Positions 1-64,000 of a DNA stretch of 64,000 bases are shown piece by piece. Position numbers and translations under genes: made by a program. The notes beneath the pieces were generated by a model. That model ran no database searches, had not been told where the DNA came from, and saw only the letters and a program-made list of their open reading frames with translations. The DNA comes from Caballeronia sp. SL2Y3 (GTDB lineage Bacteria; Pseudomonadota; Gammaproteobacteria; Burkholderiales; Burkholderiaceae). Position 1 is the first letter of the stretch; every line of letters starts with the position of its first letter. Location of the stretch: NCBI RefSeq assembly GCF_022879575.1, contig NZ_CP084260.1, positions 1,736,001-1,800,000 on the forward strand, read 5' to 3'.

Positions 1-235
1 TGGCCTGCGCCGGATCGATGCCGGAAGCGAGCCAGTCGATCAGCACTTCCCAGACGTTTTTCTCGATGACCTCGGGCGTCTCGTAGTGCGTGGTGAGCGC
101 GTGCCAGTCCACCACCGCGAAGAAGCACGGATACTCGGACTGCAGCCGCACCCAGTTTTTCAGCACGCCGTGATAGTGGCCGAGGTGCAGCGACCCGGTG
201 GGCCGCATGCCGGAGAAGATACGGTCAGGGAACAT
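1..235 (-). CDS. trpS: Tryptophan--tRNA ligase, N-terminal part (cut by window edge)
   Basis: Charges tRNA-Trp with tryptophan in the cytoplasm. Only the first 78 codons are in the window. They read MFPDRIFSGMRPTG followed by SLHLGHYHG, the class I synthetase HIGH-type signature in the Rossmann nucleotide-binding fold, and then the VDWHAL stretch typical of TrpRS. The ATG at 235 lies 4 bp beyond the stop of the M50 protease gene on the same strand, so the two are probably co-transcribed. The C-terminal KMSKS half is outside the window, so intactness cannot be judged. Confidence 0.93.
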   Translation of the reverse strand, partial: MFPDRIFSGMRPTGSLHLGHYHGVLKNWVRLQSEYPCFFAVVDWHALTTHYETPEVIEKNVWEVLIDWLASGIDPAQA

Positions 236-239
236 GATC

Positions 240-905
240 TTAGGGAAAGAGTGAAGCGAAGGGATTCAGAATGGCCGACACCGCCGCGTAGCCCACGTTC
301 ACGAGGGGGCCGAGCCAGAAGCGCGTCAGCGCGTTGGTCATGATGAGCGCCATCACGATCCAGAAACCGTACGGCTCGATCTTCTGAAATGCAAGCGACG
401 CGCGCACCGGCAAGAGCGCCGACAGAATGCGCCCGCCGTCGAGCGGCAGCAGCGGAAAGAGATTGAGCACGCCGAACACCAGATTCACGCCGACGCCGGC
501 TGCCGCCATGCGCGTGAAGAACGGTTCATCGACATGAAAGGCGGCGAGCAGCACCGCGAGCACGCCCCACAGGAGCGCCTGCACGAAGTTGCTGCCCGGA
601 CCCGCCGCCGCGACCCACAGGCCGCCCCAGCGCGGATTGCGCAGATTGCCGAACGCGACGGGAACCGGTTTCGCGTAGCCGAACATGAACGCGCCGCTCG
701 TCACGAAATACAGCACGATGGGAATGACGATGGTCCCGATCGGGTCGATGTGGCGCATCGGATTCATGGAAACGCGGCCGAGCACGTAAGCCGTGTTGTC
801 GCCGAGCAGACGCGCGGCGTAGCCATGCGCGGCCTCGTGCAGCGTGATCGCGAAGATCACCGGGAGCGCGTAGACCGCGATGGTTTGTATCAGGGAAGGA
901 TCCAT
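240..905 (-). CDS. Site-2 protease family (M50) membrane metalloprotease
   Basis: A 221-aa polytopic inner-membrane zinc protease of the S2P/M50 family. HEAAH at residues 23-27 supplies two zinc-ligand histidines and the catalytic Glu. NLFPLLPLDGGR, with Asp156, supplies the third ligand. At least four hydrophobic segments are visible (about 8-28, 55-75, 95-122, 135-155). It is the short, PDZ-less form common in proteobacteria. It lies between a YciO-type gene and trpS on the same strand. The substrate is unknown; the housekeeping context does not suggest a specific stress pathway. Confidence 0.88.
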   Translation of the reverse strand: MDPSLIQTIAVYALPVIFAITLHEAAHGYAARLLGDNTAYVLGRVSMNPMRHIDPIGTIVIPIVLYFVTSGAFMFGYAKPVPVAFGNLRNPRWGGLWVAAAGPGSNFVQALLWGVLAVLLAAFHVDEPFFTRMAAAGVGVNLVFGVLNLFPLLPLDGGRILSALLPVRASLAFQKIEPYGFWIVMALIMTNALTRFWLGPLVNVGYAAVSAILNPFASLFP

Positions 906-1002
906 AGGGCGCTATTGTATCAAGCGGGCAGGCGTCGGCAGGCGCGGCGCGGCTTGCGCGCGGCGTTTCTGGCTTCGGAAATGCGCAGCCGTGAGGCCGC
1001 GC

Positions 1003-1632
1003 TCACGCCGCCAGGCCGAACGGCTCCAGACTGCCCCGGCCCGCGCGCACCAGCACCGGCTCGCCGCCCGTCAGGTCGATCACCGTGGAAGGCTCGGCCG
1101 GGCACGCGCCCGCATCGATCACGAGGTCGATTTGCTTTTCCAGCCGCTCGCGGATTTCCTCGGCGTCGTTGAGCGGCTCGGTCTCGCCCGGCAGGATCAG
1201 GGTGGACGCGAGCAGCGGCTCGCCGAGCGCGCCGAGCAGCGCGAGCGTGATCTCGTGATCCGGCACGCGCAGCCCGATGGTCTTGCGCGACGGATGCGAC
1301 AGCCTGCGCGGCACTTCCTTCGTCGCTTGGAGCACGAACACGTACGGCCCCGGCGTGACCGATTTGATCAGCCGATACTGCCGGTTGTCGACCATCGCGA
1401 AGTTGGCGAGCTCGGACAGATCGCGCACGAGCAGCGACAACAGTTGCTTGTCGTCGATGCCGCGAATGCGCCGCAGCCGCTCGACGGCAGTCTTGTCGTC
1501 GAGATGGCAGGCGAGCGCGTAGCTCGAATCGGTCGGCAGGGCGACGATGCCGCCGTCCTTGATGATCTGCACCGCCTGATTGATCAGACGCGGCTGCGGA
1601 TTATCCGGATGAATACGAAAGAACTGGGACAT
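1003..1632 (-). CDS. Sua5/YciO/YrdC-family protein (YciO type)
   Basis: A 209-aa protein of the YrdC-like fold, whose founding members make threonylcarbamoyl-AMP for the t6A tRNA modification. The N-terminus has VQIIKDGGIVALPTDSSYAL, matching the substrate-cavity KxR/TDT region. TPGPYVFVLQATKEVPRR and SRKTIGLRVPDH follow the family pattern. The sequence is closer to YciO than to YrdC/TsaC, so the exact reaction is uncertain. The reading frame is open further upstream, but the ATG at 1632 has an AAGGCG ribosome site about 8 nt before it and begins at the family's usual MSQFFRIHP, so I chose it. Confidence 0.85.
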   Translation of the reverse strand: MSQFFRIHPDNPQPRLINQAVQIIKDGGIVALPTDSSYALACHLDDKTAVERLRRIRGIDDKQLLSLLVRDLSELANFAMVDNRQYRLIKSVTPGPYVFVLQATKEVPRRLSHPSRKTIGLRVPDHEITLALLGALGEPLLASTLILPGETEPLNDAEEIRERLEKQIDLVIDAGACPAEPSTVIDLTGGEPVLVRAGRGSLEPFGLAA

Positions 1633-1778
1633 GGGACGCCTTGTTGTGTCGTTCTTGCCCGTGGACGCGTACGCCTCGCGCGTGAGTGCGCGAGCGCGAC
1701 GCTTCGGCCAAACCGTACGTGCGATAGATGCCGTGAGGCAAGGACCATGCGCGTGCGCGCAAGGCACGCGCCGAGACG

Positions 1779-2621
1779 TTACAGCCAGCGCGCCCAGACG
1801 GGCGTGAGGTCCTCGGGTAGCGGCGGAAGCCGGCCCAGATCGACGCGCCCTTCCCCCGGCCCGTGAAAGTCCGAACCGCGCGACGCTTCGAAGCCGTAAC
1901 GGCGCGCGACATCAGCGTACTCGCGGTACTGGTCGGGCGTATGACTGCCGGTCACGACTTCGATGGCCTTGCCGCCCAACTGGATAAACTCGTCGAAGAG
2001 CGCGGCGAACTGGACCGGCGTGTAGTCGTAGCGGCCCGGATGCGCGATGATCGGCTCGCCGCCTGCGTCGCGAATCCACTGCATCGCATCCGCGAGCTTG
2101 GCCCAGCGATGTCCGACGAAGCCCGGCTTGCCGTCGCCGAGATAGCGCGCGAACACGTCGGAGGTCGTCTCGGCGTAGCCTTCTTCGACGAGAAAGCGCG
2201 CGAAATGCGTACGCGAGATCATATCGGGGTCGTCGGTATAGCGCAGCGCGCCTTCGTACGCGTTCGGAATGCCCACCGCCGCGAGCGCGTCCCCGATGGC
2301 CACGCCCCGCGCGGCGCGTCCGTTGCGCGTCGAGGCGAGGCCGTTGACGAGCGCCTGATTCTCCGGATCGACGTTCATGCCCACCACATGCACCGTGCGC
2401 GAGGCCCACGTCACCGAGATCTCGACGCCCGGCAGATAGCGCATGCCGAGCACCTCCGCCGCCGCGCGCGCCTCGCGCTGTCCGCCCAGCTGATCGTGGT
2501 CGGTCAGCGACCACATTTCGACGCCGCCCGCATGCGCGCGCGCCGCCACTTCGGCGGGCGAAAGCTGGCCGTCCGAGACGGTGGAGTGGCAATGCAGATC
2601 GGCGTTGATGGTCGGCTTCAT
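1779..2621 (-). CDS. PHP-domain phosphoesterase (RNase AM / TrpH family)
   Basis: A 280-aa PHP-superfamily metal-dependent phosphoesterase. The N-terminus reads NADLHCHSTVSDG (motif I), followed by SLTDHDQLGG (motif II), GVEIS, IIAHPGRY and, near the C-terminus, GSDFHGPGE (motif IV). Together these supply the His/Asp/Glu ligands of the trinuclear metal site. Characterised relatives hydrolyse 3',5'-nucleotide bisphosphates or remove 5' nucleotides from RNA (Rnm/YciV). In E. coli the gene neighbours yciO and the trp region, and here too it lies just upstream of the yciO-type gene on the same strand, supporting orthology with yciV. Confidence 0.87.
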   Translation of the reverse strand: MKPTINADLHCHSTVSDGQLSPAEVAARAHAGGVEMWSLTDHDQLGGQREARAAAEVLGMRYLPGVEISVTWASRTVHVVGMNVDPENQALVNGLASTRNGRAARGVAIGDALAAVGIPNAYEGALRYTDDPDMISRTHFARFLVEEGYAETTSDVFARYLGDGKPGFVGHRWAKLADAMQWIRDAGGEPIIAHPGRYDYTPVQFAALFDEFIQLGGKAIEVVTGSHTPDQYREYADVARRYGFEASRGSDFHGPGEGRVDLGRLPPLPEDLTPVWARWL

Positions 2622-2697
2622 GGAATGTCATTTTACTTGAACGGCATGGAACAACGCTTACCGCGATGACCGCCAGCGGCCAGCGCACGCCCAGCCG

Positions 2698-3582
2698 TCA
2701 CGCGCAGAACGCCTCGATCAGCGCGGCGATGCGCTCGGGCTGGTCGTGATGGATCATGTGCCCCGCATCGCCGACGATTTCTTCGCGCCAGTCGGGGAAT
2801 GCGGCGAACCGCGTCTTGAACTCGGCGATGGGCATCGAGCCCGCGAAGCTCGCGAGCGTCGGCGACGCTTCCGCCTCCACGTGCAGCACTTTCGCCTGCA
2901 CGCGCGACCAGACGGCCATCACCTCGTCGAGGCGATACAGCACAGGGCTACGCAGCTTGTGTGCCGGGTCCGCGAGCAGATGGAACGCGCCGTCCGCTTC
3001 TTGCCGCGACCAGTGCTGCGCGAGAAAACGCGCCCGCGACCGGGCGAGACGTGGATTCGTGCGGATCAGGCGGTCGGCCACGTCGTCGAGGCTCGCATAG
3101 GAGCGCAAGGGCGGCGGCGCGCGCAGATCGTCGAGCCATCGCGTGAGCGCGCCCGGCGCCTGCGAGGGACGCGTCGCGGGCAGTCCGAAGCCTTCGAGAT
3201 CGACCACGCGTCGCACGCGCGCGGGCCGCACACCGGCGTAGAGCAGCGCGACGTTCGCGCCCATGCTGTGGCCGACGAGATCGACTTGGTCCGTGGGCGC
3301 GTAATGGTCGAGAAGCGCGTCGAGATCGGCGAGATAGTCGGGAAAATAGTAGTGCCCGCCGCCCTTTTGCGCGACCGGCCAGTCCGACAGGCCGAAGCCG
3401 CGCGCATCGGGCGCGAGCACTTGCCAGTCGCCCGCGAGCGCGTCGACCACGAACTGGAAGGACGCCGCGACGTCCATCCAGCCGTGCAGCATGAACAGCA
3501 TGGGCGCGTCGGGCGAGCCCCAGTGGCGCACGTGCAGACGCACGCCGCGCGCATCGACGAACTCGGAGCGCGATTCTTTCAT
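2698..3582 (-). CDS. Alpha/beta-fold hydrolase
   Basis: A 294-aa hydrolase with the canonical order: oxyanion HGW at about 33-35, the nucleophile elbow GHSMGAN at about 103-109 and a C-terminal GDAGHMIHHDQPE carrying the catalytic His. A cap-like insertion sits between about 140 and 215. The sequence cannot give the substrate; relatives include epoxide hydrolases, haloalkane dehalogenases and serine esterases. It starts at an ATG, and 49 bp separate it from the DUF455 gene upstream on the same strand. Confidence 0.85.
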   Translation of the reverse strand: MKESRSEFVDARGVRLHVRHWGSPDAPMLFMLHGWMDVAASFQFVVDALAGDWQVLAPDARGFGLSDWPVAQKGGGHYYFPDYLADLDALLDHYAPTDQVDLVGHSMGANVALLYAGVRPARVRRVVDLEGFGLPATRPSQAPGALTRWLDDLRAPPPLRSYASLDDVADRLIRTNPRLARSRARFLAQHWSRQEADGAFHLLADPAHKLRSPVLYRLDEVMAVWSRVQAKVLHVEAEASPTLASFAGSMPIAEFKTRFAAFPDWREEIVGDAGHMIHHDQPERIAALIEAFCA

Positions 3583-3631
3583 GGTCCGCCTCGGGAAATT
3601 CGTGAAAAAGGATGACCGTTCAGTATAGCGG

Positions 3632-4480
3632 CTACGCCGATGCGTCGAGTCCCGCGAGCGCGCGGAGTTCGGCCTCGTCGAAACCGGCGTCGCGGCGCGC
3701 CTCCAAGTTGAACGGGCCGCGCAGCTTCGGCGCGTGATACTGCTCGGCGAGGCGTTCGTAAGTGACGTGCGGATCGAGCGCAGCCTGATCGCACAGAGAG
3801 CGGAACCAGCGGTTGCCGATCAGCACGTGGCCGATCTCGTCTCGCAGGATCACGTCGAGAATGGCCGCCGACGCGTGATCGCCCGCCTGCGCGAGCCGCT
3901 TGCGGATGGGCGGCGACGCGTCGAGCCCGCGCGCCTCCAGCGTGCGCGGCACGAGCGCCATGCGCGCGAGTACGTCGCCGCGCGTGCGCTCGGCCATTTC
4001 CCAGAGTCCGTCGTGCGCGGGGAAGTCGCCGTAAGCGTGCCCGAATTCGGCGAGACGCGCGCGCAGCAGCGAGAAGTGATGCGCTTCTTCGGCCGCGACC
4101 TTGAGCCAGTCGACGTAGAACTCGGCTGGCATCGAGGAGAAGCGCCACACGGCGTCGAGCGCGAGGTTGATCGCGTTGAATTCGATGTGCGCGAGCGCGT
4201 GCAGCAGCACCGCGCGCCCGGCTTCCGACTGCATGCCGCGCCGTTTCAGCGACGAAGGCTCGACGAGTTCCGGCCGCGCCGGGCGTCCCGGCAGATCGCC
4301 GGGATCGTCGAGCGCGAGCGCCGGATCCACGTGCAACGCGCTGGATCGCACGCTCTCGTAAAGGGTACGAGCGCGTTCCGCCTTCGCGACCGGCTCGCGC
4401 TCGCGCAGAATCGCGAGCGCCGCGCGACGCGCGCAGAACGTGTCGCACGGAAAATCGGCGGGCGGGGGAAGATTCGGCAT
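3632..4480 (-). CDS. DUF455 ferritin-like domain protein
   Basis: A 282-aa protein of the DUF455 ferritin-like superfamily. The visible helical motifs are HALAHIEFNAINLALDAVWRF around residues 95-115 and AAEEAHHFSLLRARL around 128-143, with DVILRDEIGHVLIGNRW around 205-221. The Glu/His pairs (HxxE, EExxH, ExxH) are spaced as in a four-helix di-iron site. No enzymatic function is established for the family. The gene is divergent from the gamma-carbonic anhydrase gene; the 186-bp intergenic stretch should contain both promoters. Confidence 0.83.
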   Translation of the reverse strand: MPNLPPPADFPCDTFCARRAALAILREREPVAKAERARTLYESVRSSALHVDPALALDDPGDLPGRPARPELVEPSSLKRRGMQSEAGRAVLLHALAHIEFNAINLALDAVWRFSSMPAEFYVDWLKVAAEEAHHFSLLRARLAEFGHAYGDFPAHDGLWEMAERTRGDVLARMALVPRTLEARGLDASPPIRKRLAQAGDHASAAILDVILRDEIGHVLIGNRWFRSLCDQAALDPHVTYERLAEQYHAPKLRGPFNLEARRDAGFDEAELRALAGLDASA

Positions 4481-4666
4481 GACAGCGGCTGATCGGAAGA
4501 GGAAGGCCCGGCGGCGAAATGCCGCAAACGGCTAAAATGATGATCCGGCAGGGCAAAACATCGCGCAACTATAGCGCCGGCGTAGGCGCAGAGACGAGCC
4601 AAGACGCGCATTCTAGCGTCGCGCGGCCGGCATCCATCATCGAAGACGCAAGCCAGAGGAGACACC

Positions 4667-5191
4667 GTGGCGATCTACAAACTCGGCGACGACGCCCCCA
4701 CCATTCACGAAAGCGTGTTTCTCGCGGATACCGCGACCATCATCGGCCGCGTCACGCTCGAAGAAAACGCGAGCGTGTGGTTCGGCGCGGCGCTGCGCGG
4801 CGATAACGAGCCGATCGTCGTCGGCCGCGGCAGCAACGTGCAGGAAGGCGCGGTGCTGCACGCCGACCCCGGCTTTCCGCTGACGATTGCGGCCAACGTC
4901 ACGGTCGGCCATCAGGCGATGCTGCACGGCTGCACCGTCGGCGAAGGGTCGCTGATCGGGATTCAGGCGGTGGTCTTGAATGGCGCGGTGATCGGCCGCA
5001 ACTGTCTGGTGGGCGCGGGCGCGATCGTCACCGAAGGCAAGGTTTTTCCCGACAACACGCTGATTCTCGGCGCGCCCGCGAAGGCGGTGCGCGAAATCGG
5101 CGAGGCGGACATCGCCCGCATGCGCGCGGCCACGGCGAGTTATGCCGACCGGCGCGAATACTATAAGGCGCAGCTCGTGCGCATCGGCTGA
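4667..5191 (+). CDS. Gamma-class carbonic anhydrase family protein
   Basis: A 174-aa left-handed beta-helix protein built of hexapeptide repeats. GRVTLEENASVWFGAALRGD is the family signature, and His residues in VLHADPG, VGHQAM and LHGCT match the trimer-interface zinc site. It resembles YrdA/PaaY/CaiE-type proteins; carbonic anhydrase activity is not proven for most of these. The start is GTG at 4667, preceded by GAGGAGAC. It is followed 60 bp downstream by hslO on the same strand. Confidence 0.9.
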   Translation: MAIYKLGDDAPTIHESVFLADTATIIGRVTLEENASVWFGAALRGDNEPIVVGRGSNVQEGAVLHADPGFPLTIAANVTVGHQAMLHGCTVGEGSLIGIQAVVLNGAVIGRNCLVGAGAIVTEGKVFPDNTLILGAPAKAVREIGEADIARMRAATASYADRREYYKAQLVRIG

Positions 5192-5251
5192 ACGGCGGCG
5201 CTGCGCGAGACGCGAAGCGGCACGTTCCGCCTCAACACCCAAGGAAGAGTT

Positions 5252-6202
5252 GTGAACGACCAGTTGCAGAAATTCATGTTCAACGCGGCGCCGGTGCGCG
5301 GCGAGATCGTTTCGCTGCGCAATACGTGGCAGGAAGTGCTCGCGCGCCGCGCGTACCCGACCGCCGTGCGCAACGTGCTCGGCGAGATGATGGCCGCGTG
5401 CGCCCTGCTCTCGGCGAACCTCAAGTTCGACGGCACGCTCATCATGCAGATCTACGGCGACGGTCCGGTGAAGATGCTGGTCGTACAATGCAGCTCGGCT
5501 CTGACGCTGCGCGCGACGGCCAAGCTCGCGGAAGGCGCGGAAAGCACGCTTCGCGACGACATGCCGCTCGCGGAACTGCTCAACCGCAATGGTCACGGCC
5601 GCTGCGTCATCACGCTCGATCCGTCCGACAAGAAGCCGGGCCAGCAGCCGTATCAGGGCATCGTGCCGCTGTCCGGCGAGCACGGACCGCTCGCGTCGAT
5701 GGCCGAGGTGCTGGAACAGTACATGCATCATTCCGAGCAGCTCGACACGCGCCTGTGGCTCGCCGCGAATACGGACCGCGCCGTCGGCATGTTGTTGCAG
5801 AAGCTGCCGGGCGATGGCGGCATCGTTCCGCATCCGGGCGAGCACGACTCCGATACGTGGCAGCGCGTCTGTCATCTCGGCAGCACGCTGTCGAACGAGG
5901 AACTGCTGAAGGAAGATCCCGAAACCGTGTTCCGGCGGCTCTTCTGGCAGGAAAACGTGCAGCACTTCGAGCCCGCGCCGGCGCGCTTCCAGTGCACCTG
6001 CTCGCGCGAAAAGGTCGGCGGCATGCTGAAGATGCTCGGGCGCGAAGAGGTGGACAGCGTGATCGAAGAACGCGGCAGCGTGGAGGTGCACTGCGAGTTC
6101 TGCAATCAACGCTACGAGTTCGACCCGGTCGACGTTGCGCAACTTTTTGTCGCAAAAGAGCTGTCGCAGGGCGTGAGTCCGGCATCGGATCAGCGGCACT
6201 GA
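5252..6202 (+). CDS. hslO: Hsp33 redox-regulated molecular chaperone
   Basis: A 316-aa redox-switched holdase that protects unfolding proteins during oxidative stress. The N-terminal domain starts NDQLQKFMF. The C-terminal zinc-binding redox switch is complete, with the CTCSREK pair at about 249-251 and the CEFC pair at about 283-286, giving the CxC...CxxC pattern. The start codon is GTG at 5252, preceded by AAGGAAGAG. Length is normal for the family. Confidence 0.95.
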   Translation: MNDQLQKFMFNAAPVRGEIVSLRNTWQEVLARRAYPTAVRNVLGEMMAACALLSANLKFDGTLIMQIYGDGPVKMLVVQCSSALTLRATAKLAEGAESTLRDDMPLAELLNRNGHGRCVITLDPSDKKPGQQPYQGIVPLSGEHGPLASMAEVLEQYMHHSEQLDTRLWLAANTDRAVGMLLQKLPGDGGIVPHPGEHDSDTWQRVCHLGSTLSNEELLKEDPETVFRRLFWQENVQHFEPAPARFQCTCSREKVGGMLKMLGREEVDSVIEERGSVEVHCEFCNQRYEFDPVDVAQLFVAKELSQGVSPASDQRH

Positions 6203-6350
6203 TCGGCTCGATGCCTTGTCCGGCGGGCCTCTGCGCGCGCCGGACGCGCGCCGGCCGGCCGGAGCGACCGCGCCGCGAGCGGGTTTCGGAGCACGCGCCG
6301 CGCGCTATGATTGACGCTTGATTAGTTGTCCGACCGGCTGGAGGTCGCAA

Positions 6351-6698
6351 ATGAAAACCGCATTGCTAGTGCTGAAACTTTCGTCGTGTGCCGCCGCCGC
6401 GCTGCTCGTTAGCGGCTGCATGATGGATCCGCCGGGGCCATCGCCGATCTACAGCCGTCTGCCGAGCACGCCGACGACGGCGCAGCAGACGCTCACGCCC
6501 GACGAGCAGATGCAGCGTTACAACGAGATCGACAAGCAGGCGCTCAACGAATCGCAGCAAGCCGCGACTGCCGGCAACAACGCGAAGATGATGTCCGGCT
6601 ATTACACGCCGCCCATCGGCGTGTATGGCGGCTATTCGAGCGGCGGCTGGGGCGGTCCTTACTGGGGCACGGGCGTCGGCATCGGGACGTGGTGGTAA
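6351..6698 (+). CDS. Small predicted lipoprotein, Gly/Tyr-rich C-terminus
   Basis: A 115-aa protein with a lipoprotein signal (MKTALLVLKL..., then the lipobox LLVSGC with the Cys near residue 23). The mature part has a Pro/Thr-rich linker, a Gln-rich helix around EQMQRYNEIDKQALNESQQ and a Gly/Tyr/Trp-rich tail ending GIGTWW. I do not recognise a functional family beyond similar short Burkholderia lipoproteins. The ATG at 6351 was chosen over an upstream TTG because GGAGGTCGCAA directly precedes it and the signal peptide begins there. Confidence 0.72.
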   Translation: MKTALLVLKLSSCAAAALLVSGCMMDPPGPSPIYSRLPSTPTTAQQTLTPDEQMQRYNEIDKQALNESQQAATAGNNAKMMSGYYTPPIGVYGGYSSGGWGGPYWGTGVGIGTWW

Positions 6699-6715
6699 GC
6701 CGCTCGCGCGGAACG

Positions 6716-6755
6716 AAAAAAAATGGCGCAGTCGATCACGACTGCGCCATTTTTA
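6716..6755. terminator. Bidirectional rho-independent terminator
   Basis: The stem ATGGCGCAGTCG / CGACTGCGCCAT has a 4-nt loop (ATCA), a run of eight A on the left and five T on the right. It sits between two convergent genes (the lipoprotein and ftsB) and should serve both. Confidence 0.85.
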
Positions 6756-6777
6756 TTTGCCCGCTGAATGCTTCAAA

Positions 6778-7242
6778 TCACCCGCCTGCGCCCTGCTTCT
6801 TCTTCGCTTCGGCGGCTTTATCCTTGCGCGCCTTGCGATCCAGATCGCGCAACTCCTGCTTCGAACGCGACACCGGATTCGGCACCACGCGCAACGGCGC
6901 GGCAGATACCTGCCCGCGCGTCGAGCCGTTCATGCCCGGCACGTTCGCCGAGTTGACAGGCGCGGTCGAATTGGGCGCGACGAACTGCACGAACACCTCG
7001 CTGTCCTTCACCATGCCCATCTCATAGCGCGCCCGCTCTTCCACGGCGGCGGTGCCACTTTGCAGGTCCTGCACCTCGCCTTGCACGCGTTCGTTGCGCA
7101 GCTTCAGGTTCGTGTTCTTGTCCGTCTGCTGCGCGAGTTGCTGCTGCAATTCATGCACGCGCAGCCAGCCGCCGTGCCCCCACCAGAGCGGGTACTGGAT
7201 CAGCGCCAGCAACAAGACCAGAACGACAGTTACAAGCCGCAT
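6778..7242 (-). CDS. ftsB: Cell division protein FtsB
   Basis: A 154-aa septum-formation initiator protein, part of the FtsQLB complex of the divisome. One transmembrane segment (about 3-21) is followed by a periplasmic coiled coil (about 27-65, with [15 protein letters not shown]) and the [19 protein letters not shown] motif typical of DivIC/FtsB. The C-terminal tail after about 95 is longer than in E. coli FtsB and ends in a Lys-rich stretch. It lies 119 bp downstream of eno on the same strand, the order conserved in gamma- and beta-proteobacteria. Confidence 0.9.
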
Positions 7243-7361
7243 TCACGTAGCCGAAATAAGCGCCGCCCTTCGGTCTCGTTCGACACGAGGCCGGGGCGGC
7301 GGGCAGAAGATAAGATCAACGTCCTTATCGACCAAAGCGGCGAAAGCTTTAGCGAGGACTT

Positions 7362-8744
<1,383 letters not shown>

Positions 8745-8803
8745 TCAGACCTTCCGGCGCGCGGCCGGTTCACTACGGCGCTCGTTCGCCCTGTGACGCA
8801 GCC

Positions 8804-8824
8804 TAAAAACCCTGCGCGCGGGCT

Positions 8825-8827
<3 letters not shown>
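8804..8827 (-). terminator. Rho-independent terminator after kdsA
   Basis: On the minus strand, AAAGCCC, a GCGCGCA loop and GGGTTTTTA form a 7-bp stem (one G-T pair) followed by T residues, starting at the kdsA stop codon. It ends the pyrG-kdsA transcript and separates it from eno. Confidence 0.6.
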
Positions 8828-11442
<2,615 letters not shown>

Positions 11443-11528
11443 TCACGCTTGCCGATCCGCTTTTCGGTGCTTTTTCGTGGTATCCACGCGCACCATTTCC
11501 CTCCACGCTCGCGCCCTTTCGACAGCGA

Positions 11529-12332
11529 TCAACTCATCGCGTGAAGCAGCCGCCGAATGGCGCGCGCCGTCTCGATGGGCCGCTCCATCGGAAAGAGATG
11601 GCTGCCTTCGATCCATTCGAAATGCCCGCCCGCGACGCGCCGCGTCATGCGCAGTCCGACCTGCCGCACTTCGGTGGAATGCGTGCCCGCGACGAAGCCG
11701 ACGGGCACCGGCGCGCCGTGCGCGAAGCGCGCGCCGAGCGTGTGCGGCAGCGTGCGATAGATCAGATATTCGACGTGCCGGTCGAACGAGAGCGTGCGCG
11801 TGCCGTCGGCGTGCGTCTGCGGAATGCCGAAGTCGATGTAGTCGGCCAGCATGCGCTCGTCCCAGCGCGCAAATGCGGGCTTCGCGCGAAAATGCCGCCA
11901 CGCTTCGTCGCGGCTCGCCCAGTGCGTGCGGCGCTTTTTCGTCGCGGCCGCCGGCGAGAGGCGTTCGTCGAGTCCAGTCCATTGCGTCGCGCGCAGCAGG
12001 CCGCTGCGCCATCCCGCGATGATCGGCGAATCCAGCATGACCACGCCCTTCACCCACTGCGGGCGCTTTTGCGCCGCCATCAGCGAAAGATAGCCGCCGA
12101 GCGAATGCCCGACGAGCCACACCTTCGGATGCTTGTCTTGCCGGTAGCGGCTCATGTCCTCGATCAGTTGATCCGCGAGATGCGGCCAACCCTGCGTGAC
12201 CGGAAAGCGCGGATCGTGCCCGTATCGTTCGATGCTGCGGATCTCATAGTCGTCCGCGAGCTCGGCGAACACGGTGCGGTAAGTGGACGCCGGAAAGCCG
12301 TTCGCGTGGGAGAAATGGATGATGTCCTTCAA
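11529..12332 (-). CDS. Alpha/beta hydrolase
   Basis: A 267-aa hydrolase: FSHANGFPASTYR near the N-terminus (oxyanion loop), the nucleophile elbow VGHSLGGYLS at about 82-91 and the C-terminal GSHLFPMERP with the catalytic His. Substrate unknown. The frame remains open upstream of the start, but no ATG fits. TTG at 12332 is preceded by AACGAGGAG at good spacing and begins (M)KDIIHFSHANGFP, the expected family start, so a TTG start is proposed. It lies 28 bp downstream of comEC on the same strand. Confidence 0.8.
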   Translation of the reverse strand: MKDIIHFSHANGFPASTYRTVFAELADDYEIRSIERYGHDPRFPVTQGWPHLADQLIEDMSRYRQDKHPKVWLVGHSLGGYLSLMAAQKRPQWVKGVVMLDSPIIAGWRSGLLRATQWTGLDERLSPAAATKKRRTHWASRDEAWRHFRAKPAFARWDERMLADYIDFGIPQTHADGTRTLSFDRHVEYLIYRTLPHTLGARFAHGAPVPVGFVAGTHSTEVRQVGLRMTRRVAGGHFEWIEGSHLFPMERPIETARAIRRLLHAMS

Positions 12333-12360
12333 GCGGCTCCTCGTTCTTTTCGTATTGTTT

Positions 12361-14928
12361 TCAGCGCCCCATCCAGTAACGCGCGTGCGTTTGCCGGTAG
12401 CGATCGAGCACGATCTCCTCACCCATGTCGATGCGCGCCGCGCCGTCCTCGTCGGTGCGCGTGAGCGCGATGTCGCGCAACCGGTAGCGCGCGTACACCG
12501 TGGGATTTGGATGGTGAAAGCGGTTGCGATAGCCTACCTGAAATACCGCGGCGAGCGGCCCGACCGAATCGAGGAACGGCTCGGTCGACGACGTGCGGCT
12601 GCCGTGATGCGGCACGATCAGCACGTCGGCGCGCAGCGCGGCGGCATCGCGCGCGAGCAGCGTGCGTTCGACGTCCGCTTCGATATCGGCGGTGAAAAGC
12701 GCGGCGCGCCCCGCCGCGTTCGTCACCTTCAGCACGCAAGCCTGATGATTCGGCGTGCCCGTGAGCGGCCCCGGGTCGGGCCATAGCACGCGGAAATCCA
12801 CGCGGTCCCATGTCCAGTGCTGGCCGGCGACGCAACGCAGCGTATCACCGCCGCGCTTCCCGGCATCGGACCAGAGCGGATGGCTTGCGGGCAGCGACGC
12901 CAGCAGTTGCCGCACCGGGACCGCTTGCAGCACTGCGGGCGCGCCGCCCGCGTGATCCGAATCGGAATGGCTCACGACGAGCGCATCCAGCGAACGCACG
13001 CCCGTTGCAAGCAGATACGGCGCGACGATGCGCTCGCCCGCGTGCGTCGACTCGGGGCCGGGACCGGCGTCGAAAAGCAGCGTGTGCCGCGCTGTCTCGA
13101 CGACGAGCGCCGAGCCTTGTCCGATATCGAGCGCGGTCACGCGAAACGCGCCTTGTGCGACGCCGCTCGACGCCGGCATGACAAGCGGCAGCCACGTGAG
13201 CGGCACGGCGAAGCGCAGGGGCCAGCCGCGCGGCGCGAGCGCCCATGCCGCGCCCGCGAGCGACGCGGCGAGCGCGAACATGCCGGGCTGCGGCAAGCGC
13301 CACAGCGACCATGCGGGGCCCGCGTCGGCTAGACGTTCGAGCGCGTCGAAGAGGATGCAGAGTGCGCCGTGCGCTAGGTGAAGCATCGGTACGTCGAGCG
13401 GTGCCGGAAGGATCAGCGCGGCAAGCGTCGCCGGCGTCACGACGAAGCTGATCCAGGGAATCGCGAACGCGTTGGCGAGCGGGCCGACGAGCGGAATCTG
13501 CGAGAACCAGTAGGCGGTCAACGGCGCGAGTGACAGCGTGACGGCGTATTGAACGCGTGCGCTCGATGCCAGATGCCCGCGTATCTTGTCAGCGGCGCGG
13601 CGGCACGCGCTTGTCAGCGAGCGCGAGGGCTTACGCGACGGCGCATCGGCGACGGCTTCGCCCGACGCGCCCTCATCCGGCAGCACCGGATCACGCGCCT
13701 CCATGCCCGCGAGCCAGTCGTCGGTGTCATCGGACGGCGCTTTCTTGGCGTGCCTGCCGTACGCCGCGATGGCATGCAGAATCGCCGCCACCGCGACGAA
13801 CGAGAGCCAGAATCCGGGCGATGTCACCGCCCACGGGTCCGCGATCAGCACGAACCCGAGCGCCCACGCGAGCACGAGCGACGCCGCCGGCCGCCGCCCG
13901 CCGACGAACGCGACGGCGAACACCGCGAGCGTCCACAAGGTGCGCTGCGCGGGTACGTTGAAGCCGGCGAGCGCGGCATAGAACGCCGCGAACGACGCCG
14001 CGCCGAGCGCCGCCACTTTCGGCGCCGCCACGACGAGCGGCGCCGGCACGCCACGCAAGCGGATGCGCTTCCACACGAAGCCGCAGATGAACGCCGCAAG
14101 CCCCGCGACGAAGCCGATGTGCAGGCCGGAAATGGCGACGAGATGACTCGTGCCGGTCGCGCGCAGAATGGCCCAGTCGGCATCGCTCACGGAATCCTGC
14201 GCGCCCACCGCCAGCGCGACGACGATCCCGCGATGCGGCGCATCCGCGATCACGGTTTCGATGCGCTGCCGGATGCGCGCGCGCCACCGGTCGATGGTGA
14301 GCCACGGTCCGATCGCATCGCCGCGAAGGCGTCGCGCGGGCCGGCTGGCGGACACCGAGCCGGTCGCGCGAATGCCGCGCTCGAGCAAGCTCACTTCGCT
14401 ATCGCGCAACGAGAAGTTTGCGTTGGCATGCGCGCGCTTGAGCCGCGCCGTGAGCGTCCAGCGTTGACCCGCCACGAGCGCTGGCAGCGTCGCGGGCATC
14501 GAAAGCAGCCTCACGATGCGCGGGAAATCGCGTAAGCGCGCGCCGTTCGACTCGACTTCGAAGAGAAAGCGCGTGCCTTCCGCTTGCGGCTCAGGCAGAC
14601 CGCGCACGAAGCCGGTCAGTTCGATATCGCGCTGCTCGAACTCGACCGGCAAGTGCTGCTGCAAGCGCACTTCGGCGCGCACGGCGGCGTAGGCGAAGCC
14701 GATTGCAGCGGCTGCAATCGCGAAAGCCACGATACGCCGCCGCCCGCGCAGCACGCAACCGACGCACGCCGCCACGCAAGCAAGTGCGAAGCAAGCCGCC
14801 CAGCCGCCGACACCCGGCAACGCGGCCTGTTGCTGCAACCACGCAACGCCCAATGCAAAACACAGCAACACCGCCCGCACGCCTCTGCTCTCTTCTATCG
14901 TCACGCGAAACGCATCCGCCCGGATCAA
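12361..14928 (-). CDS. comEC: DNA internalisation-related competence protein ComEC/Rec2
   Basis: Inner-membrane channel for uptake of single-stranded DNA in natural transformation. The protein is up to 855 aa. N-terminal hydrophobic segments and a DUF4131-like region (to about 200) are followed by the polytopic Competence domain (about 215-560, with GTSHLVAISGLHIGFVAGL). The C-terminal metallo-beta-lactamase domain (about 595-850) has DIGQGSALVVE, FDAGPG, SHSDSDHAGG and VPHHGSRTSS. The TTG at 14928 is the longest start; GTG at 14880 (reading (M)RAVLLCFALG) is a good alternative and more like relatives. No frameshift is visible. Confidence 0.92.
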   Translation of the reverse strand: MIRADAFRVTIEESRGVRAVLLCFALGVAWLQQQAALPGVGGWAACFALACVAACVGCVLRGRRRIVAFAIAAAAIGFAYAAVRAEVRLQQHLPVEFEQRDIELTGFVRGLPEPQAEGTRFLFEVESNGARLRDFPRIVRLLSMPATLPALVAGQRWTLTARLKRAHANANFSLRDSEVSLLERGIRATGSVSASRPARRLRGDAIGPWLTIDRWRARIRQRIETVIADAPHRGIVVALAVGAQDSVSDADWAILRATGTSHLVAISGLHIGFVAGLAAFICGFVWKRIRLRGVPAPLVVAAPKVAALGAASFAAFYAALAGFNVPAQRTLWTLAVFAVAFVGGRRPAASLVLAWALGFVLIADPWAVTSPGFWLSFVAVAAILHAIAAYGRHAKKAPSDDTDDWLAGMEARDPVLPDEGASGEAVADAPSRKPSRSLTSACRRAADKIRGHLASSARVQYAVTLSLAPLTAYWFSQIPLVGPLANAFAIPWISFVVTPATLAALILPAPLDVPMLHLAHGALCILFDALERLADAGPAWSLWRLPQPGMFALAASLAGAAWALAPRGWPLRFAVPLTWLPLVMPASSGVAQGAFRVTALDIGQGSALVVETARHTLLFDAGPGPESTHAGERIVAPYLLATGVRSLDALVVSHSDSDHAGGAPAVLQAVPVRQLLASLPASHPLWSDAGKRGGDTLRCVAGQHWTWDRVDFRVLWPDPGPLTGTPNHQACVLKVTNAAGRAALFTADIEADVERTLLARDAAALRADVLIVPHHGSRTSSTEPFLDSVGPLAAVFQVGYRNRFHHPNPTVYARYRLRDIALTRTDEDGAARIDMGEEIVLDRYRQTHARYWMGR

Positions 14929-14963
14929 AATCAGTGATCCGAAGCAAATGCAACCGTGAACGA

Positions 14964-15752
14964 TTATGAAGCCGCGAGTGCGAGCCGGGGCAGCGCGGCG
15001 TGGGCGTTAGCCGTTGTGCCTAGTGAAAGCGCGTCTTCGCCGATGCCGCGCAGTTGCGCGAGCACCTTCGCGATGCCCGCGACCTGATCCGGCGTATTGC
15101 GGCCCTTGTAGCGCCAGGCGGGCGCAATGTCGGGCGCGTCGGTTTCGAGCACGATGGCATCGAGCGGAAGATCGGCCGCGAGCCGTCTGATCTGGCGCGC
15201 CCGCTCGAACGTCAGATTGCCGCCGAAACCGAGCCGCATGCCCTGCGCGATGAACGCCTCGGCCTGCTGGAAGCTGCCGTTGAACGCATGCGCGATGCCG
15301 CAATGAATGTCGTGCACGCGCAGGCCCTTCAGCACCTTGTCCTGCGACTTGCGCACGTGGCAAATCACGGGCAACTGGAACTCGCGGGCGAGCTTCAGTT
15401 GCTCGTAGTAGAAGAACTGCTGGCGCGCGTCGTCGAGCGTCGGCACGAAGTAATCCAGCCCGATCTCGCCGATGCCGACGAAGCGCGGATCATCCATGCT
15501 CGCCGCGATCTGCTCGCGCAGCACGTGCAGATCATCGTCGGTGGCGCGCGGCGTGAATAGCGGATGGATGCCGAGCGCATACGCGCCGCCCTCGATGCGA
15601 TGCGCCAGCGCGCGCACCGTATCGAAGTTCGACCGCTCGACGCCCGGAATCACGATGCGCGTCACCGCTGCGTCGATGGCCGCGCGGACCACGGCGTCGC
15701 GGTCCGCGTCGAACTCGGAGGCATCGAGGTGACAGTGCGTGTCGATCCACAT
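14964..15752 (-). CDS. TatD-family metal-dependent DNase
   Basis: A 262-aa TIM-barrel amidohydrolase-superfamily nuclease. WIDTHCHLD (His6, His8), GEIGLDY (Glu ligand), PVICHVRKS, IAHAFNGS and ETDAPDIAP (Asp ligand) make a complete metal site. Relatives are 3'-5' DNases or D-aminoacyl-tRNA deacylase-like proteins. It lies between lolD and comEC on the same strand; in many beta-proteobacteria tatD follows lolCD in this order. Confidence 0.92.
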   Translation of the reverse strand: MWIDTHCHLDASEFDADRDAVVRAAIDAAVTRIVIPGVERSNFDTVRALAHRIEGGAYALGIHPLFTPRATDDDLHVLREQIAASMDDPRFVGIGEIGLDYFVPTLDDARQQFFYYEQLKLAREFQLPVICHVRKSQDKVLKGLRVHDIHCGIAHAFNGSFQQAEAFIAQGMRLGFGGNLTFERARQIRRLAADLPLDAIVLETDAPDIAPAWRYKGRNTPDQVAGIAKVLAQLRGIGEDALSLGTTANAHAALPRLALAAS

Positions 15753-15776
15753 GGCGTCCTCCGAGGCGCGCGGCGC

Positions 15777-16482
<706 letters not shown>

Positions 16483-16490
<8 letters not shown>

Positions 16491-17736
16491 AGCGCAGCGC
16501 CTCCGCCGGACGAACCTTCGCGCCGCGCCAGCTCGGATAGAGCGTCGCGAGCGACGACAACAGAAACGCGATGACGCCGATCTTCATGACATCGCCCGGC
16601 ACGAGCTCGGACGGCAGCTCGCTGATGAAATACACCGAAGGCGGCAGGAACTGCACGCCGAGCAGATGCTCGATCATCGGCACGAGCCACGGAATGCTCC
16701 ACGCGATCAGGCAGCCGAGCGACACGCCCAGCGCCGTGCCAATAAAGCCGATCGTCACGCCCTGCACCACGAATATCTTCATGATCGAGCCGGGCTGCGC
16801 GCCGAGCGTGCGCAGAATGGCGATATCGGCCTGCTTGTCGGTGACGGTCATCACGAGCGACGACACGAGATTGAACGCCGCCACCGCGATGATCAGCGTG
16901 AGAATGATGAACATCATGCGCTTTTCGATCTGCACGGCGGAGAACCACGTCTTGTTCTGCTGCGTCCAGTCGCGGATATAGAGTTCGCCGGAGAGCGTGT
17001 GCGACAGTTGCCGCGCGACTTCGGGCGCGCGCTGCATGTCTTTCAGGCGCAGGCGCACGCCGGTCGGCGCGGGCAAGCGAAAGAGCGCCTGCGCGTCGCG
17101 GATCGAAATGAGCGCGAGCGTCGAATCGTATTCGTAGTGACCGGATTCAAAGATGCCGACGACCGTGAACTGCTTGAGGCGCGGCATCATGCCCGCGGGC
17201 GTGATGGTGCCTTCGGGCGCGACGAGCGTGATTTTGTCGCCTGTCATAACGCCGAGGTTGGTCGCGAGATCGGCGCCGAGCACGATGCCGAATTCACCGG
17301 GAACCAGGTCCGCGAGCTTGCCGGCGCGCATCTCCTTGCCGATATCCGACACTTCCGGCTCCAGCGACGGTTCCACGCCGCGCAGCGCGACGCCGCTCAC
17401 CGCGCCTTGCCGCGTGAGCAGCGCCTGCGCTTCGACATAGGGCGCCGCGCCGATCACTTCGGGATTGCGCTTGGCTTCCTGCGCGGTCAGTTGCCAGTTG
17501 GGCATGGAGCCGGTCGGCGAGAAGATCTCGACGTGCGCGAGCACGGAGAGCATGCGGTCGCGCACTTCCTTCTGAAAGCCGTTCATGACCGAGAGCACGA
17601 CGATCAGCGCGGCGACGCCGAGCGCGATGCCCGCCATCGACACGAGCGCGATGAATGAGATGAAGCCGTTGCCTGTCGTGCGTTTGCTGGCGCGCGTGTA
17701 GCGCCAGCCGATCTGCCATTCGTACGGAAGTTTCAA
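16483..17736 (-). CDS. lolC: Lipoprotein-releasing ABC transporter permease LolC/LolE
   Basis: Integral membrane permease of the LolCDE complex, 417 aa. It has the N-terminal [16 protein letters not shown], a first TM at about 28-52 ([22 protein letters not shown]), a large periplasmic domain and three C-terminal TM segments of the FtsX type, ending [16 protein letters not shown]. Only one permease gene accompanies lolD, so the complex is probably a homodimeric LolF-type arrangement. The start is TTG at 17736, with AAGGA about 8 nt upstream; the longer open frame reads through the divergent promoter region. Confidence 0.92.
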
Positions 17737-17957
17737 GCGAATCCTTGTGTCTGGTGTTGCTGCGTGGCTGTACGACGGCGCATGACGAATGCCGTGTAAA
17801 TCGCCCGTTGATGGCGGCGCATGACAGGTCCATTCGCCGCGCGCCGCGAAATTTGCGAAAGTTTGCCACACCTGGAGTCGGCGCCGTAACAAGCGCGGGT
17901 CGTGCAGCGCTCGGCGCATCGCGCCCGCGCCGATCACGCCTGCCGCTTTGCCCTACA

Positions 17958-19070
17958 ATGCCGACCATCATGCCCGTTCCCGACCTTCACCTTCTGCTGC
18001 CGTTCGCCCTGCCCTCGGCGGCGGACGCCGCAACCGCGCTGCACGGACTGGAAAGCGCGGCGCTCGACATGCTGCTCGCCCGCGCGACGCTCGAAGAACG
18101 CGTGATCGGCGAAGATTTTCAGCGCACGCTGCCGCACGAGCGCTGGATCGCGCAACGCTTCGGGCTCGCTTCGCCGAACGCGGGCCAACGTTATGCCGAC
18201 GACGCCCCGCTCGCGCCCTTCATGCTCCTCGCCGATGGCGGCGATCCCGGCGCCTCCGATGCCGGGGACGCGGCCCTTTGGGCCTGCATCGAGCCGGTTC
18301 ATGTCCGCATCGCGCACGATCATCTCGTGTTGATCGACCCGGCCACGCTCGGCGTGCGCACCGAAGAAGCGCGCGCGCTGCTGGACACCGCGCGGCCGGT
18401 TATCGAAGACTTGGGGCTCGCGTTGCAGGCGCCTACGCCGCTGCGCTGGTACGTTTCGGGCGACGCGCTCGGCGCGCTCGCGGGCGCGTCGCCGTTGCGC
18501 GCGGCGGGACGCAACATCGAAATCTGGCTGCCGCACGAAGCCCGCACCGGCGAACGCTCGCGCCCGTGGATGAAGTTGCAGAACGAAGTGCAGATGGCGT
18601 GGTTCGAGCACCCGCTGAACGTCGAGCGCGAGTCGCGCGGACTGCCGCCGATCAATTCGATCTGGCTGCACGGACAAGGCGCGATGCGTCCGGTCACGCG
18701 CCCGTTCGCCGCCGTAATGTCCGATGCCGCCGCCACGCGCGGCCTCGCGCTCGCTTCAGGCGTGAAACCGTCGACGCCGCCGGAGTCGTTTGCAGCGCTT
18801 CCGAAAGGCGGCGAAGGCGCGACGCTCGTCGAACTGGACCCGTTCTCCGCGCCTTTCATCGAGCAGGACTGGGCGCGCTGGAACGCCGCGCTGAAGACGC
18901 TCGAAGACGCGTGGTTCGCGCCGGCGCTCGATGCGCTATCGAACGCTTCGCTCAAGCGCCTGCGTCTCACGTTATGCGGCGATACCGGCTCGGTCACGCT
19001 ATCGGTCACGCGCGGCGACTTGCGCAAGTTCTGGCGCCGCCGGCCGATTGCGGCGCTTCTCATCGAATAA
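17958..19070 (+). CDS. RpfE-like conserved protein (COG4255 type)
   Basis: A 370-aa protein without a recognisable catalytic motif. It begins MPTIMPVPDLHLLLPFALP and contains HVRIAHDHLVLIDP, EIWLPHEARTGERSRPWMKLQNEVQM and NSIWLHGQG, typical of the conserved proteins placed next to recJ and sometimes annotated as RpfE or phosphoglycerate-mutase-like. The last label is not supported by any visible active-site residues. It lies 12 bp upstream of recJ, implying one operon. A second ATG at 17970 is an equally plausible start. Confidence 0.75.
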   Translation: MPTIMPVPDLHLLLPFALPSAADAATALHGLESAALDMLLARATLEERVIGEDFQRTLPHERWIAQRFGLASPNAGQRYADDAPLAPFMLLADGGDPGASDAGDAALWACIEPVHVRIAHDHLVLIDPATLGVRTEEARALLDTARPVIEDLGLALQAPTPLRWYVSGDALGALAGASPLRAAGRNIEIWLPHEARTGERSRPWMKLQNEVQMAWFEHPLNVERESRGLPPINSIWLHGQGAMRPVTRPFAAVMSDAAATRGLALASGVKPSTPPESFAALPKGGEGATLVELDPFSAPFIEQDWARWNAALKTLEDAWFAPALDALSNASLKRLRLTLCGDTGSVTLSVTRGDLRKFWRRRPIAALLIE

Positions 19071-19082
19071 GGCTCTTTCCGC

Positions 19083-20783
19083 ATGACGCGAATCGTTACC
19101 CGCGCCTCGTCCCCCGCCGATGCCGAAGCCCTGATGCGCCACGGCCTGCATCCCGTGATCGCGCGGCTCTACGCGGCGCGCGGCGTCACGTCGCCGGACG
19201 AAGTCGAAACCGAGTTGAAGCGCCTGCACGCGCCGGTCGGCCTGAAGGGCTGCGACGCCGCCGCCGCCGTGCTCGCCGATGCGCTCGCGGCGGGCAAGCG
19301 CATGCTCGTCGTCGCGGACTACGACTGCGACGGCGCGACCGCCTGCGCGGTCGCCGTGCGCGGCCTGCGCATGTTCGGCGCGACCATCGACTATCTCGTG
19401 CCGAACCGCTTTGAATACGGCTACGGACTGACGCCCGAGATCGTCGAACTGGCCGCGCGCTCGCCGCTCGGCACGCCCGACTTGCTGATCACCGTCGATA
19501 ACGGCATCGCGAGCGTCGAAGGCGTCGCGGCGGCCAACGCGCTCGGCATCGACGTCGTCGTGACCGATCATCACCTGCCCGGCGACGAACTGCCGGCCGC
19601 CCGCGCGATCGTCAATCCGAATCAGCCGGGCTGCGGCTTTCCGAGCAAATGCATCGCGGGCGTCGGCGTGATGTTCTACGTGCTGCTCGCGCTGCGTGCG
19701 GAGTTGCGCCGGCGCGGCGCGTACGAGCGCACGCCGGAGCCGCGTCTCGACGGCTTGCTCGATCTCGTCGCGCTCGGCACCGTGGCCGACGTCGTGAAGC
19801 TCGACGGCAACAACCGCATCCTCGTCGCGCAGGGTTTGAAGCGCATCCGCGCGGGCCGCATGCAGCCGGGCATCGCCGCGCTGTTCCGCGCGGCGGGCCG
19901 CGATGCGCGCGCCGCGTCGGGCTTCGATCTCGGCTTCGCGCTCGGGCCGCGCCTGAACGCGGCGGGACGGCTCTCGGACATGTCGCTCGGCATCGAATGC
20001 TTGACGACCGACGACATCGGCCGCGCATGGGAACTCGCGCAGCAGCTGGACGCGATGAACCGCGAGCGGCGCGAAATCGAAGCCGGCATGCAGCAACAGG
20101 CGCTCGCCGAACTGCAATCGTTCGATGCCGGCGAGCGCGCGACGCTCACGCTCTACGACGCGAGCTGGCATCAGGGCGTGATCGGCATCGTCGCGGGACG
20201 GCTGAAGGAGCGCTTTCACCGGCCGTCGTTCACGTTCGCGCACGCCGACGACGCGGGCACGCTCTCGAAAGGCTCCGGCCGCTCGATTCCGGGCTTCCAT
20301 CTGCGCGATGCCGTCGATCTCATCAGCAAGCGGGAGCCCGGTCTCATCCACAAGTTCGGCGGCCACGCGATGGCGGCGGGCCTCACGCTCGCCACCGCCG
20401 ACATTCCGCGCTTCACCGACGCGTTCGAAGCGGTCGGCCGCGAGTGGCTGACCGCCGACGCGCTCTCGCGGACCATCGAGACGGACGGCGAGCTGGAGGA
20501 TGCGTACTTCACGCCGCAATTCATCGAGCTGCTGGACGCGGCGGTCTGGGGACAGGGCTTTCCGGCGCCGACGTTTTCGGGCGAGTTCGACGTCGCTTCG
20601 CAATCGCTCGTGAAAGACAAGCACCTGAAGCTGCAATTGATGCGCGGTCGTCAGCGTTTCAACGCGATCTGGTTCAACCACGTCGATCCGCTGCCACCGC
20701 GCGCGACGGTCGCGTACCGGCTCGTCAGCGATTCGTGGAACGGCGTGGCGCGCGTGCAGCTGATCGTCGAGCACGCGGCTTAA
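19083..20783 (+). CDS. recJ: Single-stranded-DNA-specific exonuclease RecJ
   Basis: A 5'-3' single-strand exonuclease of the RecFOR recombination and mismatch/base-excision repair pathways, 566 aa. DHH-family motifs are complete: VVADYDCDGATA (motif I), TVDNGI (motif II), VVTDHHLPGDELP (motif III, DHH), DLVALGTVADVV (motif IV), then GPRLNAAGRLSDM and the DHHA1-domain GHAMAAGLTL. The ATG at 19083 follows the RpfE-like gene by 12 bp. The end is 238 bp before prfB. Confidence 0.96.
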   Translation: MTRIVTRASSPADAEALMRHGLHPVIARLYAARGVTSPDEVETELKRLHAPVGLKGCDAAAAVLADALAAGKRMLVVADYDCDGATACAVAVRGLRMFGATIDYLVPNRFEYGYGLTPEIVELAARSPLGTPDLLITVDNGIASVEGVAAANALGIDVVVTDHHLPGDELPAARAIVNPNQPGCGFPSKCIAGVGVMFYVLLALRAELRRRGAYERTPEPRLDGLLDLVALGTVADVVKLDGNNRILVAQGLKRIRAGRMQPGIAALFRAAGRDARAASGFDLGFALGPRLNAAGRLSDMSLGIECLTTDDIGRAWELAQQLDAMNRERREIEAGMQQQALAELQSFDAGERATLTLYDASWHQGVIGIVAGRLKERFHRPSFTFAHADDAGTLSKGSGRSIPGFHLRDAVDLISKREPGLIHKFGGHAMAAGLTLATADIPRFTDAFEAVGREWLTADALSRTIETDGELEDAYFTPQFIELLDAAVWGQGFPAPTFSGEFDVASQSLVKDKHLKLQLMRGRQRFNAIWFNHVDPLPPRATVAYRLVSDSWNGVARVQLIVEHAA

Positions 20784-21021
20784 GCGGAGTCGGCATGCGC
20801 CCGCGCAACATTCACTGATCGCCGGCTCGCCAATACGGTCGCGCGATTACGGCCGGCGTTCCCGCTGGCAAGGAACACCGAGCCTTGCGCGAGGCGCCTG
20901 CACGCGGACGACAAAGCGCCCCGCTTCGCGCGTAGCGGCGTGCGTCCGCCTGCGCCGCCAGCGCGGGAAAAGCGTGTCGATCGGCTATAATTTGACCTTT
21001 TTACGAAGCCGAAGATCGACA
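20784..21021 (+). promoter_or_regulatory. recJ-prfB intergenic region with putative prfB promoter
   Basis: No gene is visible in these 238 bases. TATAAT at 20986-20991 is a perfect sigma-70 -10 box about 30 nt before the prfB start, but no clear -35 box lies 16-18 bp upstream of it. The rest is GC-rich and featureless to the eye. Confidence 0.4.
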
Positions 21022-22126
21022 ATGGAAGCAGAACGTCTCAACGCGATCGAAAGCCTTCTGGCCGACCTGCGCCGCCGCGCGGGCGAGCTACGGGGGTATC
21101 TTTGACTACGACGCCAAGTCCGCGCGTCTAGCCGAAGTCAACAAGGAACTCGAAGACCCGAACGTCTGGAACGACTCGAAGAACGCGCAGGCGCTCGGTC
21201 GTGAAAAGAAGCTGCTCGACGGCGTGGTGTCGACGCTTTCCGCCCTCGACAACGATCTGCGCGACGCCGAAGAACTCTTCGAGATGGCGCGCGAGGAAGG
21301 CGACGAAGACACGCTCGTCGCCTGCGAATCCGACGCCGACGCATTGAGAGCGCGCGTCGAAGACATGGAATTCCGCCGGATGTTCTCGAATCCGGCCGAT
21401 CCGAACAACTGCTTCATCGACATTCAGGCGGGCGCGGGCGGCACCGAGGCGTGCGACTGGGCGTCCATGCTGCTGCGCCAGTACCTGCGCTATTGCGAGC
21501 GCAAGGGCTTCAAGACCGAAGTGCTCGAAGAATCCGAAGGCGACGTCGCCGGCATCAAGAGCGCGACGATCAAGGTCGAAGGCGAGTACGCGTACGGCTA
21601 TCTGCGCACCGAAACCGGCATTCACCGGCTCGTGCGCAAGTCGCCGTTCGATTCGTCGGGCGGGCGGCACACGTCGTTCTCGTCGGTGTTCGTGTATCCG
21701 GAAATCGACGACTCCATCGAGATCGAGATCAATCCGGCCGATATTCGCACGGACACGTATCGCGCATCGGGCGCGGGCGGCCAGCACATCAACAAGACGG
21801 ACTCCGCCGTGCGTCTCACGCACGCGCCGACCGGCATCGTCGTGCAGTGCCAGAACGACCGCTCGCAGCACCGCAACCGCGCCGAAGCCATGCAGATGCT
21901 CAAGGCGCGTCTGTACGAATTCGAAATGCGCAAGCGTCAGGCGGAGCAGGACAAGCTCGAATCCAGCAAGACGGACGTGGGCTGGGGCCATCAGATCCGC
22001 TCGTACGTGCTCGACCAGAGCCGCGTGAAGGACCTTCGCACCAACGTCGAAATGAGCAACACGCGCGCCGTGCTCGACGGCGACCTCGACGACTTCATCA
22101 GCGCGAGCCTGAAACAGGGCGTTTAA
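21022..22126 (+). CDS. prfB: Peptide chain release factor 2, programmed +1 frameshift
   Basis: Recognises UGA and UAA stop codons and triggers peptide release. Coding is join(21022..21102, 21104..22126), 367 aa. The first 27 codons ([19 protein letters not shown]...) end in CTT followed by an in-frame TGA at 21103-21105. Skipping the T gives [16 protein letters not shown] and the rest of RF2. The tripeptide anticodon SPF is in [10 protein letters not shown], and the peptidyl-transferase motif GGQ is in [13 protein letters not shown]. The next gene is lysS, as in E. coli and Xanthomonas. Confidence 0.96.
21090..21106 (+). promoter_or_regulatory. prfB autoregulatory +1 recoding site
   Basis: The bases CGGGGGTATCTTTGAC contain a Shine-Dalgarno-like GGGGG run 3 nt before CTT and the slippery CTT-TGA-C. 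It is essentially identical to the E. coli RF2 site, where low RF2 lets the ribosome shift +1 at the poor-context UGA. This explains why an uncorrected translation finds two separate frames. Confidence 0.95.
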
Positions 22127-22210
22127 GTCCTGCGGCGGCGCGGCCCTCCGGTCGCGCCGCGTTCGTTAAATTCGCCGCGCATCTGCCGCATTCCAAAGCC
22201 AAGAATCATC

Positions 22211-23737
22211 ATGACCGAACCGACTCAGACGAGCGCCGCTCCCGAACTGGAAGACAACCAGATCATCGCCGAGCGCCGCGACAAGCTGCGCTCGCTGCGT
22301 GAGCAAGGCGTCGCCTATCCGAACGACTTCCGCCCGACGCATCAGGCGGCCGCGCTGCAAAGCGACTACGCCGAGACCGACAAGGAGACGCTCGAAGCGA
22401 ATCCCCTGCCCGTCGCGCTCGCGGGCCGCATGATGCTCAAGCGCGTGATGGGCAAGGCGAGCTTCGCGACGGTTCAGGACGGCAGCGGCCAGATTCAGTT
22501 CTTCGTGACGCCCGCCGATGTCGGCGCGGACGTCTACGAGGCATTCAAGAAGTGGGATCTGGGCGACATCATCGCGGCAAAAGGCGTGCTGTTTCGCACG
22601 AACAAGGGCGAGCTGTCGGTGCGCTGCACGGAACTGCGGCTCTTGTCGAAGGCGCTGCGTCCGCTGCCGGACAAGTTCCACGGCCTCGCCGATCAGGAAA
22701 CGCGCTATCGCCAGCGTTACGTCGATCTGATCGTCACGCCGGAGTCGCGCAAGACGTTCATGGCGCGCACGAAGGCCGTCACGTCGATTCGCAACTTCAT
22801 GGCGCAGGCGAACTTCATGGAAGTCGAAACGCCGATGCTGCACCCGATTCCGGGCGGCGCGGCGGCGAAGCCTTTTGTCACGCACCACAACGCGCTCGAC
22901 ATGCAGATGTTCCTGCGCATCGCGCCGGAGCTTTATCTCAAGCGGCTGATCGTCGGCGGCTTCGAGCGCGTGTTCGAGATCAATCGTAATTTCCGGAACG
23001 AAGGCGTGTCGCCGCGCCACAACCCGGAATTCACGATGATGGAGTTCTACGCGGCGTACACGGATTACCGCTGGCTGATGGACTTCACCGAACAACTGAT
23101 CCGTCAGGCCGCCGTCGATGCGCTCGGCACCGCGACCATCACGTATCAGGGACGCGAGCTGGATTTGTCGAAGCCGTTCCATCGCCTGACCATCAATCAG
23201 GCGATTCAAAAGTACGCGCCGCAGTACACCGACGCGCAGCTTGCCGACGCCGTGTTCCTGCGCGCGGAGCTGAAGAAGTTCGGCGTCGATACGACGCAGC
23301 CCGCCTTCCTGAACGCAGGCATCGGCGCGTTGCAGCTCGCGCTCTTCGAAGAGACCGCGGAATCGCAGTTGTGGGAACCGACGTATATCGTCGACTATCC
23401 GGTGGAAGTGTCGCCGCTCGCGCGGGCGTCGGATTCGGTGCCGGGCATCACGGAGCGCTTCGAGTTGTTCATCACGGGCCGCGAGATTGCGAACGGGTTC
23501 TCGGAACTGAACGATCCGGAAGATCAGGCCGCGCGCTTCCAGAAGCAGGTCGATCAGAAAGACGCGGGCGACGAGGAAGCCATGTACTTCGACGCCGACT
23601 ATATTCGCGCGCTCGAGTACGGCATGCCGCCGACGGGCGGCTGCGGCATCGGCATCGACCGTCTGGTGATGCTGCTGACCGACAGCCCGAGCATCCGCGA
23701 TGTGATTCTGTTTCCGCATCTGCGTCGGGAAGAGTGA
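22211..23737 (+). CDS. lysS: Lysine--tRNA ligase, class II
   Basis: Charges tRNA-Lys. The 508-aa protein has an N-terminal OB-fold anticodon-binding domain (about 60-175, [19 protein letters not shown]) and a class II catalytic domain with motif 1 around [15 protein letters not shown], motif 2 [20 protein letters not shown] and motif 3 [19 protein letters not shown] at 22211, 84 bp after prfB. A strong terminator follows at once, so this gene ends the housekeeping run before the accessory patch. Confidence 0.97.
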
Positions 23738-23762
23738 ACGAACAGTGCGGTTTGTGTCCGGT

Positions 23763-23796
23763 GAAAAGCGCGTCCTTCGGGGCGCGTTTTTTTTGG
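23763..23796 (+). terminator. Rho-independent terminator after lysS
   Basis: AAAAGCGCGTCC, a TTCG loop and GGGCGCGTTTTTTTT form a hairpin with mostly G-C pairs followed by eight T. It ends the rpfE-recJ-prfB-lysS transcript and marks the left border of the AT-richer patch. Confidence 0.85.
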
Positions 23797-23806
23797 TCGT
23801 TGGCGG

Positions 23807-23950
23807 ATGTCCGGGGAACCGTTCGCGATAGGCTTCGTTCGGCCAAGAGCAGTCGACACCAATGCATACATCGTTGACAATGAGCGGCGCCGCGTCGAAA
23901 GCATGCGGGAGTTTAGCCTGGCGTCTCTAATCGAAACGAGTATCAAATGA
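23807..23950 (+). pseudogene. 47-codon reading frame, probable gene fragment
   Basis: Just after the lysS terminator a frame runs from ATG 23807 to TGA 23948-23950 and reads like protein (FVRPRAVDTNAYIVDNERRR, SMREFSLASLIE). It overlaps the start of the open frame of the HNH-like fragment, which lies in another frame. No ribosome site is evident. It may be the detached amino-terminal part of that gene or an unrelated remnant; family unknown. Confidence 0.3.
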
Positions 23951-23996
23951 TGTCGAATACGAGAAAACTCAGGACAACACCTACAATAATCTTGCG

Positions 23997-24821
23997 GTGC
24001 TTTGCCCTAGTGATCATGATATAGCCCATCAAGGTGGATTGACCCTTCGTCTTACTGATAAACAGCTCCGTAAGGCCAAGGAAAATTGGGAAAAGCAAGT
24101 TCAAATCGCAAATGCACAGCGCGCCGCGCAAACAATCGAAGTCGACGATGATGCGATTGACTATGTCAATGTCAAGCGCATCGAGGAGCTTTGCGTACGG
24201 CTATTCAAGAAGATTCCCAAAACGTCCCTAACACCCAACCTACGACGCGCGGGCATACTCGGTGCTAACAATTCATTCGACCAAAAATACGTTCAGACCA
24301 ATCTTTCTGGCGGACGTTATCTCTTCGATTACATAACTAATCAAGAGACAGAACATTACAAACAGCTAATGCAAGAGATTGCAAAAGTGACTGATTTCAT
24401 TGACCTAGATTCAGTCGCATCTTGCGGATTTGACAAGTTAAAATCGACAGAGGGCAAGTACGCTTTTTTCATTGGTGGTGTAACCGCGAAGCGCCCAACA
24501 TTTCCGATCGCCGCAAATACGCCGCCGATTATCGTTCGTTACTCAAGAAAAAATCTAAAAATCGAATGGATCCTGGATCCGAGCTTTTTGATGTCCATGT
24601 CGGCAATACATCGAATTGGCGGCAAAAATCGATATATTATCTACTGTCTAATTCGCACTGTCGAGAAGCAATCAAACGGCGTTGCTTCAGTTAAGGCGAG
24701 CCCTTTGCTCATTGCCCAGCCGACGCCTTACGTCGACAAAACACCGACAATTGCCTACGAGCGACTTTATGAGCGTTATGTCGATGATCACCTGATCGAT
24801 GATGAGGCAGCCAATTCCTGA
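23997..24821 (+). CDS. HNH-endonuclease-like protein, 5'-truncated remnant
   Basis: The frame is open from about 23930 (after a TAA) and can start only at GTG 23997, giving 274 aa. In the unbroken frame the beginning reads DNTYNNLAVLCPSDHDIAHQGG and LTDKQLRKAKENWEKQV. This is the C-terminal half of an HNH module (the conserved Asn, LCxxxH and final His) plus the helix that follows it in that family. The first half of the module, with its His pair, is absent. The remaining 200 residues (VNVKRIEELCVRLFKKIP, YLFDYITNQETEHYKQLM, ending DDHLIDDEAANS) match nothing I know. Codon use is AT-richer than in the neighbours. Most likely an inactive relic of a horizontally acquired gene. Confidence 0.5.
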   Translation: MLCPSDHDIAHQGGLTLRLTDKQLRKAKENWEKQVQIANAQRAAQTIEVDDDAIDYVNVKRIEELCVRLFKKIPKTSLTPNLRRAGILGANNSFDQKYVQTNLSGGRYLFDYITNQETEHYKQLMQEIAKVTDFIDLDSVASCGFDKLKSTEGKYAFFIGGVTAKRPTFPIAANTPPIIVRYSRKNLKIEWILDPSFLMSMSAIHRIGGKNRYIIYCLIRTVEKQSNGVASVKASPLLIAQPTPYVDKTPTIAYERLYERYVDDHLIDDEAANS

Positions 24822-24836
24822 TTCACCGTAACAGCG

Positions 24837-24983
24837 TCATCTGTAAGTCGGAGGCAGCCGTTTTGCCAGCAATATCTTGAACCTCGACTGTCTGTCATCG
24901 AGAAAATTGAACGGCGGAACAGGGTCGCCTAGGGCCGGCCGCATTTGGCGGAAGGCGCCCGTTTTGGTCACTCTACGCGACAT
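24837..24983 (-). other. Short minus-strand frame, possible relic
   Basis: A 48-codon frame (ATG at 24981-24983, TGA at 24837-24839) reads protein-like: TKTGAFRQMRPALGDPVPPF, then FLDDRQSRFKILLAKRLPP. No ribosome site is evident. It lies between two remnants and could be part of a decayed mobile element. I cannot assign a family. Confidence 0.2.
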
Positions 24984-25051
24984 GCGACGTCGCTAGCAAC
25001 CCGGAGGCCTGATGCCGTGAAGGAAACGAAACCTGTCAAAAATGTAGACCG

Positions 25052-25654
25052 GTGAGAAATTGTAATGCGCGGGCGCGGTGTAGATTTCGTGGCGATTCCG
25101 TTGGCTATGCCAGACAATGTATGTGCCTGTCAAACCGCGCATTACCGCTTGTTTCCGACATTTCTTTGGGTGTGGGCGCTGACCTTTTCATTGTGGGGTT
25201 CCCCTATGGATATATTCCCATTCAACCGTTTCCTGTTTATAAGAGAGGAACGATTGCAAGTGAACCTTTGCTGTCGCATGAAGATTTGCCGTATTTTTTG
25301 ATTGATGCGAACACTGCGCCAGGAATGTCTGGATCGCCCGTTTTCGCGATCGAGAAGCGGCTAAAGATGCTGGCAACTTTCGAAGAAGCCGAGACTTTGG
25401 AAAAGGTCTCTTCCGGGAAGTCGGGCGCACTAGAAGCCCTAGCCTCGCTAGGGGCGTTCGCAAGTCAGACACCACATTGGGAAACGGACTATAGACTCGT
25501 CGGAATTTATTCCTCTCGCATCACAGGGCCGACGGGAAAGAGCGGACAGGGTGATTACGGCTTGGGGAAGGTTTGGCGTATTGAAGCGCTGGTCGAGGCA
25601 TTCCAAGTTGGAAATGTAGTGAATCATCCCTTCCCACCTCACCAAGTGAGTTAA
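25052..25654 (+). pseudogene. Trypsin-like serine protease remnant, frameshifted
   Basis: The main frame encodes VSDISLGVGADLFIVGFPYG, then YFLIDANTAPGMSGSPVF. This is the C-terminal barrel of a chymotrypsin-fold peptidase; the Ser of GMSGSP (codon 93 of this frame) aligns with the catalytic Ser of GDSGGP. The strand carrying the catalytic Asp is in a different frame: from 25065 it reads RGRGVDFVAIPLAMPDN (Asp codon at 25083), with a stop just upstream. The frames switch at about 25125-25145. No His-containing N-terminal barrel is visible. The gene is therefore broken twice, by loss of its 5' half and by a frameshift. Confidence 0.6.
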
Positions 25655-26028
25655 ACTTCGTGCAGTCGGACCAACTTCATTATAAATGACTCTATAAAAA
25701 CCGGCAGTTCGACGCGACTGCGAGACTCGATGTGTGCCCTCCTTAAATGCGTGACGGTCCACAGTGAGTGCCGCGTTCCTCCCTTACACGCATCCGTGTC
25801 AGGTCCTCGAGATCTCGGTCGAGCGGCCGCTATCAAGCACGGTCGGTGACTGCTTTGGGTCGCATACGGCCTGTCTCGGCAATCCCCGAAGATCCATATT
25901 CGCCCGTCACGCCTGGCATCCAACGTGCTTCTGCCAAGAAAAACGCGGTTACAACCTGAAAAAGCGCCGATGCGGCATCTGCGCCAGAATTGACGCTATC
26001 GGCACTTCGCCTCGAACGGAGGTCAAAA
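25655..26028. other. Intergenic stretch, right edge of the accessory patch
   Basis: A 374-bp stretch without a supportable gene. Base composition rises from AT-richer (to about 25750) back to the GC-rich norm. The only clear element is the GGAGGTCAAAA ribosome site just before the next gene at 26029. No inverted repeats, direct-repeat attachment site or tRNA were found by eye. Confidence 0.5.
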
Positions 26029-26739
26029 ATGGACAACGGGACCAACAACATCACGCCCACGCCCGGCACGGGCGAGCCGCGCCGCCTGCATCCGCTGGTT
26101 GCGACGGCTGCGGGCGCAGTCATCGTCGCGAGCCTCGCGGCAACGGCCGCCGTGACCGGGATCTTCCCCGGCGCGCACAGCAATTCCGCGCAGAACGCGC
26201 AGACGCAGACCGCCGCGGTCGCCCAGCAACAACCAGTGGTCGCGCCCGCCGCGCCGTCGGCCGCCCAGCCGGTAGTCGCGCAAACCGCGCCCGCGCCTGC
26301 ACCGGCGGCGCAAACCGCGACTCAGCCGGTACAGCAAGCACCCGTACAGCAGCAGCCTGCGCAACCATCATACGCACAGCAGCCGCCGCAACACCCGGCC
26401 TATTGCTCAACGTGCGGCACCGTCGAAGCCATCTCCGCGGTGCGTCGCGAAGGGCACGGAACCGGCATCGGCGCGGTCGGGGGCGCGGTGGCGGGCGGCG
26501 TCGTCGGGAATCAGTTCGGACGCGGCGGCGGCCGCACTGCGATGACGCTGCTCGGCGCGCTCGGCGGTGGGCTCGCGGGCAACTCGGTCGAAAAGCACCT
26601 GCGCAGCGAGACCGATTACTCGGTACGCGTGCGGATGGAAAACGGCAAGACGCGTTATTTCACCTATCATCAGCAGCCGCCGTTCGCGCAGGGGCAGCAT
26701 GTGCGCGTGCATAACGGAACGCTGGTCGACGCGGGCTGA
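26029..26739 (+). CDS. Glycine-zipper 2TM domain protein (SlyB/17-kDa-antigen-like)
   Basis: A 236-aa envelope protein. It has a short N-terminal cytoplasmic part, a membrane segment at about 23-46 (VATAAGAVIVASLAATAAV) and a long Ala/Gln/Pro-rich linker (about 55-125). Next come a CSTCG motif, then the glycine zipper (about 145-185: GTGIGAVGGAVAGGVVGNQFG and LLGALGGGLAGN), and a small C-terminal beta domain (YSVRVRMENGKTRYF). Related proteins sit in the outer membrane or periplasm and influence envelope integrity. The ATG at 26029 has a strong GGAGGT ribosome site. Confidence 0.85.
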   Translation: MDNGTNNITPTPGTGEPRRLHPLVATAAGAVIVASLAATAAVTGIFPGAHSNSAQNAQTQTAAVAQQQPVVAPAAPSAAQPVVAQTAPAPAPAAQTATQPVQQAPVQQQPAQPSYAQQPPQHPAYCSTCGTVEAISAVRREGHGTGIGAVGGAVAGGVVGNQFGRGGGRTAMTLLGALGGGLAGNSVEKHLRSETDYSVRVRMENGKTRYFTYHQQPPFAQGQHVRVHNGTLVDAG

Positions 26740-26756
26740 TAGGCCGACCGCCTCAC

Positions 26757-26797
26757 GCAAAAAGGGCGACGGGGTCAGCAACCCGCCGCCCTTTTGT
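26757..26797. terminator. Bidirectional terminator between convergent genes
   Basis: AAAAGGGCGACGGG and CCCGCCGCCCTTTT form a long stem around a GTCAGCAA-type loop, with A residues on one side and T on the other. It lies between the glycine-zipper gene and pssA, which converge. Confidence 0.8.
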
Positions 26798-26813
26798 ATC
26801 GCCAAAACCCGCG

Positions 26814-27680
26814 TTAGTGGTCGCGCTGAGAACTGCGCGCCGGATTCGGTCTGCCGCGCATGGCCATGTACGCCCACCAGACGTAGCCCGAGAAGCCATA
26901 CAGCACGAAGAGGCAAAACAGCATGACGGGCGGATCCGACGAAACGAGCACGAACGCCACCACGACCAACAATACGCCCGCGAACGGCACCCGATAGCGC
27001 ACATCGAGCGCCTTGCCGCTGTAGAACGGCGCGTTCGACACCATCGTGACGCCCGCGTAGACGGTCAGCGCGAACGCGACCCACGGCAGCCACACGAGCT
27101 TGAGCGGCACGCGATTGTCGGTCGCGAGCCACACGAAGCCGGCGATCAGCGCCGCCGCGGCCGGACTCGGCAAGCCCTGGAAATAGCGCTTGTCGACCAC
27201 GCCGACGTTCGTGTTGAAGCGCGCGAGCCGCAGCGCCGCGCCCGAGCAGTACACGAACGCCGCGAGCCAGCCCCAGCGCCCGAGGTCCTTCAGCACCCAT
27301 TCGTACATGACGAGCGCCGGCGCGACGCCGAACGACACCATGTCCGACAGGCTGTCGAACTGCTCGCCGAATGCGCTCTGCGTATGCGTCATGCGCGCGA
27401 CGCGGCCGTCCATGCCGTCGAGCACCATCGCGACGAAAATGGCGATGGCCGCGATCTCGAAGCGCACGTTCATCGCCTGCACCACGGCGAAGAAGCCGCA
27501 GAAGAGCGCGGCCGTGGTGAACGCATTCGGCAGCAGATAGATGCCGCGCTTCCTCAGGAATTGCTGCCGCTTCGCGCGCCGCGTTTCCACGGCGCCGACA
27601 TCTTGCACCGCCTTGTTGCGACGAAACGCGCGCGGCGGCGCCCCGTTCATGCGGTTCCGGCGCGGTTTGAATGCCGCCAT
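26814..27680 (-). CDS. pssA: CDP-diacylglycerol--serine O-phosphatidyltransferase
   Basis: Makes phosphatidylserine from CDP-diacylglycerol and serine, the first committed step to phosphatidylethanolamine. The 288-aa membrane protein has the complete CDP-alcohol phosphotransferase motif DG-x2-AR-x8-G-x3-D-x3-D at residues 91-113 (DGRVAR ... FGEQFDSLSD) and about eight hydrophobic segments. It belongs to the membrane (type II) synthases, not the E. coli PssA type. It lies 13 bp downstream of psd on the same strand, so the two steps of PE synthesis form one unit. Confidence 0.94.
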   Translation of the reverse strand: MAAFKPRRNRMNGAPPRAFRRNKAVQDVGAVETRRAKRQQFLRKRGIYLLPNAFTTAALFCGFFAVVQAMNVRFEIAAIAIFVAMVLDGMDGRVARMTHTQSAFGEQFDSLSDMVSFGVAPALVMYEWVLKDLGRWGWLAAFVYCSGAALRLARFNTNVGVVDKRYFQGLPSPAAAALIAGFVWLATDNRVPLKLVWLPWVAFALTVYAGVTMVSNAPFYSGKALDVRYRVPFAGVLLVVVAFVLVSSDPPVMLFCLFVLYGFSGYVWWAYMAMRGRPNPARSSQRDH

Positions 27681-27693
27681 CGACGCCTCCGCG

Positions 27694-28338
27694 TTATTCC
27701 GCGAACTCGGCGAGAATCGTCGACGAGGCGGACACCTTCTCGCCGATCGCCACGCGCGGCCGGCTGCCGACCGGCAGATACACGTCGACGCGCGAACCGA
27801 AGCGGATGAAGCCGTAGCGTTGACCGCGCGTGAGCGGCTCGCCCGCGTGGACGTAGCAGAGAATGCGCCGCGCGATCAGCCCGGCGATCTGCACCGACGT
27901 CACCGTATGCCCGGTCGCCGTCTGCAGCACGATGGCGTTGCGCTCGTTTTCGGTCGATGCCTTGTCGACGGCCGCGTTCAGATACGCACCCGGGAAGTAC
28001 TGCACCTTGGTGATCGCGCCATCGACCGGCGAACGCTGCGAGTGCACGTTGAACACGTTCATGAACACGCTGATCTTCAGCGCCTCGCGGCCCGCGTACG
28101 GATCATGCGCGGTTTCCACCGCGACGATGCGCCCGTCCGCCGGACACAGCACGGCATTGGCCTGCGTGGGAATGGGGCGCGGCGGATCGCGGAAGAACTG
28201 GACGACGAAAATCACGATCAGCCAGAAGATCCAGGCGAAGCCGAAGCCGCCGACCGCCTGCACGAGAATGGCAATGACGGCCGCGATGGCGATGAACGGC
28301 CAGCCTTCGCGGGCAATGATCGGATGGGGATAGTTCAT
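27694..28338 (-). CDS. psd: Phosphatidylserine decarboxylase proenzyme
   Basis: Converts phosphatidylserine to phosphatidylethanolamine in the inner membrane. This is the short 214-aa form. It has a two-segment hydrophobic N-terminus (about 13-45) and [23 protein letters not shown] (active-site His) and [11 protein letters not shown]. In this short class the self-cleavage that generates the pyruvoyl group occurs between Gly181 and Ser182. It is upstream of pssA and separated from ilvC by a terminator. Confidence 0.95.
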
Positions 28339-28375
28339 GAACGAGGTCTGTGTTTTTTAAAACCCGTAGGATAGC

Positions 28376-28412
28376 AAAAGCCGCCCTCGGCACAGCGGCT
28401 TCGGGCGGCTTT
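28376..28412 (-). terminator. Rho-independent terminator after ilvC
   Basis: On the minus strand, AAAGCCGCCC and GGGCGGCTTTT form a 10-bp stem around a roughly 16-nt loop, ending in T residues. It ends the ilvI-ilvH-ilvC transcript before psd. Confidence 0.8.
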
Positions 28413-28444
28413 CGTGACAGCAAGAACCGTGACGCGCGAAAAAC

Positions 28445-30130
<1,686 letters not shown>

Positions 30131-31894
30131 TTAGAGATCCTCAGAGCCGAGCAGCATTTCCGTGATGCCCTTGCCTGCCTGCACCATCGGGAATACGTTT
30201 TCGGTCGGATCGGTCTGGAAGTCGAGAAACACGGTGCGATCTTTCAGACGCAGCGCTTCCTTGAGCGCCGGTTCGACGTCCGCGGTCTTTTCGACGCGAA
30301 TGCCGACGTGGCCGTACGCTTCGGCGAGCTTCACGAAGTCGGGCAGCGCGTCCATGTACGAACTGGAATAGCGCTTCTTGTATTCGATCTGCTGCCACTG
30401 GCGAACCATGCCGAGATAGCGGTTGTTGAGCGAGATGATCTTGACCGGCGTGTTGTACTGCTTGCAGGTCGAGAGCTCCTGAATGCACATCTGAATGGAG
30501 CCTTCGCCCGTGATGCAGACCACGTCCTCGTCGGGATACGCCATCTTCACGCCCATCGCTGCCGGCAGGCCGAAGCCCATCGTGCCGAGGCCGCCCGAGT
30601 TGATCCAGCGGCGCGGCTTGTTGAACGGATAGAACTGCGCCGCCCACATTTGATGCTGGCCGACATCCGAACACACGAAGGCGTTGCCGTCCGTCAGCTC
30701 CGCGAGCTTCTCGACGACGTACTGCGGCTTGATGATCTCGCTCTTGCGGTCGTAGGCGAGGCAGTCTTTCGAGCGCCAGCCTTCGATCTCGTCCCACCAC
30801 GACTTGAGCGCGGCCGTGTCCGGCCCGTGCTCCGCGTGCTGAAGCTGCTCGATCAGCTCTTTCAGGACTTCCTTCACGTCGCCGACGATCGGGATATCGA
30901 CCTTCACGCGCTTCGAGATGGACGACGGATCGACGTCGATATGAATGATCTTGCGCGGCGACGAAGCGAAGTGCTTCGGGTCGCCGATCACGCGGTCGTC
31001 GAAGCGCGCGCCGATGGCGATCAGAACGTCGCAGTGCTGCATGGCCATGTTGGCTTCGTAGGTGCCGTGCATGCCGAGCATGCCGAGGAACTTCTTGTCG
31101 CTCGCGCGATAGCCGCCCAGGCCCATCAGCGTATTGGTGACGGGATAGCCGAGCAGATCGGCGAACTGGTTCAGTTCGCGCGATGCGTCCGCGAGAATGA
31201 TGCCGCCGCCGGTGTAGATATACGGCCGCTTGGCCGACAAGAGCAGTTGCACCGCCTTGCGGATCTGGCCGGAGTGGCCCTTCGTGACCGGGTTGTACGA
31301 GCGCAGCGACACGCTCTTGACCGGCTCGTAGCGGCACGGCGCTTTCGACACATCCTTCGGAACGTCGATCAGCACCGGGCCGGGACGCCCCGTGCGCGCA
31401 ATGTAGAAGGCTTTCTTGACGGTGGCGGCGAGATCGCGCACGTCCTTCACGAGGAAGTTGTGCTTGACGCAGGGCCGTGTAATGCCGACGGTGTCGCATT
31501 CCTGGAACGCGTCGAGGCCGATGGCCGCGGTGGGCACCTGCCCGCTGATGACGACGAGCGGAATCGAATCCATGTAGGCCGTGGCGATGCCGGTGACGGC
31601 ATTGGTGACGCCCGGGCCGGAGGTCACGAGGCACACGCCCACTTTGCCGGTCGAGCGCGAATACGCGTCGGCGGCGTGCACGGCGGCCTGCTCGTGTCGC
31701 ACGAGAATGTGCTGAATCTGGTCCTGCTTGTACAGCTCGTCGTAGATGTAGAGTACCGAGCCGCCGGGATAGCCCCACACGAACTCGACGTTTTCGTCGG
31801 CGAGCGCGCGCATGAGCACCGTCGCGCCGATGGAATCGGCTTCGTGAGAGGGAGTGGTATCCGACGTGGAGAATTCCGCGCTAGGCATGTTCAT
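30131..31894 (-). CDS. ilvI: Acetolactate synthase large subunit
   Basis: Thiamine-diphosphate enzyme that condenses two pyruvates, or pyruvate and 2-ketobutyrate. The 587-aa protein has the N-terminal pyrimidine-binding domain with the catalytic Glu in RHEQAAVHAADAYSR, a central domain and the C-terminal TPP/Mg motif CITGEGSIQM...NNRYLGMVRQW. ATG at 31894 (or a second ATG at 31888) follows AAAGGTGATG. It is the first gene of the branched-chain operon. Confidence 0.96.
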   Translation of the reverse strand: MNMPSAEFSTSDTTPSHEADSIGATVLMRALADENVEFVWGYPGGSVLYIYDELYKQDQIQHILVRHEQAAVHAADAYSRSTGKVGVCLVTSGPGVTNAVTGIATAYMDSIPLVVISGQVPTAAIGLDAFQECDTVGITRPCVKHNFLVKDVRDLAATVKKAFYIARTGRPGPVLIDVPKDVSKAPCRYEPVKSVSLRSYNPVTKGHSGQIRKAVQLLLSAKRPYIYTGGGIILADASRELNQFADLLGYPVTNTLMGLGGYRASDKKFLGMLGMHGTYEANMAMQHCDVLIAIGARFDDRVIGDPKHFASSPRKIIHIDVDPSSISKRVKVDIPIVGDVKEVLKELIEQLQHAEHGPDTAALKSWWDEIEGWRSKDCLAYDRKSEIIKPQYVVEKLAELTDGNAFVCSDVGQHQMWAAQFYPFNKPRRWINSGGLGTMGFGLPAAMGVKMAYPDEDVVCITGEGSIQMCIQELSTCKQYNTPVKIISLNNRYLGMVRQWQQIEYKKRYSSSYMDALPDFVKLAEAYGHVGIRVEKTADVEPALKEALRLKDRTVFLDFQTDPTENVFPMVQAGKGITEMLLGSEDL

Positions 31895-32262
31895 TCATCA
31901 CCTTTCGAATTTTCGGCAAAAAATTGATCGGGTGCTCTCTGCCGGGCTTGTGGCTCGGGTTCAAGCGGCGCGTCTTGGTTTGACAGGCGAACTTCTTGGG
32001 CTCGCCTCAAAGCAGACAATTCACTTTATGATGCGAGTCGGGAACGATAGCCCGTTTTTGCGCACACGGTCAAGCAAAAACTTCCCGGGCGCGCTCTGAG
32101 TGCTCCGTTCGGCCGTTTTTCCCGCGCCTGCCGTGCGCGATACGGCGCAACAAATCGTTTCCCGATCCTCCCGCGACAGCGAAAATTTGCTAGCATCCGC
32201 AGGTTTTCCTGGAACTCCACAATCTCTTTCGACGCAAATTCGTTGCGCCGGGTCCCCAACGG
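31895..32262. promoter_or_regulatory. Divergent ilvI / sigma-factor promoter region
   Basis: A 368-bp gene-free stretch. On the minus strand TTGACC (32068-32073) and TATCGT (32044-32049), 18 bp apart, form a reasonable sigma-70 promoter for ilvI, predicting a leader of about 140 nt. Within that leader AGGCGA and TCGCCT make an inverted repeat. No leader peptide rich in Leu, Ile or Val codons was recognised. The sigma-factor promoter on the plus strand could not be assigned. Confidence 0.4.
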
Positions 32263-32826
32263 ATGGCATCAGACAAGGAACTCGCCGATTTTCTGGCGGG
32301 CGTCGAAAGACGCGCGTTCAAGCAGACCGTGTACACCGTCCGCGACGACGACGCGGCGCTCGACATCGTCCAGGACGCCATGATCAAGCTCGCGGAAAAA
32401 TACGGCGACAAGCCGTCGGCCGAGCTTCCTCTTTTGTTCCAGCGTATCCTCCAGAATGCGACGCACGACTACTTTCGCCGTCAGAAGGTTCGCAACACCT
32501 GGATCAGCCTGTTCTCCTCGTTCGGCAGCGCCGACGACGACGAGTTCGACCCGCTCGAAACCTTCGAATCCGAGGACGGCGCGACCGGCAGCGAAAGCAG
32601 TGAGAGCCGGCTGGAACGCGAGCAGGTGCTCAACCTGATCGACGCGGAAATCCAGAAATTACCGGCGCGTCAACGAGAAGCTTTTCTCATGCGTTACTGG
32701 GAAGATATGGATGTCGCAGAGACGGCCGCCGCGATGGGCTGCTCCGAGGGCAGCGTGAAGACGCACTGTTCACGCGCCACGCACGCTCTCGCGCAAGCCC
32801 TGAAAGCCAAAGGGATCACGCTATGA
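32263..32826 (+). CDS. RNA polymerase sigma factor, ECF (sigma-70 family)
   Basis: A 187-aa ECF-type sigma factor. Region 2 spans about 10-75 (DDDAALDIVQDAMIKLAEKY; LLFQRILQNATHDYFRRQ). Region 4 is about 130-185, with the helix-turn-helix ETAAAMGCSEGSVKTHCSRA. An acidic linker (about 90-118) is longer than usual. The last 4 bases overlap the DUF3619 gene (ATGA), the usual layout for a sigma factor and its cognate anti-sigma factor. The stimulus is unknown. Confidence 0.92.
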   Translation: MASDKELADFLAGVERRAFKQTVYTVRDDDAALDIVQDAMIKLAEKYGDKPSAELPLLFQRILQNATHDYFRRQKVRNTWISLFSSFGSADDDEFDPLETFESEDGATGSESSESRLEREQVLNLIDAEIQKLPARQREAFLMRYWEDMDVAETAAAMGCSEGSVKTHCSRATHALAQALKAKGITL

Positions 32827-33275
32827 GTTCCGCTCTTGAAACGAAGGAAAACGAGTTCGCGCTGAAGGTCGTGCGCGCGCTCGACGAAAGCGCGTCGGCC
32901 ATTCCGGCCGCCGCGATGGATCGGCTCGCCGAGGCGCGCCGCGCCGCGATCGCGCGCAAGAAGCCCGAGAAAGTGGCGGTCGCCGCCGCTGCGCCTGTGT
33001 TCACGCCGGTGCTGGCCGGCGCGGGCGCCACGCTCTCGGCCGGCGGTTCCGGCGACGCGCACGGCCGCAAGAGCCTGTTCGCGCGCTTGGGCGGCTTCGG
33101 GCTGGCGGGCCCGGTGTTCGCGCTCGCCGTGGCGCTGGCGGGCATCGCTTACTGGGAAGATCAGCAGCGCAAAGCCGAACTGGCCGACATCGACGCGGCC
33201 ATGATGAGCGACAGCCTGCCGCTCGACGCGTATCTCGATCACGGCTTCAACGCGTATCTGACGCGCAATCACTAA
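32823..33275 (+). CDS. DUF3619 family membrane protein (possible anti-sigma factor)
   Basis: A 150-aa protein with a cytoplasmic N-terminus (FALKVVRALDESASAIPAAAMDRLAEARRAAIAR), an Ala-rich linker and one membrane segment (about 95-112), then a short periplasmic tail ending PLDAYLDHGFNAYL. The topology and the 4-bp overlap with the sigma-factor gene are those of an anti-sigma factor. DUF3619 has no established function to my knowledge, so the role is an inference. Confidence 0.82.
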   Translation: MSSALETKENEFALKVVRALDESASAIPAAAMDRLAEARRAAIARKKPEKVAVAAAAPVFTPVLAGAGATLSAGGSGDAHGRKSLFARLGGFGLAGPVFALAVALAGIAYWEDQQRKAELADIDAAMMSDSLPLDAYLDHGFNAYLTRNH

Positions 33276-33302
33276 GCATCAAACCGAGCGGGGGAAATTC
33301 GG

Positions 33303-34058
33303 GTGAGTTACAAGCGCGGTCTCGCGATTGTCTTCGGCTGCGCGATTGCGGGTCTGGTCGCGTTCGCCGCTACTTACCCGCGCTTCTATTCGTCCTCCGC
33401 CACGGCGTCGCTGTCCGCCGCCGCGCCCAGCGGCGCGAGCGCGGGCGCGGACGGGTCGCTCTCGCCGCTTGCCGCGCTTTCATCGGACAACCCGCTTTCG
33501 TGGAGCCGTCTGACCGAGGCACAGCGCGTCGCGCTCGCGCCTTTCGCGACGCAGTGGGATTCCTTCAGCGACGAGCGCAAGCAAAAGTGGCTCAAGATCG
33601 CATCGCGCTATCACCGCATGTCGCCCGAAGCGCAGAAGCGGCTGCAGCAGCGCATGGACGAATGGGTGCGCATGACGCCCGACCAGCGCAAGGTCGCGCG
33701 GGAAAACTACCAGGTGTCGAAGCTCGTGCCGCCCGACAAGCGTGAGAAGGCCTGGGACGCGTATCAGAAGCTCTCGGAAGAACAAAAGAAAAAGCTCGCC
33801 GCGAGCGAGCGCAGCCGCCGCCCCACCGTGGTCAGCGCGCCGCCGACCGGCAAGGCCGAAGTGAAGGACATCAACCGACTGGTGGCGGCGCGCGAGCAGG
33901 GCCACGCGGCTTCGCACGCGGAAGCCGGGCCGGGCGCGGGCGCGCCGGCATCGGGCACGCCGTTGCAGCCCGCCGTGCCGAACGCCGCGAGCATCGTCCC
34001 GGCCACGCCGATTCCCGTTTCGCCGCAGCAGGCGCCGTCGATGTACAACGGTTCCTGA
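33303..34058 (+). CDS. DUF3106 domain protein
   Basis: A 251-aa envelope protein with an N-terminal signal anchor (about 5-24), a low-complexity Ser/Ala stretch and then the DUF3106 core (about 65-165). The core consists of repeated short helices with a W/F-xx-L/M-xx-xR pattern (WLKIASRYHRMSPEAQKRLQ, RMDEWVRMTPDQRKVARENY, REKAWDAYQKLSEEQKKKL). A Pro/Ala-rich tail follows. The start is GTG at 33303. It is third in the sigma-DUF3619-DUF3106-RDD operon. Function unknown. Confidence 0.85.
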   Translation: MSYKRGLAIVFGCAIAGLVAFAATYPRFYSSSATASLSAAAPSGASAGADGSLSPLAALSSDNPLSWSRLTEAQRVALAPFATQWDSFSDERKQKWLKIASRYHRMSPEAQKRLQQRMDEWVRMTPDQRKVARENYQVSKLVPPDKREKAWDAYQKLSEEQKKKLAASERSRRPTVVSAPPTGKAEVKDINRLVAAREQGHAASHAEAGPGAGAPASGTPLQPAVPNAASIVPATPIPVSPQQAPSMYNGS

Positions 34059-34065
34059 TCGCGCG

Positions 34066-34569
34066 ATGAGCGTCTCCGCCACCGCGACGATCCCGCCGCT
34101 TCGCGCGCCCAGCCTGCGCCGGCGCCTCTCCACGATGGTCTACGAAGGCGTCATCCTGTTCGGCGTCGTATTCATCGCCGGATACCTCTTCAGCACGCTC
34201 ACGCAGCAGCGCAACGGACTCACGCATCACGACTGGCTGATGTCGTGGATCGGTCTCGTGCTGGCGGCGTATTTCGTGTGGTTCTGGACGCACGGCGGCC
34301 AGACGCTGCCGATGAAAACCTGGCGCCTGAAAGTCGTCGATGCGCGCGGCGAGCCGCTCACTGTCGGCCGAGCACTCGCGCGCTACGCGCTCGCGTGGCT
34401 GTGGTTCCTTCCGCCGCTCGCGCTGCACCCGCTCCTTTCGCTGGCGGTGCCGCAGACGCTGATCGTGCTTGCCGTCTGGATCGCGCTGTGGGCGGCAGCC
34501 GTGTGGCTCGATCCCGCCCGCCAGTTCCTGCACGACCGCCTCGCCGGCACGCGCATCGTCGCCGCCTAA
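34066..34569 (+). CDS. RDD family membrane protein
   Basis: A 167-aa protein with three hydrophobic segments (about 22-45, 55-72, 108-145). The Gln-Thr-Leu-Pro-Met-Lys motif before the second loop and the C-terminal LHDRLAGTRIV carry the Arg and Asp residues that name the RDD family. Some members act in ion exchange; most are uncharacterised. It follows the DUF3106 gene by 7 bp. A tandem Pho box begins only 20 bp after its stop, so it is the last gene of this operon. Confidence 0.85.
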   Translation: MSVSATATIPPLRAPSLRRRLSTMVYEGVILFGVVFIAGYLFSTLTQQRNGLTHHDWLMSWIGLVLAAYFVWFWTHGGQTLPMKTWRLKVVDARGEPLTVGRALARYALAWLWFLPPLALHPLLSLAVPQTLIVLAVWIALWAAAVWLDPARQFLHDRLAGTRIVAA

Positions 34570-34589
34570 GTCATCCCCTGCCTGTCCCC

Positions 34590-34629
34590 CTGTAATACGA
34601 ACTTCTCGTGACTGTCACGGCTCGGTCAC
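34590..34629 (+). promoter_or_regulatory. Tandem Pho box (PhoB binding site)
   Basis: Four 7-mers lie exactly 11 bp apart: CTGTAAT (34590), ACTTCTC (34601), CTGTCAC (34612) and CGGTCAC (34623), each separated by 4 bp. The PhoB half-site consensus is CTGTCAT with 11-bp periodicity; the third and fourth units fit best and the second fits poorly. The array ends 33 bp before the first ATG of the phosphoesterase gene, where an activator-type promoter would lie; a weak -10 (TAATGC, about 34642) is in range. Confidence 0.7.
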
Positions 34630-34662
34630 GGCCGCACGGCGTAATGCGCATACCAAAACTCG

Positions 34663-35610
34663 ATGCGCGAGCCAATGGCCCTCCACCCGACAGTCACGCC
34701 GGCATTCGATCCCTCCACCGCTTATCGTTTTCGCAGTTCCGGCTTGCGCGTCGATCCGTCGGCGCTCGTGCCCGATTCCCCTGCGTCGCCTGAAGCCGCA
34801 TCGCCCGTCGTCGACGGTGAATCGGCAGACGGAACGCATCGCTATCGCACGATCTGGCTCTCGGATATCCACTTAGGCTCCGGCGGCTGCCAGGCCGCGT
34901 ATCTGCTCGACTTCCTGCGGCATCACGAATCGGACTACCTGTATCTCGTCGGCGACATCATCGACGGATGGCAGCTTCGCAAAGGCTGGTTCTGGCCGCA
35001 GGCGCACAACGACGTGGTGCAGAAAATCCTGCGCAAGGCGCGCAAGGGCACGCAAGTCGTCTATATCCCCGGCAATCACGACGAAGCCGCGCGCCAGTTC
35101 TGCGACCTCGCGTTCGGCGACATTCACGTGCGCGGCGAAGCGTTTCACACGACGCTCGCGGGCAAGCGCCTGTGGATCGTTCACGGCGATCTCTTCGACG
35201 GCGTCATTCAGCACGCCAAATGGCTCGCCTATCTCGGCGACACCGCGTACACCGCGATCCTGCTGCTCAACCGCTGGTTCAATCGCGTGCGCACGAAGCT
35301 CGGCTTCAATTACTGGTCGCTCTCGCAGTACCTGAAGCATCAGGTCAAGAACGCGGTCAATTTCATTTCGCAGTTCGAACGTGTGATGACCGATGAAGCG
35401 CGCCGCCGCGGCTGCGACGGCGTCGTGTGCGGGCACATTCACAAGGCCGAGATTCGCGATATCGACGGCATCCTGTATTGCAACGACGGGGACTGGGTCG
35501 AGAGTCTCTCCGCGCTCGTCGAGACGTACGACGGCGAACTTAAGGTCGTCTACTGGACCGTCATGCGTTCGCCCGGACAGCCGGCCGCGAAAGCACGCGC
35601 GACGGTGTGA
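34663..35610 (+). CDS. Calcineurin-like phosphoesterase, PlcP-like (also annotated as LpxH-like)
   Basis: A 315-aa metallophosphoesterase. The metal ligands are in LSDIHLG (Asp68, His70), VGDIIDGW (Asp98), GNHDE (Asn138, His139) and CGHIHKAE near residue 253. KLGFNYWSLSQYLKHQVKNA is typical of the subgroup often labelled UDP-2,3-diacylglucosamine diphosphatase. In alpha- and gamma-proteobacteria members of this subgroup next to a GT4 transferase are PlcP, a phospholipase C that releases diacylglycerol under phosphate starvation. The Pho box upstream and the GT gene 31 bp downstream favour PlcP. An ATG at 34675 is an alternative start. About 60 N-terminal residues have no family counterpart. 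Confidence 0.82.
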   Translation: MREPMALHPTVTPAFDPSTAYRFRSSGLRVDPSALVPDSPASPEAASPVVDGESADGTHRYRTIWLSDIHLGSGGCQAAYLLDFLRHHESDYLYLVGDIIDGWQLRKGWFWPQAHNDVVQKILRKARKGTQVVYIPGNHDEAARQFCDLAFGDIHVRGEAFHTTLAGKRLWIVHGDLFDGVIQHAKWLAYLGDTAYTAILLLNRWFNRVRTKLGFNYWSLSQYLKHQVKNAVNFISQFERVMTDEARRRGCDGVVCGHIHKAEIRDIDGILYCNDGDWVESLSALVETYDGELKVVYWTVMRSPGQPAAKARATV

Positions 35611-35641
35611 ACTCATCCATCAGGCCACACGAGGAACCGCA

Positions 35642-36673
35642 ATGAAGATCATGATCGTGACCGATGCATGGGAGCCGCAAGTCAACGGCGTCGTGCGCAC
35701 ACTCAAGAACACGAGCAAGGAACTGACGGCGCTCGGGCATCGCGTGGACATGCTCACGCCGCTGGAATTCAAGACGATTCCCTGCCCGACCTATCCCGAG
35801 ATTCGCCTGTCGCTGATGCCGCGCCGTCATGTCGCCGAGCGCATCGACGCGTTCGATCCCGATGCGCTGCACATCGCGACAGAAGGCCCGCTCGGCCTCG
35901 CCGCCCGCGCGTACGCACTGCGTCACAAGCTGCCGTACACGACCGCCTATCACACGCGGTTTCCCGAATACGTGAAGGCGCGCTTCGGCATTCCGCTCGC
36001 GATGACATATCGCTTTCTGCGCTGGTTCCACGGACCGTCGCAGGCGGTCATGGCGCCGACGCCCGTGGTCAAGAAAGATCTGGAAGCCTACGGATTCACG
36101 AACGTCGTGCTGTGGACGCGCGGCGTGGATCTCGACATCTTCCATCCGATGGACTCGAAGGTGCTCAACACCGCGCGGCCGATCTTTCTGTATGTCGGGC
36201 GCGTGGCGATCGAGAAGAACGTCGAAGCGTTCCTGAAGCTCGACCTGCCCGGCTCGAAATGGGTCGCGGGCGAAGGCCCCGCGCTCGCCGAACTGAAATC
36301 TCGCTACACGAACGTCAACTATCTCGGCGTGCTGTCGCAGCCGGAACTCGCGAAGGTGTACGCCGCCGCCGATGTCTTCGTGTTTCCGAGCCGCACCGAT
36401 ACGTTCGGCCTCGTGCTGCTGGAAGCGATGGCCTGCGGCACGCCCATCGCGGCGTATCCGGTCACGGGTCCGATCGACGTGCTCGGCGAACACGGACCCG
36501 GCGCGCTCGACGACGACCTGCGCGAGGCGTGCCTTCAGGCGCTGAAGATCGACCGTGCCGACGCGCGCGCCTGGGCCGAACGCTTCTCGTGGCGCGCGGC
36601 GTCCGAGCAGTTCGCGTCGCATCTGCGGCAGTTCGAGCCGCGCGCGCCGCGCACCGACCGGGCGCCCGCATGA
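35642..36673 (+). CDS. GT4-family glycosyltransferase, Agt-like
   Basis: A 343-aa retaining glycosyltransferase of GT-B fold. The N-terminus is TDAWEPQVNGVVRTLKNT. HTRFPEYVKARFG lies in the acceptor domain. The C-terminal donor domain has FLYVGRVAIEKN, VAGEGPALAEL, FVFPSRTDTFGLVLLEAMACGTP (E-x7-E type motif) and AYPVTGP. It resembles the diacylglycerol glycosyltransferases paired with PlcP, which would make glycolipids to replace phospholipids; mannosyl/phosphatidylinositol-type transferases are also similar. GAGGAACCGCA precedes the ATG. Its stop overlaps dgkA (ATGA). Confidence 0.82.
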   Translation: MKIMIVTDAWEPQVNGVVRTLKNTSKELTALGHRVDMLTPLEFKTIPCPTYPEIRLSLMPRRHVAERIDAFDPDALHIATEGPLGLAARAYALRHKLPYTTAYHTRFPEYVKARFGIPLAMTYRFLRWFHGPSQAVMAPTPVVKKDLEAYGFTNVVLWTRGVDLDIFHPMDSKVLNTARPIFLYVGRVAIEKNVEAFLKLDLPGSKWVAGEGPALAELKSRYTNVNYLGVLSQPELAKVYAAADVFVFPSRTDTFGLVLLEAMACGTPIAAYPVTGPIDVLGEHGPGALDDDLREACLQALKIDRADARAWAERFSWRAASEQFASHLRQFEPRAPRTDRAPA

Positions 36674-37245
36674 CGCGTCGCCCGTTGGCGGAGGAACGCG
36701 CCGAAGCGAACGCCCGCGCGGCGGCGGGCCGCATCATGGACCCGTTCGACGACGAAACCGACGCCGGCGTCGATTTGCCCGATTCTCCCGATTCGCCCGC
36801 TCAGGCAACCGAACCGCTCGGCACCGACGACCTGCCCTTCAATCCGTACAAGGGCAATCGCGGCTTCACGCGCGCCTGGCACGCGATGAAGAACTCGATC
36901 GCGGGCTTTCGCATCGCGATCCGCGAGGAAAGCGCCTTCCGGCAGGAACTGACGCTCGCGGCCATTCTGTTGCCGTGCAGCCTGTTTGTGCCGGTGGCGC
37001 CGGTCGAGCGCGCCGCGCTGATCGGCTCGGTGCTGCTGGTGCTGATCGTCGAGCTGCTGAATTCGAGCGTCGAGGCAGCGATCGACCGTATCTCGCTGGA
37101 ACGCCACGAACTCTCGAAGCGCGCGAAGGACTTCGGCAGCGCCGCCGTGATGGTCGCACTCGCGGTATGCGTGCTCACGTGGGCCATGATTCTGTGGCCG
37201 CACGCGCCCGCTGCGGCTGCGTGGCTCGGGCGTCTTTTGGCTTGA
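36670..37245 (+). CDS. dgkA: Diacylglycerol kinase, prokaryotic type, with N-terminal extension
   Basis: Phosphorylates diacylglycerol to phosphatidic acid in the inner membrane. The C-terminal 125 residues match DgkA: AWHAMKNSIAGFRIAIREESAFRQEL, then three membrane segments and ELLNSSVEAAIDRIS, the catalytic ENxAIE-like motif. The first 65 residues are hydrophilic and acidic, absent from E. coli DgkA; ATG at 36736 would remove 22 of them. The first ATG overlaps the glycosyltransferase stop. In this operon it would return surplus diacylglycerol to phospholipid synthesis. Confidence 0.9.
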   Translation: MTRRPLAEERAEANARAAAGRIMDPFDDETDAGVDLPDSPDSPAQATEPLGTDDLPFNPYKGNRGFTRAWHAMKNSIAGFRIAIREESAFRQELTLAAILLPCSLFVPVAPVERAALIGSVLLVLIVELLNSSVEAAIDRISLERHELSKRAKDFGSAAVMVALAVCVLTWAMILWPHAPAAAAWLGRLLA

Positions 37246-37313
37246 GCGCGCGGTATCTCGTAAAGTCGTCGCCGGGTCTGCGAGGCCGCGTCCGGAACGG
37301 AGAACGAGCGGTT

Positions 37314-37319
37314 TATAAT
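37314..37319 (+). promoter_or_regulatory. Putative -10 box for the TetR gene
   Basis: A perfect TATAAT lies 43 bp before the ATG at 37362. No convincing -35 box is visible 16-18 bp upstream. Confidence 0.35.
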
Positions 37320-37361
37320 CGTCCGATATTCTCAAAAATAGCAACGGAACCGGACGCGGGC

Positions 37362-38144
37362 ATGCTTGCACGAGGCCGCCGCAACCGGATGCCAAGGTCG
37401 GACGACATGGAAGCGAAACCTCCCCGCCGTACCCGCGAACGGATTCTCGAGCTGTCGCTGAAGTTGTTCAACGATATCGGCGAACCCAACGTCACCACGA
37501 CGACGATCGCCGAGGAGATGGAAATCAGTCCAGGCAATCTGTACTACCATTTCCGCAACAAAGACGACATCATCAACAGCATCTTCGCGCAGTTCGAGCA
37601 GCAGATTCAGAAGCGCCTGCGCTTTCCGGACGATCACCGGCCGACCATCGACGAGATGTGGTCCTATCTGCAGTACATGGCCGATTTTCTCTGGACGTAT
37701 CGCTTTCTCTACCGCGACCTGAACGACCTTCTCGCGCGCAACCGCACGCTGGAGACGCACTTCAAGCAGATCATCACGCACAAGGTGCGCTTTGCGCAGC
37801 AGCTGTGCGAGGCGCTCGTCGCCGATCAGGAAATGGTCGCGACGCCCGCCGAGATCGAGGTGATCGCGACCAACATCGGCGTGATCGCCACATACTGGCT
37901 GTCGTATCAGTACGTGATGAATCCGCGCAAGTACAACGATCAGGAAGCGATTCGCGCGGAACTTCATCAGGTGAGCGTGCACATCATCTCGATCATGGCG
38001 CCGTATCTGCGCGGCCGCTCGCGCCAGCTTTTCGACGATCTGGTGTCCGGTAAGATGCCCAAGCGCGGATTCGCGGACTTCCTGCCGCCGCGCGACGATG
38101 CCGCCAGCGCATCGAAGAACGAAACACCGAAGGATTCCCGATAA
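37362..38144 (+). CDS. TetR family transcriptional regulator
   Basis: A 260-aa repressor-type regulator. The N-terminal DNA-binding domain is TRERILELSLKLFNDIGEPN followed by VTTTTIAEEMEISPGNLYYH and FRNKDDI, a complete TetR helix-turn-helix. The larger C-terminal domain (about 75-225) is helical and ends in a hydrophilic tail. In-frame ATGs at 37389 and 37407 are possible starts; the family match begins near the third. It overlaps the LOG-family gene by one base (TAATG), so the two are co-translated. The ligand and targets are unknown. Confidence 0.88.
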   Translation: MLARGRRNRMPRSDDMEAKPPRRTRERILELSLKLFNDIGEPNVTTTTIAEEMEISPGNLYYHFRNKDDIINSIFAQFEQQIQKRLRFPDDHRPTIDEMWSYLQYMADFLWTYRFLYRDLNDLLARNRTLETHFKQIITHKVRFAQQLCEALVADQEMVATPAEIEVIATNIGVIATYWLSYQYVMNPRKYNDQEAIRAELHQVSVHIISIMAPYLRGRSRQLFDDLVSGKMPKRGFADFLPPRDDAASASKNETPKDSR

Positions 38145-38728
38145 TGAAGGCAGTGTGTGTCTATTGCGGCTCCGCCACCGGAGCCCGCCCCGTCTATGCC
38201 GAAGCCGCGCGCGCGTTCGGCCGCGCGCTCGTTGAAGCGAACCTGTCGCTCGTCTACGGCGGCGGCCGCGTCGGGCTGATGGGCCTGATCGCCGATGAAG
38301 TGCTCGCCGCCGGCGGACGCGCGGTCGGCGTGATTCCCGAGTTGCTGCTCGCGAAGGAAGTCGGCCATACGGATCTCACCGAACTGCACGTCGTGCCCGA
38401 CATGCACGAGCGCAAGAAGAAGATGGCCGATCTCGCCGATGCCTTCGTCGCGATGCCCGGCGGCGTCGGCACGTACGAAGAGTTCTTCGAGGTGTACACG
38501 TGGGCGCAACTCGGCTATCACCAGAAGCCCGTCGGCCTCCTGGACGTGAACGGCTATTTCGACCCGCTTCTGTCGATGCTGCGTCATACCATCGAGGAAG
38601 GCTTCATGCGCAAGCCGTATCTGGACATGATTCAGGTGGCCGCCGAGCCGGACGAGATGATCGCGAAGCTCGCGGCCTACATACCGCCCGCGAACGACAA
38701 GTGGTCCGAGAAACGCAACGCAGTCTGA
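38144..38728 (+). CDS. LOG family protein (cytokinin riboside 5'-monophosphate phosphoribohydrolase type)
   Basis: A 194-aa Rossmann-fold protein of the LOG/TIGR00730 family. The N-terminus VCVYCGSATGARP, LVYGGGRVGLMG and the signature PGGVGTYEEFFE (about 107-118) form the nucleotide-monophosphate site. Members hydrolyse N6-substituted AMP or AMP to base plus ribose-5-phosphate. The annotation is by family; the in vivo substrate in this organism is not evident. It is followed 13 bp later by an SDR gene. Confidence 0.9.
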   Translation: MKAVCVYCGSATGARPVYAEAARAFGRALVEANLSLVYGGGRVGLMGLIADEVLAAGGRAVGVIPELLLAKEVGHTDLTELHVVPDMHERKKKMADLADAFVAMPGGVGTYEEFFEVYTWAQLGYHQKPVGLLDVNGYFDPLLSMLRHTIEEGFMRKPYLDMIQVAAEPDEMIAKLAAYIPPANDKWSEKRNAV

Positions 38729-38741
38729 GGAGAGTCGAGCG

Positions 38742-39488
38742 ATGTCCAAAGTCATCCTGATCACCGGCGCGAGCCGCGGCATCGGCCGGTCGGCTGCCAT
38801 TCTCGCGGGCGCGCGGGGCTGGTCGGTCGGCGTGAACTACGCGTCGAACGCGCAAGCCGCCGAAGAAACCGTCGCGGCGGTGCGCGCGGCGGGCGGCAAG
38901 GCCATCGCGATAGCCGGCGACGTGCGCGACGAAGCCGCGATCATTTCCATGTTCGACGCCACCGAGCAAGCCTTCGGCAAGCTCGACGGCGTGGTGAACA
39001 ACGCGGGCATCGTCGCGCCGGGGGCGCCTCTGGCCGACATGGACATCGAGCGGCTCAAGCGCATCTTCGACACCAACGTGCTCGGCGCGTATCTGTGCGC
39101 GCGCGAGGCGGCGCGGCGTCTGTCGCGCTCGCGCGGCGGCCACGGCGGCTCGCTCGTGAACGTGTCGTCGGCGGCGGCGCGGCTCGGGTCGCCGAACGAA
39201 TACGTGGACTACGCGGGTTCCAAAGGCGCGATCGACGCGATGACCATCGGGCTTTCCAAGGAACTCGGCCCGGAAGGCGTGCGCGTCAACGCGATTCGCC
39301 CCGGCCTCATCGAAACCGACATCCACGCGAGCGGCGGCAAGCCGGACCGCGCGCACGTGCTCGGCGTGCACACGCCGCTCGGACGCCCCGGCACGGCGGA
39401 CGAAGTCGGAGAATCGATCGTCTGGCTGCTCTCCGATGCGTCGTCCTATGTGACCGGCGCGATACTGGACGTGACGGGCGGACGGTGA
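38742..39488 (+). CDS. Short-chain dehydrogenase/reductase
   Basis: A 248-aa classical SDR. TGASRGIGRS (cofactor Gly motif, residues 8-17), NNAGIVAPG, the catalytic Ser in VNVSSAAARLGS and YAGSK (Tyr and Lys) are all present. The C-terminus ITGGR-type end (YVTGAILDVTGGR) matches FabG-like sugar or ketoacyl reductases. Substrate unknown. Preceded by GAGGAGAG; last gene of the TetR-LOG-SDR unit, convergent with the DUF924 gene 13 bp away. Confidence 0.9.
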   Translation: MSKVILITGASRGIGRSAAILAGARGWSVGVNYASNAQAAEETVAAVRAAGGKAIAIAGDVRDEAAIISMFDATEQAFGKLDGVVNNAGIVAPGAPLADMDIERLKRIFDTNVLGAYLCAREAARRLSRSRGGHGGSLVNVSSAAARLGSPNEYVDYAGSKGAIDAMTIGLSKELGPEGVRVNAIRPGLIETDIHASGGKPDRAHVLGVHTPLGRPGTADEVGESIVWLLSDASSYVTGAILDVTGGR

Positions 39489-39501
39489 TCGTCTCGGGCG
39501 T

Positions 39502-40095
39502 TCAAAAGCCGCCGTGCTCGGCGAGCCACGCTTCTTCGTCGGGCAGCGTCTTGCGCCCGAGTATCCTGTTCCGATGCGGAAAGCGCCCGAATCTTTCGAT
39601 GACTTCCGCGTGTCTCAACGCGGAGTCGTAGAAGCTCGCGACGCCCGTGTCGTCGCGCAGTTTCGCGAAAAGGCGCACCGATTCACGCTGGCTGGCGAGC
39701 GTTTCGTCGTGTTCGAACGGCGTGTACACGAACGCGCGATGACAGGCGCTCGGCATTCGCAAATCGTCGCCCTGCTCGACGAGCGTCTTCGCGACCGCGA
39801 GCGCCCGCGCGTCGCCGGCAAAAGCGCGCGGCGTGTTGCGATAGCAGTTGCGCGAGAACTGATCCAGCACCACGATTAGCGCGAGCGCCGAAAGCGGCTC
39901 GCGTTCCCACTCTTCTAACCCGCCCGCCTGCGCTTCGTCGAGCAGCGCGCCGAAGCGTTCGGTCAGCATGGCGTCGAATGCGCGCTTCTTTCTCCACCAC
40001 TCCTTGCGCTCGGTGCCGAACTCGGGCGAACCCTCCGCGCCGAACCAAAAGTCCAGCACGCCCTGCGCGCGCCGGTCGCCGGTCACGACCGTCAA
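39502..40095 (-). CDS. DUF924 family protein
   Basis: About 197 aa. QGVLDFWFGAEGSPEFGTERKEWW, LIVVLDQFSRNCYRNTPRAFAGD and FVYTPFEHDE are the DUF924 signature stretches; the fold is TPR-like helical and the function unknown. No ATG fits the beginning of the conserved region. TTG at 40095 overlaps the stop of the alanyl-tRNA editing gene (TTGA), suggesting coupling; GTG at 40086 is an alternative. Confidence 0.82.
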   Translation of the reverse strand: MTVVTGDRRAQGVLDFWFGAEGSPEFGTERKEWWRKKRAFDAMLTERFGALLDEAQAGGLEEWEREPLSALALIVVLDQFSRNCYRNTPRAFAGDARALAVAKTLVEQGDDLRMPSACHRAFVYTPFEHDETLASQRESVRLFAKLRDDTGVASFYDSALRHAEVIERFGRFPHRNRILGRKTLPDEEAWLAEHGGF

Positions 40096-40823
40096 GCCAG
40101 TTCCAGCACCAGCCGCCGCGTGCGCGCGCTCTTCTTTTCCAGCTTGGCGATGCGCAGCGTGCCGATTTCGCCGGTATTGCGCACATGCGTGCCGCCGCAC
40201 GGCTGCAAGTCCACGTTCTCGATGCGCAGAAGCCGCACGCGGCCGAGACCCATCGGCGGCTTCACGCTCATCGTGCGGACGAGTTCGGGGCGCGCGGACA
40301 TTTCGTCATCGGTGATCCATTCCGTGCGCACGTCGTGCGAGCCGCCGACGAGCTCGCGCAGCTTCGCTTCCACTGCTTCGCGCTCGATCGGCTCGACGGT
40401 CGCGAGATCGAGCCGCGCGTAGTCGGTCGTGATGCTGCAGCCATCGACCGGATACGGCAGCACCGCGCAGATCAGGTGGCTCGCGGTGTGCAGCCGCATA
40501 TGCCGATACCGCCGCTCCCAGTCGATTTCCGCGCTCACTCTGTCGCCCACCTTGAGCTTCGCGAGCGCGTCTTCCTGACCGGGCGCGGGCACATGGACGG
40601 CATCGTCGGGCGTCGCGCCTTCGAACTTGGCCTTGCGCGTATCCGCGATGGCGACGACCGTGCCGTCGGCGAGCGTCAGCGTTCCGGCGTCGCCCGCCTG
40701 CCCGCCGCCGAGCGGATAGAACACGGTCTGGTCCAGATGGATGCCCGCCTCGTCGATGGCGGTGACGGTCGCCTCGCAGCGTCTTTGATAAGCGTCCTCG
40801 CGAAAGAGCGCGCGTGTAGTCAT
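40092..40823 (-). CDS. Alanyl-tRNA editing protein (AlaX type)
   Basis: A 243-aa free-standing editing domain that hydrolyses Ser- or Gly-mischarged tRNA-Ala. The zinc ligands are in RLHTASHLICAVL (HxxxH) and QPCGGTHVRNTGEIG (CxxxH), as in the AlaRS editing domain. The N-terminal part (FYPLGGGQAGDAGTL) is the AlaX-M/L beta-barrel extension. The ATG at 40823 starts MTTRALFREDAYQR; the frame is open further upstream without family similarity. It is co-directional with the globin gene 91 bp upstream. Confidence 0.9.
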   Translation of the reverse strand: MTTRALFREDAYQRRCEATVTAIDEAGIHLDQTVFYPLGGGQAGDAGTLTLADGTVVAIADTRKAKFEGATPDDAVHVPAPGQEDALAKLKVGDRVSAEIDWERRYRHMRLHTASHLICAVLPYPVDGCSITTDYARLDLATVEPIEREAVEAKLRELVGGSHDVRTEWITDDEMSARPELVRTMSVKPPMGLGRVRLLRIENVDLQPCGGTHVRNTGEIGTLRIAKLEKKSARTRRLVLELA

Positions 40824-40914
40824 GACTTCGTGTCCTCGAAAGCCTTGGATGGTCGGTTGATCGCAGATGATGCCGCAAAGCGGCGCGGCCTCGCCCGGTA
40901 CACAAGCGGGCGAA

Positions 40915-41346
40915 TCAGCCGGGACGGTTGCGCATCCAGTCGGCGGTATCGAAGAACGACGTGAGCAGGCGCTCGCGCAGCGGCTCGTCAAGACCGATGT
41001 CCTCCATCGCCCAGGCCATGCAGCGCAGCCATTGATCGCGCTCGCTCGACGCGATGGCGAACGGCAGATGCCGCGCCCGCAGCCGTGGATGCCCGAAGCG
41101 GCTGATGTAGTGATCCGGTCCGCCCATCCAGCCGCACAGGAACCAGAAGGTCTTGTCGCGCGAATTGTCGAGCGTCGGCGGATGCAGCGCGCGAATGCCC
41201 GCGAACTCGGGCTCCAGGTCCATCAAATCGTAGAAACGGTCGACGAGCGCGCGCACGCGCTCCTCGCCGCCGATGAGTTCGAACGCGGTCGGCGCTCGTT
41301 GATTGGTCGCTTCGTCTTCGGAAGCCGGTTGATTCACTTCGCTCAT
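40915..41346 (-). CDS. Group II truncated haemoglobin
   Basis: A 143-aa 2-on-2 globin. AFELIGGEERVRALVDRFYDLMD is the A/B/E region with Phe-Tyr at B9/B10. FLCGWMGGP carries the group II Trp at G8, and RFGHPRLRARHLPF contains the proximal His (F8). Group II globins (TrHbO) act in oxygen or NO chemistry. The N-terminal 20 residues are a flexible extension. It starts 20 bp after the permease gene stop on the same strand. Confidence 0.9.
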   Translation of the reverse strand: MSEVNQPASEDEATNQRAPTAFELIGGEERVRALVDRFYDLMDLEPEFAGIRALHPPTLDNSRDKTFWFLCGWMGGPDHYISRFGHPRLRARHLPFAIASSERDQWLRCMAWAMEDIGLDEPLRERLLTSFFDTADWMRNRPG

Positions 41347-41366
41347 TGCTTTGCTTTGACGGAAAA

Positions 41367-43976
41367 CTATGCGTCCCGTAGCGATTGCAGCGCCGGGCGC
41401 GCCAGCACGCGCCGCAGGCTGAGCCAGCCGCCGAGCCCCGCGCACGCGATGCCCGCGACGACGCCCGCCGGCACGAGCCACGGATTGAAATCGATATGAA
41501 ACTCGAACACGCGCGACGCGAGCACGTAGCCGATGCCCTGCGCGCCGAGCGCGGCCATGAAGCCCGACAACGCACCGACCGCGACGAACTCCGCGACCTG
41601 CACCGAGCGCACTTGCCGGTGCGACGCGCCGAGCGCGCGCAACAGCGCGGACTCGCGCATGCGCTCGTCGCGCGTGCCGGCGAGCGCCGCGTACAGCACG
41701 AGCACGCCCGCCGCGAGCGTGAAGATGAAGAGGAATTGCACCGCGCCGATCACCTGCGCGAGCGTGCGCTGAATCTGCGCGAGAATCGGCGCGGTGTCGA
41801 TGGCCGTGACGTTCGGGTACGCGGCGATCAGGCCGTCGATCATGCGCTGATCGTTCGCAGGCAGATGGAAGCTCGTGATGAAGGTCGCGGGCAAGTCCGC
41901 GAGCGCCTCGGGCGGCATCAGCACGAAGAAGTTCACCTTGAACGAATTCCAGTCCACCTTGCGCAGACTGGTGACGGGCGCTTCCACCGGCAGGCCGGCC
42001 ACGTCGAAACGCAGCATGTCGCCCATCTTCACGCGGATCGTCTTCGCGATGCCCTCTTCCATCGACACCTGCGGCTTGCCGCTCGCGCCGTACCACGCGC
42101 CCTGCGTCACGCGGTTGTCGTCGGGCAGCGCGGTCGTGTAGGAGAGATTGAACTCGCGGTCCACCAGCCGCTTCGCGTCCGGCTTGTCGTAGCTGTCCGG
42201 ATTCACCGCTTTGCCGTTGATCGCGACGAGGCGCGCGCGCACCATCGGCGAGAGCACGGCGTCGGGCTGGCCGTGGCCGTGCAGATAGGCGAGCACGCCG
42301 TCGCGCTGGTCCGGCTGAATGTCGATCAGGAATTCGTTGGGCGCATCCGGCGGCGTGGCGTCGCGCCATCCCTTGATGAGATCGTTGCGCGTCATGCCGA
42401 TCAGCAGCAGGCACATCAGCCCGATGCCGAGCGCCGTGATCTGCAACGCGCTCCCGCCGCTGCGCCGCTCCAGCGACGCGAGCGCATAGCGCCAGCCGAC
42501 GCCCGCGCGGCTCCTTTCGCGCCGCACGAAGCGCGCCGCCGCCCACAGCGCCGCCCGCGCGATCACGCCGAAGAGCAGCAGCCCCGCCGCGAATCCGCCC
42601 GCGACGATCACGCCGAGCTTCAGCTCGCCCGCCGCGATCACGAGCAGCGCCGCGAAGAGCAGCACGCCGACGCCGTACGCCGCATACGCGATACGGCTCG
42701 CATCGCCCAGTTCGCGGCGGATTACGTGGACCGGCGGCACGCGCGTGAGCGGCAAAAGCGGCGGCAGCGCGAAGCCGAGCAGCAGCACGAGACCCATCGC
42801 GATGCCTTGCAACGCGGGCCAGACGCTCGCCTGCGGCAACTCGACATCGACGAGCGAACCCAGCGCGCGCAGCAGCACCAGATGCCCGATGAACCCGAGC
42901 ACGATGCCCGCCACGCTGCCGATCACGCCGATCGCCAGGAATTCGTTGACGAAGAGCGCGCGCAGCGTCCGCTGGCTGATGCCGAGGCAGCGCATTGCGG
43001 CGCAGCCGTCCAGATGGCGTCGCGCGAAACGGTGCGCGGCCATGGCGATGGCGACCGCCGCGAGCAGCGCCGTCAGGAGCGAGACGAGCGTAAGAAAGTG
43101 GCTCGCGCGGTCGATGGTCTGCCGCACTTGCGGCTGGCCGTCCGAGAGCGATTCGAGCGCGACGCCGCGCAGCTTGCCGCCGTCGGTCTTGCCGCGCGCG
43201 AACTGCGCGAACCGCTCGACCTGCGCGTCCGGTCCCGCGACGAGCAGCCGGTACGTCACGCGGCTGCCGTAGCCGATGAGCCCCGTCGCCGCGATTTCAT
43301 CGGCGCGCATCATGAGACGCGGCGAGAAGTTCACGAACGAGAAGCCGCGGTCCATTTCCCGCATGATGACCGCCGCGACCGTGAAGGTGCGCGTGCCGAC
43401 CTTCACCGCGCCGCCGACTTTCGTCTTGAGCGCGTCGAGCAGCGCGGGATCGACCCAGACGGTGCCGGGCGCGGGAATGCCTTGCGCGGGCGAGTCAGGA
43501 GCATCGGGGCCGGGCGCGATGCGCAGCGCGCCGCGCAACGGATAGCCCGGCGTCACGCCCTTGATCGCCGCGAGCCGCGAAAGCGGCGTCTGCCCGGCCG
43601 AGCTGACCATGCTCGGGAAGATGGTCGTGCCTGCCGTTTCGAGCCCGAGCGCACGCGCTTCTTGCGCGAACATCGGATCGACGGGGTGATCGGCGCGCAC
43701 GACGAAATCGGCGGCGATCATCTGGCGGGCGTCGCGGGCCAGCCCCTGCCGCATGCGATCCGCGAGAAAACCGACGCTCGACAACGCGGCGACCGCCAGC
43801 ACGAGCGCGAGCAACAGCATCGTGAGTTCGCCCGCGCGCCAGTCGCGCGCGGTCATGCGCCACGACTGGCGCACGGTCTGGAGGAAGTCGAGCCGGGCGC
43901 CCGGATGCGTGTGGTGAGGCGCGTGCGGTCCTTGCGACGCCTTGGCCGCCGGTTTGTCGTTGGCCGCCGTGCTCAA
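41367..43976 (-). CDS. ABC transporter permease, FtsX-like (YbbP type)
   Basis: An 869-aa permease with two FtsX domains. An N-terminal membrane segment (about 50-72) is followed by a large periplasmic domain. Four TM segments of the first FtsX unit lie at about 290-420, a further hydrophobic cluster at 440-485, a second TM plus periplasmic domain from about 515, and the last FtsX unit at about 735-860. It resembles YbbP, whose partner ATPase YbbA is normally adjacent; no ATPase gene is next to this one. It overlaps DUF4126 by 4 bp. Confidence 0.87.
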   Translation of the reverse strand: MSTAANDKPAAKASQGPHAPHHTHPGARLDFLQTVRQSWRMTARDWRAGELTMLLLALVLAVAALSSVGFLADRMRQGLARDARQMIAADFVVRADHPVDPMFAQEARALGLETAGTTIFPSMVSSAGQTPLSRLAAIKGVTPGYPLRGALRIAPGPDAPDSPAQGIPAPGTVWVDPALLDALKTKVGGAVKVGTRTFTVAAVIMREMDRGFSFVNFSPRLMMRADEIAATGLIGYGSRVTYRLLVAGPDAQVERFAQFARGKTDGGKLRGVALESLSDGQPQVRQTIDRASHFLTLVSLLTALLAAVAIAMAAHRFARRHLDGCAAMRCLGISQRTLRALFVNEFLAIGVIGSVAGIVLGFIGHLVLLRALGSLVDVELPQASVWPALQGIAMGLVLLLGFALPPLLPLTRVPPVHVIRRELGDASRIAYAAYGVGVLLFAALLVIAAGELKLGVIVAGGFAAGLLLFGVIARAALWAAARFVRRERSRAGVGWRYALASLERRSGGSALQITALGIGLMCLLLIGMTRNDLIKGWRDATPPDAPNEFLIDIQPDQRDGVLAYLHGHGQPDAVLSPMVRARLVAINGKAVNPDSYDKPDAKRLVDREFNLSYTTALPDDNRVTQGAWYGASGKPQVSMEEGIAKTIRVKMGDMLRFDVAGLPVEAPVTSLRKVDWNSFKVNFFVLMPPEALADLPATFITSFHLPANDQRMIDGLIAAYPNVTAIDTAPILAQIQRTLAQVIGAVQFLFIFTLAAGVLVLYAALAGTRDERMRESALLRALGASHRQVRSVQVAEFVAVGALSGFMAALGAQGIGYVLASRVFEFHIDFNPWLVPAGVVAGIACAGLGGWLSLRRVLARPALQSLRDA

Positions 43977-44602
43977 TCGTGCTTGCTCCGCAGTCGGCTG
44001 ATCGGGTTATGCGTGCCCGGCAGCATGTGCTTGGCCATGCGCGACACGCCGCCGTGCACGCCGCGCACGAGGCGCGGCAGCGCCCAGCCGGCCACCACCA
44101 GAAACGCGATCAGCATGACGAGGAACAGGAGCGGCACGAAGAACGCGAGCACGAGGCCGAGCGTCGCGCCGACATCTTCGGTGGCGGATGCCGCCCAGTT
44201 CGACACCGGCTCCGGCGAAAGATTGATGAGCGCGCGCGTGCCGGCCTTCGCGAAATGCGACGCCCCGGCGAGCGTGCCGCCCGCGAGCGCGGCAACGGTG
44301 AGCAGCGTCGGATCGGCGTGGCCGAGCGAGCCCGCCGCGAGCACGGCGCCCGCCGGAATGCGAATGAACGTATGAATGGCGTCCCACAGGGAATCGAGCG
44401 CGGGGATCTTGTCGGCGAGAAATTCGACGAACGCGAGGAACGCGGCGACGCCGATTACCCACGGCGAAGCGAGCACGGCGAGCGTGTCGGGCAGATGAAT
44501 GACGCCCATGCGGGCGAACAGGCCGGCGACGAAGACCGTGAGGTACAGGCGCAGCCCGCTCGCCCATGAAAGGCCCGCAGCGAGCGAAAGTGATTCCAGC
44601 AT
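43973..44602 (-). CDS. DUF4126 domain membrane protein
   Basis: A 209-aa polytopic protein beginning LSLAAGLSWASGLRLYLTVF, typical of DUF4126, with about four to five hydrophobic segments and small-residue-rich motifs (LAGGTLAGASHFAKAGTRAL). It ends in a basic tail. The stop overlaps the permease ATG (ATGA), so the two products are translated together and may function together. Function unknown. Confidence 0.85.
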   Translation of the reverse strand: MLESLSLAAGLSWASGLRLYLTVFVAGLFARMGVIHLPDTLAVLASPWVIGVAAFLAFVEFLADKIPALDSLWDAIHTFIRIPAGAVLAAGSLGHADPTLLTVAALAGGTLAGASHFAKAGTRALINLSPEPVSNWAASATEDVGATLGLVLAFFVPLLFLVMLIAFLVVAGWALPRLVRGVHGGVSRMAKHMLPGTHNPISRLRSKHD

Positions 44603-44873
44603 TGCCGCCTCCTTGTTGCGCCAGCCGCGCGCTTGGGGCCACGGCTCGATGCTGTACCGGCTGAAACAATCGGCCCGCTCCGCTGACCGAAGCGTGACCG
44701 AAAGAAGCCGCGACGCGGGCGCGCGTAAGATGGACCGCCAGCCTCCCGCCGCGAAAACCGCAACCGCACGCGAGGCGCCCGTCAGACTGACTTCAGATCA
44801 TTATATCCACGCAAAATGCCCGCAGTGGGCGCGTGGCACCGCAGCGGCCAAGCGATTGCCGTTCCCGCGCCTT

Positions 44874-45194
44874 TCAGTGCCCCGACGTGAGCTTGAGTCC
44901 GATCAAGCCCGCGATGATGAGCACCGCGCTCACGATGCGCGCCGCCGACACCGCCTCGCCCATGAACACGATGCCGAACACGAACGCGCCGACCGCGCCG
45001 ATGCCCGTCCACACCGCATACGCGGTGCCGAGCGGCAACTGGCGCATGGCGAGCGCGAGCAGCACGAAGCTGCCGATGGCCGTCACGAGCGTGAAAACGG
45101 ACGGGCCGAGCTTCGTGAAGCCGTCGGACGTCTTTAAGCCCGCCGCCCACGCGACTTCCAGCAGACCGGCAATGAAGAGAAGAATCCAGGACAT
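44874..45194 (-). CDS. gdx: SMR-family guanidinium exporter (Gdx/SugE type)
   Basis: A 106-aa protein with four TM helices that works as an antiparallel dimer. The essential Glu13 is in [11 protein letters not shown]. The stretch [18 protein letters not shown] distinguishes Gdx/SugE from EmrE, and [10 protein letters not shown] is the fourth-helix-side signature. The riboswitch immediately upstream recognises guanidine, which fits export of guanidinium rather than general quaternary ammonium resistance. No partner SMR gene is present. Confidence 0.92.
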
Positions 45195-45207
45195 CGGGTC
45201 ACTCCCA

Positions 45208-45262
45208 TGAAGATGGGGCCGTCCCCAATGAGTCGATGCGCGCCCCGGTCGTCCGGCACGCG
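45208..45262 (-). ncRNA. Guanidine-II riboswitch (mini-ykkC)
   Basis: Reading the minus strand, two short hairpins precede the exporter gene. GTGCCGG-ACGA-CCGGGGC has its tetraloop at 45249-45252. TGGGG-ACGG-CCCCA has its tetraloop at 45219-45222. Two stems capped by ACGR tetraloops and joined by a short linker are the definition of the guanidine-II class. The ribosome site GGGAG and the ATG at 45194 follow within about 20 nt of the second stem, consistent with translational control in which guanidine frees the ribosome site. Confidence 0.88.
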
Positions 45263-45409
45263 GTTAGCTGATGAGCGCGAGGCCGAAATTGTAGCAAACA
45301 GGGTCATGCGCGCCGCGTGTCCCGCGCCGGCAAACGGTGTATTAAGGAACGACGTGCGTACAGTCGCATCGTTCGACGCAAACGTTGCAAGAATCGCCAA
45401 GGAGCGTTC

Positions 45410-46873
45410 ATGCATATCGACTCGGTTTTGCTCTCGCGCTTTCAGTTCGCGTGGGTCATCGCGTTTCATATCTTGCTGCCGGCTTTCACCGTCGGGCTAT
45501 CCTGTTTCATCGCCACGCTGGAAGTCAACTGGTGGATCACCAAGCGCGATGTCTACCGGCGGCTGTCGGCGTTCTGGCTCAAGATCTTCGCGGTGTCGTT
45601 CGGCATGGGCGTGGTGTCGGGCATCGTGATGCCGTTTCAGTTCGGCACTAACTGGAGCCGCTACGCCGACCGCACCGCGAACGTCGTCGGCCCGCTGATG
45701 GGCTACGAGGTGCTGACCGCGTTCTTTCTGGAGTCGGCGTTTCTCGGCGTGCTGCTCTTCGGCCGCAAGCTCGTGCCGCAGTGGGCGCACGTGATGTCCG
45801 CGCTGTTCGTCGCGCTCGGCACGCTCATTTCGTCGTTCTGGATTCTCGCCGTCAATAGCTGGATGCAGACGCCGCAAGGCTACCGCCTCATGCCCGACGG
45901 CCGCTTCGAAGTGGTCAGCTTCTTCGACGTGATCTTCTCGCCGTCGTTTCCGTTCCGGCTGAGCCACACGGTCAGCGCGTTTCTCGTGACCACCGCCTTC
46001 GTCATTCTCGGCGTCGGCGCCATGTATATGCGTCAGGGGCGCGCGATCGAGGAAAGCCGCGTGATGCTCAAGATGTCGCTGATCTTTCTCATCATCATGG
46101 TGCCCGTGCAGATGGTGCTCGGCGACGCCCACGGCCTCAACACGCTCAAGCATCAGCCCGCCAAGCTCGCCGCGATGGAGGCGCTATGGGAATCGGGCTC
46201 GCGCGTGCCCGCCAATCTTTTCTCCATTCCCGATCAGGACGAAGAGCGCAATCACTTCGAGATCTCGGTGCCGGTGCTCGGCAGCATCTATCTGACGCAC
46301 GATCCGAACGGCTACGTGCGCGGCCTCAAGGACTTTCCGCGCGAGGACCGCCCGCCCGTCGCAGTCGTGTTCTTCGCGTTTCACCTCATGGTCGGCATCG
46401 CGATGCTGATGCTCGCGATCGTGCTGTCGGGCATCGTGCTCTTCGCGCGCGGCAAGCTCGAACGCAGCAGGCGATGGCTGCGCGCGGCGACGCTCGCGAT
46501 GCCGCTCGGCTTCATCGCCGTGCTCGCCGGGTGGACGACGACCGAAGCCGGCCGGCAGCCGTGGACCGTGTACGGCGTGCTGCGCACCCGCGATTCGGTG
46601 ACGCCCTCGCTCACCACCGGCGATGTCGGGCTGTCGTGGCTGCTTTACGTGCTCGCGTACGCCGTGATCTTCGGCTCGGGATACATCCTCTTGCGGCGTC
46701 TCGTGCGCATCGGTCCGTCCGAAGCCACGCAGGGTCACGAGAACGAACTGCTTCAGCCGAAGACGCGCGCGGCGCGGCCGCTTTCGGCCGTATCGTCGAG
46801 CAGAGACACCTCGCGGCAGACGGCGGACGTCGCGCCGAGCGACGACATCGTGCCGCCGCGCCGGCCCAACTAG
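45410..46873 (+). CDS. cydA: Cytochrome bd-type ubiquinol oxidase subunit I (CydA/CioA)
   Basis: Haem-bearing subunit of a quinol oxidase in the inner membrane that reduces oxygen to water without proton pumping. 487 aa, about nine TM segments. The haem-ligand His is in AFHILLPAF near residue 20, and the second in RLSHTVSAF. GWTTTEAGRQPWTVYGVLRT is the CydA signature. The quinol-binding Q-loop is short, as in cyanide-insensitive CIO-type enzymes. The C-terminal 60 residues are hydrophilic and variable. ATG at 45410 follows AAGGAGCG. Confidence 0.93.
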   Translation: MHIDSVLLSRFQFAWVIAFHILLPAFTVGLSCFIATLEVNWWITKRDVYRRLSAFWLKIFAVSFGMGVVSGIVMPFQFGTNWSRYADRTANVVGPLMGYEVLTAFFLESAFLGVLLFGRKLVPQWAHVMSALFVALGTLISSFWILAVNSWMQTPQGYRLMPDGRFEVVSFFDVIFSPSFPFRLSHTVSAFLVTTAFVILGVGAMYMRQGRAIEESRVMLKMSLIFLIIMVPVQMVLGDAHGLNTLKHQPAKLAAMEALWESGSRVPANLFSIPDQDEERNHFEISVPVLGSIYLTHDPNGYVRGLKDFPREDRPPVAVVFFAFHLMVGIAMLMLAIVLSGIVLFARGKLERSRRWLRAATLAMPLGFIAVLAGWTTTEAGRQPWTVYGVLRTRDSVTPSLTTGDVGLSWLLYVLAYAVIFGSGYILLRRLVRIGPSEATQGHENELLQPKTRAARPLSAVSSSRDTSRQTADVAPSDDIVPPRRPN

Positions 46874-46898
46874 CTCATCCTGACAACCGGAGAACGCG

Positions 46899-47906
46899 AT
46901 GCTCGATCTCGTGCCGCTGTGGGCCGCCATTCTCGCGCTGGCCGTGTTCATGTACGTGCTGCTCGACGGCTTCGATCTCGGCGTCGGCATGCTCTTTCTG
47001 CTGCGCCGCGACCACGACGAGCGCAATCTGATGATCAACTCCGTCGCGCCCGTCTGGGATTTCAACGAAACGTGGCTCGTGCTCGGCGGCGGCGGACTGT
47101 TCGCGGTGTTTCCGCTCGCCTACGCGATCATCGTGCCGGCCGTCTATTTCCCGATTCTCTTCATGCTGCTCGGGCTGATCTTTCGCGGCGTGGCGTTCGA
47201 ATTCCGCGAGGTCGTCGGCGCGCGCAAGTGGCTGTGGGATCGCGCGTTCGCGTACGGGTCGCTGCTCGCCACGTTCTCGCAAGGCATCGTGCTCGGCATG
47301 TTCATTCAGGGCTTTCCGATCGTGGGCCGGCAGTACTCGGGAACGAGCTGGGACTGGCTCGCGCCGTTTCCGCTCCTGGTCGGCGTCGGCCTGATTTTCG
47401 GCTACGCGCTGCAAGGCTCGACGTGGCTCGTGCTCAAGACCGAAGGCGACTTGCAGGCGTGGGGCCGCAAGATGGCGCGCTTCGCGCTCATCGGCGTGCT
47501 GGCGTTCGTTCTGCTCATCAGCTTGTGGACGCCGCTGAAAGACGCGCGCATCGCGGCGCGCTGGTTCGGCTTTCCGATGGCCTTCGCGTTCGCGCCCGTG
47601 CCCTTGCTCACGGCCTTTCTCGCGTGGAAGCTCTGGTCGAGTCTCTCGAAAGGCCGCGAAGTGCTGCCCTTCGTCTGCTCGATGGGCCTTTTCTTCCTCG
47701 CGTTCACCGGGCTCGTCATCAGCCTGTGGCCGTTCATCGCGCCGCCTTCGGTGACGCTATGGGACGCGTCGGCCGCGCCCATCACGCATCAGTTCTTCCT
47801 GATCGGAACGCTGTTCCTGCTGCCGGTGCTGATGATCTACGTGACGTGGTCGTACTGGGTGTTTCGCGGCAAGGTGCGCAGCGACATTGGCTATCACGTG
47901 GAATGA
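46899..47906 (+). CDS. cydB: Cytochrome bd-type ubiquinol oxidase subunit II (CydB/CioB)
   Basis: A 335-aa membrane partner of CydA, with about eight TM segments. The LLDGFDLGVGML and NSVAPVWDFNETWLVLGGGGLFAVFP stretches are the family signature. It starts 25 bp after cydA. No cydX-like small gene follows: the stop is 4 bp from a convergent gene. Confidence 0.95.
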   Translation: MLDLVPLWAAILALAVFMYVLLDGFDLGVGMLFLLRRDHDERNLMINSVAPVWDFNETWLVLGGGGLFAVFPLAYAIIVPAVYFPILFMLLGLIFRGVAFEFREVVGARKWLWDRAFAYGSLLATFSQGIVLGMFIQGFPIVGRQYSGTSWDWLAPFPLLVGVGLIFGYALQGSTWLVLKTEGDLQAWGRKMARFALIGVLAFVLLISLWTPLKDARIAARWFGFPMAFAFAPVPLLTAFLAWKLWSSLSKGREVLPFVCSMGLFFLAFTGLVISLWPFIAPPSVTLWDASAAPITHQFFLIGTLFLLPVLMIYVTWSYWVFRGKVRSDIGYHVE

Positions 47907-47910
47907 CGCA

Positions 47911-48396
47911 TCAGAGCTTTTGCCGGACCGCGAGCGAGAGAATGCGCGTCCACTTGCGGGCCTCGGCGCGGTCGGCCATCGGCAGACGCCATTGGCCGTG
48001 AACCTTGTCGGCGACATCGAGAACGACGTGCCACTCGCCACGCGCGTCGTCCCGCGCGAGTTGCGCGTCGCGCAGGTCGGCGAAGATGTAGTGGCCGGTC
48101 GCCTCGCCTACGCGCACGTCCAGCAGGCGCTTGCCCGCGGCGAGCCGCACGCCGCCCCAGTCGCGCTTCAGTTCGTGCGTCCAGTTGGTGGCGTCGCCCT
48201 TCACGCGCGGCAGATTCGGCGCGATCTCGCGACGCCGCGCGAGCCAGTACGCGATGCCCGCCGCGACCGCCGCCGCCACGACCACCGCGACGCCGACGGC
48301 GACGCCCAGCCCGAAGCGCGCATCGAGCGCGTCGAAGGACCACACCGCGCCGTAGATCAGCGCAGCGAGCGCGATAAGCGCGAGAACGATCGGCAT
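47911..48396 (-). CDS. Conserved hypothetical membrane protein
   Basis: A 161-aa protein with two N-terminal hydrophobic segments (about 3-22 and 28-50) and a cytoplasmic domain (RVKGDATNWTHELKRDWGGV, ATGHYIFADLRDAQ, GQWRLPMADRAEARKW). I do not recognise a characterised family. The ATG at 48396 was preferred to a longer frame because the hydrophobic N-terminus begins there. Same strand as the peroxiredoxin gene 37 bp upstream. Confidence 0.65.
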   Translation of the reverse strand: MPIVLALIALAALIYGAVWSFDALDARFGLGVAVGVAVVVAAAVAAGIAYWLARRREIAPNLPRVKGDATNWTHELKRDWGGVRLAAGKRLLDVRVGEATGHYIFADLRDAQLARDDARGEWHVVLDVADKVHGQWRLPMADRAEARKWTRILSLAVRQKL

Positions 48397-48433
48397 GACG
48401 GCTACCCTTTGCGAACGAACGGAGCGGCCGCCA

Positions 48434-49003
48434 TCACTGCGCCTTGTGCTTCGCGTTCCACTCGCGCAGCGCCTGCAGCGTGTTCGCGACATGCTGATCC
48501 GGCGACAGACTCGTGTACTCGTAGATGACCTTGCCGTCCGGCGCGATCACGTACGACACGCGGTTGGCCATCGACCTCTTGAAGGGCAATGCGGCGTCGT
48601 ACGCGCCGATGATCTTCGCGTCGGTATCGGCGGCGACCGGGAACTTGCTGCGGCATTCGCTCACTGAAAAACGCTGCAGCGTGCCGATATCGTCGTGCGA
48701 CACGCCGATCACCGTCGCGCCCTGCGCCTTGTATTGATCGACCGCTTCGGCGAACTCGTGCGCTTCGATCGTGCAGCCCTTCGTGAACGCCGCCGGATAG
48801 AAGTACAGCACGACGGGGCCTTTCTTGAGCGCGTCGGCGAGCGAGTAGTCGAAGACGTTGCCGCCGAGCGACGCCTGCGTGACGAACGCAGGCGCGGCAT
48901 CGCCCGGCTTGAGCGTGGCGCGCGCCAAGAGCGGATACGCCGCGACCGCGCACGCGATCAAGCCCGAAAGCGCCGCGCCTGCCAGCTTCGTTCTTCTTTT
49001 CAT
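48434..49003 (-). CDS. Peroxiredoxin, exported or membrane-anchored
   Basis: A 189-aa AhpC/TSA-type thiol peroxidase. Residues 7-28 form a signal or anchor segment. The mature domain has GDAAPAF, VVLYFYPAAFTKGCTIEAHEF with the peroxidatic Cys in GCT, and GVSHDDIGTLQRFS. A second Cys in SECRSKF might act as resolving residue. It would detoxify peroxide outside the cytoplasm. The ATG at 49003 starts the basic MKRRTK of the signal peptide. Confidence 0.88.
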   Translation of the reverse strand: MKRRTKLAGAALSGLIACAVAAYPLLARATLKPGDAAPAFVTQASLGGNVFDYSLADALKKGPVVLYFYPAAFTKGCTIEAHEFAEAVDQYKAQGATVIGVSHDDIGTLQRFSVSECRSKFPVAADTDAKIIGAYDAALPFKRSMANRVSYVIAPDGKVIYEYTSLSPDQHVANTLQALREWNAKHKAQ

Positions 49004-49038
49004 GCGGATGTGTCTCCGTGATCGGGTTGGTGCCGCGT

Positions 49039-50313
49039 TCAGTCGAGCCTTTGCTCGCCGAACCATGCCGCCGCTTCCACCTGAAGCGAAGCCAGAAGCG
49101 CGGGGCTCAGCGCGTCGAGCGCCGGATCGGCGAGCCGTCGTGCGTCGATGGCTTCGACATCGCCGCGTTCGGTCGCCCGCGCGATGCCGAGCAGGGCGCC
49201 CAGTTCGCCCTCGCCCGCGAGAATGGCCGAGCGAATATCGGCGGTCAGATGCAGCTTATCGACAATCTCGGCCGGCTGCAGATCCACCACCACGTGCACG
49301 AGCGAAAAGATGCCGGTCATGAACGCGGCATCCGAGAACGCTTCATCCGATGGACGCAGTGCATCCGCCGCCAGTTCCATGAAGCGCGCCCGCGTGCCGA
49401 CGAGTTGCAAGAGCGGGTCGGAGCGCCACGGCAGGCCGCTGCCGTCCGCGTACAGCAGCAGTTGCGTCCAGCGCATCAACTGGCGCGTGCCGGCGGCGGC
49501 CATGGCTTCCTTCAGCGACGACACGTTGCGCCCCCGCGCGTGGGCGCTCGAATTGGCGAGGCGCATGAGTTGCAGCACGATGTCAGGATTACGCTTCAGC
49601 TCCACTTCGAGCTCGCGCAGGCTCGGATCGCTGCCGAGCACGGACAAGAGCCGCAGGAGCGTGCCGCGTGCCGGGCTCGCGCGCCGCGCCGACAGCACTT
49701 GGGGCCGCGCGAAGAAATAGCCTTGAAAGAGATCGAAGCCCAATGCACGCGCCTGCGCGAAATCCTCGTGCGTCTCGACCTTTTCCGCGACGAGCAGCTT
49801 GCCGTGCTTCTTGACGAGCGCCGTCAGTTCACGCAAGTGCGCGCGCTCGGCCGCGAGCACGTCCACCTTGACGATATCGACCGACGGCAGCGCGGCGAGC
49901 AATGTATCGTCGAGGCGCGTCACGTCGTCGAGCGCGAAGCGAAAGCCGTCGCGGCGCAACTGCGCGCATCGCTTGAAGAGCGCGTCGTCGAACTCGATGC
50001 TCTCCAGCAACTCGAGCACGAATCGCTCGGGCTGCATGAGATGCACGATGTCGTCGAAGATGAGTTCGCGGCTCATGTTCACGTAGCCGGGATGCAGTCC
50101 GAGCACGGCCGGCACGCCGATTTCGCCGACCGTGCGCGCGACGACATGCGCCGTCGCCTGCACGTCGTTATCGACGCGGGCGCGGTTTTCCGGGCTGTCG
50201 CGGAAGAGGAGTTCGTAGGCGGCGAGCGCGCCCGCGCCGTCGAGAATCGGCTGACGGCCGACGTAGACGCTCGGCTCGCGTCGGGCGCGCAGCTTCAGCG
50301 TTGAATCGGGCAT
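49039..50313 (-). CDS. EAL and HDOD domain signalling protein (YuxH type)
   Basis: A 424-aa two-domain protein. The N-terminal EAL-like domain (about 13-205) begins YVGRQPILDGAGALAAYELLFR. The canonical EAL is replaced by YELL, and LVAEKVETHEDF and LFQGYFFARP are conserved, so it probably binds rather than cleaves c-di-GMP. The C-terminal HDOD domain (about 210-400) has LEVELKRNPDIVLQLMRLANSS and lacks an HD catalytic pair. Such proteins act as regulatory scaffolds. Confidence 0.9.
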   Translation of the reverse strand: MPDSTLKLRARREPSVYVGRQPILDGAGALAAYELLFRDSPENRARVDNDVQATAHVVARTVGEIGVPAVLGLHPGYVNMSRELIFDDIVHLMQPERFVLELLESIEFDDALFKRCAQLRRDGFRFALDDVTRLDDTLLAALPSVDIVKVDVLAAERAHLRELTALVKKHGKLLVAEKVETHEDFAQARALGFDLFQGYFFARPQVLSARRASPARGTLLRLLSVLGSDPSLRELEVELKRNPDIVLQLMRLANSSAHARGRNVSSLKEAMAAAGTRQLMRWTQLLLYADGSGLPWRSDPLLQLVGTRARFMELAADALRPSDEAFSDAAFMTGIFSLVHVVVDLQPAEIVDKLHLTADIRSAILAGEGELGALLGIARATERGDVEAIDARRLADPALDALSPALLASLQVEAAAWFGEQRLD

Positions 50314-50835
50314 GACGGAAACCGAATGAGGCCGACGAATCCGTCAGGCAGGACAACGACCGCGCGCGCAAAGGTTTGCGCCGACGCCCGCACCTGAGCG
50401 GTCTCGAAGCCGCAACGACCTGCGCGGGTCGGCGATAGAAGGCAATCGATCATGAAGCGTGACGTGTGGGAATTCCCGAATCGGGCGACCGTAACGCGGG
50501 ACGCCCGCCAACATGGCGACCGGGGCCGAGGCGTTTGTCGCCGGAAACGCGCACTGTAACCGAAAATCGCCTTGCGTCCATGTTTTACGCCAGGCGCGCA
50601 ACGGCCGCGCCGCGCGTTTTCCCTGATTGCCGCCGGCGTCCCGCGTGACGCGGCATGACGGTTAAAGAAATTCGCCAATCCGCCGATAACTCGCCTGATA
50701 GAGCGTGCCGCGCCTCATGCCGGCGCGCCGTACGCCGAGCCGCTCGAAGCGGCATTCGCGCGCCGCCGAAGCATCCGACGATCAGCTTGTGCGTCGACCA
50801 TTGGCTGCGCGCCGCCGCGAGAACCTTAACTGACC
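50314..50835. other. Gene-free stretch between divergent signalling genes
   Basis: 522 bp separating the EAL-HDOD gene (minus) from the GGDEF-EAL gene (plus), so both promoters should be here. Open frames in it have no ribosome sites and no protein-like character. I could not assign promoters, repeats or RNA structure. Confidence 0.4.
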
Positions 50836-52728
50836 ATGCAAGCGAACCGGACTTCCGTCTCCCGCCGCGCACCCTGGCGCATCGCGTTCGATGTGCTTTG
50901 CCGCGCATGGAGACCCGCCGCGCGAGACGACCGCGATGCACACGCGCACGATGCTGGGTCGCCCGCGTCCGCCTCTTCCTCCGCCTCTGCTTCCGCCTCG
51001 TTAACTGCTCACGGCGCGGGCAGGCCCGCCGCCGCGCTCGAAGCGACGCTCGGCGCGGTCGATTTCCTCGCGCAGGTGGACGACGCGCTGCGCTTTCAGT
51101 ACGTGTCGCACGCGAGCATCGACTTCATCGGCTATCACCACGACTACCTGAGCATGCTGACGCTGCACGATCTCGTGCCGTCCGAGGAAGCGGGCGAACT
51201 TGACGCGCTCGTCGCCCGCGCGCGCGAGAGCGGCCAGCTCGAATGCGCGACGCTCCATCTCGTGAAGTCGCTCACCTACCCGATCTGCGTCGAGCTGCGG
51301 GTTTTGGCGACCGCCTCGCAGGGCACGCCCGGCTTCGCGCTCGCCGCGTTCGACGTGTCGCGCTGGCGCGAACGCGAAGCGTCGCTCACGCACGCGCTGC
51401 ATCACGATCCGCTCACCGGCCTCGAAAACGCGACCGCGCTTCAGGCGGCGGTCGGCGCGATGCAGGCGGAGGCCGAACGCACGCGCACGCAGACGGCGCT
51501 CGTCCTGCTCGATATCGACGACTATCAGCGCATCAACCGGGCGCTCGGCTCCGAGGCCGGCGACGACATGCTGCGCGAAACCGCGCGCCGCATTCAGCAT
51601 ACGGCCACGCACGGCGAGCGCGTGGCGCGCGTGGCCGGCGACGAGTTCGCGCTGCTGCTGCCCGCGGGCGCGACCGCCGAAGCCGCCGAGAATCTCGCGC
51701 GCCGGCTGCTGACGGCCATCGCGCAGCCGTACCGGAATCGCGGACAGCACACGCATTTGTCGGCGAGCGTCGGCGTGGCGTTGTATCCGGACCACGCCGT
51801 GAAAGACGGCGCGACCGCGAAGTCCGGCGTGCAGGCGAGCCTTCTGCGCATGGCCGATCTCGCGCTCGCGCAGGCGAAGGCCGCGGGCGGCAACACGCTC
51901 GTCGTCCATTCGCTCGACGACGATCCCGCCGACGCGGAGCGCCTCAAGCTCGAAGCCGATCTTTACGAGGCCGTGCGCAACGGCGAGTTCTCGCTCTTTT
52001 TCCAGCCGATCACGAAGATCCGCACGGGCGCGGTCGTCGGCGTGGAAGCGCTGATGCGCTGGCATCATCCGGCGCATGGGCTCGTGCCGCCCTCGACGTT
52101 CATTCCGCTCGCGGAATCCATCGGCCTCATCAACTATCTCGGCAACTGGGTGCTGAAGGCGGCGTGCATGCAGCTCGTGCAGTGGGACGCCATCGGCATC
52201 CGGCTCGATTACGTGTCGGTGAACGTGTCGCCGCGGCAGTTCCGCGACAAGCGCTTCATGGCGGCGGTGAAAGAAGCCATCGCGCTGACGGGCATCGACG
52301 CCGAGCGGCTCGTCTTCGAGATCACCGAAAGCCTGTTGATGCAGGACCCGGAAGAAGCGACGCGCCTGCTCGAAGCACTGCGCGCGCTCGGCATCCGCTT
52401 CGCCGTGGACGACTTCGGCACCGGCTATTCGAGCCTCGCCTATTTGCAACGCTTTCCCCTCGCGAAGCTCAAGATCGACCGCAGCTTTGTCGAAAACCTG
52501 ATTACGTCGCGCAACAACCGCGCGATCGTGGGCGCGGTGGTCGGGCTCGCGCAGTCGCTCGGGCTGGAACTCGTCGCGGAAGGCGTCGAGACGGAGGCGC
52601 AGCGTGACTTGCTCGCCGAACTGGGCTGCGACCACATACAGGGCTGGCTGATTGGCCAGGCCATGCCGTCGGACGAACTCGCGCGTTCGTTCCAATCGAG
52701 TTCGCTCGTGCTGCACGAGACAATATGA
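50836..52728 (+). CDS. Putative bifunctional diguanylate cyclase/phosphodiesterase (PAS-GGDEF-EAL)
   Basis: A 630-aa c-di-GMP enzyme. An N-terminal low-complexity segment (to about 70) and a PAS-like sensor domain (about 70-185) are followed by a GGDEF domain (about 195-355, LLDIDDYQRINRALGSEAG) whose signature reads AGDEF (near 267). The EAL domain (about 375-620) has EALMRW at 404, DDFGTGYSSLAYL and KIDRSF, so phosphodiesterase activity is likely. AGDEF variants can be active or serve as GTP-sensing modules. No TM segment is visible. Confidence 0.9.
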   Translation: MQANRTSVSRRAPWRIAFDVLCRAWRPAARDDRDAHAHDAGSPASASSSASASASLTAHGAGRPAAALEATLGAVDFLAQVDDALRFQYVSHASIDFIGYHHDYLSMLTLHDLVPSEEAGELDALVARARESGQLECATLHLVKSLTYPICVELRVLATASQGTPGFALAAFDVSRWREREASLTHALHHDPLTGLENATALQAAVGAMQAEAERTRTQTALVLLDIDDYQRINRALGSEAGDDMLRETARRIQHTATHGERVARVAGDEFALLLPAGATAEAAENLARRLLTAIAQPYRNRGQHTHLSASVGVALYPDHAVKDGATAKSGVQASLLRMADLALAQAKAAGGNTLVVHSLDDDPADAERLKLEADLYEAVRNGEFSLFFQPITKIRTGAVVGVEALMRWHHPAHGLVPPSTFIPLAESIGLINYLGNWVLKAACMQLVQWDAIGIRLDYVSVNVSPRQFRDKRFMAAVKEAIALTGIDAERLVFEITESLLMQDPEEATRLLEALRALGIRFAVDDFGTGYSSLAYLQRFPLAKLKIDRSFVENLITSRNNRAIVGAVVGLAQSLGLELVAEGVETEAQRDLLAELGCDHIQGWLIGQAMPSDELARSFQSSSLVLHETI

Positions 52729-52869
52729 GCGTACGAATGTTCGTGTTCTAATCAAAGAGCGCGCCTTAACGCCCTGAATCCGTGTATCTTCCGGGACCGG
52801 CCGCTGAATGATGAATCGGGCAGAGCCGCTTCGGGTTAGCCGTTCTCGCAACAACAGGTTTTTTTACGC

Positions 52870-54342
52870 ATGGCACGCACCAAGGCCGAACTACTGGACA
52901 AGTTGTGGCAGCGCATGAGCGAGCGCGGGGACTTCCCGATGCTTTCGCAGGCGCTGCGCACGACCGTGTCCGCGATGAGCGACGACGACCTCGACTTCAC
53001 TGCACTCGTGCAAGTCGTGCTGTCGGACTTCGGGCTCACGCAGAAGGTGCTGCGGCTCGCGAATTCCGCGATGTACATGGCTTTCGGCGGCAACATCACG
53101 ACCGTCACCCGCGCGCTGATGGTGCTCGGCATGGACGCGGTCGGGCATCTCGTCGTCGGGCTCAAGCTCGTCGACCACTTTCATCAGAGCGCGCCGCGCC
53201 GCATCGACGCCAAGCTCGAACTCAACCGCACGCTGCTTTCGGGCACGGTCGCGCGGCAAGTGACCGAGCGCATCGACCTGCGTTCGGCGGAAGAAGCCGT
53301 GGTCTGCACGCTGATGCGGCAGATCGGCAAGCTGCTCGTCGCGTTCTATCTCGAACACGAGTGGGACCAGTTGCGCCGCAAGGCGGCCACCGAGAACATC
53401 AGCGACAGCAGCGCGTGCGCCGCGCTGCTCGGCGTGACGTTCGAGGAAATCGGCATCGAGGCGGCGGACCGCTGGCGCCTGCCGGAAACGATCCGCGCCG
53501 GCATGCGCGTGAGCGACCCGACCGCGCCGCCGGATGAAACCGTGCCGAAGCACGTGCGCTGGCTGCAGGCCGTCACCAACTATTCGACCGAAGTCGCCGA
53601 TGCGCTCACCGCGCAGAACGTCGCGGCGGGCGGGCGCGAATCCATGCTCGTCGATATCGCCGAGCGCTACAGCGGCGCGCTCAACGCGGACGCGGAAACG
53701 CTCGCGTCGATGAGCCTTGCGCTCGCGAGCGAGGACAGCGGCGACGGCGTGATGCGCGAGATTGTCGAACTACAGGCGGACGCGGACGCGATGGCGCGGG
53801 CGAGCGTATCGGCGGAGGCGCGCATCGGCGCGAGTCTTGCCGACTTGCGCTCGCTGCCGTCGAAGAACGCGCTCTCACCGGTGCTCGCGCTGGCGTCGGA
53901 GGCGGTGCTCGCGGGGCTCGGTCTGTCGCGCACGGTCGTCTTCGTGCGCCAGGCCAACAATGAATTCCAGGCGCGTCTCGGCATGGGCGCGGGCATCGAG
54001 CCGATGCTTTCTTCGCTTTGTTTCAGCGCCGAGTTCCGGCCGGATGTGTTCCATCTCGCGATCACGAATCCTGTGGGCATCTTCATCGAGAATGCGCACG
54101 ATCCGCGGATCGACGCGCGTTTGCCGCGCTGGTACAAGGAGACGCTCGGCGAGGCGCAGGCTTTCGTGCTGCTGCCCGTGAAGGCGAACGATTCGACTGT
54201 CGCGCTCGTTTATGGCGACTGGACTGTCGGGCAGCATGTGCACAAGATCTCTCCACAGGAGATGGGAGCGCTCAATGAGCTCACACGGGAGCTTAGCCGT
54301 TTTTTTTTCAATGCTAATTGGAAGGAAGTTGAGTTGATTTGA
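52870..54342 (+). CDS. HDOD domain protein
   Basis: A 490-aa protein with an N-terminal HDOD domain (about 15-225: FTALVQVVLSDFGLTQKVLRLANSAMY; TRALMVLGMDAVGHLVVG). After a linker (about 280-320) comes a C-terminal GAF-like domain (about 330-480: LASEAVLAGLGLSRTVVFVR; VLLPVKANDSTVALVYGDW). It lacks the HD phosphodiesterase residues, so a scaffolding role in signalling is more likely than catalysis. It is the third signalling gene in a row and lies 141 bp after the GGDEF-EAL gene. Confidence 0.87.
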   Translation: MARTKAELLDKLWQRMSERGDFPMLSQALRTTVSAMSDDDLDFTALVQVVLSDFGLTQKVLRLANSAMYMAFGGNITTVTRALMVLGMDAVGHLVVGLKLVDHFHQSAPRRIDAKLELNRTLLSGTVARQVTERIDLRSAEEAVVCTLMRQIGKLLVAFYLEHEWDQLRRKAATENISDSSACAALLGVTFEEIGIEAADRWRLPETIRAGMRVSDPTAPPDETVPKHVRWLQAVTNYSTEVADALTAQNVAAGGRESMLVDIAERYSGALNADAETLASMSLALASEDSGDGVMREIVELQADADAMARASVSAEARIGASLADLRSLPSKNALSPVLALASEAVLAGLGLSRTVVFVRQANNEFQARLGMGAGIEPMLSSLCFSAEFRPDVFHLAITNPVGIFIENAHDPRIDARLPRWYKETLGEAQAFVLLPVKANDSTVALVYGDWTVGQHVHKISPQEMGALNELTRELSRFFFNANWKEVELI

Positions 54343-54753
54343 TTTGAGGGCTTTTGGGCTTTTTGCTCTCGCCGCCCTCTTTCATCGGGGAACTTGCTTT
54401 CGCGTCGGTCTATTAGCGTTGCCCCTCCCCGGGGCGGGGGTCACTTTCTTTGCTGCTGTGAATGAACCGGAGACATAGCCGTCCGGTGTGCGCGGACGTG
54501 GTTGACACGCTTCGTCGAATTGGCCACGACACGCAGTAGTGGATTCAACTTTTTGATTCGTTAGCCCCGCTTCTCGCCGAGCGGGGCTTTTTATTGTCTC
54601 GTCCTTTCCGTGCGACGCGTGCACGACACACGAGGGCCAGGTCCAACGTCACCCCACAGAGGCCCCCTACCCTGCTGAAACCTTGACCCAATTTTGCACC
54701 TTCGCTCATGAATGCGCGCTACGCTGAAAGTTCGAAGACTGAACGGCTAAGTC
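54343..54753. other. Intergenic stretch with repeat-like sequence
   Basis: 411 bp without a gene. About 54412-54465 (GTTGCCCCTCCCCGGGGCGG followed by CACTTTCTTTGCTGCTG) resembles a short intergenic repeat that I recall as common in Burkholderia genomes, here in a partial copy. A terminator-like hairpin is at 54563-54594. The stretch separates the signalling cluster from the unrecognised gene pair. Confidence 0.35.
54563..54594 (+). terminator. Rho-independent terminator-like hairpin
   Basis: AGCCCCGCTT and GAGCGGGGCT pair around a short loop and are followed by TTTTTA. It is 220 bp after the HDOD gene, with no gene between. Confidence 0.65.
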
Positions 54754-55746
54754 ATGACGTGGAATACGCTTTCTGTGCCACTCGAAACTGGGTGGCAATG
54801 CATGCTCATTCCGGAGTTCCAGTATTACGATCTCATCCGTTGGGGGCGCGGATACAGTGATATGTGGGCTCGCGTGCTGTATCCGGACGCCGAGCTTGAA
54901 ACCCTTGCCCGTTCGTGGAATGCAAGACCTCTCAGCGAAATCGATAAGGGCGAGTTGTGGGAGAAATTCCGCTTAAGGCAACTTGCGGACGACCGGGCGG
55001 CTTTCGCTCGACACTTTCGCTCCGGTTGGGATTTGCGTTCCATTGTCGGCGCGAAAGCGCTACGCGACATTCAGGCGTTCGTCCGCGACTGGCTGCGGTT
55101 GGCACACTGGAAGCTGCCAACCGACAACATCGGAGTGCAGAACCTGCTGATGGATGCGGTGGCATCCGGCCGGCTTGTGCCTGTAGTGAACCGCCGCTAT
55201 AGGGCAGCGCCGCGCGTCATGCAGCCCGACCCCGCGCCGCAATACTGGCCCGCAATAGGCGGCGGTGGCTATTCGTACCCGGCTGACGTCTTGACTAGCG
55301 CGAAGTTCTTCGCCCTCAAGCGAGCAAACGGCGAACTCCCCGCGCTAGACTCATCCGCTAGCGGCGTTGCAGGCGCTACGCTCGATCCGTTACCCAGTCG
55401 AGGCGCTCCCGCTTCGGCGGACAATGGGTTCGACTTGCTCGGTGCGGTGAACTCAGCGGCGGGCGCTTTGCTCGGCGGCGGTGACGATGACTCAGACGAC
55501 GGCGACGGCTCTGCACCGCTCGGCGATACGGAACCGCTCGAGTATGGCGACGGCTCTTCGAAGGACGACGTCACCGCCCTTGCGGCGCGTGGCGTTAGCG
55601 AGGCTGACGAAGCTGAATGCCACGCTCAATACGAGCGAGAGCTTGACGAGTGCAAGCTCTATAGTGCAATGACCCAGGACTCCTATACATACGTCGCTTG
55701 CAAAGCGCAGGCGTTTGCCAACTACAACCAATGCAGAGGGTATTGA
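54754..55746 (+). CDS. Unrecognised 330-aa protein with Cys-rich C-terminal motif
   Basis: No family recognised. The N-terminal 170 residues are Trp/Tyr-rich and look globular (CMLIPEFQYYDLIRWGRGYS, YPDAELETLARSWNARPL, DIQAFVRDWLRLAHWKLP). Residues about 185-290 are low-complexity, with an Ala/Gly stretch and a very acidic segment (GGGDDDSDDGDG). The C-terminus has a four-Cys pattern, ECHAQYERELDEC, then VACKAQ and YNQCRGY. There is no signal peptide. Similar Cys-patterned tails occur in polymorphic-toxin and secreted-effector genes of this family, but that is only a resemblance. The stop overlaps the next start (TGATG). Confidence 0.55.
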   Translation: MTWNTLSVPLETGWQCMLIPEFQYYDLIRWGRGYSDMWARVLYPDAELETLARSWNARPLSEIDKGELWEKFRLRQLADDRAAFARHFRSGWDLRSIVGAKALRDIQAFVRDWLRLAHWKLPTDNIGVQNLLMDAVASGRLVPVVNRRYRAAPRVMQPDPAPQYWPAIGGGGYSYPADVLTSAKFFALKRANGELPALDSSASGVAGATLDPLPSRGAPASADNGFDLLGAVNSAAGALLGGGDDDSDDGDGSAPLGDTEPLEYGDGSSKDDVTALAARGVSEADEAECHAQYERELDECKLYSAMTQDSYTYVACKAQAFANYNQCRGY

Positions 55747-56024
55747 TGAAGAATCCCCCCCCAAAACGTTCAGTCGTCGTGTCGTACGACGAGGCGGCGG
55801 ACAAGTTGACGGTCTGTTCCTTGAACGATGCTGACATCGCGCCGTTTGTCGCCCGTGCGGTCAAAGCAGACTGGTCGCTCGAAAGCGTCAAACATGAACT
55901 CACCGATGCCGTAGCTCAGCGGCTCGGCGCGACGGCATTATCAGTGCTTGCCCTTTATTATCCAGCGTTAAAGCCCATGTTGAAGGTCAAATTGGAGCCG
56001 CCGGCCTTGCCTGAGAATGAATAG
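55746..56024 (+). CDS. Unrecognised 92-aa protein, coupled partner
   Basis: Begins MKNPPPKRSVVVSYDEAADK and contains NDADIAPFVARAVKADWSL and a hydrophobic stretch, ALSVLALYYPALKPML. The ATG shares one base with the upstream stop (TGATG), so translation is coupled. No family recognised. The size, position and coupling are those of an immunity or antitoxin partner, but no sequence evidence proves this. Confidence 0.55.
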   Translation: MKNPPPKRSVVVSYDEAADKLTVCSLNDADIAPFVARAVKADWSLESVKHELTDAVAQRLGATALSVLALYYPALKPMLKVKLEPPALPENE

Positions 56025-56111
56025 TCACACTGCAGTCTGCAAATCTCGACTGCCTCGCCGGTTGAATGGCTCACGGAAAAGCCGAGAACAGAGTGACACT
56101 TCAAACGCTTT

Positions 56112-56138
56112 GTCCCGCTTCGCTCGAAGCGGGACTTT
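56112..56138 (+). terminator. Rho-independent terminator after the 330/92-aa pair
   Basis: GTCCCGCTTC and GAAGCGGGAC form a perfect 10-bp stem with a GCTC loop, followed by TTTA. It closes the two-gene unit. Confidence 0.75.
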
Positions 56139-56254
56139 ACTGGCCGCCGGTCATTCGCGCGCCTAACTTGCGCGGCTCGTTCGTTCTAAATTAAAAAAGC
56201 AACGGCTACGCCAACAGCCCGCGCACGCGCCCAACCCCGCAACAAAAAGACCCC

Positions 56255-57925
56255 TCAGACCAACTGAAACTTCCCAACAAGCCCCTTAAGCGCGCGCGCT
56301 TGATCATCGAGCGATTGCGCCGCAGCCGCCGCCTGCTCGACGAGCGCCGCGTTCTGCTGCGTCCCGGCGTCCATCTGCGACACGGCGTGTCCAATCGCCT
56401 CGATGCCCGACTTCTGCTCGGCCGAAGCCGCCGAAATCTCGCCCATGATGTCCGTCACGCGTCGCACGGCGCGCACCACTTCCTCCATCGTCGCGCCCGC
56501 CTCGTGCGCAAAGGTCGAGCCATCCGACACGCGCGAAACCGACGTGTCTATCAGCGTCTTGATCTCCTTGGCCGCCGCCGACGACCGCTGCGCCAGCGCG
56601 CGCACTTCGCCCGCCACGACCGCGAAGCCGCGTCCCTGCTCGCCGGCGCGCGCCGCTTCCACGGCCGCGTTCAGCGCGAGAATGTTCGTCTGAAACGCGA
56701 TGCCCTCGATCACGCCGATGATGTCGCCGATGCTCTTCGCGCTCGCGTCAATGCGCTCCATCGTCTCGACCACGCGGCCCACCACCTTGCCGCCCTTCTC
56801 CGCGATCTCCGACGCGTTGTGCGCAAGCGTCGTCGCCTGCATCGCGTTATCCGCGTTCTGGCGCACCGTCGACGTCAGTTGCTCCATGCTGGCCGCGGTC
56901 TTCTCCAGCGCGACCGCCTGCTCTTCCGTGCGGCGCGACAGATCCACGTTGCCGGTCGAGATTTCGCTCGACGCCGACGCGATCGCCTCCGCGCTCGCCG
57001 CAATCTCGCCGACCGTCGCCGACAAGCCCGACTGCATCTCGGACAACGCATAGAGCATGCTGGCGTCGTCGCGGCGCTTGAGGCGGATCGGATAAGCGAG
57101 ATCGCCCGACGCGATGCGGCTCGCGATTTCCTTCGCATAGCCCGGCTCGCCGCCGAGTTGTCCGGACAGACGCCGCACGACCCATTCGCTGACGATGATC
57201 GCGAGCACGAAAAGCGCAATCGTCAGCGCCGCCACCATCACGAACGACGAATGGAAGATGAACGCGGCGGCATCGATGGTCGCTTTCGCGGCGGCGCCCC
57301 GGCGCGCGACGAGCTCATCGACCATCTTCTCCAGCTTGCTGGTCTCGACGAGCAGCGAGACGTCCTGCATGCCGACTTGCCAGTTCATCTGCGAGAGATC
57401 GAGCGGCTGCTCCTTCACGAGCTTGACGAAGCCGCGCAGGTTGCCGCTCCACGTCGCGAGCGCGGCGGCAAAACGCTTCTGTTGCGCGAGCGCGTCCGTA
57501 TCCGCATGGTCGATGTACTGCGCCAGTTGCGCCTGCTCCTTGCCGATCTCGGTCAGCGCGTGTTCGATCTCGTTACCGAGGTCGTCGCGCTCCTTCGCCG
57601 TCGATGCGGTGAGCAGCATCTTCTGCGAACGGCTCGCGCGCAGCAGATAGCCGCGCGTTTCCTCGGCCGCCCGGCTCGCGACATAGCCTTGCGTATAGAT
57701 GGACTCCGTCGCGCCGTTGAGCCGGCTGATCTGCGTGAGCGCAATCGCGCCGATGCCGAGCGTGCCCGCCAGAACGAGGCCGAAGGCGAGGCGCAACGTC
57801 GCCTTCACGGACAGCGTGCGCTTCGAAGCCGTCTGGTTTCCTGCGGCGAGTGCCGGCCGGCCCGAAGCGGCGTTCGGCATCAGGCCGGCGCCTCGCGCGC
57901 CGCGTAGCGGAAAGAGTCTCATCAT
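56255..57925 (-). CDS. Methyl-accepting chemotaxis protein
   Basis: A 556-aa transmembrane chemoreceptor. TM1 is at about 40-60 and TM2 at about 225-248. Between them lies a four-helix-bundle sensor domain with the 4HB_MCP pattern ([20 protein letters not shown]). A HAMP domain follows (about 250-305), then the signalling hairpin [40 protein letters not shown]. The C-terminus has no CheR-docking pentapeptide. ATG at 57925 follows GGGGATAC; the next codon is also ATG. No che genes are nearby. Confidence 0.92.
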
Positions 57926-58236
57926 GTATCCCCGAGTGATTTTCTTCGAACGGTACGCCCGCTGTCCGGGACGCCCACATCGCTGTTCTACGGCATATGC
58001 CTCGTTTTTCTTTAGCGGGTACGTACGGTCGTTCGATGCCCGGCCAGTCTTATAACCGGCCAAAATTCGTTTGTTCCGACGATACGCGCGGCATCGACAA
58101 CGCCGTGTCCGATTCTCGACAAACCTTGGCATGACAACGCAAGCGAGCCAACCTACACTGTGCAGACATTCGGTTCGCGCATGAATCGCGAGCAGAACGA
58201 ATCCGACACCACCGCTTCTTTCTCCTCACTTCAACC
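57926..58236. promoter_or_regulatory. Divergent promoter region, MCP / MFS genes
   Basis: 311 bp without a gene. For the MCP (minus strand), TAAA (58011-58014) and GCCGTAGA (57987-57994), 16 bp apart, resemble the flagellar sigma-28 pattern TAAA-N15-GCCGATAA with one extra base. For the MFS gene (plus strand), ATGACA (58131-58136) and TACACT (58154-58159), 17 bp apart, form a plausible sigma-70 promoter. Confidence 0.4.
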
Positions 58237-59487
58237 ATGCAAACAAGCATCGACAAAGGCGCCTTCCCGAGTTCGGGCGGCGCGTCGGCAGTGAATGCGG
58301 CCAGCGCGGCGCCCGCGCCGGCGCCGCGCACCGTGTATTCCGTGCTGGGCGCGATCAGCTTCTCGCATCTGCTCAACGACATGATTCAGTCGCTGATTCT
58401 GGCGATCTACCCCATGTTCAAGAGCGAGTTCGCGCTCACCTTCGGGCAGATTGGGCTGATCACGCTGACGTATCAGATCACCGCGTCGCTCTTGCAACCG
58501 ATCGTCGGGCTGTACACGGACAAGCACCCGAAACCGTATTCGCTGCCCGTCGGGATGGGCTTCACGCTGTCCGGTCTTCTGCTGATGTCGATTGCGGGCA
58601 ACTTCGGCACGTTGCTGATCGCGGCGGCGCTGGTGGGCTGCGGCTCGTCGGTGTTCCATCCGGAATCGTCGCGGGTGGCGCGCATGGCGTCGGGCGGCAA
58701 GCACGGACTCGCGCAGTCGCTCTTTCAGGTGGGCGGCAACGCGGGCTCGTCGCTCGGGCCGCTGCTTGCCGCGCTCGTCGTGATTCCGCACGGCCAGCGC
58801 TCGATCGCGTGGTTCTCGGCGGCGGCGCTCCTCGCGATGGTCGTGCTCGCGAACATCGGCCGCTGGTACAAGCGTCATCCGGCGGTCAAGAAAGGCCGCG
58901 CGAAGACGGCGCACGCGGCGCTGCCGCGCGAGAAGGTGATGCTGGCGATGAGCGTGCTCGTTCTGCTCGTCTTTTCGAAGTACTTCTACCTTGCCAGCAT
59001 CACGAGCTATTTCACGTTCTATCTGATCAGCAAGTTCGGCGTGTCGGTGCAGGCCGCGCAGATTCACCTGTTCGTGTTCCTCGCGGCGGTCGCGGCCGGA
59101 ACGATCATCGGCGGGCCGGTGGGCGACAAGGTCGGACGCAAGGCGGTGATCTGGGTATCGATTCTCGGCGTCGCGCCGTTCACCTTGCTCATGCCGTATG
59201 TGAACCTGTTCTGGACCGGCGTGCTGTCGGTGGTGATCGGGCTCGTGCTGGCCTCGGCGTTCTCGGCGATTCTGGTCTACGCGCAGGAACTGATTCCCGG
59301 CAAGGTCGGCATGGTCGCGGGCCTGTTCTTCGGCTTCGCGTTCGGCATGGGCGGCGTCGGCGCGGCGGTGCTCGGGCATCTCGCGGATGTGACGAGCATC
59401 GACTTTGTCTACAAGCTTTGTGCGTTCTTGCCGTTGATCGGCGTGCTGACGGTGTTTCTGCCCAAGACCCACGACGCGAAGGCTTGA
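58237..59487 (+). CDS. MFS transporter, fosmidomycin-resistance (Fsr) type
   Basis: A 416-aa major facilitator with about 12 TM segments after a 30-residue hydrophilic N-terminus. SFSHLLNDMIQSLILAIYPM, LTYQITASLLQPIVGLYTD and GCGSSVFHPESSRVARMASGG are characteristic of the Fsr subgroup, which exports fosmidomycin and related compounds in E. coli. The natural substrate is unknown. Convergent with the STY0301-family gene. Confidence 0.88.
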   Translation: MQTSIDKGAFPSSGGASAVNAASAAPAPAPRTVYSVLGAISFSHLLNDMIQSLILAIYPMFKSEFALTFGQIGLITLTYQITASLLQPIVGLYTDKHPKPYSLPVGMGFTLSGLLLMSIAGNFGTLLIAAALVGCGSSVFHPESSRVARMASGGKHGLAQSLFQVGGNAGSSLGPLLAALVVIPHGQRSIAWFSAAALLAMVVLANIGRWYKRHPAVKKGRAKTAHAALPREKVMLAMSVLVLLVFSKYFYLASITSYFTFYLISKFGVSVQAAQIHLFVFLAAVAAGTIIGGPVGDKVGRKAVIWVSILGVAPFTLLMPYVNLFWTGVLSVVIGLVLASAFSAILVYAQELIPGKVGMVAGLFFGFAFGMGGVGAAVLGHLADVTSIDFVYKLCAFLPLIGVLTVFLPKTHDAKA

Positions 59488-59504
59488 GCCTCGTGCTTCG
59501 GTAG

Positions 59505-59536
59505 GACGCCCGGTCATGGAAACGTGGCCGGGCGTC
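59505..59536. terminator. Strong hairpin with GAAA tetraloop, putative bidirectional terminator
   Basis: A 14-bp stem (GACGCCCGGTCATG with CGTGGCCGGGCGTC, including two T-G pairs) is capped by GAAA. It lies between convergent genes. No T-run follows, so it may stop RNA decay rather than transcription. Confidence 0.5.
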
Positions 59537-59553
59537 TGTGTTGGCGGGCAGGC

Positions 59554-60000
59554 TCAACGACAGGTGATGACAAGCTTCCTGTAGCCGTTTTCGACGATGG
59601 GCTCCTGCGCCTGACACTGGGCTACCGGCGTCGAGAGCTTTTGCGAAAGCAGTATCGTGTTGCCATATCCGCACGATAGCCAGACGCCGTGCTCGTTCTC
59701 GGCGGCGACGAATCGCCAGTTGTACGACCTGCGGCCGTTGACCATCGTGATGTCCGGCTTCAGATCATGCCGTTGCTCTGGCGGCCCGATCGTCACGACG
59801 ACGTCCTGCACCGATAGCGTCGTGCGCCGTTGTTGCGGCTGCCATCCGTCTGGTGCATCGGTGATGAGGGCCGGCTGCATCGTCACGCGCGCGGGGCATG
59901 CGATCTCCATGGCGGCAGCCGCACCCGATGCCGCGAGAAGTGCAGCGCCGATTGCCGCCCACATCCGAGGCTTGCTGCATGACATCACGCGCGCCCTCAT
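59554..60000 (-). CDS. STY0301 family protein, probable periplasmic immunity protein
   Basis: A 148-aa exported protein: signal peptide with a hydrophobic core at about 14-29 ending AAAA, then a mature domain with Cys in EIACPARV, the motif YNWRFVAAENEHGVWLSCGYG, and the final Cys pair (VAQCQAQ, VITCR). STY0301-family proteins are found beside BPSL0067-family genes, as here. Periplasmic export and an ATGA overlap with the upstream amidase gene fit an immunity protein that blocks a wall-degrading enzyme. This role is an inference. Confidence 0.78.
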   Translation of the reverse strand: MRARVMSCSKPRMWAAIGAALLAASGAAAAMEIACPARVTMQPALITDAPDGWQPQQRRTTLSVQDVVVTIGPPEQRHDLKPDITMVNGRRSYNWRFVAAENEHGVWLSCGYGNTILLSQKLSTPVAQCQAQEPIVENGYRKLVITCR

Positions 60001-60389
60001 TCGATGATGGAAAAGGCGTCGGCGTTATTGCTCGGGTCCGCGTAGTGGCCGTTCTTCAGCCGCCCCTTCCGACAAATGGCACGCGACGAGACGACCGGCT
60101 TGTTGTCTTCGTCGTTCGCCCATTGATCCATCACCCAGATGCAATCGCCCTCGCGGCGCAGAAAAAGCGCGGCATGATTGCCGTGAGCGTGGCTACGGTA
60201 TCTGCCCTCCACGAACGTGGCGATGGCAGTGCCCGCTGGAATCAACGTGGCGTCGAGCACGCGCTGCCCCTCGCGCCACAAAGCGGTGACAGGCGCGTGC
60301 GCATAGTGCTTGACCAGATCGACGCACTGGTGCGATCCGACCATGTCGGTGCCTTCCAGGCTGGCTGCGTCGGAATATCGGTATGACAT
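59997..60389 (-). CDS. BPSL0067 family protein, Tae2-like T6SS amidase effector
   Basis: A 130-aa NlpC/P60 or CHAP-like cysteine peptidase. Cys22 in GSHQCVDLVKHY, His72 in AHGNHAALFL and Asp88 in IWVMDQW are spaced as a catalytic triad. From memory, the B. thailandensis type VI amidase effector Tae2 belongs to this family. There is no signal peptide, as expected for a type VI effector. AAAGGAGGG precedes the ATG at 60389. The partner gene follows with an ATGA overlap. No other type VI gene is in the window. Confidence 0.78.
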   Translation of the reverse strand: MSYRYSDAASLEGTDMVGSHQCVDLVKHYAHAPVTALWREGQRVLDATLIPAGTAIATFVEGRYRSHAHGNHAALFLRREGDCIWVMDQWANDEDNKPVVSSRAICRKGRLKNGHYADPSNNADAFSIIE

Positions 60390-60504
60390 GGAGACCCTCC
60401 TTTGAAAAGGTCTCCTGATCGTATGCGCCACCGCATCAGGCAATATCGCCCGCGAGCGTTGAATTGCGGCTCCGCTTGCGTAAGATCAATGCCGCGTGTC
60501 TGCC

Positions 60505-62409
60505 TTATCGCTTGCCGAATGCTCCCAGCGCCGCCCGAATCTGCGCGAGCGCGCCGGCGTCCTCGATCGTCGGCAGATCGCCGGGATCGCGGCCTTCGGC
60601 CAGTGCGGCAATCGCGCGGCGCAGCAGCTTGCCCGATCGCGTCTTCGGCAGCATCGTGACGAAATGCACGCGCGCCGGACGCGCAATCGCGCCGAGTTGC
60701 GTATCGACCGCGTGGCACAACTCCGCTTCCATGCCTTCGCGCGCGCCCGGCGCATTGATGCGATCGGCGTCGCGCAACACCACGAACGCCGTTGCCGTCT
60801 GCCCCTTGAGCGCATCCGTCACGCCGACGACCGCCACTTCCGCGACCGCCGCGTGCGCCGACAACGCCTCCTCGATCTCGCGCGTGCCCAGCCGATGCCC
60901 CGCCACGTTGATCACGTCGTCGGTGCGCCCGAGTATCGACACGTAGCCGTCCTCGTCCTGCACGCCCCAGTCGAACGTCGAATAGACCATCTGGTTCGGC
61001 ACGCTCTGCCAGTACGTCTCGACGAAGCGCCGGTCGTCGCCCCAGACGGTCTGCATGCAGCCCGGCGGCAGCGGATAGCCGAGCGTCACGACGCCCTTCT
61101 CGCCCGGCGCGCACGGCTCGCCGGTCAGCTCGTTGCGCAAGGTCAGGTTGAAACCCATCGACGGCACGCCCGGCGAGCCGAGCTTCGACGGCAATGCCTC
61201 GATGCCGCGCGGTATCGCCAGCATCGGCCAGCCGGTTTCCGTCTGCCAGTAGTTGTCGATCACGGGCTTTTGCAACGCGCTGTGGATCCACTGCGCGGTG
61301 GGTTCGTCGAGCGGCTCGCCCGCCAGAAAAAGCGTGCGCAGGCTCGACAGGTCGTATTTCTCCATCAGCGCCGGGTCCTGCTTCTTCAAGACGCGGATCG
61401 CGGTGGGCGCGGTGAACATCAGGTTGATCTTGTGCTGCTCGACGAGCCGCCACCAGATGCCGCCATCCGGACGAACGGGCGTGCCTTCGTACATGACGGT
61501 CGTGAGTCCCGCAATCAGCGGCGCATAGATGATGTAGCTATGCCCCACGACCCAGCCGATGTCCGATGCCGTGAACATGGTGTCGCCCGCCGCGCCCTGA
61601 AAGATATGCTCCATCGACGCCGCGAGCGCGACCGCATAGCCGCCGACATCGCGCTGCACGCCCTTCGGCTTGCCCGTGGTGCCGGACGTGTAGAGCACAT
61701 ACGACGGCTCGTTCGATTCTAGCCATTCGCAGGGAACGTGCGCGTCGAAGAATTGCTCGCGCAGCGGCTCGTACGCGACCAGATAACTCGCCTGAAGGCG
61801 CTCGGGCGCAAGCTGCCGGTCGATCAAAAGCACTTGCGGCACCTTGAATTCGGCGCGCGACAAGGCTTCGTCGACGAGCGGCGTGTAGTCGATCACCTTG
61901 CCCGCGCGCGCGCCCGCATCGGCGGTGACGATGAGCGTGGGCTCGGCATCGTCGATGCGCGCCGCGAGATTCGGCGCCGCGAAGCCGCCGAACACGACCG
62001 AATGGATCGCGCCGATGCGCGCGCACGCGAGCATCGCGAACAGCGCCTCGGGAATCATCGGCAGATAGATGAGCACGCGGTCGCCCTTCTTGACCGAGAG
62101 CGAGCGCATCACGGCGGCCATGCGGTTCACTTCCGCGTGCAGCTCGGCGTAGGTGTAGCGGCGCTCGATGCCCGTTTCCGTCGAGACATACACGAGCGCG
62201 TCCTGCTGCGCGCGCGAAGCGAGATGGCGATCGACCGCGTTATGGCACAGGTTCGTGCGTCCGCCGACGAACCATCGCGCGAACGGCGGGTTGCTCGCAT
62301 CGAGCACCTGTTCGAACGGCGTCTGCCAATGGATGCGGCGGGCCTGTTCGGCCCAGAACGCTTCGGGCTCTTCGATCGACTGGCGATACGCTTCTCGGTA
62401 AGTCGGCAT
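60505..62409 (-). CDS. prpE: Propionate--CoA ligase
   Basis: Activates propionate to propionyl-CoA through an adenylate; acyl-adenylate-forming superfamily, 634 aa. YREAYRQSIEEPEAFWAEQA is the PrpE/Acs N-terminus. YTSGTTGKPKGVQRDVGGYA is the ATP loop, YWQTETGWPM the adenylate motif and GRTDDVINVAGHRLGTREIE the hinge. The C-terminal Lys is in TRSGKLLRRAI. DVGGYA favours propionate over acetate. It stands alone, without the methylcitrate-cycle genes. The ATG at 62409 matches the family start. Confidence 0.93.
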   Translation of the reverse strand: MPTYREAYRQSIEEPEAFWAEQARRIHWQTPFEQVLDASNPPFARWFVGGRTNLCHNAVDRHLASRAQQDALVYVSTETGIERRYTYAELHAEVNRMAAVMRSLSVKKGDRVLIYLPMIPEALFAMLACARIGAIHSVVFGGFAAPNLAARIDDAEPTLIVTADAGARAGKVIDYTPLVDEALSRAEFKVPQVLLIDRQLAPERLQASYLVAYEPLREQFFDAHVPCEWLESNEPSYVLYTSGTTGKPKGVQRDVGGYAVALAASMEHIFQGAAGDTMFTASDIGWVVGHSYIIYAPLIAGLTTVMYEGTPVRPDGGIWWRLVEQHKINLMFTAPTAIRVLKKQDPALMEKYDLSSLRTLFLAGEPLDEPTAQWIHSALQKPVIDNYWQTETGWPMLAIPRGIEALPSKLGSPGVPSMGFNLTLRNELTGEPCAPGEKGVVTLGYPLPPGCMQTVWGDDRRFVETYWQSVPNQMVYSTFDWGVQDEDGYVSILGRTDDVINVAGHRLGTREIEEALSAHAAVAEVAVVGVTDALKGQTATAFVVLRDADRINAPGAREGMEAELCHAVDTQLGAIARPARVHFVTMLPKTRSGKLLRRAIAALAEGRDPGDLPTIEDAGALAQIRAALGAFGKR

Positions 62410-62544
62410 GCGCGTCCTCTGCAAGATGCAAGCGGTGGCGAGTCGATGCAAATCGACTCGCTCCACAGCATAGAGCAGCGGGCGAATGGCTGGCTAGAGA
62501 GGGCGCGCCCTGATCGTGTGAGCAGCTGCGCGCGGTCCGCGGGT

Positions 62545-63027
62545 TCAGACCGCGCGGCTCTCCGATCTGCGCGATCGCGGCGCGCTGGCCGGTGCCGCGC
62601 CGTGCCTGAGCAGCACCGGCGCTAGTTCGCCTGCCACGCGCATGCTCGATACAACGACCGTTCGCACGCCGCTGTCTTGCGTGAGCGCGCGCAGCGTTTC
62701 GCGCGTCGTCGCCCGGGCCTCGATGCGCGGTTCGATCACGATGAATCCGCGGCAGTACGCCGCAAGCGCCACGCGATGCGTGCGCAGCCAAGCAGCGCGC
62801 AGAGCGAAGTCGCCGGGCGTTTCGTCGTCGCTGTGTTCCGCGACGATGACGAACGGCGTCGCGAGGGCGAGCAGCCGGCGCATCTGCGCGGACCACGCGA
62901 ACGCGTAGCCGGGCTTCATCGCCCGGCGCCGCACGCGCACGAGCGGGAAGCGGCTTGCGTCGAGCATGGACGTGTCGAGGGCTTTGGAAGTATGGTCGGC
63001 GGCGATCACAGCGGCTTCGGGCTCCAT
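62545..63027 (-). CDS. Unrecognised 160-aa protein, second gene of Fur-controlled unit
   Basis: Begins MEPEAAVIAADHT and contains SRFPLVRVRRRAMKPGYAFA, RRLLALATPFVIVAEHSDDE, ALRAAWLRTHRVALAAYCRG and FIVIEPRI. The alternating beta/alpha look suggests a small globular cytoplasmic domain; no TM or signal. I do not recognise the family. The start overlaps the end of the upstream 86-aa gene by 22 bp, so the two are co-translated. The only functional clue is the shared Fur-regulated promoter: a role in iron limitation. Confidence 0.62.
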   Translation of the reverse strand: MEPEAAVIAADHTSKALDTSMLDASRFPLVRVRRRAMKPGYAFAWSAQMRRLLALATPFVIVAEHSDDETPGDFALRAAWLRTHRVALAAYCRGFIVIEPRIEARATTRETLRALTQDSGVRTVVVSSMRVAGELAPVLLRHGAAPASAPRSRRSESRAV

Positions 63028-63266
63028 TCGTTCAGGGCGGCGACGAGACTCGCCCAGCGGGAACGGCGCGGCACGACGCGCTTTTTTCGCGCGGCGCGCG
63101 GCGGCGGGCATTCGACGCTCGCGGACGACGGCGCGGCGGGCGCTTCGGCCCAAGCGCGGCGGGTTGTTTCCAGGACTTTGGCGGCGTTCGCTGCGATGGC
63201 GCGGTCCGCGTGCGCATCGGGCGGGTCGCTGTGTGCTACGGCGTTGGGGTTCGGATCGTTGGTCAC
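63006..63266 (-). CDS. Unrecognised 86-aa protein, first gene of Fur-controlled unit
   Basis: Starts at GTG 63266 with a good ribosome site (GGAGGCCCAAC). It reads (M)TNDPNPNAVAHSDPPD, then HADRAIAANAAKVLETTRRA, then a Pro/Arg-rich C-terminus (RAARKKRVVPRRSRW) ending ALNEWSPKPL. It is soluble and probably partly disordered. It resembles no known small iron protein (not HemP-like). It lies about 30 nt downstream of the predicted transcription start of the Fur-box promoter. Confidence 0.55.
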   Translation of the reverse strand: MTNDPNPNAVAHSDPPDAHADRAIAANAAKVLETTRRAWAEAPAAPSSASVECPPPRAARKKRVVPRRSRWASLVAALNEWSPKPL

Positions 63267-63304
63267 GTTGGGCCTCCAGTCGTGTATCCACGATGTATGA
63301 CCTC

Positions 63305-63333
63305 ATTGTATTGAGAATCATTCTCAATAACAA
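63305..63333 (-). promoter_or_regulatory. Fur-regulated promoter with 21-bp Fur box
   Basis: The palindrome TATTGAGAATCATTCTCAATA is at 63309-63329 (perfect about a central base), a classical Fur-box type. On the minus strand TTGTTA (63328-63333) and TACAAT (63305-63310) are 17 bp apart, so the operator occupies exactly the spacer of a good sigma-70 promoter. Iron-loaded Fur would block polymerase. The start codon at 63266 lies about 30 nt downstream. Confidence 0.85.
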
Positions 63334-63446
63334 GCGTGATGGGACGGATGCGGCAAGATGTGGCAGCCGCCGATTCGCACGCTGCTGCTTGCGGTGGTTG
63401 AAGTAGTGCGAGCAAACGGCCCGGGTCGAACGACCGCCTCAACCGC

Positions 63447-64000
63447 TCACCCAGCCCGCATCAAAAACCGCGACAACACCCCCGACGAATACATCCCCGC
63501 GATCGCCGTCAAGAATTCCGCGAAGGACGCGGGCGCGGCGGCATCGGCCGTATCGGAAACGGTGCGGACAACGGCGCACGGCACGCCGTGCTCGTAGCAG
63601 ACCTGCGCGAGCGCCGCGCCTTCCATCTCGACCGCGAGCGCATCCGGCAGCGCAACGCGCAACGCGCTCACTGCCTCGTGACTCGCGATGAACTTGTCGC
63701 CGCTGACCACCAGCCCGCGATGCACGCGCGGCCGCACGACCGCGAAGCGCTCGGCGAGCGCATCGCCTTCGGTTTCGATGAACGCGAGCGCCGCAGCGGC
63801 GAGCGCGTCCGACAGCGCGCTGTCGGCGTCGAAATGCGTGCGCTCGAGCAGCGGCACTTCGTAGCGCGGGAAGAACGGCGACGCGTCGAGATCGTGCTGA
63901 AGCAGCGCGTTCGCGACGACGATATCGCCCACGCGCACGTCCGCCCGCACGCCGCCCGCGACGCCGGTGAAGAGAATCGCATCGACGCCGAAGACGTGGA
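63447..64000 (-). CDS. 5'-methylthioadenosine/S-adenosylhomocysteine nucleosidase (cut by window edge)
   Basis: Hydrolyses methylthioadenosine and S-adenosylhomocysteine in the methyl and AI-2 cycles. The C-terminal 184 residues are present: AILFTGVAGGVRADVRVGDIVVA, GLVVSGDKFI, and the signature ALAVEMEGAALAQVCYEHGVPCAVVRTVSDTAD, with the Glu of VEMEGAA binding ribose and the catalytic Asp in SDTAD. The N-terminus lies beyond position 64000. Similar purine/uridine phosphorylases are less likely given MEGAA and SDTAD. Confidence 0.9.
   Translation of the reverse strand, partial: HVFGVDAILFTGVAGGVRADVRVGDIVVANALLQHDLDASPFFPRYEVPLLERTHFDADSALSDALAAAALAFIETEGDALAERFAVVRPRVHRGLVVSGDKFIASHEAVSALRVALPDALAVEMEGAALAQVCYEHGVPCAVVRTVSDTADAAAPASFAEFLTAIAGMYSSGVLSRFLMRAG

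Follow-up and report, generated by a model that had tools for sequence, protein, structure and literature searches.

The window examined here is a 64,000-nucleotide stretch of contig NZ_CP084260.1 from the soil bacterium Caballeronia sp. SL2Y3, in which a reading of the open frames places a Pho box, plcP, agt and dgkA in that order, all on the forward strand:

34590..34629, forward strand: Pho box, with units CTGTAAT (34590), ACTTCTC (34601), CTGTCAC (34612) and CGGTCAC (34623) at 11-bp steps
34640..34645, forward strand: -10-like hexamer CGTAAT, with nnnAAT kept in 32 aligned relatives
34663..35610, forward strand: plcP, a PlcP-clade member of the calcineurin-like phosphoesterases; ATG 34675 is an alternative start
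35642..36673, forward strand: agt, a GT4 glycosyltransferase of the Agt clade (predicted diacylglycerol glycosyltransferase)
36670..37245, forward strand: dgkA, a predicted prokaryotic diacylglycerol kinase, with an ATGA overlap with agt

The coordinates agree with the initial annotation, which had described a metallophosphoesterase, a GT4 transferase and DgkA in a row with a 4-bp overlap, the shared ATGA of agt and dgkA. The operon is the known Pho-type PlcP-Agt pathway with a DgkA added to it, and is common in the family Burkholderiaceae.

The product of the first gene is PlcP, a predicted phospholipase C. It is 52% identical to PlcP of P. aeruginosa and 52% identical, over 258 aa, to PlcP of S. 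meliloti, and carries the metallophosphoesterase domains PF00149 and PF12850. In a tree anchored by these two proteins and by E. coli LpxH, 48 PlcP rows are split from 29 LpxH rows at 100/100, and gene 1 lies on the PlcP side; 80 rows were assembled, the choice of rows taking in 22 of 80 named and 24 of 29 phylum loci, L058 and L187 were left out for their stops, and one ungrouped Parabacteroides row falls on the PlcP side. The motif GNHD is present in 48/48 PlcP-side rows and GNRDF in 29/29 LpxH-side rows, the window gene reading GNHDE, with the use of GNHD versus GNRD as a family marker coming from our own alignment and not from a published rule. Gene 1 scores below both NCBIfam LpxH equivalog cut-offs (34.2 of 190.35 bits and 37.9 of 134 bits). 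The initial annotation had named clustering with true LpxH, or the lack of a separate lpxH in the genome, as grounds against its PlcP-type interpretation of the operon; gene 1 does not group with LpxH, SL2Y3 encodes a true LpxH elsewhere, at 225 bits and above the curated cut-off, and the interpretation is supported. A search of solved structures with PlcP returned an LpxH as best match (E 0.003) and no chain named PlcP. Many of 120 listed relatives are labelled UDP-2,3-diacylglucosamine diphosphatase or LpxH, and some metallophosphoesterase, which is the concealment by a generic LpxH label that had been foreseen.

The second gene encodes an Agt-clade GT4 enzyme, a predicted diacylglycerol glycosyltransferase, which is 49% identical to P. 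aeruginosa Agt1 over 339 aa. The Agt motifs GRVAxEKN and FPSxTDTFG, together with a catalytic His104 and Asp, are described in the available text of PMC8231724, and gene 2 has GRVAIEKN at 186, FPSRTDTFG at 248 (placing the Asp at 253) and His104. A match to agt lies beside plcP in all 27 family loci examined for it (L218-L244), and a search of solved structures finds distant GT4 enzymes only, at 55 bits or less.

In analyzing the promoter, the Pho box is seen to be composed of four 7-mers at exact 11-bp steps, two good, one fair and one poor (the second, ACTTCTC at 34601), just as first proposed. The last unit and the hexamer CGTAAT downstream of it start 17 bp apart, a distance equal to that in E. 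coli phoA and in pstS of the same genome, so that the plcP promoter has both features of the Pho regulon, 7-mers at 11-bp steps and a -10 at Pho spacing. Using weights of our own derived from the published consensus, the best two-unit score in 34570-34674 is 20.5 of 22, matched by 2 of 5000 dinucleotide shuffles. The strict pattern CTGTCAYNNNNCNGTCAY, which was drawn up after the site was known and is thus no independent test, has a single match in the 5.5 Mb genome, the plcP site itself, and 0 for the reversed control. The textbook consensus CTGTCATNNNNCTGTCAT with up to 3 mismatches gives 159 genome matches vs 83 in the control, and one match of such quality is therefore unconvincing by itself.

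The box is accepted as real because it is kept upstream of plcP across related loci. A site scoring at least 19 is present there in 54 of 79 loci, which are mutually related and not independent trials, compared to 0.25% of shuffles; in the same loci such sites occur upstream of agt in 0/76, dgkA in 0/51, tetR in 0/38, LOG in 0/38 and RDD in 1/34. Thirty-two loci align in register, with 1.81 bits in unit 1, 1.55 in unit 2 and 1.71 in the -10, and the conserved block has a sharp upstream edge, its flank holding only 0.49 bits. This block is kept across Burkholderia sensu lato, and Pho arrays are also found in some Ralstonia, Cupriavidus, Polynucleobacter and Thiobacillus. An anchored four-unit scan of 80 loci found an array of at least 29 of 44 in 47, no anchor word in 19 and a low score in 14; the scan needed a GGCnnAAT-like word, and some of the 33 failing loci have a good box that its word or its cut-off missed. 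PstS, PhoU, PhoB and PhoR each score above one curated equivalog cut-off in the SL2Y3 genome. The operon is a predicted member of the Pho regulon, likely controlled by PhoB.

The third gene matches PF01219 at 111 bits (cut-off 22.3) and carries a variable N-terminal extension of approximately 62-74 aa. The conserved acidic and lysine positions of the DgkA family, which we take to have catalytic roles, are intact. Of 80 named loci, 51 have the trio plcP-agt-dgkA, and 33 of the 50 measurable trios show a possible dgkA start no more than 30 nt from the agt stop. Among the 41 family genomes with plcP, 34 encode a DgkA no further than 5 kb from it. The remaining 7 have no DgkA match within that distance, and plcP-agt is without dgkA in 18 of the 67 loci with enough downstream sequence, which implies that the pathway does not depend on DgkA.

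Taken together, the locus is probably a PhoB-controlled lipid-renovation operon in which DgkA rephosphorylates leftover diacylglycerol. In low phosphate, PhoB would bind the four-unit box and bring polymerase to the -10, as sequence and conservation suggest. PlcP, judging from its identity to the PlcPs of studied species, would then remove the phosphorylated head groups of membrane phospholipids to leave diacylglycerol, and Agt would attach a sugar, either glucose or glucuronic acid, to some of it, forming phosphorus-free glycolipids. DgkA, whose gene is probably co-transcribed with plcP and agt and coupled to agt in translation, would convert the diacylglycerol that Agt does not use into phosphatidic acid, thereby keeping diacylglycerol low and a return route to phospholipids in place. 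Among relatives with no other DgkA found, the linked copy probably also handles diacylglycerol from elsewhere in the cell. This would make DgkA a branch point between glycolipid and phosphatidic acid. Rephosphorylation of diacylglycerol costs ATP and returns phosphate to lipid, so DgkA may be inactive under starvation.

The role of DgkA could also be read differently, with PlcP and Agt acting as proposed and DgkA being a housekeeping passenger whose place in the operon is irrelevant to starvation, its job the ordinary recycling of diacylglycerol from osmoregulated glucans and lipid A decoration. In 26 of the 34 genomes no DgkA-family gene was found besides the linked one, so that any DgkA housekeeping there must fall to it, and 18 of these 26 have no DAGK_cat (PF00781) match over cut-off; in P. 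aeruginosa, as in the 18 loci above, plcP-agt has no dgkA next to it. We consider this reading rather unlikely, as dgkA overlaps agt by 4 bp downstream of a Pho promoter that is conserved, and its linkage to plcP is kept in Burkholderia sensu lato, Ralstonia, Cupriavidus and some Polynucleobacter. The enrichment of DagK together with PlcP on phosphate depletion in P. putida BIRD-1 likewise argues against it, although DagK is missing from the list of proteins lost with phoBR in the available text (PMC5082522). SL2Y3 itself encodes another DgkA as well as two proteins that match DAGK_cat over cut-off, so that the linked DgkA is not its sole kinase.

Direct repeats are a general binding form of winged-helix response regulators. 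The box could be real and yet be bound by another regulator of this class, or be a relic, leaving the operon deaf to phosphate, and the degenerate second unit and the frequency of textbook-consensus matches in the genome are compatible with this. We consider it very improbable, as the unit, the step and the spacing to the -10 are the same as in E. coli phoA and in the genome's own pstS, and the 32 aligned loci keep the box. That gene 1 is an LpxH isoenzyme for lipid A synthesis, as the public names of relatives and the weak LpxH model matches (38 and 34 bits) might suggest, is scarcely credible and is rejected by the 100/100 split, the GNHD motif, the LpxH model scores and the genome's own LpxH.

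Returning to DgkA as a recycling enzyme in a lipid-renovation operon, a broader proposal is offered tentatively, and may well be wrong: that the DgkA of Burkholderiaceae is a dedicated recycling partner whose gene is placed with each diacylglycerol maker, namely PlcP-Agt under PhoB and a BcsG-type phosphoethanolamine-cellulose synthase under cellulose control, and that PlcP, Agt and DgkA form a regulated three-way valve during starvation. Such a valve would adjust glycolipid, diacylglycerol and phosphatidic acid relative to one another, rather than exchange phospholipid for glycolipid in one direction only.

Of 8 genomes with second DgkA copies, 6 have them near cellulose genes, and for three of these clusters the sequence read includes a match to BcsG. 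This placement fits the view that DgkA partners enzymes which make diacylglycerol. No Pho box was found at the second dgkA of SL2Y3, where the best score is 13.5 of 22. A quick tree of DgkA proteins places E. coli DgkA within the bcs group and the two Polynucleobacter-like second copies, whose open frames were read directly, on an implausibly long branch; given such long branches, no origin is drawn from this tree.

Renovation by PlcP and Agt swaps phospholipid for glycolipid, and the third gene poses the question of whether remodelling in phosphate starvation is one-way or keeps a return path. Of 60 family genomes sampled, 41 have PlcP, and 54 of 79 related loci have a Pho-type promoter, yet the gene is often labelled LpxH. 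No title or abstract opening in a literature search, partly limited to the best-ranked matches, described a plcP-agt-dgkA operon in Burkholderiaceae; a phosphorus-stress proteome of B. cenocepacia may report PlcP.

In comparing the operon to known systems, the PlcP of S. meliloti (locus L125) shares the identity given above, but neither a glycosyltransferase nor a dgkA is annotated beside it in a gene table that is incomplete. This locus adjoins LuxR- and AHL-synthase genes, from which we take it to be SMc00171. The type 2 clusters of marine heterotrophs resemble the operon in having plcP followed by agt and a Pho box; unlike it, no diacylglycerol kinase is found among the cluster types in the available text of PMC4796936, the term occurring 0 times in the main text. 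In P. putida BIRD-1 both PlcP and DagK rise on phosphate depletion, but the available text of PMC5082522 does not place them in one operon; its discussion calls PlcP, DagK, OlsA and OlsB PHO-dependent, and the proteins it gives as absent from the phoBR mutant include PlcP and OlsAB, not DagK. PA3219-PA3218 of P. aeruginosa (PlcP-Agt1) differs in that no dgkA is annotated in the 10.7 kb around the cluster, whereas in SL2Y3 dgkA is the third gene and overlaps agt. It shares the order plcP-agt, 52% and 49% protein identity and, according to the available text of PMC8528852, a Pho box in front, and PlcP-Agt renovation in P. aeruginosa is tied there to protection against a last-resort antibiotic.

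The three-gene cluster is predicted to encode a phospholipase C (PlcP), a glycosyltransferase (Agt) and a diacylglycerol kinase (DgkA) behind a Pho box, a reading which the initial annotation had proposed and which proves right in its main points: the box, a first gene that is PlcP and not LpxH, Agt, and an overlapping dgkA. By its closest named proteins and loci the genome is Caballeronia-like. The features lie in the window as follows:

34066-34569, RDD-family gene, the 5' neighbour of the cluster
34590, 34601, 34612 and 34623, the four 7-mers of the Pho box
34640, -10-like CGTAAT, 17 bp downstream of the last Pho unit's first base
34663-35610, + strand, plcP (alternative start ATG at 34675)
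35642-36673, + strand, agt
36670-37245, + strand, dgkA, its 5' end overlapping the 3' end of agt by ATGA
37407-38144, TetR-type regulator gene (PF13972), the 3' neighbour of dgkA

A TetR match is also seen in 39 of 80 related loci, on the same strand as plcP in 38 of them.

The first gene is identified as plcP by its sequence relatives. Its product holds 52% identity over 242 aa to a P. aeruginosa protein (L126) whose gene is followed by glycosyltransferase and cyclase-type genes, and which, going by this gene order, we take to be PA3219. Identity to an S. meliloti protein (L125), encoded beside acyl-homoserine-lactone (AHL) synthase and LuxR genes, is 52% over 258 aa, and to E. coli LpxH 26% over 121 aa. 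LpxH, the lipid A enzyme whose name often labels PlcP relatives, is ruled out by three results. A tree of 78 proteins splits PlcP (48) from LpxH (29) with 100/100 support, with a program warning on several long branches and one ungrouped Parabacteroides protein placed on the PlcP side; GNHD is present in 48/48 PlcP-side rows and GNRDF at that position in 29/29 LpxH-side rows; and a separate LpxH is encoded 51 kb away (C1:1718942-1719604; 225 bits vs a cut-off of 190). As the LpxH rows were gathered by an LpxH model and the PlcP rows by the window protein, the named anchors on each side bear the argument. The S. meliloti record (CP090106.1), titled plasmid pSymB, is 3.7 Mb long and holds the AHL-synthase gene along with plcP; its size and content suggest a mislabelled chromosome.

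The second gene is assigned to Agt: its product matches P. aeruginosa Agt1 at 49% identity over 339 aa and has the two motifs published for the Agt clade, here GRVAIEKN and FPSRTDTFG, the latter including Asp in place of the usual Glu; His104 is present, and the second-best match to this gene within the genome reaches 40.5 bits. The third is classed as DgkA: the family-conserved segments ESAFRQE, VELLNSSVEAAIDR and RAKDFGSAAV are present and the product matches solved structures of the E. coli type, while an N-terminal stretch of ~62 residues, variable among relatives, is absent from E. coli DgkA.

The best two-unit score in 34570-34674 was equalled by 2 of 5000 shuffles. A site scoring at least 19/22 lies upstream of plcP in 54/79 related loci (vs 0.25% of shuffles), and regions before five other genes of the same locus set gave 0/76, 0/51, 0/38, 1/34 and 0/38; these loci are kin of one another, hence not independent trials. 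In 32 loci aligned on the box (L007-L039 minus L036; Burkholderia sensu lato plus L038, a record named Bordetella MAG), the flank from -60 to -12 averages 0.49 bits of conservation, with the conserved first Pho unit already counted in; the unit preceding the central pair has 1.48 and the central pair itself 1.81 and 1.55, with spacers at 1.28 and 0.94, and the -10 has 1.71, with 0.95 farther downstream. A four-unit array, some units degenerate, lies at equal distance to a -10-like word in example loci of Cupriavidus, Ralstonia, Polynucleobacter and Thiobacillus, and 47/80 related loci in all have one. The 17-bp spacing between last unit and -10 recurs at E. coli phoA (CTGTCATAAAG TTGTCACGGCC GAGACTTATAGT) and at pstS of the window's genome (GAGTCACATTA CTGTCACAGAG ACTGCCTATATT), downstream of which, on the same strand, lie three further frames and then PhoU, PhoB and PhoR. 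PstS and PhoU each pass one curated equivalog cut-off, as do PhoB (350 bits vs 296) and PhoR (451 vs 334). Against the box, the window's lineage has a poor second unit, and genome-wide matches to the textbook consensus are common at 3 mismatches. A conserved block starting at the box is the expectation for a working promoter, and Pho regulation is predicted.

Among the best 80 named loci of at least 590 confirmed, a sample thus biased to close kin, 74 have plcP followed by agt and 51 carry the whole trio; counting only the 67 that extend at least 900 bp beyond agt, 49 carry it. In the family, 41/60 genomes have a plcP match (with stops in G317 and split in two in G344), agt adjoins it in 27/27 loci (L218-L244), and a DgkA match lies within 5 kb in 34/41, linkage counts being blurred by draft assemblies (the G347 contig stops beside dgkA). 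The other plcP genomes have DgkA elsewhere (six) or none (one). In G341 (L239) a TetR gene directly follows plcP-agt and dgkA is on another contig, a natural cluster without dgkA. The plcP-linked gene is the sole DgkA-family gene found in 26/34 genomes, 18 of which also have no DAGK_cat (PF00781) protein over the cut-off, so the linkage is not one strain's ornament. The window's genome is not such a single-DgkA case: it encodes another DgkA elsewhere, and two of its proteins pass the DAGK_cat cut-off.

The branch point suggested initially, in which PlcP diacylglycerol would be either glycosylated or phosphorylated, is reasonable. Rephosphorylation, however, costs ATP and puts phosphate back into lipid, counter to saving during starvation; we infer that DgkA may chiefly cap diacylglycerol and speed the return once phosphate is back.

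Eight genomes have two DgkA genes with one copy at plcP, and in six the second lies near cellulose genes: near bcsB in the window's genome, G314, G319 and G337, and near bcsA in G292 and G202, with one small gene between on the same strand and a full-length BcsG match within the same 20 kb. In the window's genome this copy (G000:C3:209527-209826; L001, L246, L251) adjoins bcsB, followed by a GH8 gene (bcsZ), bcsC, bcsE, bcsQ, a BcsA-like synthase and bcsG; a Pho box sought before it was not found. Within the 20 kb read, G314, G319 and G337 have a bcsE match and no bcsG match, and G324 and G301 have no bcs match in 20 kb around the second DgkA. BcsG is thought to free diacylglycerol from phosphatidylethanolamine (PMC11379886). 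These eight genomes hint that DgkA genes accompany diacylglycerol makers, the cellulose cases being few, partly close kin and at most two separate ones. Two genomes of one family genus, Polynucleobacter-like on plcP kinship, have a divergent DgkA gene two positions upstream of bcsA, in the same orientation (L257 6386-10256; L258 6753-10626), its 5' end overlapped by a frame with a GGEEF motif (by eye) and with a BcsG match nearby.

In PMC7814305, Pho boxes are predicted before olsB in 21/43 genomes of Burkholderia sensu lato, including two Caballeronia, and ornithine lipids in phosphate-rich complex medium are reported only in Burkholderia sensu stricto; PlcP goes unmentioned in its available part. 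A phosphate-responsive lipid change has thus been proposed for these genera, via another lipid. What is new here is modest: a testable link of DgkA genes with diacylglycerol-making systems and, each enzyme and regulatory step being read from sequence, a probable family-wide variant of a known pathway with a diacylglycerol kinase built in.
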